Shown in pieces: positions 1 through 42,334 of a DNA stretch of 42,334 nt. Source of the stretch: Candidatus Methylomirabilota bacterium (GTDB lineage: Bacteria; Methylomirabilota; Methylomirabilia; Rokubacteriales; DASRDR01); assembly GCA_036005065.1 (NCBI GenBank), contig DASYQW010000137.1, positions 1-42,334 of the forward strand, read 5' to 3'. The notes below the pieces were generated by a model. The model was not told the DNA's origin. It did not search any database and was given only the letters and a program-made list of their open reading frames with translations. Made by a program: the position numbers and the translations under genes. Each line of letters begins with the position of its first letter. Position 1 is the stretch's first letter.

Positions 1-959
1 GCCCCGACGCCCAGCGGGCCGAAGAAGGCGCCGCTGTCGAGGCCGAGGAGCCCGTGGGTCACCGAGCCGCGCCGCCCGAAGAGGTAGATGAAGGCGAGGC
101 CCAGGACGAACGCCGGCGTGATGATGGGCAGCACCGAGAGCGGGGCCAGGAGGCGGCGGGTCGGGAGACGGCTCCGCGCGTCGAGAAGCGCGAAGGCGAG
201 GCCGAGGCCGGTGGCGATCACGCCCACCAGGAGGGCGAGGAGAAAGCTGTTGCGGAGGGCGCCCCGGGCCGCCAGGAGCAGGCCCGCCAGGCCGCCGATC
301 GCGACGAACGCCACCACCCGCGCGGCGCCCGCGCCGCGGCGCCGGCCGTGGAGCGTCCACGCGAGAGCCGCGGCGAGGCCCGCCGCGCCACCCCACAGGG
401 CCGCCACGCCGGGCGCCACCGGCAGGGCCTCGTGCGCGACCAGCAGGAAGATCGGTGAGCCGAGCGTCTTGAGGAAGACGTCGGGTGTGACGTGACCCTG
501 GACCACCACGCTCGCGTGCAGCATCGCCACCAGAGGGTAGACGACGAAGAGGCCCACCAGCAGGCTCGCCCAGAGAATCGCCGCCCCCACGAAGCCGCCG
601 CCCCGCACGAGCCCGGCCCGGGCCAGCCCGAGCCCGCTGACGGTGAGGAGGCTCAGCGTGGTGACGAGCGCCCCCACGCCGAGCGGCGCCTCCGAGGCCA
701 CGACCCAGCCGAGCGCCAGCAGTGTGCCACCGCCGGCCGTCACCACCAGGGCCCGGCCGGTCCGGCGCGTCGGACGGGCCAGGGCCACCAGGAAGGTCAG
801 GAGGAGGGTGAGGCCGACCGTGGCGGCGAGCCGGTGCGACGCTGCGAGGGCGAGCCCCGACGCCACGGGTCCGCCGACGGCCGCGCCTCGTGACCAGGGC
901 AGACCGGCGAAGGCCCCGAGGCCCAGCGCCGCCCACCAGGTGGCCGCGCGGCGGGTCAT
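1..959 (-). CDS. ABC transporter permease, FbpB/ThiP-like (3' part cut by the window edge)
   Basis: Reading the minus strand from the ATG at 957-959 gives an open frame of about 319 residues to the window edge with no stop. It begins MTRRAATWWAALGLGAFAGL and contains many hydrophobic segments. Near the cut is the stretch LSVLPIITPAFVLGLAFIYL, the usual core of the first permease half in iron/thiamine/phosphonate-type importers. The N-terminus and this core resemble the complete paralogue at 10882-13083. It starts 28 bp after the stop of the binding-protein gene at 987, so the two form an operon in which the binding protein is read first. It should form the membrane channel for that binding protein's ligand. 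The missing part would hold the second permease half. The substrate is unknown. Confidence 0.85.
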   Translation of the reverse strand, partial: MTRRAATWWAALGLGAFAGLPWSRGAAVGGPVASGLALAASHRLAATVGLTLLLTFLVALARPTRRTGRALVVTAGGGTLLALGWVVASEAPLGVGALVTTLSLLTVSGLGLARAGLVRGGGFVGAAILWASLLVGLFVVYPLVAMLHASVVVQGHVTPDVFLKTLGSPIFLLVAHEALPVAPGVAALWGGAAGLAAALAWTLHGRRRGAGAARVVAFVAIGGLAGLLLAARGALRNSFLLALLVGVIATGLGLAFALLDARSRLPTRRLLAPLSVLPIITPAFVLGLAFIYLFGRRGSVTHGLLGLDSGAFFGPLGVG

Positions 960-986
960 GGCCCGGGACGAGGCCCGGCGCGCCCG

Positions 987-2009
987 TCAGCGCGGGATGG
1001 GGAACACCTGCTCCGTCCAGCGCTTGATCAGCGCGTCCCGGACCGCCGGTGTTCCGTACTTGCCGAAGTCGTAGGCGATGACCTTGGCGTCCTCGAATCG
1101 CGGCACGTCCCTGTCGACGGCCGCGCGGCTGTGAGACTGGACGCTCACCTCGCCGTTCTGGGGCCCGAGCTTCTGGTTCTCCGGGTCCAGCGCCCAGTCG
1201 ATGAACCGGAGGGCGCTGACCCGGTTGGGCGCGCCCTTCACCAGGCTGAGGGCGCCGATCTCGTAGCCGGTCCCGTCCCGGGGCGCGACGAAGCGGATCG
1301 GGAAGCCCTTCCGGGCCCGCTCCACCACGTCATTGGCGAAGGAGACGCCGACCGCGACCTCCCCCCGGCCCGCCAGGAGGCTCGGGTCGCCGCCGCTCCG
1401 CGTGTACTGGGCGACGTTCTTGTGGATCGCCTTCAGCAGCTCGAAGCCCGGCTCGTCACCGTAGATCTGCACGATCGTCGTCATCATCACGTAGCCGGTG
1501 CCGGACGTGTTGGGGTTGGGCATGGCGACGAGGCCCTTGTACTTCGCGTCGCCGAGATCCTTCCAGGTCTCGGGTACCGGCAGGTTCTTCTCCCGCAGAA
1601 TCTGCTCGTTGACGCCGAAGCCATGGAGGCCGGTATAGAGTGGGATGTAGTGACCGTCCACCGCCCGGACGAGCTCCCGCCGCAGCTCCGCCCACGCCTT
1701 CGGCTGGAAGAACTCCAGGAGTCCGTCGGCCTGCGCCACCCAGTGGGAGTCGCCGCTGCCGCCGAACCAGACGTCGAAGGTCGGGCTCGCCTTCTCGGCC
1801 CGGACCCGGGCCAGGGCGGCTCCCGAGCTGAGCCGGACGAACTCCGTCTGGATCCCGGTCGCCTTGCCGAACTCGCGCTTGACGGCCTCGCACCAGGCCG
1901 GGTCGGGACTGCACAGGAGGTTGAGCCGCCCCTGGGCACGCACCGGGGTCGCGGCGGCCCCGAGCAACCCCAGGAGTACCAACGCGATCAGGCCGAGTCG
2001 GGTGCGCAT
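987..2009 (-). CDS. ABC transporter periplasmic binding protein, FbpA/AfuA-like
   Basis: This is a 340-residue secreted binding protein. The first 26 or so residues (MRTRLGLIALVLLGLLGAAA, then VRAQG) form a signal peptide. The mature part opens with LNLLCSPDPAWCEAV, and the two-cysteine pattern C-x5-C recurs in the paralogue at 13120-14166. The fold is that of extracellular solute-binding family 1 (iron(III), phosphonate, thiamine or polyamine type). The start at 2009 was chosen because GGAGGG lies about 8 bp upstream and the signal peptide follows at once; an upstream extension lacks signal-peptide character. The permease gene follows 28 bp downstream. The gene is divergent from iolD, so the importer could feed inositol-type compounds, but nothing in the sequence proves the ligand. 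Confidence 0.88.
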   Translation of the reverse strand: MRTRLGLIALVLLGLLGAAATPVRAQGRLNLLCSPDPAWCEAVKREFGKATGIQTEFVRLSSGAALARVRAEKASPTFDVWFGGSGDSHWVAQADGLLEFFQPKAWAELRRELVRAVDGHYIPLYTGLHGFGVNEQILREKNLPVPETWKDLGDAKYKGLVAMPNPNTSGTGYVMMTTIVQIYGDEPGFELLKAIHKNVAQYTRSGGDPSLLAGRGEVAVGVSFANDVVERARKGFPIRFVAPRDGTGYEIGALSLVKGAPNRVSALRFIDWALDPENQKLGPQNGEVSVQSHSRAAVDRDVPRFEDAKVIAYDFGKYGTPAVRDALIKRWTEQVFPIPR

Positions 2010-2047
2010 CGTTTTGCCCTCCGCCCGGATGTGGGGAGTCGCCGGCG

Positions 2048-2076
2048 TTGAGGTTGCCACGATAACGCAATATAGT
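2048..2076 (+). promoter_or_regulatory. Candidate sigma-70 promoter for iolD
   Basis: TTGAGG at 2048-2053 and TATAGT at 2071-2076 are separated by exactly 17 bp, in an AT-richer island of an otherwise GC-rich divergent spacer. The iolD start codon lies 49 bp beyond the -10 box. The segment is flanked by GATA and TATC half-sites (about 2061-2079), which could be part of an operator; that is speculation. Confidence 0.5.
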
Positions 2077-2124
2077 ATCCGAAACCAGTGGCCTGGCGTA
2101 CCGCCCCAACCCCGGAGGGCCGCG

Positions 2125-3975
2125 ATGAGCACCGTTCGACTGACCATGGCCCAGGCGCTCGTGCGATACCTGTGCGCGCAGCGGAGCGAGGTGGACGGCG
2201 CCGAGGGCCCGCTGGTCGCCGGGGTCTTCGCCATCTTCGGCCACGGCAACGTGGCCGGCCTCGGCGAGGCGCTCTACGCCGTGCGGGGCGAGCTGCCGAC
2301 CCTGCGGGCGCACAACGAGCAGGCCATGGCCCTCGCCGCCATCGCCTTCGCCAAGGCGTCGAGCCGCCGGCGTCTCCTGGCCTGCACCACCTCGATCGGC
2401 CCGGGAGCCACCAACCTGGTGACGGCCGCCGCCGTCGCCCACGTCGACCGCCTCCCGCTCTTGCTGCTGCCCGGCGACGTCTTCGCCGGCCGTGGCCCCG
2501 ACCCCGTCCTCCAGCAGGTCGAGGACTTCGGCGACCCGACCGTCACCGCCAACGATTGCCTGAGGCCGGTGTCGCGCTACTGGGACCGGATCACGCGGCC
2601 GGAACAGCTTCTCAGAAGCCTCCCCGCCGCCATCGACGTCCTCACCGACCCGGCGGCCTGCGGGCCGGTGACGCTGGCCCTGCCCCAGGACGTCCAGGCC
2701 GAGGCCGCCGACTATCCCGAGTCCTTCTTCCAGCCGCGGATCCACCGCCTCCGGCGGCCGGGCCCCGACCCGGCCGAGCTGTCGGCCGCCGCCGAGTCAC
2801 TGCGTCGCAGTGCCCGGCCGCTCCTCGTCGCGGGGGGCGGCGTCCACTACTCGCTCGCCTGGGAGGCGCTGCGCGCGTTCGCCGAGCGCCACGGCGTCCC
2901 GGTGGCCGAGACCCAGGCCGGCAAGGGGGCGCTCCCCTGGAATCACCCCTGTGCCGTCGGGCCCATCGGCGTGACCGGGTCGAGCGCGGCCAACGCGCTG
3001 GCGGCCGAGGCCGACGTGGTACTGGCCGCCGGCACCCGCCTCGGCGACTTCGCGACCGGGTCCCGCGCCCTGTTCCAGAACCCGGACCTCGCCATCGTCG
3101 GTCTCAACGTCACCGCGTTCGACGCGCGGAAGCACGGCGCCCTCTCGCTCGTCGCCGACGCCCGCCGCGGCCTGGCCGACCTCAGCGCGGCCCTCGGCGG
3201 CTGGCGGGCATCCGAGGCGTGGACGGCGTCGGCGGGGCGTCTGGCCGCCGAGTGGAACCGCGCCGTCGACGCTGCCACCACCCCGGGTCACGCCGTCCCG
3301 CCGAATGAGGGCCAGGTCATCGGCGCCGTGAACCGGGCCGCCGGGCCCGGCGGCATCGTCGTCTGCGCCGCGGGCGGCCTCCCGGGCGAGCTCCACAAGC
3401 TCTGGCGCGCGACCGACCCGAAGGGCTATCACCTCGAGTACGGCTACTCGTGCATGGGGTACGAGATCGCCGGGGGGCTCGGCGTCAAGATGGCCCTCCC
3501 GGAGCGCGAGGTGTTCGTGCTGGTCGGGGACGGCAGCTACCTGATGCTGAACTCGGAGATCGCCACCTCGGTGATGCTGGGGAAGAAACTCGTCATCGTC
3601 GTCCTCGACAACCACGGCTACGCCTGCATCCACCGGCTCCAGCAGGCGTGCGGGGGCGCGCCGTTCGGGAACATGCTCCACGGGGAGGGCGAGGACGGCT
3701 CGCCGCCCGCCATCGACTTCGCGGGCCACGCCCGAAGCCTGGGCGCGGCGGCCGAGCAGGTCAAGTCGATCGCCGACCTCGAGGCGGCGCTCGCGCGGGC
3801 CAGAGCCGCGGACCGAACGTCCGTCATCGTCATCGAGACCGATCCTGCCGCCCCCTCGGCGATCGGCGGGGCCTGGTGGGACGTGCCGATCCCCGAAGAG
3901 TCGGCTCGGCCCGAGGTGCGCGCCGCTCACGCGCGCTACGCGGAGGCCCGGCGCCGGCAGCGGCGCGAGGGGTAG
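2125..3975 (+). CDS. iolD: 3D-(3,5/4)-trihydroxycyclohexane-1,2-dione hydrolase (IolD), ThDP-dependent
   Basis: IolD opens the ring of the trione formed by IolE in myo-inositol breakdown and belongs to the thiamine-diphosphate enzymes related to acetolactate synthase. At 616 residues it has the family's usual length. Visible marks are the N-terminal pyrimidine-binding domain with the activating glutamate in RAHNEQ (Glu65), a central domain with the LLVAGGGV stretch, and the C-terminal ThDP/Mg motif starting GDGSY (about residue 468) and ending near LDNHGY (about 495). The ATG at 2125 has GGAGGG five bases upstream; the longer open frame upstream has no such support. iolE follows after about 200 bp of repeat DNA. 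No other iol gene (iolB, iolC, iolG) is in the window. A general acetolactate-synthase-like enzyme is the alternative, but the iolE neighbour makes IolD the better call. Confidence 0.9.
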   Translation: MSTVRLTMAQALVRYLCAQRSEVDGAEGPLVAGVFAIFGHGNVAGLGEALYAVRGELPTLRAHNEQAMALAAIAFAKASSRRRLLACTTSIGPGATNLVTAAAVAHVDRLPLLLLPGDVFAGRGPDPVLQQVEDFGDPTVTANDCLRPVSRYWDRITRPEQLLRSLPAAIDVLTDPAACGPVTLALPQDVQAEAADYPESFFQPRIHRLRRPGPDPAELSAAAESLRRSARPLLVAGGGVHYSLAWEALRAFAERHGVPVAETQAGKGALPWNHPCAVGPIGVTGSSAANALAAEADVVLAAGTRLGDFATGSRALFQNPDLAIVGLNVTAFDARKHGALSLVADARRGLADLSAALGGWRASEAWTASAGRLAAEWNRAVDAATTPGHAVPPNEGQVIGAVNRAAGPGGIVVCAAGGLPGELHKLWRATDPKGYHLEYGYSCMGYEIAGGLGVKMALPEREVFVLVGDGSYLMLNSEIATSVMLGKKLVIVVLDNHGYACIHRLQQACGGAPFGNMLHGEGEDGSPPAIDFAGHARSLGAAAEQVKSIADLEAALARARAADRTSVIVIETDPAAPSAIGGAWWDVPIPEESARPEVRAAHARYAEARRRQRREG

Positions 3976-4099
3976 GTCATTTCGGGGAGGTCTCGGAAGA
4001 CCCCCCCGAGGCCCCCCCTTCGTGGCGGCGGCGAAGCCGCCGCTCGGAGCACCCCCCGACGCACCACGCGCTCGGTGGTCGGCCCCGGGTTACTCCGAC
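3974..4099 (+). repeat. Dispersed intergenic repeat A, copy 1 (REP-like palindromes)
   Basis: This roughly 126-bp segment recurs in inverted orientation at 17172-17298 with about 90% identity by eye, and in shortened form at 39939-40000. It contains a GGTCT/AGACC hairpin and a very GC-rich hairpin, GCGGCGGC-GAA-GCCGCCGC. It begins at the iolD stop codon and fills most of the iolD-iolE spacer. It may act as a terminator, an mRNA stabiliser or a mobile REP-type sequence. Confidence 0.75.
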
Positions 4100-4182
4100 G
4101 GAGATTGCGCGGGCGAAGCCCTGTACCGTGAGCGCGCGGTCAGGCTGCACACTGCACGCGGTTAACCCGAGAGGCTACTGAT

Positions 4183-5082
4183 ATGGCGGTACGGATCGGC
4201 GTCAACCCGATCGGCTGGACCAACGACGACCTCCCCGAGCTCGGCGGCGACATCCCGCTCGAGGTGTGTCTGCGGGAGGCGCGCGAGGCAGGGTACGAGG
4301 GCATCGAGCTCGGCCGGAAATTCCCGCGCCGGGCGAGCGAGCTCCGGCCGATCCTGGAGCGTCACGGGCTGGCCCTGGTCTCGGGCTGGTACGGGGCGGA
4401 ACTGCTCACGCGCTCCGTCAAGGACGAGATCGCCGCCGTCCAGGATCATCTGGACCTCCTCGCCGACATGGGCGCTCCCGTCATGGTCTTCGCCGAGGTG
4501 AGCGGCTGCGTCCACGAGCGGCGGGGGATCCCGCTCTCCCGCCGCCCGACGCTCGAAGGCGACGAGGCGTGGCGACGCTTCGGCGACGCGCTGACCGAGG
4601 TGGCCGAGCACCTGCAGGGGCGCGGGGTCCGGCTCGCGTATCACCACCACATGGGCACCGTGGTCGAGACCGAGGCGGAGATCGACCGCCTGATGGGGGT
4701 CACGGGCGAAGCGGTCGGGCTCCTGCTCGATACCGGGCATCTCAGCTACGCGGGCGGCGACGTGCTCGGCGTGGCCCGCCGTCATGCCGGGCGGCTCCGA
4801 CACGTGCACTGCAAGGACGTGCGCCCCGCCGTGCTGGCCGAGGCGCAGCGGAAGGATTGGAATTTCCTCGACGCGGTGGTGGCGGGCATCTTCACCGTGC
4901 CCGGGGACGGCATCGTGGACTACCCGGCGCTGATGCGGATCCTCGAGGCCGCCGGCTACGCCGGCTGGCTCGTCGTCGAGGCGGAGCAGGATCCGGCCGT
5001 GGCCCACCCCCTCACCTACGCCCGCCTCGGGTTCACGCACCTCCAGCGCGCCGTGACGGCCGCGGGCCTCAGCGGACCGTGA
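4183..5082 (+). CDS. iolE: Myo-inosose-2 dehydratase (IolE)
   Basis: IolE removes water from 2-keto-myo-inositol (inosose) to give the dione used by IolD. The 299-residue product is a xylose-isomerase-like TIM barrel of the family's normal length. It starts MAVRIGVNPIGWTNDDLPEL, a recognisable IolE opening, and carries YHHHMGT, LLLDTGHLSYAGGD and HVHCKDVRP, which supply the metal-binding histidine, aspartate and glutamate positions of this family. GAGAGG lies about 8 bp before the ATG. The gene is co-oriented with iolD and probably shares its promoter through repeat A. Its last 14 bp overlap the convergent SBBP-repeat gene. Confidence 0.93.
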   Translation: MAVRIGVNPIGWTNDDLPELGGDIPLEVCLREAREAGYEGIELGRKFPRRASELRPILERHGLALVSGWYGAELLTRSVKDEIAAVQDHLDLLADMGAPVMVFAEVSGCVHERRGIPLSRRPTLEGDEAWRRFGDALTEVAEHLQGRGVRLAYHHHMGTVVETEAEIDRLMGVTGEAVGLLLDTGHLSYAGGDVLGVARRHAGRLRHVHCKDVRPAVLAEAQRKDWNFLDAVVAGIFTVPGDGIVDYPALMRILEAAGYAGWLVVEAEQDPAVAHPLTYARLGFTHLQRAVTAAGLSGP

Positions 5083-7492
5083 GCGTGACCGCCCGGTCCT
5101 CCCAGGTGTAGAGGGTGCTCCAGTCCGCGTCGAAGACGCCCACCTTGAGCGTGTAGCGGCCGTCCGGCAAGCCCGCGGGCACGCGCCAGGGCCACAGGTA
5201 GGGACGAGCCTGGCCGGGCGTGAAGCCCTGCCGCTCGTAGACGCGTTGGGCGACCCGCCTTCCAGCCGTGTCGTAGATCTCGAGGTCGACGATGATCCCC
5301 GACGCCGCGGTGCTCGCGCTCACACGCGTCCGGATCAGCAGGACCGACCCCGGGCCGGCCGTCGGGGGCACGGTCGTCGTCGGCCCGATGGCGAAGCTCG
5401 GCGCCCGCCGGCCGCCCGGCCCGATCTTCGCGACGAAGGCGTCCCGGCCGCCGCGACGTGTTCCCTGGAAGGCGCGGGCGGTCGGGAAGTTACCCGAATC
5501 GGTGAAGCCGGCCACATAGGCGTTCCCCGCCGCATCCACCGTGACGCCGAGCGCCTCATCGGCCGCGCTCCCCCCCAGGTAGGTGGCGTAGGTGAGCCTG
5601 GCGCCCGCCGGATCGAGCCTGGCCAGGAACGCGTCCGAGCAGGGCCCGTCGATGCAGGTCCCGCCCCCGAGCCTCGCCTGCACGGGGTCCGCGATCGGAA
5701 AATCGCTCGAGCGAGTGGAGCCCGCGACGTAGGCATGCCCGGAGGCGTCCACCGCGATCCCCTGGCCCCGATCGTCCCCTCGCCCGCCCAGGAAGGTGGC
5801 GTAGACGAGGGCCGACCCCCCCGCGTTCAGCTTGGCGACGAAGGCGTCGTACACGTCGAGGCGGCACCCACAGACCGGCTGGAGTGGATGGGCCACCGGA
5901 AAGTCGGGGGACTCCGTCAGACCGGTCACGTGGGCCTGACCGGCGCCGTCCACCGCGATGCCGAGGCCCTGATCGAAGCCGCTTCCCCCGAGGTAGGTCG
6001 AGTAGACGAGTCTGGTGCCGGAGGGGTCGAGCTTGGCCACGAACGCGTCACCGAACCGGCCACCGAACGTCGCCTGGAGCGCGTTCACCGTCGGGAAGCC
6101 CTCCCAGGCGACACCCGTGACGTAGGCCGCCCCGGCGCCGTCCACCGCGATGCCGTACCCCGCCCCGACGCCGAAATCGGCCGAGTAGGCGAGCGAGCCG
6201 CCCGGGGCGAGCTTGAGGACGAAGGCGCCGCCCCGGCCGGTCGGGTGGAAGTGGCTCCGGGCCGAGAACACGACGCGCCCTGTGCCCGAGAGGCTGCCGG
6301 TCACGTAGGCGAATCCCGCGCCGTCCACCGCGACCGCGTAGGCCGCGTCGCCGAGCGAGCCGCCCACGTACGTCGCGTAGACGAGCCTCCCGCCCGTCGG
6401 CCCCAGCTTGGCCACGAACGCTTCGCCGCAGAGCCCGTGGCCGCACGACCCGCTGCGGTTCCCGGACTGGAGCGCGTTCACGGTCGGGAAGTCGGCCGAG
6501 TACGTCTCCCCCACGACGTGGACGCTGCCGTCCCGACCCACCGCGATGCCGCGGCCCACGTCGAGGCCGCTTCCGCCGAGGTAAGCGGCGTAGACCAGGC
6601 CGGAGCCGTCGGCCCTGAGCTTCGCCACGAAGGCGTCGCCGCCGCCCGCCGGGATGCCGGCGCCCGGGAAGTCCGCGGAGGTGGTCACGCCCGTCACGTA
6701 CGCGTACCCCGCCGCGTCGACCGCGATCGCGGAGGCTACGTCCAGCCCGCCGCCGCCGAGGAAGCTGGAGTAGACGAGCCGGGGATCGATGACGAGGGCT
6801 CGGCGCCGGTCATAGCTGCCGAGTCGGAAGCCGACCTCGCGCGGACCTCGGCGCTCGAAGCCCCCGGAGATCCGGCGCCGGGCACCGCCCACCTCCTGGT
6901 AGATCACGGGCCGCTCGATGCGGATCTCGCCGCCGGGGCTCCTCAGCACCAGATGCCCGGCGGCGTCGAGGGTCAGCGCGTCGAGGCCGTCGAAGGCCAG
7001 CCGGATGCCCCCGGCATCGGCCCCGGGGGCGACGACGAAGTCGTACTCGAGCTGCCCCTGGCGTCCGTAGTAGACGAGATCCACGCCGGGATAGACGCCC
7101 CGGTACACGACCCGGGCATAGGTCGGAATGTCGGTCCGCCAGCCGGCCGGGTCCCGCCCCACGAGATAGTGCGCTCTGGCGGGGAGCTCGTCCCGGCCCG
7201 AAACGACCGGCGCCGGGTTTGCCCCCAGCAGCCGCATCCGCACCACGCCGGCCGGGCCCCGACTCGTGGCGACGACGAGCGCCGCCTCGGTGGGCGTCAG
7301 GAAGAGCGTGTGACCGGGTGCGCGCGCGAGAAATCGGACCCGGGCGTCGGTCTGCCCCTCGTTCGCCTCGAAGAAGAGCGGGAGCCGGAGATCGTTCGCG
7401 GGCGGGCGCGCCGACGCCGTCCCGGCCGGGCCCGTCAACCCGAGGCCGACCGCGAGTGCCCACGTCCCGGCGATTCGACCGAAAGCTCGCAT
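5069..7492 (-). CDS. Secreted SBBP-repeat (beta-propeller-like) protein
   Basis: This 807-residue protein has a signal peptide (about residues 1-27, ending near ASARPP). Next comes an N-terminal domain with LFFEANEGQTDARVRFLARA, the typical front end of SBBP proteins. Seven repeats of about 50-60 residues follow, each with a YATYLGGS-like strand, a GIAVDxAGxAYVTG turn and a DAFVAKL strand. The C-terminal domain (about the last 110 residues, from VLLIRTRVSA to VTLTVR) looks like a FlgD/Ig-type fold. Proteins of this kind are extracellular or surface scaffolds of unknown ligand. The ATG at 7492 was chosen because GGAGG lies five bases upstream and a signal peptide follows. The gene runs toward iolE and overlaps it by 14 bp. 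Confidence 0.9.
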   Translation of the reverse strand: MRAFGRIAGTWALAVGLGLTGPAGTASARPPANDLRLPLFFEANEGQTDARVRFLARAPGHTLFLTPTEAALVVATSRGPAGVVRMRLLGANPAPVVSGRDELPARAHYLVGRDPAGWRTDIPTYARVVYRGVYPGVDLVYYGRQGQLEYDFVVAPGADAGGIRLAFDGLDALTLDAAGHLVLRSPGGEIRIERPVIYQEVGGARRRISGGFERRGPREVGFRLGSYDRRRALVIDPRLVYSSFLGGGGLDVASAIAVDAAGYAYVTGVTTSADFPGAGIPAGGGDAFVAKLRADGSGLVYAAYLGGSGLDVGRGIAVGRDGSVHVVGETYSADFPTVNALQSGNRSGSCGHGLCGEAFVAKLGPTGGRLVYATYVGGSLGDAAYAVAVDGAGFAYVTGSLSGTGRVVFSARSHFHPTGRGGAFVLKLAPGGSLAYSADFGVGAGYGIAVDGAGAAYVTGVAWEGFPTVNALQATFGGRFGDAFVAKLDPSGTRLVYSTYLGGSGFDQGLGIAVDGAGQAHVTGLTESPDFPVAHPLQPVCGCRLDVYDAFVAKLNAGGSALVYATFLGGRGDDRGQGIAVDASGHAYVAGSTRSSDFPIADPVQARLGGGTCIDGPCSDAFLARLDPAGARLTYATYLGGSAADEALGVTVDAAGNAYVAGFTDSGNFPTARAFQGTRRGGRDAFVAKIGPGGRRAPSFAIGPTTTVPPTAGPGSVLLIRTRVSASTAASGIIVDLEIYDTAGRRVAQRVYERQGFTPGQARPYLWPWRVPAGLPDGRYTLKVGVFDADWSTLYTWEDRAVTLTVR

Positions 7493-7682
7493 GGCACCTC
7501 CCTGGATGTGCTCCTCTCCAGAGGAGCAACGGCTGTGCCAGCTCGGCGGCCCGCGCGCTGGCACGCCGTCGCCGCGGCGGCGCTGCCCGCGACATGCTCG
7601 GGCCGGAGATCTCCTTAGAAGGGGCGGGACGGGATGTGCAAGTTTTGCCGGTCGGTGGAGCCGGGCCGCGGCCCGGGCCGTC

Positions 7683-8783
7683 TCACCGGCGGCGCCAGAC
7701 GGGGACCTGCTCGATCTCCACCTGCCGGCCACGGACGCGGAGTACGGCCATGCGCTGGCCGTGAGTGGTGCCCTTGGGGGACTGGTACCCCTCGCCGCTG
7801 ACGACGAACGGGATCCCTTGCTCGACCCAGAGGTGGTGGTCGTGAACGTGACCGGTCAGCGCCGCGTCCAGCCGCACGCGGACGAAGTCGCGCATGAGCT
7901 GGGTGGCGAAGGGCTCGTCGTCCAGGTACGCCTCGTGGGTGGGACGGCGGTCGAAGAGCGGCTTGTGCATGGCCACGAACAGCGGCCCCTCCCGGGGGAC
8001 GTCCAGGATCGCGGCGAACCACCGGTACTGTGTGCTGCGCCGCCAGAACGTGGGCAGGTAGTTGCCGGCATTGTCCAGGACGATGAAGGTGGCGCCGCCC
8101 ACCACGAACGCGTAGTACGGCGGGCCGAGGGCGCGCATGAACTCGATCCGCTCCGTATTCCGGTAGTCGTGGTTCCCTCGCACGATGAAGACGGGAATCG
8201 GCGACTGGGCGACGATCCGCGCGATGTTGGGCATCTGCTCGTCGCCGTAGATGAGGTCGCCCACGTGGAGCAGGAACTCGGCGCCGAGCTCGTCGGCCCG
8301 CCGAAGCGCTTCCGGGAACGTCGGGTCGTCCCCGGTGTCCCCGAGGACGGCGAAGGTGACCTCACGACCCCGGTCGACGAGCAGGAGCTGACGGGTCTCC
8401 CCGGGCGCGAAGCGGAGGATCCGCGTCTTCCCGGTGCGGTTTTCCTCGACGGGCCCCGAGGCGCGGAGACCGATCCGGCCGGGGACGTTCTCCAGCTCGA
8501 TCGTGACCGGCCCGGCGCCCGGCTCCGCGACGTGGATCGTCGGGGTCGGCTGCCAGGCGCGGAGGACGAGCCGGTCGGGCCGCGCCTGCCTGACCAGGGC
8601 TCCCGTCACGATGAGCGTGTGCCCGGCGTACCGGACGAGGGCGTGGGCCGGCGGCGGATCGAGCTGGACCAGGGTCCTCAGCCGGATCCGCCGGTCCCGG
8701 AGGTGGTAGGCTCCGACTTCCACCAGGGGCGCGGCGGCCAGCGCGACCGCCAGGAGCAGGACGACCCACCGGATGATCCGCAA
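7683..8783 (-). CDS. Calcineurin-like metallophosphoesterase, membrane-anchored
   Basis: This is a 366-residue protein with one N-terminal hydrophobic anchor (RIIRWVVLLLAVALAAAPLV), then a beta-rich segment of about 110 residues and a calcineurin-like phosphoesterase domain. Metal-site motifs are in order: GDTGD (148-152), GDLIY (175-179), GNHDY (203-207), a histidine in AMHKPLFD, and GHVHDHH near residue 300. The catalytic domain is probably outside the membrane. It would hydrolyse a phosphomono- or diester; the substrate cannot be told. The best start in frame is TTG at 8783, which places the anchor at the very N-terminus, but no clear ribosome site is visible. The gene is last in a long minus-strand run behind the SDR gene. 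A perfect GC palindrome (about 7667-7680) lies just after its stop and may end transcription, though no T-run follows. Confidence 0.88.
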   Translation of the reverse strand: MRIIRWVVLLLAVALAAAPLVEVGAYHLRDRRIRLRTLVQLDPPPAHALVRYAGHTLIVTGALVRQARPDRLVLRAWQPTPTIHVAEPGAGPVTIELENVPGRIGLRASGPVEENRTGKTRILRFAPGETRQLLLVDRGREVTFAVLGDTGDDPTFPEALRRADELGAEFLLHVGDLIYGDEQMPNIARIVAQSPIPVFIVRGNHDYRNTERIEFMRALGPPYYAFVVGGATFIVLDNAGNYLPTFWRRSTQYRWFAAILDVPREGPLFVAMHKPLFDRRPTHEAYLDDEPFATQLMRDFVRVRLDAALTGHVHDHHLWVEQGIPFVVSGEGYQSPKGTTHGQRMAVLRVRGRQVEIEQVPVWRRR

Positions 8784-8892
8784 GGCCCGGGGCGGTCAGG
8801 CAGAGCGCGGCGGGGCCGTCGCCGGGCGACTGGCTGCCAGCGCGATGTAGCGATTGGTGGCGTCGAAATTGGTCACGATGATCCGGGGCAGG

Positions 8893-9648
8893 TCACATCA
8901 TGGTGAGGCCGCCGGAGACCGACACGGTCTGCCCGGTGACGAACTCGGCTTCATCGGAGGCGAGGAACACCACCGCGCCGGCGACGTCCTCCGGCGTGCC
9001 CAGCCGGCCCCACGGAATCGCCTTCTTGAGGGCGTCGGCGAGGCCGGGCCGCGCCGCGCTGAACTCGCTCTGGAAGAGCGGCGTCTCCGAGGGTCCCGGG
9101 CACACGCAGTTCACGTTGATCCGGTAGCGCGCCATCTCGCGGGCCAGCGTCTTGGTGAAGGCGATGACGCCGCCCTTGGCGGCGGAGTACACGGCCTCGC
9201 CGGAGGAGCCGACCCGACCCGCGTCCGACCCGATCGCCACGATCCTGCCGCCGCCCTGGCGGATCATGTGGGGGAGGACCACCTGCGCCAGGTGGAAGTG
9301 GGCCTTGAGGTTCAGCGCGATGATCCGATCCCAGAAGGCCTCGTCCGTCTCGAGGAACGGCATGGGCCGGTCCCAGCCGGCGTTGTTGACGAGGATGTGG
9401 ATGGCCGCCGAGCGCCGCACCACCTCGGCCACGGCCGCCTCGACGTCCGCGCGCACCGTGACGTCGGTCCGGATCGCGTCCGCCTCGCCGCCCGCGCCGC
9501 GGATGTCCTCGGCGGCCGCCGTCGCCCCCGCTTCGTTCGAGTCGAGGATCGCGACCCGCGCGCCCTCCCGGGCCAGCGCCCGCGCGATCCCCAGCCCGAG
9601 CCCGCTGGCGGCGCCCGTCACGATGGCCGTCCGATCCCTCAGACGCAT
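8893..9648 (-). CDS. SDR-family dehydrogenase, BadH-like (2-hydroxycyclohexanecarboxyl-CoA dehydrogenase type)
   Basis: This is a 251-residue classical short-chain dehydrogenase. It has the cofactor motif TGAASGLG near residue 11, NNAGWD, a catalytic serine region IGSDAG, YSAAK as the YxxxK motif, and the ending VSVSGGLTM. The pieces NNAGWD, VGSSGEAVY and SVSGGLTM are those I recall from BadH, which oxidises 2-hydroxycyclohexane-1-carboxyl-CoA in alicyclic acid breakdown. A general 3-oxoacyl-ACP reductase or glucose dehydrogenase role is possible. It begins 6 bp after the stop of the ABC ATPase gene and ends the importer operon, so the imported compound may be its substrate or precursor. Confidence 0.88.
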   Translation of the reverse strand: MRLRDRTAIVTGAASGLGLGIARALAREGARVAILDSNEAGATAAAEDIRGAGGEADAIRTDVTVRADVEAAVAEVVRRSAAIHILVNNAGWDRPMPFLETDEAFWDRIIALNLKAHFHLAQVVLPHMIRQGGGRIVAIGSDAGRVGSSGEAVYSAAKGGVIAFTKTLAREMARYRINVNCVCPGPSETPLFQSEFSAARPGLADALKKAIPWGRLGTPEDVAGAVVFLASDEAEFVTGQTVSVSGGLTMM

Positions 9649-9654
9649 GACGGT

Positions 9655-10731
9655 TCAGCCGGAGACGACCGTGACGCCGTGGTCGGCCAGCCGCATCCAG
9701 ACCGGGCTGCCCACCGGGATGGGATGCGTCACGGCGCGGTCGACGACGAACAGCTCGCCGAGCGCGGTCGCCACGGTGTATTCCATGTGGGTGCCGAGGT
9801 ACGCGGCCTTGGCCACCGACCCCTTGATCGCCGCTCCACCCGGGGACTCGGTGGCGAGCAGCAGCGACTCCGGACGGATGGAGACCTTCACCGGGCCGGG
9901 CGCCGCCCCCCGGTGCGGGAGGCGTCCCTCGACGTCCCCGATCCGCACGCGAGCCTGCTCGCCGTCCCGGGCCATCAGCTCGGCGCTCACCAGGTTGGCG
10001 TCGCCGACGAAGTCGGCGACGAAGAGGTTCGCCGGCGCCTCGTAGAGGTCGCGGGGCGTCCCGGCCTGGGCGATGGTGGCGTTGGCCATCACGATGATCC
10101 GGTCCGAGACGGCCAGCGCTTCCTGCTGGTCGTGAGTCACGTAGGCCACGGTGAGGTTCAGCTTTTGCTGGAGCTCCCGGATGTCATCCCGCACGCGCCG
10201 GCGGAGCTTGGCGTCCAGGTTCGAGAGCGGCTCGTCGAAGAGCAACACCAGCGGCTCGAGCACCAGCGCTCGGGCCACCGCCACCCGCTGCTGCTGGCCA
10301 CCCGATAGCTCCGAGGGAAGCCGGCGGTCCAGCCCTTCCAGGCCGATGAGCGCGAGCTGCTCTCGGGCCACCGCGTGGGCCCGGGACCTGGGCATCCCGG
10401 CGACGATGGGGCCGTAGGCCACGTTCTCGACCACGGTCATGTGTGGGAACAGGGCGTAGGACTGGAAGACCATGCTCACGTTCCGGTCGGCGGCGGACAG
10501 CCGGGTCACGTCCCGGCCGCCGATCAGGATCTGCCCCTCGCTGGCGATCTCGAGCCCGGCAATCAAGCGGAGCGTCGTGGTCTTCCCGCAGCCGGAGGGG
10601 CCCAGCAAGGTCACGAGCGTGCCGGGCTCGATCGTGAAGGAGACGGCGTCGACGGCCACCACCGGGCCGTAGCGCTTCGTCACCCGCCGAAACTCGACCG
10701 AGGCGGCGGCGCGATCCCCGGGCTGCGCCAT
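9655..10731 (-). CDS. ABC importer ATP-binding protein, PotA/FbpC type
   Basis: The 358-residue ATPase powers import at the inner face of the membrane. Walker A is GPSGCGKTT (about 44-52), the Q-loop is in MVFQSYALFPHM, the signature is LSGGQQQR, Walker B is VLLFDEPLSNLDA, and the switch histidine is in YVTHDQQEA. After about residue 240 comes a TOBE-type regulatory domain. The ATG at 10731 has GGGAGGG four bases upstream; the longer frame upstream reads as low-complexity noise. It follows the fused permease at 10882-13083 and the binding protein at 13120-14166 and completes that importer. Confidence 0.92.
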   Translation of the reverse strand: MAQPGDRAAASVEFRRVTKRYGPVVAVDAVSFTIEPGTLVTLLGPSGCGKTTTLRLIAGLEIASEGQILIGGRDVTRLSAADRNVSMVFQSYALFPHMTVVENVAYGPIVAGMPRSRAHAVAREQLALIGLEGLDRRLPSELSGGQQQRVAVARALVLEPLVLLFDEPLSNLDAKLRRRVRDDIRELQQKLNLTVAYVTHDQQEALAVSDRIIVMANATIAQAGTPRDLYEAPANLFVADFVGDANLVSAELMARDGEQARVRIGDVEGRLPHRGAAPGPVKVSIRPESLLLATESPGGAAIKGSVAKAAYLGTHMEYTVATALGELFVVDRAVTHPIPVGSPVWMRLADHGVTVVSG

Positions 10732-10881
10732 GATCCCTCCCACGTCCCGCTCCCAGCGCTCGATGCGGCCCCGGCGCTCGGCCGAGCGGCCAGCGCCCGC
10801 GACTCCGCGGTCAGCGCCCATCGTACCACTCGGGCGCGCGCTCGGGGTTACCGCCATGCTGGAATCGAGCCGATCGCTCGC

Positions 10882-13083
10882 TCAGCCGGCCCCCGGCTGG
10901 AGTGTCAGCTCTCCGGCGGCGCGCCGGCCGAGGCGGCGCTCGCCGACGGCGACCTGGATCAGGAGGATGGCCAGCAGCATGACGACGATCAGCGCCGAGG
11001 AGTACGCGATGGCGAGGCCGAACTCCCCGGCCTCGACCCGTCCCACGATGTAGGCGGTGGCCAGGTTGTACTGGGCGCTCACCAGGAAGATCACCGCGCT
11101 GACCGCGGTCATCGCCCGGACGAAACTGTAGACCAGCGCCGCCACCAGGGCCGGGCGGAGGAGCGGGAGCACCACCCGGCGCACCGTGGTGAGCGAGCGG
11201 GCGCCCAGGGTGAGCGACGCCTCGTCGAGACTCCGGTCGATCTGGCTCAGGGTGGCGATCCCGGACCGGACGCCGACCGGCATGTTCCGGAACACGAAGC
11301 AGATCACCAGGATGGCCCCGGTCCCGGTCAGCTCGACCGGCGGCACGTTGAAGGCGAGGATGTAGCTGACGCCGATCACCGTGCCCGGAATGGCGAAGCT
11401 CAACATCGTGCCGAACTCGAACGCGCGCTTGCCGGCGAACGACTGGCGGGCCAGGAGGTAGGCGGTGAGCAGCCCGGCCGCGGCCGTGAGCGGGGCCGAG
11501 ATCGCCGAGATCTCGAGCGTCGTCCAGAAGGAATTCCAGGCGGCCCCCGTGAAGTGGAGGCCGCGCGGGGTGGCCTCGACCGCGAAGCCGGTCAGGTAGT
11601 GCTGGAAGGTCAGCGTGTAGTCGCGCCCGATGGCGCGGACGAAGCCGCCGGCCAGGATCACCCCGTAGATCCCCAGGGTGAACACCGTCCAGGGAACCGT
11701 GACCGCGTAGCAGACCCAGGTGAGCCAGCGGGGCAAGGCCGCCGGCAGGCCGGCGTCGCCCTTGCCCGTCACCGTGGTGTAGGCTCGCCGGCCGAGCCAG
11801 CGATGCTGCGCGTAGAAGGCGCCCAGCGTGAACCCGAGGAGGACGAGGGCCAGCACGGCCGCCCGGCCCTGGTCGTGGGCGGCCCCCACGACGGCGAAGA
11901 AGACCTTGACCGAGAGCACCTCGTAGTTGCCGGACAACACCAGGGGGTTCCCGAAGTCCGCCATGCTCTCGACGAACCCGAGGAGGAACGCGTTGGCGAT
12001 GCCCGGCCGCATGAGCGGCCATGACACCGTGCGGAATGTCGTCCAGCTCCGTGCCCGCAGCGTCTGGGCGGCCTCCTCCAGGGACGGGCTGATCCCCTGC
12101 ACCACCCCGATGAGGACGAGGAAGGCGATCGGCGTGAAGGCGAGGACCTGGGCCAGGAACACCCCGGGGAACCCGTAGAGCCAGCGCGTCCGGGGCAATC
12201 CGAAGGCGTCGGACAGGAAGGCGGTGACCGCCCCCGAGCGCCCGAAGAGCAGGATCAGCGCCACCCCGATCACGAACGGCGGCGTGATGATGGGGAGCAC
12301 GGTGAGGGCGCGGAAGACGCCCTTGAGCGGGAACGCCGTCCGGGTGGCCACCAGGGCGAAGGCGAGGCCGAGGAGCGTCGTGCCCGCGCCGACGACGCTG
12401 GCCAGGAAGAGCGTGTTCCAGGCGACGCCGCAGCGGACCGGGCCGGTCAGGCAGTCGAGCCCCCACACCGAGCGGTCGAGGAGCTTCTCGAAGAACACCG
12501 ACGGCGCCACCGCGCCGGCCTCGTCGCGGACGGCGCTCACCAGCACGCTGACGATGGGGAAGAAGACGAACAGGGTGATCAGGGCGACGACCAGCCCCGT
12601 CGCCCCGGTCAGGAAGGCGTCGCCGCGGAAGCAGCCCCGCGCCGCGAAGCCGTGGCAGAGCAGCATCAGGAAGGCGAGCGCGACCAGCCCGGCGCCGTAG
12701 CCCATGGCGGGCTGCTGCGGTCCCGGCCCGCCGAAGAGACCGGCCAGCCAGCCGGTAGACCACCCCCGGAGCCCGATGGCGAGCCCCTGGGCGGCCATCC
12801 AGGCGAGGCCGAGGGCGCCGGCGCCGAGGAGGATCGCGCCGACCCGGGGGTCGTCCCGCGGGCGCCGCCAGGCCAGGAGCGACAGGACCAGCGGCAGCGC
12901 CAGCGGGAGGAGCCAGGGCCGCCCGTGAGCCAGGCCTTGCCAGAGCGCGGGGGCGGTCGTGGGGCCGGGGTAGTTCCGGAGCCAGGCCGGGTCCGTCAGG
13001 CCGCCATGCGGCAGGCCGTACCATGGCAAGACGGCAAGGCCGAGCCAGCCGAGGACGGTCCACCAGGCGGCGACGCGGGTCAT
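10882..13083 (-). CDS. ABC importer permease, two-domain FbpB-like
   Basis: This 733-residue integral membrane protein carries two permease modules, each with the coupling-helix pattern. The first has LTVLPIITPPFVIGVALILL with EEAAQTLRA. The second has DEASLTLGA and LPLLRPALVAALVYSFVRAM. About 170 extra N-terminal residues with further membrane segments make it longer than usual FbpB proteins (about 500-560). The ATG at 13083 gives MTRVAAWWTVLGWLGLAVLP, similar to the N-terminus of the cut gene at 1-959. It lies 36 bp after the binding-protein gene and 150 bp before the ATPase start. It forms the channel of this importer. The substrate is unknown. Confidence 0.9.
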   Translation of the reverse strand: MTRVAAWWTVLGWLGLAVLPWYGLPHGGLTDPAWLRNYPGPTTAPALWQGLAHGRPWLLPLALPLVLSLLAWRRPRDDPRVGAILLGAGALGLAWMAAQGLAIGLRGWSTGWLAGLFGGPGPQQPAMGYGAGLVALAFLMLLCHGFAARGCFRGDAFLTGATGLVVALITLFVFFPIVSVLVSAVRDEAGAVAPSVFFEKLLDRSVWGLDCLTGPVRCGVAWNTLFLASVVGAGTTLLGLAFALVATRTAFPLKGVFRALTVLPIITPPFVIGVALILLFGRSGAVTAFLSDAFGLPRTRWLYGFPGVFLAQVLAFTPIAFLVLIGVVQGISPSLEEAAQTLRARSWTTFRTVSWPLMRPGIANAFLLGFVESMADFGNPLVLSGNYEVLSVKVFFAVVGAAHDQGRAAVLALVLLGFTLGAFYAQHRWLGRRAYTTVTGKGDAGLPAALPRWLTWVCYAVTVPWTVFTLGIYGVILAGGFVRAIGRDYTLTFQHYLTGFAVEATPRGLHFTGAAWNSFWTTLEISAISAPLTAAAGLLTAYLLARQSFAGKRAFEFGTMLSFAIPGTVIGVSYILAFNVPPVELTGTGAILVICFVFRNMPVGVRSGIATLSQIDRSLDEASLTLGARSLTTVRRVVLPLLRPALVAALVYSFVRAMTAVSAVIFLVSAQYNLATAYIVGRVEAGEFGLAIAYSSALIVVMLLAILLIQVAVGERRLGRRAAGELTLQPGAG

Positions 13084-13119
13084 GGCCTCTCGCCGGCCGG
13101 AGCCAGGCGCATGCGCGGC

Positions 13120-14166
13120 CTACTTGGGGAGCGCTTTGACCTCGCGATCCCACTTCTGGAGGAGCCGCCGGCGCTCGGCCGAGGAGCCGTACTTGGCGAA
13201 GTCGTAGTTGATCAGCTTGATCTCGGAGAACTTGGGCGCCTGGGGCGGGGCGGCGGCCTTCTTGTTGGAGGGCACCTGGTAGGACCTGGCCTGGGCCCCC
13301 AGCGCCTGGGCCTCCGAGGTGAGCGCCCAGTCGTACCACTTCCGGGCGTTCTCGAGGTTCTGCGCGCCCTTGATCAGGCTCATGGAGCCGATCTCGTAAC
13401 CCGTCCCCTCGCAGGGCGCCACGGCCTTGACCGGATCCCCCTGGACCACATACACGACGATGTCGTGCATGAACGTGATCGCGACCAGGGTCTCGCCGAG
13501 TGCCATCGCCTTGGCTGGAGCCGCCCCCGACTTGGTGTACTGGTTCACGTTCTTGTGGAGCTTCTTCAGGTAGTCGAACCCCTGGTCCTCCCCGAAGAGC
13601 TGGATCACGGTGGCCAGCAGCGTGTAGGCCGTCCCCGACGAGTTGGGGTCGGCCACCTGGACCTCGTCCTTGAAGCGGGGGTCGAGGAGGTCCTTCCAGC
13701 ACCTGGGCGCCGGCAGCCCCTTCTGGGCGAGGAGCTTCGCGTTGTAGCCGAACCCGAGGGCGCCGGCGTAGACACCGATCGTCCGGTACTTCGCCTGCTC
13801 GGCCTGGCGGACCGCCCAGTCGTGCAGCTCGGGAAGCTTCGGGGACTTGTACTCCAGCGTCAGGCCTTCTTCGGCCGCCTGCAGGTGCGGGTCCCCGGTG
13901 CCGCCCCACCAGATGTCGCCCTTGGGATTGGCCGCCTCCGCCTTGACCTGGGCGTAGAACTCGCCAGAGCTCTTCCGGGTCATGTTGACCTTGATGCCGG
14001 TGGCCTTCTCGAAGGCCGTGACCATCACCCGACACCATTCCTCCTGGGGTGTGCAGTAGAGGTTCAGCTGCCCCTGGGCCTCGCCCGGCGTCACGGCAGC
14101 GCTCAGTCCGAGCGCGGCCACGACGAGGCCGAGAACGAGCGCGCCCATCGTCTTCAGAACAGGCAT
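13120..14166 (-). CDS. ABC transporter periplasmic binding protein, FbpA/AfuA-like
   Basis: This is a 348-residue binding protein with a signal peptide (MPVLKTMGALVLGLVVAALG, then a cleavage site near GEAQG). The mature N-terminus LNLYCTPQEEWCRVM matches the two-cysteine pattern of the binding protein at 987-2009, and the ends of the two proteins also align (YDFxKYGxxAxR...W). They are paralogues, each next to a related permease. The ATG at 14166 was preferred over one 33 bp upstream because AAGGAGG sits five bases before it and the signal peptide starts there. The gene follows the ATPase of the neighbouring importer by 29 bp, so the two systems share one transcript. Confidence 0.9.
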   Translation of the reverse strand: MPVLKTMGALVLGLVVAALGLSAAVTPGEAQGQLNLYCTPQEEWCRVMVTAFEKATGIKVNMTRKSSGEFYAQVKAEAANPKGDIWWGGTGDPHLQAAEEGLTLEYKSPKLPELHDWAVRQAEQAKYRTIGVYAGALGFGYNAKLLAQKGLPAPRCWKDLLDPRFKDEVQVADPNSSGTAYTLLATVIQLFGEDQGFDYLKKLHKNVNQYTKSGAAPAKAMALGETLVAITFMHDIVVYVVQGDPVKAVAPCEGTGYEIGSMSLIKGAQNLENARKWYDWALTSEAQALGAQARSYQVPSNKKAAAPPQAPKFSEIKLINYDFAKYGSSAERRRLLQKWDREVKALPK

Positions 14167-14195
14167 GGTCGCCTCCTTGGCGCCGGATGGAATGC

Positions 14196-15245
14196 TCATC
14201 GCGCGCCGTCGTACGAGTAGACCTGGAGCTTGCCGTCGGGGATCCGGACGGTGACCGGCCCCGGCTCGACCGGCTCGGACGCATCCACCATCAGCGTCTC
14301 GCCTTCGATCCGGACGTAGTGGCGGTAGACCGAGCCGAGGAACAGCCGCTCCTCCAGAACGCCGCGGAGCGCGGCGCCGGCGCCGGCCGCCCCTTCTCCG
14401 CCGCGGAGCAGCACCGCGTCGCTCGCCTTGAAGACGAGCGTCGCCGGGCCGCGGATCGGACCCCCGTAGGGAACGCGCTGGCTGCCGACCGCGAGCGCGC
14501 CGTCATCGGCGGTCCCCCGGAGCTGGTTGCTGACTCCCAGGAACTCGGCGGCGAAGGCGCTCCGGGGACGGAAGTAGATCTCCTGCGGGCTCCCGCTCTG
14601 GACCACCTGGCCGGCGTTCATGAGCACTACCGTGTCGGCGATGGCGAGGGCTTCCTCCTGGTCGTGGGTCACATAGATGGCGGTGATGCCGACGGTCTTC
14701 TGGAGCCGCCGCACTTCCACCCGCAGACGCTGGCGCACCTTGGCGTCCAGGTTCGAGAGCGGCTCGTCCATCAGGAGGACGCGCGGCTCGACGACCAGCG
14801 CCCGCGCGAGCGCCACCCGCTGCTGCTGCCCGCCCGAGAGCTCGGCGGGCTTCCGGCGCATGACCCCGGCGAGCTGACCGATCTCGACCAGATCCAGGAC
14901 CTTCGCGACGCGGGCCCGGACCTCCGCCTCCGGCCGCCGCTTGAGGCGGAGCCCATAGGCGACGTTGTCGAAGATCGTCATGTGGGGCCAGAGCGCGTAG
15001 TTCTGGAAGACCATGGCCGTGCCGCGCGCTTGCGGCGGGACGCCCGTCACGTCCTCGCCGCCGAACAGGATGCGGCCCTCGTCCACCGCCACGAAGCCGG
15101 CCAGGCTCCGGAGCAGCGTGGTCTTGCCGCAACCCGACGGCCCGAGGATCGCGCTCAGCTCGCCGCTCGGGAAGCCGATGCTCACGCCGCCGAGCGCCGC
15201 CACCGCCCCGTAGCGCTTGGTCAGCCTCTCGACCTTGACCTCCAC
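14196..15245 (-). CDS. ABC importer ATP-binding protein, PotA/FbpC type
   Basis: This is a 349-residue ATPase. Walker A is GPSGCGKTT (about 35-43), then come MVFQNYALWPHM, the signature LSGGQQQR, Walker B VLLMDEPLSNLDA and the switch region YVTHDQEEA. A TOBE-like domain occupies the C-terminal third. It starts with GTG at 15245. It follows two single-domain permeases (16253-17077, 15309-16133) and a binding protein (17345-18499), which makes a conventional four-gene importer of the polyamine/iron/phosphonate class. Confidence 0.92.
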   Translation of the reverse strand: MEVKVERLTKRYGAVAALGGVSIGFPSGELSAILGPSGCGKTTLLRSLAGFVAVDEGRILFGGEDVTGVPPQARGTAMVFQNYALWPHMTIFDNVAYGLRLKRRPEAEVRARVAKVLDLVEIGQLAGVMRRKPAELSGGQQQRVALARALVVEPRVLLMDEPLSNLDAKVRQRLRVEVRRLQKTVGITAIYVTHDQEEALAIADTVVLMNAGQVVQSGSPQEIYFRPRSAFAAEFLGVSNQLRGTADDGALAVGSQRVPYGGPIRGPATLVFKASDAVLLRGGEGAAGAGAALRGVLEERLFLGSVYRHYVRIEGETLMVDASEPVEPGPVTVRIPDGKLQVYSYDGAR

Positions 15246-15308
15246 GAGACTAGCGGCTCCCTGTGCCGGGCCGCGAGCGCCGAGCGGCGACGGTCAGCGT
15301 CATGGCGC

Positions 15309-16133
15309 TCACAGGCGACCGAACATGGACAGATACTCCGACTTCATGTAACGCTCCAGGAGGACCAGCAACGCGATCCCGGGCAGCATGAGGATCAGGG
15401 CGGCGATCGACGCCACCTGGAGCTCGTAGCCGACCGAGGTCCGGTACATGTAGACGGGAAGGGTCAGGACGAACGGACTGCCCACGAGGAGCGTCCCGGT
15501 GAACTCGTCGAGCGAGTAGAGGAAGACGAGCAGGGTACTGGCGACGATGCCCGGGGTCGCCAGCGGGAGCGCCACGGAGAAGAAGGTCTTCGCCCGCGAC
15601 GCGCCCAGGTTGATGGCGGCCTCCTCCAGGCTCTCCGGGATCGACTTGAAGACCGCGGTCATGGTCCAGACCGCGTACACCAGGGCGCCCACCAGATGGA
15701 TGAGCACCACTCCCGACAGCTTGGCGGCCAGGTTGGCCCGGTAGAGCAGCGTGGTGGCGTTGACGAAGACCGGGAGCTGGGGGAAGGCGTGGGGCAGGAG
15801 GAAGATCAGCAGGATGACCGCCTTCAGCGGGATGGGGTAACGCGCCAGCAGATAGGCCAGGGGAACGGTCAGCACCAGGGTCAGCGCCGTCACGATCACC
15901 GCGATGAGAAAGCCCGAGTGGAGGGCTCGGAAGAGATCCCCCTCCAGCACCTTCCGCCAGTAGAACAACCCCATCTCCTGCGGGAACGGATGGGGCCAGA
16001 ACCACTTCTGGGTGAACGACCAGATGACCAGGCTCGAGAGGGGGGCCAGGATGACGAACGACGCCAGGACCGTGCCCGCCATCCGGAGGCTGGCCCGCCA
16101 GAGGTCCTGGGCCGCGGGCGACGTGTCTCGCAT
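15309..16133 (-). CDS. ABC importer permease, PotC/AEP-type
   Basis: The 274-residue integral membrane protein has six predicted helices and the coupling-loop motif EEAAINLGASRAKTFFSVAL with LPLATPGI after it, as in PotC-type subunits. It starts at the ATG at 16133, giving MRDTSPAAQDLW; a longer frame upstream runs through repeat C and reads as noise. It pairs with the permease at 16253-17077. The last 110 bp of this gene (15309-15418) occur again, base for base, at the window end (42225-42334). Confidence 0.9.
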   Translation of the reverse strand: MRDTSPAAQDLWRASLRMAGTVLASFVILAPLSSLVIWSFTQKWFWPHPFPQEMGLFYWRKVLEGDLFRALHSGFLIAVIVTALTLVLTVPLAYLLARYPIPLKAVILLIFLLPHAFPQLPVFVNATTLLYRANLAAKLSGVVLIHLVGALVYAVWTMTAVFKSIPESLEEAAINLGASRAKTFFSVALPLATPGIVASTLLVFLYSLDEFTGTLLVGSPFVLTLPVYMYRTSVGYELQVASIAALILMLPGIALLVLLERYMKSEYLSMFGRL

Positions 16134-16141
16134 CAGCTCAA

Positions 16142-16212
16142 TTTGGGGCGGGAGCGCCTGCTGCCGCTCCCCCCCAAACCCCCCCACCAGCAGCCCGCCG
16201 CTCCCCGTCGTC
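16142..16212 (+). repeat. Dispersed intergenic repeat C, copy 1, with strong hairpin
   Basis: The sequence begins TTGGGGCGGGAGCGCCTGCT. It can fold so that TTTGGGG and GGGAGC pair with GCTCCC and CCCCAAA. A shorter copy lacking 27 internal bases is at 30623-30665. It lies inside the operon, 9 bp upstream of the permease start at 16133, so it may modulate expression between the two permease genes. Confidence 0.65.
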
Positions 16213-16252
16213 CCCGCACGGCCATGTCCCCCGTCAATTCCGGCACCGGGCC

Positions 16253-17077
16253 TCAGGCGGCCTTGGCGGTGATGGTCCGGAGGTAGTAGCCGGCCACGCC
16301 CATCGCCAGAAGGTAGGAGACCATGCCCAGGGCGTTGGCCGTTCCGAGGTCGTCCTGGTAGTTGATCCGGTAGTACACGTCCACCATGAGCATCTGGGGA
16401 GGCTCGCCCGACCCGATCATGAGGGGGATCGAGAACGACGCGAGCATCGAGGTGAACATGAAGGCGGAGGCCACGACCAGCGAAGGCGCCGCCATGGGCA
16501 GCAGGATATCCGTGATCTGGCGGAAGGTCGACGCGCCCACGTTGCGGGCGGCTTCCAGGAAGGCCTCGTCCACGGCCCGATAGGCCCCGAGCACCAGGAG
16601 CACGGCCAGGGCCAGGTTCTTCCACACCAGCGAGACGACGATGCCACCCCAGCCGAACGCGATGGAGGGCGGATCGGCCAGATCGATCAGGCCGACCTGG
16701 GCCAGGGCCGAGTTCAACGTCCCCCGCGGCGCCAGCAGCACGCGCATCCCGTGGCCGACGACGACGAACGGCACGAAGAGGGGAACCTTGAACAGGAACT
16801 CGACGGCCCGGTGCCCGACGATCCGGAGGTACCCGCACAGGAGGACTGCGATCCCGATGACGAGGATCAGGCTGACGACCGACAGCCCGAGGGTGTAGAG
16901 GACGTCGAACTTGTAGAGGCGCCAGACCAGGTAGTAGTTGCGCAGGGTCCACTGCCCATCGCGGAGGAAGCTCAGGTGGACGGAGGAGAGGAACGGGATG
17001 AAGAAGAGCCAGATGATGATGGCCAGGGGGGGCGCCGCGATGGCCAGGCTCAGGAGCCGGGGCGACGACCTTCGCAT
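16253..17077 (-). CDS. ABC importer permease, PotB type
   Basis: This is a 274-residue membrane protein, MRRSSPRLLSLAIAAPPLAI at the N-terminus, with about six helices and the coupling motif EAARNVGASTFRQITDILLP. It is the first of two consecutive permeases and should form the translocation pore with the product of 15309-16133. It begins about 270 bp downstream of the binding-protein stop, with repeat A copy 2 in between. Confidence 0.9.
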   Translation of the reverse strand: MRRSSPRLLSLAIAAPPLAIIIWLFFIPFLSSVHLSFLRDGQWTLRNYYLVWRLYKFDVLYTLGLSVVSLILVIGIAVLLCGYLRIVGHRAVEFLFKVPLFVPFVVVGHGMRVLLAPRGTLNSALAQVGLIDLADPPSIAFGWGGIVVSLVWKNLALAVLLVLGAYRAVDEAFLEAARNVGASTFRQITDILLPMAAPSLVVASAFMFTSMLASFSIPLMIGSGEPPQMLMVDVYYRINYQDDLGTANALGMVSYLLAMGVAGYYLRTITAKAA

Positions 17078-17171
17078 CCCGTCGTCCTCAGTCGTCGGCA
17101 GGCCTCGGACGGCGGGTCCTCAGCCCCGCGACGTCCTGCGGCGCGCCCCTCGGACCTGCCTTCCAGGTGTG

Positions 17172-17298
17172 TGTCGGAGTAACCTCGGCGCCGACCACCG
17201 AGCGCGTGGTGCATCGAGGAGTGCTCCGAGCGGCGGCTTCGCCGCCGCCACGACGGGGGGGCCTCGGGGGGGTCTCGGAAGACCCCCCCGAATGACCT
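17172..17298 (-). repeat. Dispersed intergenic repeat A, copy 2 (inverted)
   Basis: This copy is the reverse complement of repeat A at 3974-4099, with the same two hairpins and only scattered differences. It fills most of the spacer between the binding-protein gene (17345-18499) and the first permease (start 17077). That position could partly uncouple abundant binding-protein mRNA from the permease genes, as REP-type hairpins do in other importer operons. Confidence 0.75.
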
Positions 17299-17344
17299 AG
17301 GGCTGCTCGGTCCTCGCCCCGGCCGGACGGTCACCCGTATTGCT

Positions 17345-18499
17345 TCAGTTCTCCTCGTAGGCCGTCATCAGGTCCTTGAAGTAGGGGCTCAGCGGGAACG
17401 AGAGCCCGTTCTTGGCCAGCGCGTCGGGCGGCACGTCCTGGAACAGGAGCCCCTTGGCCTTGTCCGACACGTGCGGCAACACATGCTGGCCGTCGATCCC
17501 CGGGTACCAGCCGTTCCGCTCCACGATCACCTTGGCCTGCATCTCCGGGGAGGTGATGAACTCGACGTACTTCTTGGCCACGTCGTAGTTGGCGGCCTTG
17601 CTCGGGACGACGAGGTACATGGGCTGGCCGGGGAAGCCTGGCGAGACCAGCTTCATGCGGATCTTGGGATCCATGCGGCCCTGGTTCTTCAGGTCGATCA
17701 GCATGTCGACCCAGACGGGGCCCATGGCGATCTCGCCCCGGTTGAGCCGATCCAGCGTGTCGTTGTTCCCGGTCGTCAGCGTGACCGGGAGGCTCTTCAG
17801 CTCCTTGATGGCCGCCGGCCAGGCGTCCTGCGCGTTCTTGTCGTAGGGTCCCTTGGCGTACTTGTCGTATTGCCCCGTCTTCCAGTACACCCAGGCCGTG
17901 GTGAAGGCGACGCCGCTCATGCCGCCCTTCACGCCGTTATAGCCGAACTTCCGGGGATTGGCCTTGATCCACGCGACCAGCTCGTCGAAGGTGCCCGGGG
18001 GGTTCTTCACCATCTCGGGATTGTAGGCGAGGACCACCTGACTGTGGAACATCGGCATCACGTAGCCCTCGACGTTGAAGCCGAGGGCGTTCCGGCCGTC
18101 GGGCGCGGTCATGAGCTTGTACGTCCCGATCTCGGGACCATACCGGGCGACCAGCCCCTGCTGGATCAGCTCCGGCATCACGATCTGGTGGACGATCGCC
18201 ACGTCCACGTCCCACTTGGCCACGCCGGCGTCCTTCTGGCTCTTGATCTTGTTCACGATCACGCGGCTCCCCGCCTCCCCGGGGCCGCTTCCCACCGCGT
18301 TCACCTTGACGCCGGGGTTCCGCTTCTCGAACTCTGGCCCGAAGACGGTCCGCTGCAGGTCGTGCATGTTGGTGTCACCGGCCGTGACCACGTTGAGGGT
18401 CACCTGAGCCGCCCCCGGGCCCGACCACCCGAAGACGAGCACGACCAGGATGGCAAGCATCCAGCGGACTGGCCAGCGCACGGGGACGACGCTGCTCAT
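17345..18499 (-). CDS. ABC transporter extracellular solute-binding protein, family 1
   Basis: This is a 384-residue secreted binding protein. After a signal peptide (about 30 residues, ending near GPGAAQ) the mature chain begins VTLNVVTAGDTNMHDLQ and has the family 1 layout: FGPEFEKRNPGVKV, a central hinge, and a C-terminal lobe with KKYVEFITSPEMQAKV. The ATG at 18499 has AAGGAGG five bases upstream. It differs clearly from the FbpA-like binding proteins at 987 and 13120. It is the first gene of the importer made of 16253-17077, 15309-16133 and 14196-15245. The ligand is unknown. Confidence 0.9.
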   Translation of the reverse strand: MSSVVPVRWPVRWMLAILVVLVFGWSGPGAAQVTLNVVTAGDTNMHDLQRTVFGPEFEKRNPGVKVNAVGSGPGEAGSRVIVNKIKSQKDAGVAKWDVDVAIVHQIVMPELIQQGLVARYGPEIGTYKLMTAPDGRNALGFNVEGYVMPMFHSQVVLAYNPEMVKNPPGTFDELVAWIKANPRKFGYNGVKGGMSGVAFTTAWVYWKTGQYDKYAKGPYDKNAQDAWPAAIKELKSLPVTLTTGNNDTLDRLNRGEIAMGPVWVDMLIDLKNQGRMDPKIRMKLVSPGFPGQPMYLVVPSKAANYDVAKKYVEFITSPEMQAKVIVERNGWYPGIDGQHVLPHVSDKAKGLLFQDVPPDALAKNGLSFPLSPYFKDLMTAYEEN

Positions 18500-18571
18500 G
18501 GGGGCCTCCTTAGCCGGCGCGGAAAGCGGTCGCGGATGACGCTCCATCCGGGTCGCCCGGATCGCCCCCAC

Positions 18572-18599
18572 TCTATGCCACAGGCAGGGCGGGAATCAA
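18572..18599 (-). promoter_or_regulatory. Candidate promoter for the long importer operon
   Basis: On the minus strand TTGATT (plus positions 18594-18599) and CATAGA (18572-18577) are 16 bp apart, about 73 bp upstream of the binding-protein start. The -35 box overlaps the stop codon of the HAD gene. The -10 box is weak. Confidence 0.3.
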
Positions 18600-19405
18600 G
18601 CGGGCGGCCCCTCGAGGACGAATCGCTCGATCACCTCCCGGAACCCCTCTTCCTCGCTGGTCCCGCACACGGCCGCGGCTCGCGCACGGACCCCGGCCGG
18701 GGCGTGTCCCATCGCGACCCCCAGCCCGGCCACCTCGAGCATCTCGAGGTCGTTCCAGTTGTCCCCCACCGCGACGACCTCCCGGGGCGCGATGCCGAGC
18801 GTCTCGAGCATGGCCTCGAGCGCCCGGCCCTTCGAGACCCCGGCCGGAAGGATCTCGAGGTAGGTCGGCTCGGACTGGACGGCGTGAACCGCCACGCCGT
18901 CCTCGCGCACCGCCCCGCCGAGGGCGCTCATGCGCTCCGGCGTCCCGATCACCAGCAGCTTGAATGGATCCTCGGCGAGAAGCTGCTCGAGTGCCGGCAC
19001 CAGGTCGACCTGGACCCCGTCGTCCGCGGCGTAGGCGTCGGTGAGCGGATCGGGCCGCTCCACGTAGACCCGGTCGTTCAGGTAGAGATGGATCTGGGCC
19101 GTGGGATCGCGCCGCAGGACGGTGAGGACGTGGCGAGCGACGTCCCGAGGAAGCCGCCGCTCGTAGAGGATCCGGCCGGCGGTGAAGTCGAGCACCTGGC
19201 CGCCGTTGTAGAGGATGACCGGCGGGTCGGCCCCGAGCAGGCGGACCCAGGGGGCGGCCGACTTCCACATCCGCCCGGTCGCGACGCACACCCGGACTCC
19301 CTGCGCCTGAGCCCGGGCGACCGCCACCCGCACCCCCTCGGTGACGCCGAGCGCGCGCGAGCGCAGGGTACCGTCCAGATCGGCCACCACCAGCCGGTAG
19401 GGCAC
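18596..19405 (-). CDS. HAD-superfamily phosphatase, Cof type
   Basis: This 269-residue cytoplasmic hydrolase is of the Cof/YidA kind. Motif I is VADLDGTL (nucleophile Asp9, acid/base Asp11), motif II is in CVATGR, motif III is the lysine in SKGRAL, and motif IV is GDNWNDLEML. A C2-type cap domain lies between motifs II and III. Such enzymes dephosphorylate sugar phosphates or flavin precursors; the substrate is not predictable. GTG at 19405 is the likely start because it leads straight into the first beta strand (PYRLVVADLDG). It is upstream of the importer operon and in the same direction. Confidence 0.9.
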   Translation of the reverse strand: MPYRLVVADLDGTLRSRALGVTEGVRVAVARAQAQGVRVCVATGRMWKSAAPWVRLLGADPPVILYNGGQVLDFTAGRILYERRLPRDVARHVLTVLRRDPTAQIHLYLNDRVYVERPDPLTDAYAADDGVQVDLVPALEQLLAEDPFKLLVIGTPERMSALGGAVREDGVAVHAVQSEPTYLEILPAGVSKGRALEAMLETLGIAPREVVAVGDNWNDLEMLEVAGLGVAMGHAPAGVRARAAAVCGTSEEEGFREVIERFVLEGPPA

Positions 19406-19616
19406 CGGCGATGACCGATCAGCGCGAGGCCGCCGGGAGCGGCCCCGGCAGCGGGAGCGGAAAAGGGCCGGCGCCGGCGAGCCGGAGACGACGCCCCATG
19501 GCGGGCTCCGAGCCTACCGGCGGCCGGCCCGATCGTCAAGGGGCCCGGGTCATTCTGTCGACACCTCGTCCCAGCCCGGCTCAGGCCGGCGTCAGCGCGA
19601 ACGGGAGCCGGCGCCG

Positions 19617-19928
19617 CTACTGAGCCTGGATCTTGAGGTTGTTGACGACCTCGCGGACGCCGGCGACCTGCCGCGCGATGTCCGCAGCCCGCAGCCTCAT
19701 CGACTCGTTCTCGACGTTCCCGGTGAGGTACACCGAGCCGCGGTTGGTGTTCACGCTGATTTTCGTCAGCGTGGCGACCTTCTCGGCGGCGAGCTTGGCC
19801 TTGACCTCGGTGGTGATGGTGGAGTCGTCGATGCTCTCGCCCATCGTCTTCCCCTTCACGGCGGAGCACCCGACCAGCAGGCCGACGATGAGCGGGACGA
19901 CCCAGAGTGACCGCAAAGCGCGCGACAT
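19617..19928 (-). CDS. BON-domain lipoprotein
   Basis: The 103-residue protein begins with a lipoprotein signal (SLWVVPLIVGLLVGCSAVKG; the lipobox is LLVGC). One BON domain follows: ESIDDSTITTEVKAKLAAEK, then the strand-turn VNTNRGSVYLTGNVEN and the helix REVVNNLKIQ at the end. BON domains bind phospholipids or stabilise the envelope under osmotic stress, as in OsmY. The start at 19928 has GGAGG about 8 bp upstream. It probably has its own transcript; the 210 bp downstream hold nothing I recognise beyond GC-rich inverted repeats. Confidence 0.9.
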   Translation of the reverse strand: MSRALRSLWVVPLIVGLLVGCSAVKGKTMGESIDDSTITTEVKAKLAAEKVATLTKISVNTNRGSVYLTGNVENESMRLRAADIARQVAGVREVVNNLKIQAQ

Positions 19929-20161
19929 GGCGAGACCTCCTCGATCGAGCACCGGTAGACGGCCGGCTGCTCGGCGGCGTGAGGGTCCCCGGCCCGGGGC
20001 GCGGGCGGGTCTCTGCCGTCTCGCGCCGGGAGCGTGGGTTCCCTCAGTGTCACGATCTAGAGGAAAACACGATCCGCCGAGCGGGGTAGCAAGGCGGGTG
20101 CCGGGAGGGTCCAGATGCCCCCGCGCCGGGCGCGGCTCACTTTCGCCGGCGCGCGGTCAGC

Positions 20162-20419
20162 CTACCAGAGGCGCGGCAGCCAGGATGGGATCGGCCGGAG
20201 ATAGATCGGCACCTCCGGCAACATGATGCGCGACGGGGCGTCACTCGGGCGCTCGGCGCCCGGAGGCGGGGCCGTCGGCGGTCCGAGCCGCTTGGGACGG
20301 GCCCGGCCACCCTGGAGGAGCTTCAGCTCGGGCCGGGGCCAGTCGACGCGGCGGTCCGGGTCGGATCCTGGGGTCGCGTCGGCGGGGCGGCTCACGAGGA
20401 GTTCCAGGTTTGCGCTCAT
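20162..20419 (-). CDS. Hypothetical small proline/arginine-rich protein
   Basis: This is an 85-residue open frame that I do not recognise. It starts MSANLELLVSRPADATPGSD and ends LPEVPIYLRPIPSWLPRLW. GAGGG stands a few bases before the ATG. The composition is not a mirror of any gene on the other strand, which supports it weakly. The tryptophan- and proline-rich tail could be a short anchor. It lies at the edge of the integron-like block in the spacer behind the BON gene. It may not be expressed. Confidence 0.35.
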   Translation of the reverse strand: MSANLELLVSRPADATPGSDPDRRVDWPRPELKLLQGGRARPKRLGPPTAPPPGAERPSDAPSRIMLPEVPIYLRPIPSWLPRLW

Positions 20420-20534
20420 GGCCCTCGGAGAGAGCAGGACCCGTGCCAGCGCGGCTGTCGGAAGAATCCCATGAAATTCACCACATTTCCGGCACTTCGC
20501 CCCAGCCGACTCGGCGGGAGGGCCTGCGGGCGGA

Positions 20535-20621
20535 GACTTTCTAGCCGGTGTCGTGGCCGGTTTCTGATCGGCCGAGGGCGACCGCGAGGCTCCTGAGGCA
20601 GGCCGGTATCAGGTCGTCGAG
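20535..20621 (+). repeat. Flanking direct repeat D, copy 1
   Basis: This segment starts GACTTTCTAGCC and runs to the first codons of the recombinase remnant. A similar segment in the same orientation occurs at 22871-22959, about 80% identical by eye with a 2-bp indel. The two copies bracket the whole integron-like block. Confidence 0.7.
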
Positions 20622-20696
20622 ACCTACACCCACGTCCTGAACCGTGGTCCGGCTGCCGTTCGGAGCCCAGCGGACCGGATGTTCTCCCCCATGACC
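20610..20696 (+). pseudogene. intI: C-terminal remnant of an integron-type tyrosine recombinase
   Basis: The frame starting CAG at 20610 reads VVETYTHVLNRGPAAVRSPA followed by DRM. This is the C-terminal signature of integron integrases (YTHVLNRG...VRSP.D), with the tyrosine at 20625-20627 in the position of the catalytic nucleophile. Nothing upstream in any frame looks like the rest of the enzyme: the catalytic RHRH box is absent. The homology to repeat D begins just before it, as if a deletion or recombination joined them. The fragment reads in the same direction as the cassettes that begin 214 bp downstream. In classical integrons intI is divergent from the cassettes; the same-direction layout is known from a few lineages such as Treponema. 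A phage or Xer recombinase remnant is less likely, because those lack the HVLNRG...VRSP ending. Confidence 0.7.
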
Positions 20697-20909
20697 CCGC
20701 CCCCCTCTTCCTCAGCGAGATGCGCCAAGATACGCTGCCGAGCCACGTCGCGTGTCTTGGTGTGTCACCGTCCCGCCAATGGGCGCAAGGTCGCGAATCG
20801 CAAGGACCGGAGGTCCGTACAGGAAACTGGCGGACCGTCGAGATAGGCCGCGTGGCCTCGCAGCGTTTGCCGTCATACGCAGACCTGGGTATCCTGTGGC
20901 CGAATTCGA

Positions 20910-20918
20910 GTTAGCCGT
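20910..20918 (+). other. Integron cassette boundary (core site GTTAGCC)
   Basis: GTTAGCCGT here is the exact reverse complement of ACGGCTAAC at 21742-21750, the R'' end of attC site 1. In a circular cassette the first bases of the cassette pair with R'' of its own site, so this marks the 5' crossover (between G20910 and T20911) of cassette 1. The 200 bp before it, back to the recombinase remnant, is where attI would be expected; no attC-like fold is seen there. Confidence 0.7.
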
Positions 20919-20922
20919 AGCC

Positions 20923-20950
20923 ACTTCTAGCGCGATACTTCTAGCGCGAT
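20923..20950 (+). repeat. Tandem 14-bp repeat (2 copies)
   Basis: ACTTCTAGCGCGAT occurs at 20923-20936 and again at 20937-20950, at the start of cassette 1 and directly before the ribosome site AAGGA of its gene. It may be a slippage duplication or a regulatory site. Confidence 0.8.
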
Positions 20951-20963
20951 AAGGACATGTCTA

Positions 20964-21722
20964 ATGGGAAGGCCGTTGGGTCGCGCAAGTCGATACCTTC
21001 CGGAACCGTTGTCCAGCTGGACCGCACTGATTCTGGTGGTCGGTGCCTTCGGCCTCGCCGCGGCCTGCGTGGCGCACGGCGCCGGCGTTGAGGGTCAGGT
21101 CTTCGAGGTGGTGAACCCCGAGGCGCCGAGGAGCCAATGGACGCGCGTTCCTTCCGCCGACGCCTATGTGATCGTTCATTGGCAGGGTACCATCCCTCGG
21201 CTCGGACACGCAGAATCTGTGTGCCTGCACGCGGCCATCGGCAAGACGGACGCGCGCGGCCGTTTCGAGGTGTCGGGTTCGTGGGCCGCGCCACAGGGCT
21301 TCCCGGTCATTCGGAGAGATCCGGCCGTCATGGCGCACAAACCCGGCTTCGACCAGCAATCCGACTTTCGCAGCGGGGGCGCCCCGGTCGTGCGCACGCT
21401 CGTCCGCTCGAAGCTTGCTGCCGAGGAGCGGGTCGCGCTGCTCTCGATGTATGCGGAAACCGGCTGCCGGGATCACGATACTTTCAAGATGATCCCGCTC
21501 GGGGACCCGCAGGGGGTTGCCACCCGTTTCTATCGCGCACTCTACGAAGAAGCGCAGGCGCTCGGCCCGCTGCCGCCCGGGTTGAATCACCTCCTCGTGC
21601 CCCTTCGCGAGAAGGCGGGCGTCCCGCAGCCGGCGGAGCCGCCTTGGCAAATCCGCGCCATTCCCCCTCAGGGGGCACGTCCGGTCGCACCCGCGCCGGC
21701 CGCTCCGGCCGACCGTCCGTGA
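20964..21722 (+). CDS. Cassette-borne secreted protein of unknown function
   Basis: This 252-residue product is the single gene of cassette 1 (20911-21833). It has an N-terminal hydrophobic segment, LSSWTALILVVGAFGLAAACV, which is a signal peptide or anchor with a cysteine that could be lipidated. The next part, GVEGQVFEVVNPEAPRSQWT to GKTDARGRFEVSG, resembles a carboxypeptidase-regulatory-like beta sandwich. A helical region with RFYRALYEEAQALGPLPPGL follows, and the tail is rich in proline and alanine. AAGGA lies about 8 bp before the ATG. The gene starts about 50 bp into the cassette and stops 21 bp before the attC site, the compact layout of integron cassettes. I do not recognise a named family. 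Its GC content looks somewhat lower than that of its neighbours. Confidence 0.75.
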   Translation: MGRPLGRASRYLPEPLSSWTALILVVGAFGLAAACVAHGAGVEGQVFEVVNPEAPRSQWTRVPSADAYVIVHWQGTIPRLGHAESVCLHAAIGKTDARGRFEVSGSWAAPQGFPVIRRDPAVMAHKPGFDQQSDFRSGGAPVVRTLVRSKLAAEERVALLSMYAETGCRDHDTFKMIPLGDPQGVATRFYRALYEEAQALGPLPPGLNHLLVPLREKAGVPQPAEPPWQIRAIPPQGARPVAPAPAAPADRP

Positions 21723-21743
21723 CCCGGCGGGCGAGCGCATGAC

Positions 21744-21839
21744 GGCTAACCCGGCGATCGAGCGGACCGCCCAACGGCGTTGCCGTTGGGTACCCTCGGC
21801 GCTTTGCGCCTCGGCGGCCGCTCATCGCGACCGTTGATA
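21744..21839 (+). other. attC recombination site 1
   Basis: R'' is GGCTAAC (21744-21750) and R' is GTTGATA (21833-21839). The arms pair as CGAT/ATCG (21755-21758 with 21824-21827), GAGCGG/CCGCTC (21760-21765 with 21818-21823) and CCGCC/GGCGG (21767-21771 with 21813-21817). C21759 and A21766 are left unpaired on the 5' arm. On the bottom strand these are G and T, the same bases as the known extrahelical bases that IntI reads. A further hairpin (CCCAACGGC/GCCGTTGGG) sits in the variable terminal part. Length 96 bp, within the normal attC range. Confidence 0.8.
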
Positions 21840-21950
21840 TGACTTCCACTGTCAAGAGCCACGAAGACCCCCGGATCGCGGGTGCCGTTTGCCTTCATGG
21901 GGGTTGCTCGAGCCATCGGAAGAGGCGGAGCCTGTAACTGCGACGGTTGA

Positions 21951-22333
21951 TCATGCTGATATCCGTGGGTTGGGTACCACCGTACAGGTGTCCGTCGCGG
22001 CGCCTGCTTCGCTCTTGGGGGCGAGGGTCGTGATGATGTCTCCGAGTTCGGCCATCAAGATGATGGCGCCGGTGAGCTCCACGCCCCGCAGCGCCTGGAT
22101 CGCCTCGACCACTGACTCGCGAAGAATACGACGCCTGGCTTCTCTCTACCGTTGAATCGTCGTGCTGGGAATCCTATTCGCGCAACAGCCTTGATGACGA
22201 TCGCTGGGCGTACTTTGCGAAGCTCGTCAACATCGTGGTCTATGAGATCGTGGCGAATCGCGAACTCTTCCCGAGTCAGACTGGCAGCGCCTGAGTGACC
22301 CGAGGAGGTGTGCGAGACATCGGCTAACAACAT
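21951..22333 (-). pseudogene. Frameshifted cassette gene of unknown family
   Basis: The minus strand reads TREEFAIRHDLIDHDVDELR, then KVRPAIVIKAVARIGFPARR and GVVFFAS in one frame. Near 22110 the sense switches frame and continues VVEAIQALRGVELTGAIILM and AELGDIITTLAPKS to a stop at 21951. The two parts together look like one cytoplasmic alpha/beta protein of about 125 residues, broken by a short indel. I do not recognise the family. The true N-terminus is uncertain; the ATG at 22333 overlaps attC site 2. The gene runs against the cassette direction, which occurs in a minority of integron cassettes. A sequencing error instead of a true mutation cannot be excluded. Confidence 0.5.
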
Positions 22334-22384
22334 GGTGGAGCGGCCCGGCCCAGGGCGGCCGGCCGCTCACCATGCGCGTTCGCC
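22322..22384 (+). other. attC recombination site 2
   Basis: R'' is GGCTAAC (22322-22328), identical to that of site 1, and R' is GTTCGCC (22378-22384), one base from its complement. The arms pair as CATGGTG/CACCATG (22331-22337 with 22368-22374), AGCGG/CCGCT (22339-22343 with 22363-22367) and CCGGCC/GGCCGG (22345-22350 with 22357-22362). G22338 and C22344 stay unpaired on the 5' arm, as in site 1. The loop is six bases and the total length 63 bp, typical for short attC sites. Confidence 0.72.
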
Positions 22385-22465
22385 GCATGGGCAGACCGTC
22401 CACGACGATCGGCAGCGGGGTTCGATTGTCCTGAACATGCTGCGCGATGCAGCTCGGAGGTTCCG

Positions 22466-22648
22466 ATGCCGGACGGGAGCGTCAAAGAGAAAGTCCTCGA
22501 GGTGATCAAGAAACTTCCAGCCGACGCCACGCTTGAGGACGCCATCGAGCGGTTGGTGCTCTTGGCAAAGACGGAGCGCGGATTGGCGGAACTTGATGCC
22601 GGAAAGGGCGTCGACCACGCAGAGGCAAAGCGTCGCCTTCTCCGGTAA
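22466..22648 (+). CDS. ParD/RelB-like antitoxin of a toxin-antitoxin pair
   Basis: This 60-residue protein starts MPDGSVKEKVLEVIKKLPAD and ends EAKRRLLR. It is mostly helical, with the pattern of small antitoxins in which a VLEVIxxLPxDAT(L)EDAIERL segment is followed by a GLAxLxAGxxVxHxEAKRRL tail that binds the toxin. The start has GGAGG about 5 bp upstream. Its stop codon TAA (22646-22648) overlaps the first codon of the toxin remnant. Toxin-antitoxin pairs are frequent integron cassette cargo, where they stabilise the array; this pair sits directly after attC site 2. It is likely intact and may be a relic without partner. Confidence 0.65.
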   Translation: MPDGSVKEKVLEVIKKLPADATLEDAIERLVLLAKTERGLAELDAGKGVDHAEAKRRLLR

Positions 22649-22998
22649 CCCGTGTAATCTGGGCGCCTCAGGCGATCCAAGACGTCGAGGCGATACGTGC
22701 GCACGCGGCTCGCGACTCCCCTCACTATGCCGACCTCGTCGTTGAACGGATCATCACGACCGTGGAGCGCCTCACGGAGCATCCTCGCTCCGGACGTGTG
22801 GTGCCCGAGCTAGGCGACGACTCGATCCGCGAGGCAACTACGCACGCGGGAGGTGCCCCGCGTGGCCGGCGAGTTTCTAGCCGCCACCGTGGCCCGTTTC
22901 TGACCGGCCGAGGGCGACCGCCTGGCTCCTAAGGCAGGCCAGGATCAAGTCGTTGAAGGCCGCGGCCGGGAGCCGCGTCCGGGGGCCAGTCTCAGTGA
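22645..22998 (+). pseudogene. Truncated ParE-like toxin without a start codon
   Basis: The frame reads VIWAPQAIQDVEAIRAHAAR, then DSPHYADLVVERIITTVERL and PRSGRVVPELGDDSIREA, a clear ParE/RelE-family N-terminal and middle part (about 65 residues). Past about 22838 the sequence no longer fits: the conserved C-terminal strands (REV...YRIVYR...) are missing, and the frame runs into repeat D until TGA at 22996. No ATG, GTG or TTG is in frame upstream. The codon overlapping the antitoxin stop is GTA (22645-22647), where an ancestral GTG inside GTGA would be expected. A single G-to-A change would have turned GTGA into GTAA and removed the toxin start while keeping the antitoxin stop. Confidence 0.65.
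22871..22959 (+). repeat. Flanking direct repeat D, copy 2
   Basis: It begins GAGTTTCTAGCC and aligns with 20535-20621 in the same orientation, about 80% identical by eye. It closes the integron-like block just before the 3' end of the next chromosomal gene. Confidence 0.7.
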
Positions 22999-25226
22999 AG
23001 ACGCAGGAGCCCCTCCTCCAGCGTGACGCGGGGCACCTCGATGACGACCGGCTGGTTCTCGAGTCGGGCGAGCGGATCGAGGGACCCGAGGACGCGGTTC
23101 AGGAGGCCCGCGGGGAGCGGCACCGGCCCGAGCCGGAGCCCTGCCAGCCGGAAGCCGAGGCGCCCGTCGGCCCCCGGCCCGCGGTCCGGCGCCAGCGCGA
23201 TCCGGAGCCGGACCGCGAGGACACCGCCCGCCACCTCGAGGCGGCCGGGCCGGATCGTCACCGATGGCGCCGTCACCCAGCGTGCGGCACCGGCCAGCGC
23301 CTGCTCGAGGTCCTCCTGGAGGATCGTCGCCCGCCGGATGGCGATGCGTGTCACGTCGAGCAGCTCGACCTCGCCCCGCGCGGCAAGCGCGTACGGGTTG
23401 AGCTGGACGTTCTCGAGTACGACCTCGACGTCCCGGACGCGAAGCGCCTGGGGCCGCCGCCGGAAGTCGCCCAGCCGCGCCGCGTCGGCCATGATGACGA
23501 GCCGTCTGAAGCGCCCGCGCGCGGTGTCGGCGGGCGACACCGGCTCCACCTCGACCCGCAGGCCGCGGCTGTCCGCGATGGCCCAATCGAGACCGAGCGG
23601 CGGCGTCGCCTGGAGACGCGCCATCACCGCCTCATCGGACAGCCCCGGCGCCGGGCGCGCCCCGACCCGGTAGAGCGTGGCGCGGGTGGCGTCCGGGAGC
23701 GGAAGCTCCGCCATCGGGCGAAGGAGCGGGACCAGCGTCGGGTCACCGGCCTCGAGACGCGCCATGACGGCCCGAGCCTGTCGGGTGGTGTGGGCCGGTC
23801 CCTGATCGCCGGTCTTGACGAGGACGTAGTCGACGAAGAGCGGGGCGTCCCCGCTCCACGCCTTGGCCACGTGGACCGGGAGCTCCTTCAGCCGGGCGTA
23901 GTAGCGGAAGGTCGACCGGGAGAAATAGGGATCGTCGGGCACGACGCTGAGTCGGAGGTGCTCGCCGGGACGGTCGCGGACCAGGAGGTCGAGGAGCTCC
24001 GCGGTCGGCCAGTGAACCGCCATCGGCGGCTCCGAGCGGAAGAGGAGCTGGCGATTCGTGCGGCCCCGGGCCCACTCCGGGGCCGGCCATCCCCACCCGA
24101 GGAACGCCATGTGCGCGAGGACGATCAGGGCGAGGCCCCCGAGCACGAGGCGCTCCCGCCGGGACCCCAGGCCCGCGATCCAGGCCGTGCTCAGCAGGGC
24201 GACCGCGGGCAGGATCGGCATCGTATGGCGGTAGTCCCGGTTCCGGAGGAGCGTCAGGACCACCATCGGCACCAGCACCCACACGACGAGCACGCCCAGC
24301 CCGCGGAGGCTCCGGCGCCGCCAGGCGGCAAGGAGCCCCAGGGCGAAGAGGGCCGCGAAGAGCCCGCCGAGCTGGTAGACGAGTGCTCGGACATAGTAGA
24401 GCGGGGACGGGTCGCCGTACGGCACACCGCCCGCGTACGCGTTGTGGAGGAGGGAGAGCGGGAGCAGGGGGTGCCGGAGATACCAGGGAGCCGCGACGAC
24501 CGCCGTCACCGCCAGCGCCAGCAGGAGATGGCGACCTCGGCCGCGCCGCTCCGGGACTCGCTCCTCCGGGCTCTGGCGGGCCCCAAACCAGCAGTAGAGC
24601 CCGATCGGGAGGAGGAAGAAGGGATACGTCCACTTGGTGAGGAGGCCCAGGCCACCAAGCATCCCCGCGACCAGAGACCAGAACCGATGTGTGAAGCCCT
24701 CGCTCCGCAGGAGAGCCAGCACGGTCAGCGCCACGACCGCCGTGAGGGGAACGTCGAGCATGAAGACCCGTGACTCGAGGAAGATCTCCGGATAGCCCGC
24801 GACCAGCAGCGCCGCGGCCACCCCCGCCGCGGCGGACCCGAGGCGCGCGCCGATCCCATACGTCGCGAAGACCAGGAGTCCGAGGCACCCCTGGATCCAG
24901 AGCAAGGCGACGAGGTGGGAGGGGCCGAGGAGTCGGTGGAGAAGGCCGGCGGCGCAGTGGGTCAGCGGCGGGTAGTAGGGGGAGAGGTCCAGGATCTGCC
25001 GCCACGCCCCCTCCCGGAGGAAGCGGGCGCAGAGGAGCGCGCGCTCGAGATGGCCGGCCCGGTCCCAGCTCGGGGGGCGCCCGTCCCCCGCAGCCCACAG
25101 GAGGTGGCCGGTTCCGACGAGGAGGACGAAGGCCAGGAGGCCACAGATCGGCCCCCACCACAACTCCGACGGGCCCCGTTGGGCCCGACGAGCCGCCGGC
25201 AGGCGAGCGGCCGGCCGGGGGGCCAT
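22992..25226 (-). CDS. Membrane glycosyltransferase (GT39/ArnT-like) fused to an LmeA-like (DUF2993) domain
   Basis: This is a 744-residue protein. The first 400 or so residues are a multi-helix GT-C glycosyltransferase: after the first helix comes the acidic loop PPSWDRAGHLERAL, then SRVFMLDVPLTAVVALTVLA and further helices, the layout of enzymes that use polyprenyl-phosphate sugars. A periplasmic linker follows. The last 200 or so residues, from GRFRRLVIMADAARLG through NVQLNPYALAARGEVELLDV to GPVPLPAGLLNRVLG, fit the DUF2993/LmeA lipid-binding fold. LmeA acts in mannan elongation of mycobacterial lipoglycans, so the fusion joins two functions already linked there. The start at 25226 is two bases after the stop of the toxin-like ORF. 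The 3' end lies next to the integron-like block. Confidence 0.82.
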   Translation of the reverse strand: MAPRPAARLPAARRAQRGPSELWWGPICGLLAFVLLVGTGHLLWAAGDGRPPSWDRAGHLERALLCARFLREGAWRQILDLSPYYPPLTHCAAGLLHRLLGPSHLVALLWIQGCLGLLVFATYGIGARLGSAAAGVAAALLVAGYPEIFLESRVFMLDVPLTAVVALTVLALLRSEGFTHRFWSLVAGMLGGLGLLTKWTYPFFLLPIGLYCWFGARQSPEERVPERRGRGRHLLLALAVTAVVAAPWYLRHPLLPLSLLHNAYAGGVPYGDPSPLYYVRALVYQLGGLFAALFALGLLAAWRRRSLRGLGVLVVWVLVPMVVLTLLRNRDYRHTMPILPAVALLSTAWIAGLGSRRERLVLGGLALIVLAHMAFLGWGWPAPEWARGRTNRQLLFRSEPPMAVHWPTAELLDLLVRDRPGEHLRLSVVPDDPYFSRSTFRYYARLKELPVHVAKAWSGDAPLFVDYVLVKTGDQGPAHTTRQARAVMARLEAGDPTLVPLLRPMAELPLPDATRATLYRVGARPAPGLSDEAVMARLQATPPLGLDWAIADSRGLRVEVEPVSPADTARGRFRRLVIMADAARLGDFRRRPQALRVRDVEVVLENVQLNPYALAARGEVELLDVTRIAIRRATILQEDLEQALAGAARWVTAPSVTIRPGRLEVAGGVLAVRLRIALAPDRGPGADGRLGFRLAGLRLGPVPLPAGLLNRVLGSLDPLARLENQPVVIEVPRVTLEEGLLRLH

Positions 25227-25228
25227 GG

Positions 25229-25378
25229 CTATTTCGTCTCGTCGTATTTCTTGGCCCGGAGAGAAGGGTGGCGGAGGTTGGCGAGGAGGAGCACGAGCTT
25301 CCGATCGAACGCGCGCCGGGCCTCGAGGGGAGCACTCTCGTAACTCTGGACGAAGCGCTCGGAGAAGTGGGCGCGCAT
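25229..25378 (-). pseudogene. Truncated RelE/HigB-like toxin
   Basis: This short frame (49 residues) starts MRAHFSERFVQSYESAPLEA and ends LRHPSLRAKKYDETK. It is the front half of a RelE-type toxin: in full-length relatives the KKYDE stretch leads into a W-x-ARV strand and the catalytic C-terminus, absent here. Its ATG follows the stop of the AbrB-like gene without a gap (TAA-ATG). Its stop lies 2 bp before the glycosyltransferase start. It is probably inactive. Confidence 0.6.
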
Positions 25379-25669
25379 TTATGAGGCTTTGGGCTTCTTC
25401 GACCTCCTGCGCTTTACCTCGGCATGCAGAAAGCGAGCCGCCTCCTTGGCCGAGCTGAACGGCCCGTGAGCGCGGCCCCGCCGGAAGTCCTCGAAGCTCT
25501 CACGAAGACCCTGCTCGATTCGCTTGTCCACGAGGGTCTTCGGGGTGAGGACCAGCTTGCCCTTGTCGAGCTCGACCTCGAGGTAGTCGCCGGGGCTGAG
25601 CCCGAGCTCGTCGTGGAGCTTCTTCGGGATCACCACCTGGCGGCTGACGCCGATCTTGACGGCCGGCAT
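25379..25669 (-). CDS. AbrB/MazE-type antitoxin or transition regulator
   Basis: This is a 96-residue DNA-binding protein. Residues 1-45 form a swapped-hairpin AbrB domain: MPAVKIGVSRQVVIPKKLHD, then LGLSPGDYLEVELDKGKLVL. A charged helical tail ends RRRSKKPKAS. The domain binds its own promoter in toxin-antitoxin pairs, and the tail would wrap the toxin. The ATG at 25669 matches the usual start of the fold. An upstream ATG in frame would lie inside the -10 box. The truncated RelE-like partner follows directly. Confidence 0.8.
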   Translation of the reverse strand: MPAVKIGVSRQVVIPKKLHDELGLSPGDYLEVELDKGKLVLTPKTLVDKRIEQGLRESFEDFRRGRAHGPFSSAKEAARFLHAEVKRRRSKKPKAS

Positions 25670-25695
25670 GTGCAAAAGGCGCTCCCTTTCCCGGG

Positions 25696-25723
25696 ATTGT
25701 ATTTTCATATATTTGGATGATAA
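25696..25723 (-). promoter_or_regulatory. Promoter of the AbrB/RelE-like pair
   Basis: On the minus strand TTATCA (plus positions 25718-25723) and TACAAT (25696-25701) are 16 bp apart, in the only clearly AT-rich stretch near this gene. The start codon is 27 bp beyond the -10 box. Confidence 0.5.
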
Positions 25724-25854
25724 CCGGCCGGCAACGCCGGCGTCAAGATCGAAGGGAGAAACCCGCGAAGGCGTGTGGTGAAATGAAAGGGAAATCGAGT
25801 ACTCGGGCCATCGCGCTGAACCTAAGGCAGAAGGCCGGCAAGCCGGCGCCCGGA

Positions 25855-27339
25855 TCAGGCTGTCGTGCCCGAGCCGGGCACGGGCGCGAGCGGCCGGCTC
25901 GGCGTCTTGCGCTCCCGGAGGAATCGGAAGAACTCCACGCCCTCGCGCAGGCGCCGGCGCATCACCGCCGGATCCCGGAGCATCCCGCCGACCATCGAGA
26001 CGATCTTCCGCGGCCGGAAGTAGAACCGCCGGTAGAAGTCCTCGACCGAGTGGAAGATCTCCGTCTGGGAGAGCCCCGGGTAATCGAGCGCGGCGACCTG
26101 CACCCCGTGGGTGTCGACCAGCTCGCCCGACTGGATCGCCAGCCACCCCTGCTCCTGCGCCTGGCGGTACAGCTCGGTGCCCGGATACGGCGCCGCCAGC
26201 GAGACCTGGATCGTGTCCGGCTCGATCTCGCAGGCGTAGCGCACGGTCTCCCGGATCGTCTCGGGGGTCTCGCCGGGAAGGCCGAGGATGAAGGTCCCGT
26301 GGATCGTGATCCCGAGCGCCTTGGCGTCCCTGGTGAACCGGCGGGCGATGTCGAGCCGGATCCCCTTCTTGATGTTGTTGAGGATCTGCTGGTTGCCGGA
26401 CTCGTAGCCCACCAGGAGGAGCCGGAGGCCGTTGTCGCGCAGGACCTCCAGGGTCGAGCGGGGCACGTTCGCCTTGGCGTTGCAGGACCAGGTGAGGCCG
26501 AGGCGGCCGAGCCGGCGGGCGATCTCTTCCGCGCGCGGGAGGTCGTCGGTGAAGGTGTCGTCGTCGAAGAAGAACTCCTTCACCTGCGGGAAGTAGGCCT
26601 TCGCCCGTGCCATCTCCGCCTCGACGCTCTCGGGGCTGCGCACGCGGTACCGGTGACCACCGAGGGTCTGCGGCCAGAGGCAGAAGGTGCACTTCGAGCG
26701 GCAGCCGCGGCCGGTGTAGAGCGAGACGTAGGGATGGAGCAGGTAGCCGATGAAGTAGTTCTCGATCGTGAGGTCACGCTTGTAGACATCGACGACGAAC
26801 GGGAGGGCGTCCATGTCCTCGATCGGCGGGCGAGGCGGCGTGAACCGGACCCGGTCCTGCTCCCGGTAGGCGATCCCGCAGACGTCCTTGAGCGGCCGGC
26901 CCGCCGCGATCTCGCCGCAGGCGTGGTCGAATTCCCCGACCGCCACCCAGTCGACGGCGGGGGCCGCCCTGAGGGACTGCTGGGGCAGGACGCCGACGTG
27001 GGCGCCGACCATCCCGATCAGGAGCCGTGGATTCTCGGCCTTGAGGCGCTCGGCGACCCGCGCATCGTTCCCAAAGGACGGGGTGCTGGTGTGGAGCACC
27101 GCCAGCTCGTACTCCTTGGCGAGGGGAACGACCTGCTCGATCGTCAGCCCGTCGGGCGGCGCGTCGACCAGCCGGCTCCCCGGAACGAGGGCCGCGGGCT
27201 GAGCGAGCCAGGTCGGGTACCAGAAAGACCGGATCTCCCGGCGAGCCTGATAGCGGGCACCGGCCCCGCCGTCGAAGCCTTCGAAGGACGGGGGGTGTAG
27301 AAACAGGGTTCGCAGCACTGGCTCGTGGGATCGCGTCAT
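25855..27339 (-). CDS. hpnJ: Hopanoid-associated radical SAM protein HpnJ
   Basis: This is a 494-residue B12-binding-type radical SAM protein. The opening (LFLHPPSFEGFDGGAGARYQ and the SFWYPTWLAQPAALVPGSRL stretch) is characteristic of HpnJ. A cobalamin-like Rossmann domain covers about residues 60-170. The 4Fe-4S motif CRSKCTFC places cysteines at 213, 217 and 220. The barrel follows, with EFFFDDDTFTDD and LVGYESGNQQIL. HpnJ is linked to side-chain formation of bacteriohopanetetrol cyclitol ether, the conversion of a glucosamine headgroup into a cyclitol. The start overlaps the hpnL-like stop by ATGA. No squalene-hopene cyclase gene is in the window, so the core pathway must be elsewhere. 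Confidence 0.88.
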   Translation of the reverse strand: MTRSHEPVLRTLFLHPPSFEGFDGGAGARYQARREIRSFWYPTWLAQPAALVPGSRLVDAPPDGLTIEQVVPLAKEYELAVLHTSTPSFGNDARVAERLKAENPRLLIGMVGAHVGVLPQQSLRAAPAVDWVAVGEFDHACGEIAAGRPLKDVCGIAYREQDRVRFTPPRPPIEDMDALPFVVDVYKRDLTIENYFIGYLLHPYVSLYTGRGCRSKCTFCLWPQTLGGHRYRVRSPESVEAEMARAKAYFPQVKEFFFDDDTFTDDLPRAEEIARRLGRLGLTWSCNAKANVPRSTLEVLRDNGLRLLLVGYESGNQQILNNIKKGIRLDIARRFTRDAKALGITIHGTFILGLPGETPETIRETVRYACEIEPDTIQVSLAAPYPGTELYRQAQEQGWLAIQSGELVDTHGVQVAALDYPGLSQTEIFHSVEDFYRRFYFRPRKIVSMVGGMLRDPAVMRRRLREGVEFFRFLRERKTPSRPLAPVPGSGTTA

Positions 27340-28349
27340 GACGGCTCCGATTGATGTAGGAGAGCGGGATGAACGGAGGGGGGCCGCTGAAGCGCGAAGA
27401 CGCCGAGCGCCGCCAGGCCGAGCCCGGCGTAGGTGAGCTCCCGGATGCGCCGCACCACGCCCACGGTGAAGCCGCGGGCCGGGTCGAGCCCGAGGGCGGC
27501 GAAGAGCACCACCTTGCCTCCCTCCTGGGTGCCGATCTTCCCGGGCACGAAGAAGAGGATACCATCAATCAAGACGGACCCGGTCTCCAGCGCCAGGGCC
27601 GTCGCCCAGTCGACGGGCGCCGCCAGCCAGGTCATGATCAAGTAGATCTCGGCGGCTCCGACGGCCCAGCCGCCGACGAAGCAGGCCAGCGACCCCACCA
27701 GGCGCCAGCGTCCCAGTCGCCGCAGCGCCGCATCGAGGTCCCGGCCGGGTCCGGCCCAGCGGGCGGGCAGCCGCCGGCCGAGCCCGAGTCGGCGGGCGAC
27801 GTCTTCGAGTGTCGCCCACAGGCCGCGATCGAGCAGCCACGCCAGCGCGACCCCGACCAGGACCGCGGCGGCGGCGCCGGCCAGCCACGCCGCCCACGGC
27901 GAGATCCCCGTCAGGCGCGGCAGGACCAGCGCGAGGCCGAGCAGGATGAAGACGGCCTGGGCGACGGTCTGGCCGAGCTTCGCCACGCTCACCGATGCCC
28001 AGCGGAGGCCGAGCGGCACCGCGGTCCCGAGCAGGCGGACCCGGAGCAGCTCGCCGCCGACCGTCCCCGACGGCGTGAGGTAGTTCACCCCGTCGCCGGC
28101 CAGGCGGGCGGCCAGGAGCCGCCGATGGCTCACGGTCCGCTCCCCACCGGGAAAGGCCAGCACCCAGCCCCACGTGTTGAAGATCACGTTGACGCTCTCG
28201 ACGAGGAGGATCACCGCGAGGCCCCAGCCGAGGATCCGCAGATCGCGGACCAGACTCTCGAGGCCGATCCGCCACGCGGTGCCCACGAGGAGGGCGAGAC
28301 CGAGCAGCAGGCAGCCGAGCTCGATCCAGTGGGCGCGGATCCGGCTCAC
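27336..28349 (-). CDS. hpnL: HpnL-like flippase-family membrane protein
   Basis: This is a 337-residue integral membrane protein with about eight helices, of the lysylphosphatidylglycerol-synthase-TM / UPF0104 family. Recognisable parts are LVRDLRILGWGLAVILLVES, TPSGTVGGELLRVRLLG and VPGKIGTQEGGKVVLFAALG. HpnL is a member of this family found in hopanoid clusters, and the ATGA overlap with hpnJ supports that name. The start is GTG at 28349, with GGAG 7 bp upstream; the longer open frame upstream runs through repeat DNA. A general lipid flippase helper is the alternative. Confidence 0.78.
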   Translation of the reverse strand: MSRIRAHWIELGCLLLGLALLVGTAWRIGLESLVRDLRILGWGLAVILLVESVNVIFNTWGWVLAFPGGERTVSHRRLLAARLAGDGVNYLTPSGTVGGELLRVRLLGTAVPLGLRWASVSVAKLGQTVAQAVFILLGLALVLPRLTGISPWAAWLAGAAAAVLVGVALAWLLDRGLWATLEDVARRLGLGRRLPARWAGPGRDLDAALRRLGRWRLVGSLACFVGGWAVGAAEIYLIMTWLAAPVDWATALALETGSVLIDGILFFVPGKIGTQEGGKVVLFAALGLDPARGFTVGVVRRIRELTYAGLGLAALGVFALQRPPSVHPALLHQSEPS

Positions 28350-28541
28350 GGGGACTCCATTGGACAACCGAGACAGCATGCGCCTGTCGATGGGACCGGG
28401 CCGAGGCCCGCGGCCCCCCCACCCCGGTAGGACGCAGGGAGGAGGCGGGCCGAAGCGTATGCCGCATACGTTGAGGCCCGCCGACGACCGAGGACGACCC
28501 GGGGCGACGGGCATCGGCCCGGGCCGCTCACGGGGACTCCA
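28344..28541. mobile_element. Small insert (166 bp) flanked by a 16-bp direct repeat
   Basis: GCTCACGGGGACTCCA occurs at 28344-28359 and again at 28526-28541. The first copy holds the hpnL ribosome site and GTG start, the second the stop codon of the phosphotransferase gene. Collapsing the two copies into one makes the genes overlap by GTGA. The 166 bp between them include repeat B. This fits an insertion with a 16-bp target duplication, although no clear terminal inverted repeats are seen. Confidence 0.6.
28428..28496 (-). repeat. Palindromic repeat B, copy 1
   Basis: This 69-bp segment is nearly identical to 42127-42195. It folds into a nested hairpin: GGCGGGCC (28444-28451) with GGCCCGCC (28475-28482), and inside it CGTATGC (28456-28462) with GCATACG (28464-28470). 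Both copies stand 70-150 bp upstream of a minus-strand start codon, in the same orientation. Confidence 0.75.
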
Positions 28542-29784
28542 CGGGCCTGGGCGACGCCCACCGCATGTAGCTCGAGTATCCGACGAGGCCCAGCACGAAC
28601 GCCCACGCGCCCACCGCCGCCGCGTACAGGAACCACTCGAGATGCCCGGCGAGGGCGAGGACGAGGAGGACGTACGTGTAGTCGCGGCTGGCCAGCTTCT
28701 CGACGACGGCCGCCACCGGCGTGCCCTGCCAGCCTTCCGCGTCGCCGGCCCAGTGAAGGTCGCCACCCTGGGACAGGGCCGGCTGGACGAACAGGCGATG
28801 CATGGTGACCATCGCCGCCGCCACCCCGCCAATCAGGGCCCCCGCGGCCCAGGCGCCCCCCGGCGGGAGCCCCTGGCGCAGGAGCCCGACGCTCAACCCG
28901 ACGAAGACCGCCAGGTGCACCGTGTAGTCGCCGATCACGTCGAGGCGCGCGCCCCGCGCGCTCTGCTGATAGCGGGCTCGGGCGATCTCGCCGTCGACGC
29001 AGTCGAGCACGATCGACGCGACGAGCGCGAGCACGCCGGCGAGACGTCCGCCATAAGAGACCGTGGCCAGGCCCACCGCCCCCACGAGGCCGAGCAGGAT
29101 GCTGGCCAGCGTGATCTGAGACGGCGTGACGGGGACCCCGAGGAGAAGCCGCGTGACCGGCCGCGAGAGCCGCCGGTCGATCAGCGACGCCAGGTAGCTG
29201 TCCTTGGCCGTCGTCCGCCGCGCCAGGTTGTCGAGGAGCGCCCGCTCGAGGACGGCCGGCCGGCGCGCCTGGTCGAAGGGAAGGAAGAGTCCATCGGCGA
29301 GGCAGACGGGCGGATCGGGGGGTGCCCCGGCCCTCCGGCCGAGGGCGGCCGGACGGAGATTGGTGGTCCGCCCGAGCTCGGCGAGGAGCGCAGGCATCGC
29401 GCTGGCCGGGTAGACGGCGGCGTGGACCTCGCCCGGGGGCGATCCCGCCGCGATGCCGAGCCGGATGCCGCCCGGTCGGGCGCTCGCCAGGAGGGGCGCC
29501 AGGGCGGCCCCGTCGAAGAGGACGTCGCCGGCGACGACGAGAACGGGATCCTGCCAGCTGAGGCCCTCGGCGTCGTCGACGGCGCCGAGGCAGGGCACCT
29601 CCGGACAGCGCCGCGCCAGGAGCGCGGCGACCCGTCGCTGCTGCGGGCCTGCGAACACGGCCACCTCCGCCGCGCCCGCCGCGCGCAGCGCGAGGACCCC
29701 GCGGACGCAGAGCGGCACCCCCGCGACGACCGCCAGCGCGCCGGGCCCGGTGGCCACGACGAGCCCCATCCTCAGCTCGGACAC
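28528..29784 (-). CDS. CDP-alcohol phosphatidyltransferase with a degenerate N-terminal nucleotidyltransferase-like domain
   Basis: This is a 418-residue protein. The C-terminal half is a membrane CDP-alcohol phosphotransferase: the motif DCVDGEIARARY...G...D...D is complete (D-x2-DG-x2-AR-x8-G-x3-D-x3-D) and about six helices surround it. The N-terminal half (about 200 residues) has the layout of a MobA/IspD-type sugar-phosphate cytidylyltransferase, as in fused inositol-phosphate enzymes. However, the nucleotide loop AAGxGxR is replaced by VATGPGALAVVAG, so it may not be active. GTG at 29784 is favoured because a G-rich ribosome site lies about 7 bp upstream; ATG at 29769 is the alternative. 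It would transfer a phospho-alcohol headgroup onto or off a lipid in this envelope cluster. iolD/iolE elsewhere make an inositol headgroup attractive but unproven. Confidence 0.82.
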   Translation of the reverse strand: MSELRMGLVVATGPGALAVVAGVPLCVRGVLALRAAGAAEVAVFAGPQQRRVAALLARRCPEVPCLGAVDDAEGLSWQDPVLVVAGDVLFDGAALAPLLASARPGGIRLGIAAGSPPGEVHAAVYPASAMPALLAELGRTTNLRPAALGRRAGAPPDPPVCLADGLFLPFDQARRPAVLERALLDNLARRTTAKDSYLASLIDRRLSRPVTRLLLGVPVTPSQITLASILLGLVGAVGLATVSYGGRLAGVLALVASIVLDCVDGEIARARYQQSARGARLDVIGDYTVHLAVFVGLSVGLLRQGLPPGGAWAAGALIGGVAAAMVTMHRLFVQPALSQGGDLHWAGDAEGWQGTPVAAVVEKLASRDYTYVLLVLALAGHLEWFLYAAAVGAWAFVLGLVGYSSYMRWASPRPVESP

Positions 29785-29929
29785 AGGGCGCCCCCTCTCT
29801 TCACAAACCCCCCGAAGGGTATCAGAGCCCGGGGACGCTGTCACCCTGTGCCGGGGGGCCGTCAGCGGGGTGACGCCCCCTGCGGGGCGCCGGCGGCGAG
29901 CAAGCGCGGCGCCAGGGCGGCGGGTGGTG

Positions 29930-30616
29930 TCAGGGCGGCGCGGCGATCAGGCGGCCGTCGGTCAGGTGGAGCGTGCGGTCGGCGGCGCGGGCGAGCTCGG
30001 CGTTGTGGGTCACCAGCAGCACGCTGACGCCACCGCTCCGCGCGCGCTGGCGGAGCTCGTCCAGGATCACGCGGGCGTTGTCGTCGTCGAGGTTCCCGGT
30101 CGGCTCGTCCGCCAGGATCACGGCGGGATCGTTGAGGACGGCCCGGCAGAAGGCGACGCGTTGCTGCTCGCCGCCCGAGAGCGCCGCCGGGTAATGCTCC
30201 TTGCGGGCGTCGATCCCGAGGCGCTCGAAGAGCTCCGCGGCTCTCCGGGTCGCCTCGGCCCGGTCGCGCCCCACGTAGCGGGCGGCCAGGAGGACGTTCT
30301 CCCAGGCCGTGAGCGACGCGATCAGGTGGAAGGCCTGGAAGACGAACCCGAGGTGGCGGCCGCGGAAGCCGGCCAGGGCGCGGCGGCTCGCCTGCGTGAG
30401 CGAGAGGTCCCGGAACCACAGCTCGCCGCCGTCGGCCCGGTCCAGGCCGCCCAGCACGTTGAGGAGTGTCGACTTGCCGGAGCCCGATCGCCCGACGACC
30501 GCCACGTGCTCACCCGGCGCCAGCTCGAGGTCGGCGCTGCGCAGGATCTCGATCGCCCGCCCGTCCGGACCGCGGAAGGTCTTCCGCAATCCGACGGCCC
30601 GGAGCGTCGCGGTCAA
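29930..30616 (-). CDS. ABC exporter ATP-binding protein, LolD/MacB type
   Basis: This is a 228-residue ATPase with Walker A VGRSGSGKST (41-50), Q-loop FVFQAFHLIASL, signature LSGGEQQR, Walker B VILADEPTGNLDD and switch LVTHNAEL. The ADEPTGNLD string marks the LolD/FtsE/MacB branch, which works with FtsX-type permeases on lipoproteins or lipids. Its permease is at 32186-33379, separated by the TcuA-like gene. The start is TTG at 30616 with AGGTGG just upstream; repeat C copy 2 ends next to it. Confidence 0.9.
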   Translation of the reverse strand: MTATLRAVGLRKTFRGPDGRAIEILRSADLELAPGEHVAVVGRSGSGKSTLLNVLGGLDRADGGELWFRDLSLTQASRRALAGFRGRHLGFVFQAFHLIASLTAWENVLLAARYVGRDRAEATRRAAELFERLGIDARKEHYPAALSGGEQQRVAFCRAVLNDPAVILADEPTGNLDDDNARVILDELRQRARSGGVSVLLVTHNAELARAADRTLHLTDGRLIAAPP

Positions 30617-30622
30617 TCCACC

Positions 30623-30665
30623 TTGGGGCGGGAGCGCCTGCTGCAGCCCGCTGCTCCCCGTCGTC
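30623..30665 (-). repeat. Dispersed intergenic repeat C, copy 2 (shortened)
   Basis: The 43 bp match 16143-16212 except that 27 internal bases are missing, between a CTGCTG and a CAGCAG. As in copy 1 it lies directly in front of a start codon inside an operon. Confidence 0.6.
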
Positions 30666-30698
30666 TGCGCCGGGCCCGGATCGATTCCTTCACGGCTC

Positions 30699-32186
30699 TC
30701 ACGTCCGGCGCGCGAACGCCGCCGCCCCGGTGCCGGCGAGCCGGCCGAAGGTCGCGCCCGCCATCAGTCCGGCCCCGCCCGGGTAATTGTGGTAGAAGAG
30801 CCCTCCGACCAGCTCCCCCGCGGCGTAGAGACCGGGGATCAGGCGATCCTCGGTATCCAGCACCGCCGCCTCCTGGCTCACGCGGAGCCCGCCGAAGGTG
30901 AACGTGATGCCGCAGGTGACACCATAGGCGACGTAGGGCGGGCTGTCGAGGCGCTGGGCCCAGTTCGACTTGGGGGGCATGATCCCGCGGGTCCCCCGGC
31001 CATCCAGGATGGCCGGGTTGAAGGGTCCCTCCTGCACCGCCGCGTTGTAGGCGCGGACCGTGCGGACGAGTCCCTCGACGTCGATCTCGGCCTTCCGCCC
31101 GAGCTCCTCGATCGTGTCGGCTTCGACCTTGGTGACCTCGCGAATCCGGTACTCCTCGCGCAGGAGCGGCACGACCTTCTGGTCGAAGAGCTGCCAGGCC
31201 GTGCGCTGGGGCTGCCGCATGATCTCGCGGCCGTATCGGGCGTACGTGTAATTGCGGAGGTCGGCGCCCTCGTCCACGAACCGCTCGCCGCGGATGTTGA
31301 CGATGAGCCCGAGCGGATAGGAGTGCTTCTGGAAGAGGTCGAGCACCTTGCGGTCGCCGAACTCGGGGGCGTTGAGGTCCCAGGCGACCGCGTGGCAGGA
31401 GGACCAGTGCCCGTAGGGCTGGGCGCCGATCTCGAGGGCCATCCGGAGGCCGTCGCCGGTGTTGTGCCGGGTGCCCCGCACGCGGGCGAGCTCCCAGTCG
31501 GGGCCGAGGTAGCGGGCCCGCCACTCGGGGTTCGCCTCGAATCCCCCGCAGGCCAGGACGACCGCCCGCGTCGGGATCTCCTCCAGGCCCTCCGGGCCGC
31601 GCGCGACCACCCCGGCGAGCGCGCCGTGGCGGTCCACCAGGAGCCGCCGGGCGCCGGCCCCGTACCGCACCTCGACGCCGACCCGGCCGGCCCGGTCATA
31701 GAGGGCCTGGACAAGCCCCGCCCCGCCGCCGACCGCCTCGACGGTGAGGCCGCCCCAGAAGCGGTGGCGGTCCCCTACCCGGAACGACTGCCGGTTGAAC
31801 ATGAGGATCCAGCGCACGCCCTGGCTGCGCATCCAGACGACGGTGGCCCGCGAGCGGCGAACCAGCAGGTCGGCGAGGTCGGGGTTCGCGCAGTGCTCGG
31901 TCAAGCGCATCAGGTCGTCGTAGAACGCCTCCTCGGGGTACGGTGGCACCTCCACCGCGCCGGCCTCGGCCTCGGTCAGGTCGACCAGCACGTCGCCCCG
32001 GAGGTCTTCGAGGCCCTGGTGGGCGAAGCGGAAGCCGCCGGCCGTGAAGAGCGAGTTCCCCCCGCGCTCGCCCTCGCGCGCCTTCTCGAGAAGGAGCACC
32101 GCCCCGCCCGCCTCCCGGGCCGCCAGGGCCGCGCAAAGCGCGGCATTGCCGCCTCCCACCACGACGACGTCGTAGCGTTCGGCCAT
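30699..32186 (-). CDS. FAD-dependent dehydrogenase/reductase, TcuA-like (fumarate reductase family)
   Basis: This is a 495-residue flavoprotein. The FAD Rossmann motif is VVVVGGGNAALCAALAA near residue 7, followed by ERGGNSLFTAGGFRFA. A mobile capping domain comes next, and the C-terminal FAD region has GLYAAGELVGG and NYPGGAGLMAGATFGR. The pattern matches tricarballylate dehydrogenase TcuA and related fumarate-reductase or ketosteroid-dehydrogenase flavoproteins. There is no signal peptide. The substrate cannot be fixed. The start at 32186 follows the permease stop at once (ATGATGG; an ATG at 32189 overlaps that stop). Its insertion between the ATPase and permease genes of one exporter is odd. 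Confidence 0.82.
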   Translation of the reverse strand: MAERYDVVVVGGGNAALCAALAAREAGGAVLLLEKAREGERGGNSLFTAGGFRFAHQGLEDLRGDVLVDLTEAEAGAVEVPPYPEEAFYDDLMRLTEHCANPDLADLLVRRSRATVVWMRSQGVRWILMFNRQSFRVGDRHRFWGGLTVEAVGGGAGLVQALYDRAGRVGVEVRYGAGARRLLVDRHGALAGVVARGPEGLEEIPTRAVVLACGGFEANPEWRARYLGPDWELARVRGTRHNTGDGLRMALEIGAQPYGHWSSCHAVAWDLNAPEFGDRKVLDLFQKHSYPLGLIVNIRGERFVDEGADLRNYTYARYGREIMRQPQRTAWQLFDQKVVPLLREEYRIREVTKVEADTIEELGRKAEIDVEGLVRTVRAYNAAVQEGPFNPAILDGRGTRGIMPPKSNWAQRLDSPPYVAYGVTCGITFTFGGLRVSQEAAVLDTEDRLIPGLYAAGELVGGLFYHNYPGGAGLMAGATFGRLAGTGAAAFARRT

Positions 32187-33379
32187 CATGCCCCGCGGCG
32201 GATCGCCTCGGCCGGCGGGACGCGCAGGATGCGCGCCGTCGCGTAGGCCCCCGCGATCGCGCCCAGCACCGTGGCGAAGGCCACGGCAAACCCGAGGAGT
32301 CGGCCCGAGAAGAGGAAGAGCTGCTGGCCCGCGTGGGCGGCCCGCGTGTCCACGGCCGTCCCCGCCGCGAGCGCGGCGAGAGTCCCCAGGACGCCGCCCG
32401 ACAGGCTGACCAGCAGGCTCTCCCGCACGACCTCGCCCAGGAGCTGGAGATCGCTGGCCCCCACGGCCTGCTTGATCCCGAAGTCCCGGATCCGCTCGAA
32501 GGTGGACGCCGCCACCGTGTTGGAGAGCGAGAGGCCCCCGATCAGGAGGCCGATGCCGCCGACGCCCCCCAGCAGCCATGAGAAGAACGTCGTCGAGGCG
32601 GCGAGCTGGCGTGCGACCTCGCCCGGCGGCACGACGTTGACGCCCGGGACCTCCCGCGTGATCCGAGCCGCCAGCGCGTCGGGATCCACGCCGGCTGCCC
32701 AACCGACCGCGGCTCCCGTGTTCAGATCCTGGCGGGCCAGCGTGCTGCCCGGGGTGAAGAGGGATCGAAGGGTCGGCTCGAGGCCGAGCCAGAGATCCCG
32801 CGCGTCCTCGATGGGGACGAAGGCGAATCGATCCGGAGCCGTGAGCAACCGCTCGAGGATCCCGACGACCTCGAAGGCGATGGGGCCGAGCCGGAGGCGG
32901 TCGCCGACGCGGAGGCTCCGGGTCGCCGCGAAATCGGCCCCGACCGCGGCGCGGCCCCGCTCGCCGGGCTGCAGGAACCGCCCGCGGGCGACGGGGAGCG
33001 TCGGGTAGTTGCGGTTCGGCGTCGGGACGCCGAGATCCAGGCCGAGGACCAGCTCCTGGTTGACGGTGAAGAGGGGCGAGGTCTTCGGGTCGACCGGGAC
33101 CATCACCTGCGCCTGGACGGCCGATACGCCCGGTATCCGCGCGATGGCTTCGAGCGTCCGCCGGGGAAGCAATCCGCCGGCCGTGAATCCGGCTCCCGCC
33201 CCGATGCCCGCGCCCGCCACCGAGATCTGACCGAGAACGAACCGGTGGCCGCCTTCGATGAAGCGGCTGATGCGTTCGGCGAGCCCTCCCAGGGCCACCA
33301 GGCCCGCGACGCCCACGGCGATACCGAGGATCGCGAAGGTGTACCCCCGCGGCCACCACGACCCCGAAAGGCGGATCAC
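32186..33379 (-). CDS. ABC exporter permease, FtsX/MacB type
   Basis: This is a 397-residue membrane protein with one N-terminal helix (YTFAILGIAVGVAGLVALGG), a large periplasmic domain of about 210 residues, and three C-terminal helices with FERIRDFGIKQAVGASDLQL, the cytoplasmic loop typical of FtsX-type permeases. It should pair with the LolD-type ATPase at 29930-30616 to move lipids, lipoproteins or a peptide across the inner membrane. The start is GTG at 33379. The stop overlaps the TcuA-like start. Confidence 0.88.
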   Translation of the reverse strand: MIRLSGSWWPRGYTFAILGIAVGVAGLVALGGLAERISRFIEGGHRFVLGQISVAGAGIGAGAGFTAGGLLPRRTLEAIARIPGVSAVQAQVMVPVDPKTSPLFTVNQELVLGLDLGVPTPNRNYPTLPVARGRFLQPGERGRAAVGADFAATRSLRVGDRLRLGPIAFEVVGILERLLTAPDRFAFVPIEDARDLWLGLEPTLRSLFTPGSTLARQDLNTGAAVGWAAGVDPDALAARITREVPGVNVVPPGEVARQLAASTTFFSWLLGGVGGIGLLIGGLSLSNTVAASTFERIRDFGIKQAVGASDLQLLGEVVRESLLVSLSGGVLGTLAALAAGTAVDTRAAHAGQQLFLFSGRLLGFAVAFATVLGAIAGAYATARILRVPPAEAIRRGA

Positions 33380-33415
33380 CGGGAGGGCTTCCCGGCCCCG
33401 GTCGGCGCCGAGCGG

Positions 33416-34660
33416 TCAGCGAGGGCGGGTCGCACCGACGGCCGCGACGTTGAACGTCGGGAATTGCGTCCGGAGGCCCACGACGTCCGGGAAGAAGCGC
33501 ACGTCGACGAACCCTGCCGCCTCCATGGCGCCCGTCCACTGCTCGGGTGTGAGGAATCCGCCGTTGGGGCGATAGGTCGGATGGAGACGCGGCGACCGGA
33601 ACGTCTCCATGAGATTGAAGATGAACTCCACGTAGATCGCCTGCCCCGGTAGCAGGCGGACGCATTCGGAGATGATGAACCGCCCGCCCGGCTCGAGGGC
33701 CCGGAACACTTCGCCGAGCGTGAAGGCGAGATCGTGGGCCACGTGGAGCGTGTTGACGGCGTAGACGACCGAGATGCTGCCGGGCGCGACCCCTTGCGCC
33801 TCGAAGGGGCGGTTCATGTCCAGACGTCCGAAGGTCAGGAGCGAGGCGTGCGGAAAGCGGGTCCGGAGGACGCGCTCGCCACGCGCGAGAAACACGGGGA
33901 CGAGCTCCGTGAACCGGTACTCGCGGATCTCGCCGAGTCGCCCCGGCGTCTCGAATCGCTCGAGAAGGGCCGCGGCGGCGCTCGCCAGCCCGCCTCCCAG
34001 CTCCAGGATCGTCCCGCCGCCCCGCGGCATCCACTCCTCCACCGCGAGGGCCCCGACCCGGTTGTTCACCGCGTAGAGACCGTTGTCGTTGGAGAAGTAC
34101 GCGAGCCACAGCCGGAAGCGGCTCGGCGAGAACAGGATCTCTTCGCCGACCGCCTGCCCGCGCAAGAACGCCGGATAGTCCCGGGCGACCGTCTCGGCGA
34201 GAAGATAGGAAGGCATCCAGGCGGGATCGTGACGGCGCTGCTCCTCGCGAACGAGCGAGGGATCCAGCTCGGGAAGGGACCCGCGCGCGCGGTATCGGCG
34301 GATCCCGTCGCCGGCCGTCTCCTCGGCGAGCACCTGGCGGGCGGCGAGGTACCGGAGCATCCAGTCGAGGGGAACGAGCGCCCGCCCGGGCTCGAGACCC
34401 GCGCGGGCCGCGAAGTCCTCCGCGGTGCCCGGCTCTCGCAGGGCCGCCTCCAGCCCGCTGGCCCGGCAGACCGCCAGGACCAGCCGATGGACGAACTCGT
34501 CGTAGAGCGCGGACGAGCGGATGAAAGACGCGTCGAACAACGGGACGAGCGCCGGGGGCAGGACGCGCTCCAGAGCGGCCGCCATGCCCCCGTCGTCGCC
34601 GCCGGCGACCTCGGCTGCGCGGGCGGTCAGGCTCTCAGGCGCCGAAGGGCTGCCAGACAT
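33416..34660 (-). CDS. SAM-dependent methyltransferase
   Basis: This is a 414-residue class I methyltransferase. The first 170 or so residues are helical and look like the dimerisation part of O-methyltransferases. The SAM site begins with ILELGGGLASAAAALL, followed by an acidic strand end, YAVNTLHVAHDLAFTLGEVF and ALEPGGRFIISECVRL. The target may be a hydroxyl group on a lipid or polyketide-like compound. The ATG at 34660 overlaps the end of the acyltransferase gene by 26 bp, which implies coupled translation. The longer frame upstream has no coding character. Confidence 0.8.
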   Translation of the reverse strand: MSGSPSAPESLTARAAEVAGGDDGGMAAALERVLPPALVPLFDASFIRSSALYDEFVHRLVLAVCRASGLEAALREPGTAEDFAARAGLEPGRALVPLDWMLRYLAARQVLAEETAGDGIRRYRARGSLPELDPSLVREEQRRHDPAWMPSYLLAETVARDYPAFLRGQAVGEEILFSPSRFRLWLAYFSNDNGLYAVNNRVGALAVEEWMPRGGGTILELGGGLASAAAALLERFETPGRLGEIREYRFTELVPVFLARGERVLRTRFPHASLLTFGRLDMNRPFEAQGVAPGSISVVYAVNTLHVAHDLAFTLGEVFRALEPGGRFIISECVRLLPGQAIYVEFIFNLMETFRSPRLHPTYRPNGGFLTPEQWTGAMEAAGFVDVRFFPDVVGLRTQFPTFNVAAVGATRPR

Positions 34661-35543
34661 CGAAAAAATTGAACCACTGCGTCGGCCGCTCGCGCACGAC
34701 GCCCTCGAGGATCGAGACCCAGGTCCGCAGAGCGTCGCGCTCGTCCCCCGGCCCGACGACGAAGGGCTCCGGTACCGTGACCCGGTATCGGTAGTCGGCA
34801 TCCAGGAGGCAGAACGCCGGGACGATCGGGGCTCTCGCCGCCCGCGCGAGCAGGAACGGCCCCATCGGAAAGGGCGCCGGCCGCCCGAAGAACGGGACCA
34901 TCATGTCTCCACGGTTGCCGAGTGCCCGGTCGCCCTGCAGGGCGACCGCCTCGCCGCGCCGCAGCGCGCCGATCAGCCCGACCGTCACCGTCGGACGAGA
35001 GCGGGGCACGAAATAGAGACCCTCGCCGTTGCGACGCACCCAGCGCTCCAGTGCCCGGGCCTCGTCCTCGGCGACCACGACGTGGGTCAGCCGGGCCGAG
35101 TGCCGAGCGAGCAGGCGACCCGCCAGCTCCCAGTTTCCGACGTGCGCCGTCAGCGAGATTATACCCGCCTTCAGCCCGGCCAGCCGCTCCGCCCCATTGA
35201 CCGTCCGCACGAGGGCCGTGAGACGGGCGGGCTGCTGCCGGTTCGTCGACACCAGATCGCTGAAGCACATCGCGAAATCGCGGAACACGCCGACGATGAG
35301 GTCGTCGAGGCGGGCACCGGTCGCGCCGGTCACCCGCTCCAGGGTCTTCCGAACCACTGCGCGCTCGGCCGGGAGGAGCCGGGGCGCCAGCCGACCGAGC
35401 TGTCGGGCCGCCGCCAGGCGGGCCCGGCGGGGCAGCCAGCCCATGGCGGCGGCGAGGCGGTAGAACTCGGCGCGATTGTACGGGTGCAGGTACCAGCGGG
35501 GCCGCGAGACCACGGGGGCATCGGGGCTCTCACGCGTCAGCAT
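34635..35543 (-). CDS. LpxL/HtrB-type lipid acyltransferase
   Basis: This is a 302-residue lysophospholipid-acyltransferase-like enzyme. The catalytic H-x4-E is HVGNWE near the middle (SLTAHVGNWELAGRLLARHS). Further family marks are VALQGDRALGNRGDMMVPFF and a C-terminal RPTQWFNFFDVW. LpxL proteins add a secondary acyl chain to lipid A, and relatives acylate other membrane lipids. It is the first gene of the minus-strand envelope cluster. ATG at 35543 is favoured over a TTG at 35612, which lies in repeat-like DNA, but neither has a clear ribosome site. Confidence 0.83.
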   Translation of the reverse strand: MLTRESPDAPVVSRPRWYLHPYNRAEFYRLAAAMGWLPRRARLAAARQLGRLAPRLLPAERAVVRKTLERVTGATGARLDDLIVGVFRDFAMCFSDLVSTNRQQPARLTALVRTVNGAERLAGLKAGIISLTAHVGNWELAGRLLARHSARLTHVVVAEDEARALERWVRRNGEGLYFVPRSRPTVTVGLIGALRRGEAVALQGDRALGNRGDMMVPFFGRPAPFPMGPFLLARAARAPIVPAFCLLDADYRYRVTVPEPFVVGPGDERDALRTWVSILEGVVRERPTQWFNFFDVWQPFGA

Positions 35544-35640
35544 CGTCAAGGGGCGGTATGGTCGGGCGAACTCGCGTCGTCCGAAGGGGGCATCGAGGGG
35601 AGTATATCCCAATCGGCGAATACGCGAAGCGGGTCGCGCC

Positions 35641-35751
35641 CCCTTTTCCCTCTTCCCCTATGGGGAGAGGGTCAGGGTGAGGGGGAAACCACGCGCCCCT
35701 ATACACCCTCACCCCAACCCCCTCCCTGGAAGGGAGAGGGAGCGGGGTGGG
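35641..35751. repeat. Inverted pair of G-rich/C-rich repeats
   Basis: Two arms, 35641-35687 and 35706-35751, are approximate reverse complements of each other, and each is an imperfect palindrome (CCCCTATGGGG, CCTGGAAGG centres). They contain the CCCTCACCC and GGGAGAGGG words common in dispersed intergenic repeats of many GC-rich bacteria. The 317-bp gap between the divergent genes (35544-35929) holds this pair and little else; TATACT near 35800 could be a -10 box for the next gene. Confidence 0.55.
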
Positions 35752-35929
35752 AGCGGCTCTCGGAGCGCTGGCGCGGGTACTGTATTCGCCGTTCAGGGTA
35801 TACTACCCCTCGCTCCAGGAGTGGACCGGAGGCGCGCGACTCACGAGACCCTGGTCTTGTCAGCGCGCCGTCGGGTGCGGTATGGTCGCTCGCGCGGGCC
35901 GACGCGAGCGGCCCCCCACGGAGGCGTCA

Positions 35930-37255
35930 ATGGCGACGACCGATGAGCTGAAGGCGCGGGTGTGCGCGGAGATCGACCGGCGGGCCGACGACATCGTCGC
36001 GATCAGCGACCACATTCTCCGCCACCCGGAGAGCGGCTACCGGGAGGTGCGTACCGCCGCCTACGTGGCAGCCCAGTTCGACCGGCTGGGCCTGAAGTAC
36101 CGCGACGGGCTGGCCCTGACCGGGGTCAAGGCGCGGCTGTCGGGTCGCGCCTCGGGACCGACCGTGGCGGTCCTCGGTGAGCTGGACTCGCTGATCGTCG
36201 CCGAGCACCCGTTCGCCGACCCGGTGACCCACGCCGCCCACGCCTGCGGCCACAACGCCCAGGTCGCCTCGATGCTCGGCGCCGGGATGGGGCTGCAGAC
36301 CGTGATGGACGAGCTGGACGGGGACGTCGTCCTCTTCGCGGTGCCGGCCGAGGAGTACATCGAGGTCGAGTGGCGGATGGGGCTCCGCGAGCAGAAGAAG
36401 GTCGAGTTCCTCGTGGGCAAGGCCGAGCTGATCCGCCTGGGCGAGTTCGACGACGTCGACATGGCGATCATCACCCACACCAACGCCCGGCCGGACGACG
36501 GTCTGTCGAGCGTCGGGGACACGCACAACGGGTGCGTCGTCAAGTTCATGCGCTTCCTGGGCAAGGGGGCCCACGCCGGCAGCGCGCCGCACCTCGGGAT
36601 CAACGCGCTGAAGGCCGCCCAGGTCGCGCTCCATGCGATCGACGCCCAGCGGGAGACCTTCCGGGACGAGGACACGATCCGGGTCCACCCCATCATCACC
36701 CGGGGGGGCGAGGCGGTCAGCGCGGTGCCGGCCGACGTCCGGCTCGAGACGTTCGTGCGGGGCAAGACGGTCGAGGCCATCGCGGAGGCGGCCGCCAAGG
36801 TGGACCGGAGCCTGCGGGCGGGCGCGCTCGCGCTGGGCGCCCGGGTCCAGATCACGACGCTGCCCGGCTACCTGCCGCAGAAGATGGACGCCAACCTGGT
36901 CGCTCTCACGCACCGGAACGCCGCCGCCGTGGTCGGTGAGGCGAACATGGGCAAGCCCCGGCATTCGACCGGCTCGACCGACATCGGCGACCTCGGGTTC
37001 ATCATGCCGGAGGTCCACCCCCGGGCCGGCGGCGTGCGGGGCAGCATCCACGGCGCCGACTACGTCATTGTCGACCACCGGCTGGCCGCGGTGAACCCGG
37101 CGAAGTTCATGGCGACGACGGTGGTCGACCTGCTCCACGACGGCGCCCGGGAGGCTCGGCGCGTCAAGGCCGAGGCCGGCGCCAAGCTCACCCGCGACGA
37201 GTACCTCGCCCTCGTCCGACGGTTCACGTCGTTCGAGGAGTTCCCGGCGACATAG
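35930..37255 (+). CDS. M20-family amidohydrolase/peptidase
   Basis: This is a 441-residue metal-dependent amidohydrolase of the M20D type. The metal sites are seen as HAAHACGHNAQ, VPAEEY and the dimer-domain motif GKGAHAGSAPHLGINALKAA; HPRAGGVRGSIHGADY lies near the end. The family removes acyl or p-aminobenzoyl groups from amino acids or opens cyclic amides. GGAGG lies 7 bp before the ATG at 35930; the open frame upstream reads through repeats and was not used. The binding protein follows 66 bp later in the same direction. Confidence 0.88.
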   Translation: MATTDELKARVCAEIDRRADDIVAISDHILRHPESGYREVRTAAYVAAQFDRLGLKYRDGLALTGVKARLSGRASGPTVAVLGELDSLIVAEHPFADPVTHAAHACGHNAQVASMLGAGMGLQTVMDELDGDVVLFAVPAEEYIEVEWRMGLREQKKVEFLVGKAELIRLGEFDDVDMAIITHTNARPDDGLSSVGDTHNGCVVKFMRFLGKGAHAGSAPHLGINALKAAQVALHAIDAQRETFRDEDTIRVHPIITRGGEAVSAVPADVRLETFVRGKTVEAIAEAAAKVDRSLRAGALALGARVQITTLPGYLPQKMDANLVALTHRNAAAVVGEANMGKPRHSTGSTDIGDLGFIMPEVHPRAGGVRGSIHGADYVIVDHRLAAVNPAKFMATTVVDLLHDGAREARRVKAEAGAKLTRDEYLALVRRFTSFEEFPAT

Positions 37256-37321
37256 GCCAGCCCAGGAGCGCATGCGGGTGACACGGACGGCCGTCGGAAG
37301 CCGGGCACGATAGGAGTCCCG

Positions 37322-38317
37322 ATGGGCAACCTGCCGGTCACGCTGGCGACCCGTGACTACGACTACGTGGTGCCGCTGGCCCTCGGCGACGTCACCGTCG
37401 AAGGGATCGACCTCACCGTCATCCGGGAGTTCGGCGCGCTGCCGCGCGTCCTCCAGGACCCGGCCGTCCACGGCGGCGAGGCGTCCTTCAGCCGCCACGT
37501 CCAGCGCCTGGCGGCCGGCGACCGGAGCTTCGTGGCGGTACCGGCATTCCTCATGCGCGAGTTTCGCCATCGGAACTTCTTCGTGCACCGGGATGCGGGC
37601 CTCCGCGCGATGGGCGACCTGAAGGGCACCCGCATCGGCATGGACGCCTGGCCGAACAGCGGGAACACCTGGAGCCGGGCCCTCCTCCGGGCCGACGGCG
37701 TCGGCCTCGACGCGGTTCGCTGGATCGTGGGGCCGATCAACCCCGGTGACGCGGGGCCGCGGCCGGACGCGCTCCCCGGAGGCGTGGAGGCGGCGCCGGC
37801 CGGCCGGTCGCTCCAGGAGATGCTCCTGGCGCGCGAGCTGGACGTCCTGATCGCCGCCTGGCCGCCCGCGGGCTTCGGGGAGCGCGGCAGCCCGATCGTG
37901 CGGCTCTACCCGGACTTCCGCGCCGTCGAGCGCGACGACTACCGGAAGACGAAGCTCTACCCGGCCCACCACATCGTCGTCGTCCGCCGGCGCCTGGCGG
38001 AGGAGCATCCCTGGGCCGTGCGGAGCCTCTATGCGGCGCTGCTCCGGGCGCGGGAGCATGCGGCGCGCACGCGGCGACTCCTCCACGAGTCGAGCGCCTG
38101 GCTCCTGGCCGACCTCGAGGAGGAGGCGGAGGTCCTGGGGCCCGGCTTCGAGCCGTACGGCGTCCGGGGGAACCGGGCGATGATCGCCGCGTTCTGCGAG
38201 GAGCAGTGGGCCCAGGGCCTGGTCCCGCGGCGCCTGGACCCCTCCGAGATCTTCGCCGACTTCGAGCGGCTGGCGGCGCTCGAGCCGGGCGGTCGGCCGG
38301 CAGGCGGCGCGACCTGA
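37322..38317 (+). CDS. 4,5-dihydroxyphthalate-decarboxylase-like / ABC substrate-binding-type protein
   Basis: This is a 331-residue protein that starts MGNLPVTLATRDYDYVVPLA. The two-lobed periplasmic-binding fold is visible in DLKGTRIGMDAWPNSGNTWS and QEMLLARELDVLIAAWPPAG. No signal peptide is seen, and this sequence group is often named for 4,5-dihydroxyphthalate decarboxylase. It could be a cytoplasmic decarboxylase or a binding protein. The gene is in one run with the M20 enzyme and the SDR. Confidence 0.8.
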   Translation: MGNLPVTLATRDYDYVVPLALGDVTVEGIDLTVIREFGALPRVLQDPAVHGGEASFSRHVQRLAAGDRSFVAVPAFLMREFRHRNFFVHRDAGLRAMGDLKGTRIGMDAWPNSGNTWSRALLRADGVGLDAVRWIVGPINPGDAGPRPDALPGGVEAAPAGRSLQEMLLARELDVLIAAWPPAGFGERGSPIVRLYPDFRAVERDDYRKTKLYPAHHIVVVRRRLAEEHPWAVRSLYAALLRAREHAARTRRLLHESSAWLLADLEEEAEVLGPGFEPYGVRGNRAMIAAFCEEQWAQGLVPRRLDPSEIFADFERLAALEPGGRPAGGAT

Positions 38318-39102
38318 CGCCCACCTCGGGCCCGTCCGCCCGGCCCGACCCGATCGGGCCCGAGGCCGGGTCCGAGCGAACGCGGCGCGCCCTGGTCACC
38401 GGCGGCACCGGGGGTCTCGGGCTCGCCATCGCCTGCACGCTCGCCCGGGACGGCCTCGCGGTGGTCGCCACCTATGCCCACGACGACCGAGCCGCTGAGG
38501 CCGCGGTGGCGTCGGCGAACACGCACGGGGTGGCGCTCTCGGTCGTCCGCTGCGATGCCGCCTCGACCGCGGCCGTGGCGGGGCTCTTCGAGGCGGAGCC
38601 CGCCGGCGGGTACGACGTGTTCGTCCACGCCGCCGGCTTCACGCGGGACGGGCTGATGATGCTCATGCCGGACCGCGACTTCGACGACGTCGTGGCCGTC
38701 CACCTGGGCGGCGCCTTTCTCGGCTCCCGGCAGGCGCTCCGCGGGATGACGGCGAGGCACTGGGGCCGCCTCGTCTACGTCGTCTCGCCCACCGCGGTCC
38801 TCGGCCGACCCGGCCAGACGAACTACGGCGCCGCCAAGGCCGGCCTCATCGGCCTGTGCCGGTCGCTCGCGCGCGAGGTGGGGGGCTTCGGAATCACGGT
38901 CAACTGCGTGTGCGCGGGACTCGTCGACACCGAGCTAACGGCGCACCTCCCGGCCGCCACCCGGGCCGAGCTGATCGCCGCCATCCCGCTGGGTCGGCCC
39001 GGCCAGCCGGGAGAGATCGCCGCGCTCGTGAGCTTCCTCTGCTCCGAGCGCGCCAGCTACATCACCGGTCAGGTGATCGGGGCCGACGGCGGGTTGACCT
39101 GA
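38314..39102 (+). CDS. SDR-family oxidoreductase, FabG-like
   Basis: This is a short-chain dehydrogenase of about 262 residues. It shows ALVTGGTGGLGLAIACTLAR (cofactor loop), a DxxxxxxV turn, VHAAGFTRDGLMMLM, VVSPTA with the catalytic serine, NYGAAKAGLIG (YxxxK), and the ending YITGQVIGADGG. FabG-type enzymes reduce 3-oxoacyl thioesters. The start is unclear: in frame there is no ATG, GTG or TTG between the preceding gene's stop and the cofactor loop. CTG at 38314 overlaps that stop (CTGA). The only upstream ATG, at 38206, would overlap the previous gene by 112 bp and adds an arginine-rich segment typical of a wrong frame. Confidence 0.82.
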   Translation: MTPTSGPSARPDPIGPEAGSERTRRALVTGGTGGLGLAIACTLARDGLAVVATYAHDDRAAEAAVASANTHGVALSVVRCDAASTAAVAGLFEAEPAGGYDVFVHAAGFTRDGLMMLMPDRDFDDVVAVHLGGAFLGSRQALRGMTARHWGRLVYVVSPTAVLGRPGQTNYGAAKAGLIGLCRSLAREVGGFGITVNCVCAGLVDTELTAHLPAATRAELIAAIPLGRPGQPGEIAALVSFLCSERASYITGQVIGADGGLT

Positions 39103-39173
39103 GCGCGAGCCGATCCCGGTCGCCCGGGTCCGGAGTGTTGAACCCCGAGCGCACGACGGTATAGACTGCGACC

Positions 39174-39932
39174 ATGCCGCCGGCGCCCCGCGTGTCTGGA
39201 GAGGTGCCGCCCCTGCCGCCGCTCCCGGCGTTTTACGACGGGGACGACCAGCGCCGGCAGTGGCTCTCTCGCCTGTTCGATCACGCCGCGCCACACTACG
39301 ACCGGATCGAGGCGCTGATGTCCTTCGGGTTCGGTCCCCGGTTCCGCCGCTCGACCTTGCGACGAGCCGGGCTCACGGCGGACATGACCGTCCTCGACGT
39401 GGCGGTCGGCACCGGCGCCCTGGCCCGGGCCGCGCTGGCGCTCCTCGACGCTCGGGGTCGCGTCGTCGGCGTCGATCCGAGTTTCGGCATGCTGGCCCAA
39501 GCGCAGAAGCTCGGGCGGATCGCGCTGGCCCAGGGCCTGGCCGAACACCTGCCCTTCCGCGACGGCGCCTTCGACTTCGTCACCATGGGATACGCGTTGC
39601 GCCACGTCGCGGACCTGCGGAGGACGTTCGCCGAATACCACCGCGTCCTGCGGCCGGGCGGGCGGCTCGTGATCCTCGACTTCGCCCGCCCCGCGAGCCG
39701 GGCCGGCTTCGCGCTGGCGCGCGGCTACCTCGGCCTGGTCGTGCCGTGGATGGCCGGGAAGTGCGCGCGCCACGACGCACCCCGGCTCTTGATGCGATAC
39801 TGCTGGGCCAGCCTCGAGCACTGCGTATCCCCCGAGACCGTTCAGGCGACGATCGCGGAAGCGGGGTTTCGCGTCAGCGCGTCGCGGCGGTGGGTCGGGG
39901 TCCTGAGCGAATACGTCGCGGTCAGGCCCTAG
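39174..39932 (+). CDS. UbiE/COQ5-like methyltransferase
   Basis: This is a 252-residue class I SAM methyltransferase. The front FDHAAPHYDRIEALMSFGFG is typical of UbiE proteins. Motif I is VLDVAVGTGALARAAL, then VVGVDPSFGMLAQAQ, FDFVTMGYALRHVADLRRTF and HRVLRPGGRLVILDFARP. UbiE methylates the ring of ubiquinone or menaquinone precursors; a role in another prenylated or lipid compound is possible here. It starts 71 bp after the SDR and is followed by repeat A copy 3. Confidence 0.87.
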   Translation: MPPAPRVSGEVPPLPPLPAFYDGDDQRRQWLSRLFDHAAPHYDRIEALMSFGFGPRFRRSTLRRAGLTADMTVLDVAVGTGALARAALALLDARGRVVGVDPSFGMLAQAQKLGRIALAQGLAEHLPFRDGAFDFVTMGYALRHVADLRRTFAEYHRVLRPGGRLVILDFARPASRAGFALARGYLGLVVPWMAGKCARHDAPRLLMRYCWASLEHCVSPETVQATIAEAGFRVSASRRWVGVLSEYVAVRP

Positions 39933-39938
39933 GAGCGT

Positions 39939-40000
39939 GTCGGACTAACCCGGCGCCGGCCACCGAGCGCGTGGTGCATCGAGGAGTGCCGAAATGACCT
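39939..40000 (-). repeat. Dispersed intergenic repeat A, copy 3 (internally deleted)
   Basis: The 62 bp match the two ends of copy 2 (17172-17298) in the same orientation but lack the central hairpins. It fills the space between two convergent genes and ends 2 bp before the next gene's stop codon. Confidence 0.7.
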
Positions 40001-40002
40001 CG

Positions 40003-41286
40003 TCACCACGTCATTCGCGATTCCACCGGCAGCTTCCGCCACATCCGCTTGCGGCGCCGGAACCACACCGCCGCGAACACCACCGCCAGCCGCGCCCGCA
40101 GCCAGAGCGGTCGCCGGAGGAACACCCCGCCGGCCAGGACCGTCGTCACGGCGTCCCGGAGCGTCGGTGGCGGGCTCGGGGAAAGGAAGACGTCCAGGAA
40201 CGCCGGCTCGTAGTATCGGTCGATGAAGCGGAAGAACAGTGCTGCGCCGCGCTCGATTCGCCTCCGGACGCGGATGAACGCCGAGGCCCGGAACTGCCCG
40301 CGCCGGAACGCGTCGAGAATCGCCGCGCAGGCGAGCTCCGCCGACTGCATGGCGATGTAGACCCCCGTCGAGAAGATGGGGTCGACGAACGTGACCGCGT
40401 CACCCACGGCGACGAACCGGTCTCCGGCGGCCGGCGTCGTCCGGTAGGAGAAGTTGGCGGCACTCCACACCTCGCTGACCCGCGTGGCGTCCCGGAGCCC
40501 CGCCGCCACGCTCGGGCAGGCGGCCACCATCTCCTCGAAGAGCTCGGACCGCGAGCCCTGGCGCCCCTTGGCCACCCGCTGGTGGAGGACGCAGCCGATG
40601 CTGGTCAGGTCATCCGCGAAGGGGATCCACCAGAACCAGCCGTGCTCGTACAGATAGATGCGGATGTGCCCCTCGGTGCGTCCGGACCAGCGCTCGGCCC
40701 CCCGGTAGTGGGCGAAGAGGGCGACCTTCCCGAGGCCCGGCATGGGCTCTCGCCGGCCCAGCTGCCGACTGACCGCGGCGTCACGCCCGCTGGCGTCGAC
40801 CAGGAAGGCGGCCTCGACCGGATAGCGCTCCCCGTCCTCGCTCCGGACGTCGAGCCGGACCCGGTCGCCCTCGACGGTCACCCCGCCGACCTCCGCGCCC
40901 TCGAAGACGGCCGCCCCTTGCTTTCTCGCGTGGTCGAGCAAGAGCCGGTCGAAGTCGGCGCGGGGCACGTTGTAGGCGTGGTCCGCCCAGGTCGGGCCCG
41001 ACCGGAAGTTGAACACCACCTGCCGTCCCTCGACGTCGTCGATGAAGGCGGCGCCGTGCTTCCGCATGAAGCCGGCGGCCTCCAGATGGGGCGTGAGACC
41101 CAACCGATCGAAGAGCGGCACGTTGGCCGGCAACAGCGACTCGCCGACGTGGAAGCGCGGGAAGCGCTCGCGCTCGAAACAGGCCACCCCGAGGCCCGCC
41201 CGCGCGAGCAGCATGGCGGCGGTCGACCCGGCCGGACCGCCACCGACGACCGCGACGTCATAGCGAGGCGCGATCCGATCCGCCAT
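40003..41286 (-). CDS. FAD-dependent halogenase-like monooxygenase
   Basis: This is a 427-residue flavoprotein. The FAD motif is GGGPAG (15-20), followed by FHVGESLLP. WFWWIP near residue 220 fits the WxWxIP signature of flavin halogenases, and FVDPIFSTG fits their FxxPxxSxG motif. A lysine in FMRKHGAAF (Lys76) stands where the halogenase active lysine usually is. GDAVTFVDP is the second FAD contact. Many relatives with these marks are halogenases acting on carrier-bound pyrroles or phenols, but others are plain oxidoreductases. The ATG at 41286 has GGAG a few bases upstream. It follows the glycosyltransferase by 10 bp and is its operon partner. Confidence 0.8.
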   Translation of the reverse strand: MADRIAPRYDVAVVGGGPAGSTAAMLLARAGLGVACFERERFPRFHVGESLLPANVPLFDRLGLTPHLEAAGFMRKHGAAFIDDVEGRQVVFNFRSGPTWADHAYNVPRADFDRLLLDHARKQGAAVFEGAEVGGVTVEGDRVRLDVRSEDGERYPVEAAFLVDASGRDAAVSRQLGRREPMPGLGKVALFAHYRGAERWSGRTEGHIRIYLYEHGWFWWIPFADDLTSIGCVLHQRVAKGRQGSRSELFEEMVAACPSVAAGLRDATRVSEVWSAANFSYRTTPAAGDRFVAVGDAVTFVDPIFSTGVYIAMQSAELACAAILDAFRRGQFRASAFIRVRRRIERGAALFFRFIDRYYEPAFLDVFLSPSPPPTLRDAVTTVLAGGVFLRRPLWLRARLAVVFAAVWFRRRKRMWRKLPVESRMTW

Positions 41287-41296
41287 GCGCTCCGCC

Positions 41297-42058
41297 TCAG
41301 GCGTGCGGCAGCGGGAGGAAGGTTCGGCGCCGGACCCGCGCGGCGGCCAGCAGCCGGCGCGGCGCCTCGCGCAGCACCTCCCGGGCCAGGTACCAGCCGA
41401 TCCGGGTGCCGTCGACGAGGGCGTGGAACCGACTCGCCCGGCCCGGTGGATAGATCGCGCGCACGGGCACCGGCACGATCGCGTACCCCGAGCGGGCCGC
41501 CGCGAGGAGGGCCTCGGACTCGAGCACGAACCCCTCCTCCCGCAAGCGGACGAGGCGAAGCAGGGCCGCGGGGTAGACCCGGAAGCCGCACTGCGTGTCG
41601 CGGACGGCCCTCTGGGTCAGCCATCGGATGAAGCGGTCGGCGACCCGGATCGCGCCGAGCCGTGTCCGGGGGATCCGATCCCCGCCGACCCCGGCGAGGC
41701 GATCACCGAGGACGAGGGCCCGCGGCGTCCGGCGCGCGGCGGCCAGGAGCCGAGGGAGGTCGGCGGGGTCGTGCTGGCCGTCGCCGTCGAGCGTGGCGAC
41801 GGCGGCGGCCCCACGGCGCAGGGCCTCCGCGAACCCCGCTCGCAGCGCGGCGCCCTTGCCGGCGCGCCGGCCCGTGCGGATCACGCAGACAGCCCCGGCC
41901 GCGACGGCCCGGGCGCTGCTGTCGTCGCTCGAGGCATCGTCGACCACGATGACGGGGCACACCGTGCGAGCCCGCTCGATCACCCTCGCCACCGTCGAAG
42001 CCTCGTTGAAGACGGGGATGACGGCCACGACCGCTCGGGTCCCGACGCGCTCGCTCAT
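41297..42058 (-). CDS. Family 2 glycosyltransferase, dolichol/polyprenyl-phosphate mannosyltransferase-like
   Basis: This is a 253-residue GT-A enzyme. It begins MSERVGTRAVVAVIPVFNEA and has VIVVDDASSDDSS, the donor-site string ATLDGDGQHDPADLPRLL and a QCGFRVYP stretch, as in DPM1-type enzymes that charge polyprenyl phosphate with a sugar. Such a donor lipid is what the GT39-type enzyme at 22992-25226 would use. The ATG at 42058 was chosen because an upstream extension reads into repeat B. Confidence 0.87.
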   Translation of the reverse strand: MSERVGTRAVVAVIPVFNEASTVARVIERARTVCPVIVVDDASSDDSSARAVAAGAVCVIRTGRRAGKGAALRAGFAEALRRGAAAVATLDGDGQHDPADLPRLLAAARRTPRALVLGDRLAGVGGDRIPRTRLGAIRVADRFIRWLTQRAVRDTQCGFRVYPAALLRLVRLREEGFVLESEALLAAARSGYAIVPVPVRAIYPPGRASRFHALVDGTRIGWYLAREVLREAPRRLLAAARVRRRTFLPLPHA

Positions 42059-42126
42059 GCGGGCCCCTTCGGACCAGCAGCGTGATCGGGCCCGGCGATC
42101 GGCCCGGGCCGAGCCCCGAGCAGCCC

Positions 42127-42195
42127 TAGGACGCAGGGAGGAGGCGGGCCGAGACGTATGCCGCATACGTTGAGGCCCGCCGACGACCGAGGACG
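42127..42195 (-). repeat. Palindromic repeat B, copy 2
   Basis: It differs from 28428-28496 at only two positions (AG against GA next to the inner hairpin). It keeps the nested hairpin GGCGGGCC/GGCCCGCC with CGTATGC/GCATACG inside. It stands about 70 bp upstream of the glycosyltransferase start. The rest of the gap 42059-42224 has only GC-rich inverted repeats. Confidence 0.75.
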
Positions 42196-42224
42196 CAGAG
42201 CTGCGACGGTTATCGTCACGGCAC

Positions 42225-42334
42225 TCACAGGCGACCGAACATGGACAGATACTCCGACTTCATGTAACGCTCCAGGAGGACCAGCAACGCGATCCCGGGC
42301 AGCATGAGGATCAGGGCGGCGATCGACGCCACCT
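42225..42334 (-). CDS. ABC importer permease, C-terminal end only (cut by the window edge)
   Basis: The minus strand encodes a permease C-terminus ending in ERYMKSEYLSMFGRL and a TGA stop at 42225-42227. All 110 bases are identical to 15309-15418, the 3' end of the complete permease gene. The 22 bases after the stop are still similar (18 of 22). It may be a second, recently duplicated importer or an assembly overlap. Confidence 0.6.
   Translation of the reverse strand, partial: VASIAALILMLPGIALLVLLERYMKSEYLSMFGRL

What the first reader, a model, noticed from the sequence alone, without database searches (positions are those of the whole stretch)
20911..21839. Complete integron gene cassette with an attC site and matching 5' boundary
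Seen: GTTAGCCGT at 20910-20918 is the exact reverse complement of ACGGCTAAC at 21742-21750. That is the relation expected between the start of a cassette and the R'' end of its own attC. The attC at 21744-21839 forms a 15-bp stem with two unpaired bases (C21759, A21766) on the 5' arm, G and T on the bottom strand, as in characterised attC sites. Between them lies one plus-strand gene with a ribosome site, stopping 21 bp before R''. All three features would be unlikely to coincide by chance. An integron in this type of genome appears little described.
Basis: partly seen in the sequence, partly recalled or inferred. Interest (0 to 1): 0.87.

Follow-up and report, generated by a model that had tools for sequence, protein, structure and literature searches.

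The report
Degraded integron with captured gene cassettes

Summary
Confirmed and extended. The stem-loop at 21744-21839 is a genuine attC. A covariance model trained only on attCs lying downstream of intact integron integrases in related genomes scores it 54 bits (E 2e-9 in the whole genome). A known class 1 attC (aadA5) scores 42 with the same model. The 5' boundary is right: in a contig of another MAG the same cassette (95% identical) starts at the same GTTAGCCGTAG in a different array. The order is integrase, attI, cassettes, all on one strand: the 'reverse' layout known from Treponema. In 21 relatives' loci with a full-length integrase, 39 of 39 attCs lie downstream on the same strand. The 3' edge is not intact: an IS1111/IS110-type element inserted after GTT of R'; cassette 2 is truncated and cassette 3 is a broken ParE toxin-antitoxin pair. 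attCs occur in 57 of 59 genomes of the order, by inference Rokubacteriales (Methylomirabilota); I found no published report. New member of a known kind.

The parts
20625..20690 (+). Integron integrase (IntI) remnant: last 22 codons, YTHVLNRGPAAVRSPADRMFSP; the old stop TGA follows at 20692-20694 after a 1-base frame change
   Evidence: tblastn 95% over 22 aa to the C-terminus of an intact IntI of the same order; 83% nt identity over 69 nt to the degraded IntI on contig C201 of the same genome
20858..20916 (+). attI site; crossover G|TT between 20910 and 20911, about 215 nt after the old integrase stop
   Evidence: 77% identity over 57 nt to the corresponding region of L057; GGCCGAATTCGA|GTTA shared with C201; relatives have the first-cassette junction 180-245 nt after the integrase stop
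20911..21833 (+). Gene cassette 1, complete (TTAGCCGT...GCGACCG)
   Evidence: 5' end matches the inverse of its own R''; same 5' boundary in L048
20964..21722 (+). Cassette 1 gene, 252 aa, probable N-terminal membrane helix, function unknown
   Evidence: ORF; 91% aa identity to the L048 protein; no Pfam, NCBIfam or plasmid match; low-confidence AlphaFold model (pLDDT 45.5)
21744..21839 (+). attC1; R'' 21744-21750, extrahelical C21759 and A21766, R' GTT 21833-21835 with its RRRY half replaced by an IS end
   Evidence: CM R1 54.0 bits; geometric score 45; fold z -4.4
21836..22112 (-). Remnant of an IS1111/IS110-family insertion sequence in attC1 R' (transposase on the minus strand, internally deleted, one end lost)
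   Evidence: Same IS end (ATATGACTTCCACTGTCAAG) abuts attC R' in L050, L062, L076/L121 and in C213 of this genome; the L062 copy is DEDD_Tnp_IS110 / NF033542
22113..22291 (+). 3' end of the truncated cassette 2 gene (about 60 codons, no family match)
   Evidence: open frame up to a stop about 30 nt before attC2; no Pfam match
22322..22384 (+). attC2
   Evidence: CM R1 58.5 bits, E 1.5e-10 in the genome; geometric score 47; 93% identical over 55 nt to an attC downstream of an intact IntI in L066; fold z -4.5
22379..22836 (+). Cassette 3, truncated: antitoxin-like ORF 22466-22648 followed by a ParE toxin fragment 22654-22836
   Evidence: PF05016 ParE E 3e-10; homologous pair (79% nt over 379 nt) between attCs in L113

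Best explanation
The locus is a decayed chromosomal integron of the 'reverse' type. In life it held intI, then attI about 215 nt after the intI stop, then cassettes, all on one strand. Cassettes arrive as circles whose folded attC bottom strand is recombined by IntI with attI, between G and TT of the core site (inferred from the established integron mechanism; the sites it needs are shown here). Cassette 1 (20911-21833) sits at attI and carries a 252-aa, probably membrane-anchored or secreted protein. An IS1111-type element landed in the R' box of attC1 and later decayed. Cassette 2 is truncated, and cassette 3, a ParE-type toxin-antitoxin pair, is broken off at 22836. The integrase gene is lost except for its last 22 codons, so new captures here would need an integrase from elsewhere in the cell. 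Intact relatives exist in the same order.
For: Held-out covariance-model hits to both attCs. The same model finds the known aadA5 attC of a class 1 integron and 30 same-strand attCs in a Gemmatirosa integron, and nothing in ten non-integron loci. Integrase C-terminus at the expected place. attI homology and spacing. In relatives the first attC's R'' predicts the cassette start over 8 of 8 bases in 9 of 15 loci, 180-245 nt after the intI stop. In 21 loci with full-length intI, 39/39 attCs are downstream on the same strand and none lie in 149 kb upstream. Cassette 1 occurs in a different array with the same start. About a dozen attCs and two further degraded IntIs lie elsewhere in this genome. 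IntI family membership of the relatives: up to 473 bits to TIGR02249; PDB 2a3v (IntI4) is the best solved match, with the integron-specific region aligned.
Against: No recombination was measured. R' of attC1 is GTTGATA, not GTTRRRY (explained by the IS). The extrahelical bases of attC2 are G and C on the top strand, not the usual C and A. The genome is a 419-contig MAG, so an intact integrase may simply be unassembled. L048 is a 3.7-kb MAG contig with an NN gap just after the gene, so the 3' end of the homologous cassette cannot be compared.
Confidence: 0.96

Rival explanations
1. A chance hairpin or an unrelated inverted-repeat element (REP-like, terminator-like) beside an ordinary chromosomal gene.
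For: The genome is GC-rich and has many inverted repeats (185 pairs in 12 kb).
Against: Exact attC geometry (8 nt, 1, 6, 1 ... 6, 9 nt) in two sites; no shuffle reaches 30 against 45 and 47; whole-genome E 1e-9 to 1e-10 with a model trained elsewhere; attI and IntI remnant next door.
Confidence: 0.01
2. A cluster of attCs lacking an integrase (CALIN) made by cassette insertion at a secondary site, never attached to an integrase.
For: No intact intI within the window; most attC clusters in this genome have none nearby.
Against: The last 22 codons of IntI and an attI homologous to those of intact integrons lie directly upstream, at the spacing seen in relatives. By current status the locus would still be called a CALIN, but its origin is a complete integron.
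Confidence: 0.02
3. The gene is spread by the IS110/IS1111-type element rather than by an integron.
For: An IS remnant directly abuts the 3' end of cassette 1.
Against: The IS lies outside the cassette, its end abuts five different attCs in five arrays, and the gene's 5' boundary is the attI/attC core site, not an IS end.
Confidence: 0.01

Closest known systems
Reverse-orientation chromosomal integrons of Treponema (T. denticola and others; PMC3607928)
   Same: [quoted passage not shown] attI just after the intI stop; tandem same-strand cassettes with attCs
   Different: Different phylum; GC-rich attCs; here several small, often decayed loci per genome
Class 1 mobile integron (IntI1/attI1, aadA-type attC; control L124)
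   Same: IntI 50-56% identical; same attC geometry and core sites; model R1 finds the aadA5 attC at 42 bits
   Different: Class 1 has intI divergent from the cassettes and sits on mobile elements with resistance cassettes; here intI points the same way, the locus is apparently chromosomal and no resistance gene was recognised in the cassettes
Gemmatirosa kalamazoonensis plasmid integron (NZ_CP007129, L125)
   Same: Integrase 61-65% identical; same reverse layout (IntI and 30 attCs on one strand, attCs downstream)
   Different: A large array on a megaplasmid; here a three-cassette relic
IS1111-attC insertion sequences (attC-targeting ISKpn4 and ISPst6; PMC11187229)
   Same: DEDD transposase; subterminal inverted repeats about 9-10 bp; 3-bp and 7-bp terminal extensions; inserted between GTT and RRRY of attC R'
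   Different: Copies here are mostly internally deleted; full-length element and guide-RNA region not examined

Membership tests
Integron | attC site: paired R''/R' and L''/L' arms, extrahelical bases on one arm, AAC/GTT cores | tested here: met
   (two sites)
Integron | Cassette start complementary to its own R'' (one crossover point G|TTRRRY) | tested here: met
   GTTAGCCGT / ACGGCTAAC; same start in L048; same rule in 9 of 15 relatives' loci
Integron | attI next to intI | tested here: met
   attI-like region 20858-20916 about 215 nt after the integrase remnant stop
Integron | Functional intI tyrosine recombinase with the integron-specific region | tested here: not met
   Only the last 22 codons remain at this locus; the C201 copy has a stop and an internal deletion. 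Intact in other genomes of the order. So: a relic of an integron, not a complete one
Integron | IntI-dependent recombination of the attC bottom strand | not testable with these tools
   needs a bench assay
Reverse-type integron | intI and cassettes on the same strand, attI at the 3' side of intI | tested here: met
   window order; 39/39 attCs downstream and co-oriented in 21 loci
IS1111-attC group | DEDD transposase of IS110/IS1111 type | tested here: met
   PF01548 and NF033542 on the L062 copy; the window copy is a fragment homologous to it
IS1111-attC group | Subterminal inverted repeats (usually 11-13 bp) with 7- and 3-bp extensions | tested here: inconclusive
   ATGACTTCC/GGAAGTCAT with 3 and 7 bp outside, in L121 and L122; repeat slightly shorter than usual, and the window copy has lost one end
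IS1111-attC group | Insertion in attC | tested here: met
   same position, after GTT of R', in five arrays; flanks rejoin to GTTAGGC and GTTAGCC

The most novel reading that the evidence does not exclude
Reverse-orientation integrons are an old, near-universal trait of the phylum Methylomirabilota (above all Rokubacteriales), a major unrecognised bacterial reservoir of cassettes that also exchanges cassettes with other phyla, as the 95%-identical cassette in a deltaproteobacterial MAG suggests.
Probability: 0.6. Interest if true: 0.68.

Novelty: new member of a known kind. Interest (0 to 1): 0.6.

Why it matters
Integrons are best known from Proteobacteria and as carriers of antibiotic-resistance genes. 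Here an uncultured lineage carries them almost universally (57 of 59 genomes of the order with attCs, 24 of 60 with an integrase above the curated cut-off), in the less common reverse layout. A cassette shared at 95% identity with a MAG assigned to another phylum points to recent exchange. This adds a large, apparently unreported source of cassettes and gives the reverse layout another major lineage in which its expression and regulation can be compared with Treponema.

Tried and rejected
Rfam scan of the region: no family. Chance hairpin: rejected. Reading 21833 onward as the start of an ordinary second cassette: rejected after the same sequence proved to be the end of an IS110-family element abutting attCs in other arrays. 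Other copies of GTTAGCCGT in the genome (C57, C100, C217): no attC nearby. Function of the cassette 1 protein: no Pfam or NCBIfam match, no plasmid or viral-contig match, no homologue in the 93 other genomes of the phylum searched; AlphaFold model too poor to search with (pLDDT 45.5). Flanking 93-bp direct repeat: no match elsewhere in the genome or the order; left unexplained. Two Streptomyces plasmids meant as negative controls were not in the collection; ten non-integron loci served instead.

Full report
WHAT IS THERE. GTTAGCCGT (20910-20918) is the reverse complement of ACGGCTAAC (21742-21750), and this 9-mer occurs five times on both strands of the 5.63-Mb genome. The attC at 21744-21839 reads GGCTAAC-CCGGCGAT-[C]-GAGCGG-[A]-CCGCC...GGCGG-CCGCTC-ATCGCGACC-GTTGATA: spacer 8, extrahelical base, 6-bp L arm, extrahelical base, spacer 9. 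[quoted passage not shown] The single strand folds better than 200 of 200 shuffles. A second attC with the same geometry lies at 22322-22384. In a simple geometric scan the two score 45 and 47; 20 shuffled windows give nothing at 30 or above.

INDEPENDENT MODEL. The best test was to train an attC model elsewhere. Sixty genomes of the same order were searched with the integron-integrase family TIGR02249: 24 have a match above the curated cut-off. I took 20 loci with a full-length integrase and collected 17 attCs by the geometric scan. From these I built covariance model R1. The pair covariation in that alignment (11 pairs with changes on both sides) is partly built in, because the sites were chosen by pairing. 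R1 had seen no sequence from this genome. It scores the window sites 58.5 and 54.0 bits, E 1.5e-10 and 1.9e-9 in the whole genome, ranks 3 and 6 of 15 hits at E<=1. Controls: the aadA5 attC of a class 1 integron is found in place at 42.4 bits, a Gemmatirosa integron gives 30 sites all on one strand, and ten non-integron loci give none.

THE INTEGRASE AND attI. Position 20625-20690 encodes YTHVLNRGPAAVRSPADRMFSP, 95% identical to the C-terminus of an intact integron integrase of the order, and matches the degraded integrase on contig C201 of the same genome (83% over 69 nt). That C201 copy has an in-frame stop and lacks about 150 residues. About 215 nt after the old stop comes GGCCGAATTCGA|GTTAGCCG. 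C201 shares GGCCGAATTCGAGTTA, and the surrounding 57 nt are 77% identical to the equivalent region of L057, where the crossover lies 216 nt after the integrase stop. In 15 relatives' loci the first attC's R'' predicts the cassette start over all 8 bases in 9 cases, 180-245 nt after the stop. So the left boundary of cassette 1 is an attI.

LAYOUT. In 21 loci with a full-length integrase, all 39 model hits lie downstream of the integrase and on its strand; none lies in 149 kb upstream (17 of the 39 were training sites). Typical integrons have the integrase divergent from the cassettes; the same-direction layout is the atypical one described in Treponema (PMC3607928). The window has this layout.

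CASSETTE 1 MOVES. The 252-aa gene has one relative in the genome collection searched: 95% nt identity over 723 bp in JACPFH010000686 (L048), a contig binned as a deltaproteobacterium that carries other attCs. Both copies start GTTAGCCGTAG-CACTT, with unrelated sequence to the left of G|TT. No other genome of the phylum among the 94 searched has it. The binning of L048 is not proven, and two Ns follow the gene, so its 3' end is unknown.

THE 3' EDGE. R' of attC1 is GTT followed by GATATGACTTCCACTGTCAAG. The same sequence abuts attC R' in L062, L076/L121 and contig C213 of this genome, and with one base changed in L050. The L062 copy encodes an IS110-family transposase on the opposite strand. 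Joining the flanks of the element in L121 and C213 leaves GTT|AGGC and GTT|AGCC, ordinary or near-ordinary R' boxes, with 3 and 7 bp outside the inverted repeats, as stated for IS1111-family elements (PMC11187229). Members of that family are known to target attC sites (same paper). In the window the element is internally deleted and has lost one end; after it come about 60 codons of a truncated cassette 2 gene and then attC2.

CASSETTE 3. After attC2 an antitoxin-like ORF (22466-22648) and a ParE fragment (PF05016, E 3e-10) follow; a homologous pair sits between attCs in L113. The ParE gene breaks off at 22836.

HOST AND SPREAD. Hosts are unnamed. The phylum's 95 held genomes form one class; a sister family with a closed 2.8-Mb genome carries particulate methane/ammonia mono-oxygenase subunit A (6 of 7 genomes tested), which points to Methylomirabilota, and the window's order to Rokubacteriales (inference). 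R1 hits at E<=1e-5 occur in 57 of 59 genomes of the order, up to 44 per genome, and at 1e-6 in 85 of 95 of the phylum. The integrases of the order are 70% or more identical to each other and 50-56% to IntI1. In the open-licence library no paper was found that reports integrons in Rokubacteria, Methylomirabilota or Methylomirabilis (judged from titles and abstracts); subscription papers and preprints were not searchable.

SHOWN AND INFERRED. Shown: attCs, attI homology, integrase stump, boundaries, shared cassettes, layout and prevalence by model. Inferred: that these sites recombine, that cassette 1 was captured at this attI by an integrase now lost, and the host name. Limits: fragmented MAGs, rough model E-values, no bench data.

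Noticed in passing
window 20528-20620 and 22864-22956: A 93-bp direct repeat (83% identical) brackets the integron relic: one copy ends where the integrase remnant begins, the other follows the broken ParE gene. No other copy in the genome or in 58 related genomes. Both read on the minus strand as the end of a protein (...ACLRS.AVALGRSETGH..G*). Origin unexplained.
   Followed up: partly
L014 (contig C201) 341-2060, minus strand: A second integron relic in this genome: integrase with an in-frame stop and a large deletion, attI-like site, one cassette with an adenylate-cyclase-like gene, and a strong attC (66 bits).
   Followed up: partly
L105 (contig C419) 1507-5395: Three attCs on one strand with no integrase seen; the largest surviving cassette array found in this genome along with C213. 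Cassette contents not examined.
   Followed up: no
L108 (contig C180) 5255-5924: N-terminal integrase fragment (about 47 residues) with an attC some 450 nt further on: a third decayed integron.
   Followed up: no
L121 4620-4889; L122 (minus strand), L062, L050: IS1111/IS110-type elements repeatedly inserted after GTT of attC R' in this lineage, usually internally deleted. A useful set for studying how these RNA-guided elements recognise attC.
   Followed up: partly
L125 98-17775: Gemmatirosa kalamazoonensis megaplasmid: 30 attCs in 16 kb downstream of and co-oriented with its integrase, i.e. also a reverse integron.
   Followed up: no
window 5069-7732, minus strand: Long 887-aa ORF made of repeated units of about 60 residues (LGGSG.D...GIAVD..G..YV.G.T.S.DFP); not examined.
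   Followed up: no
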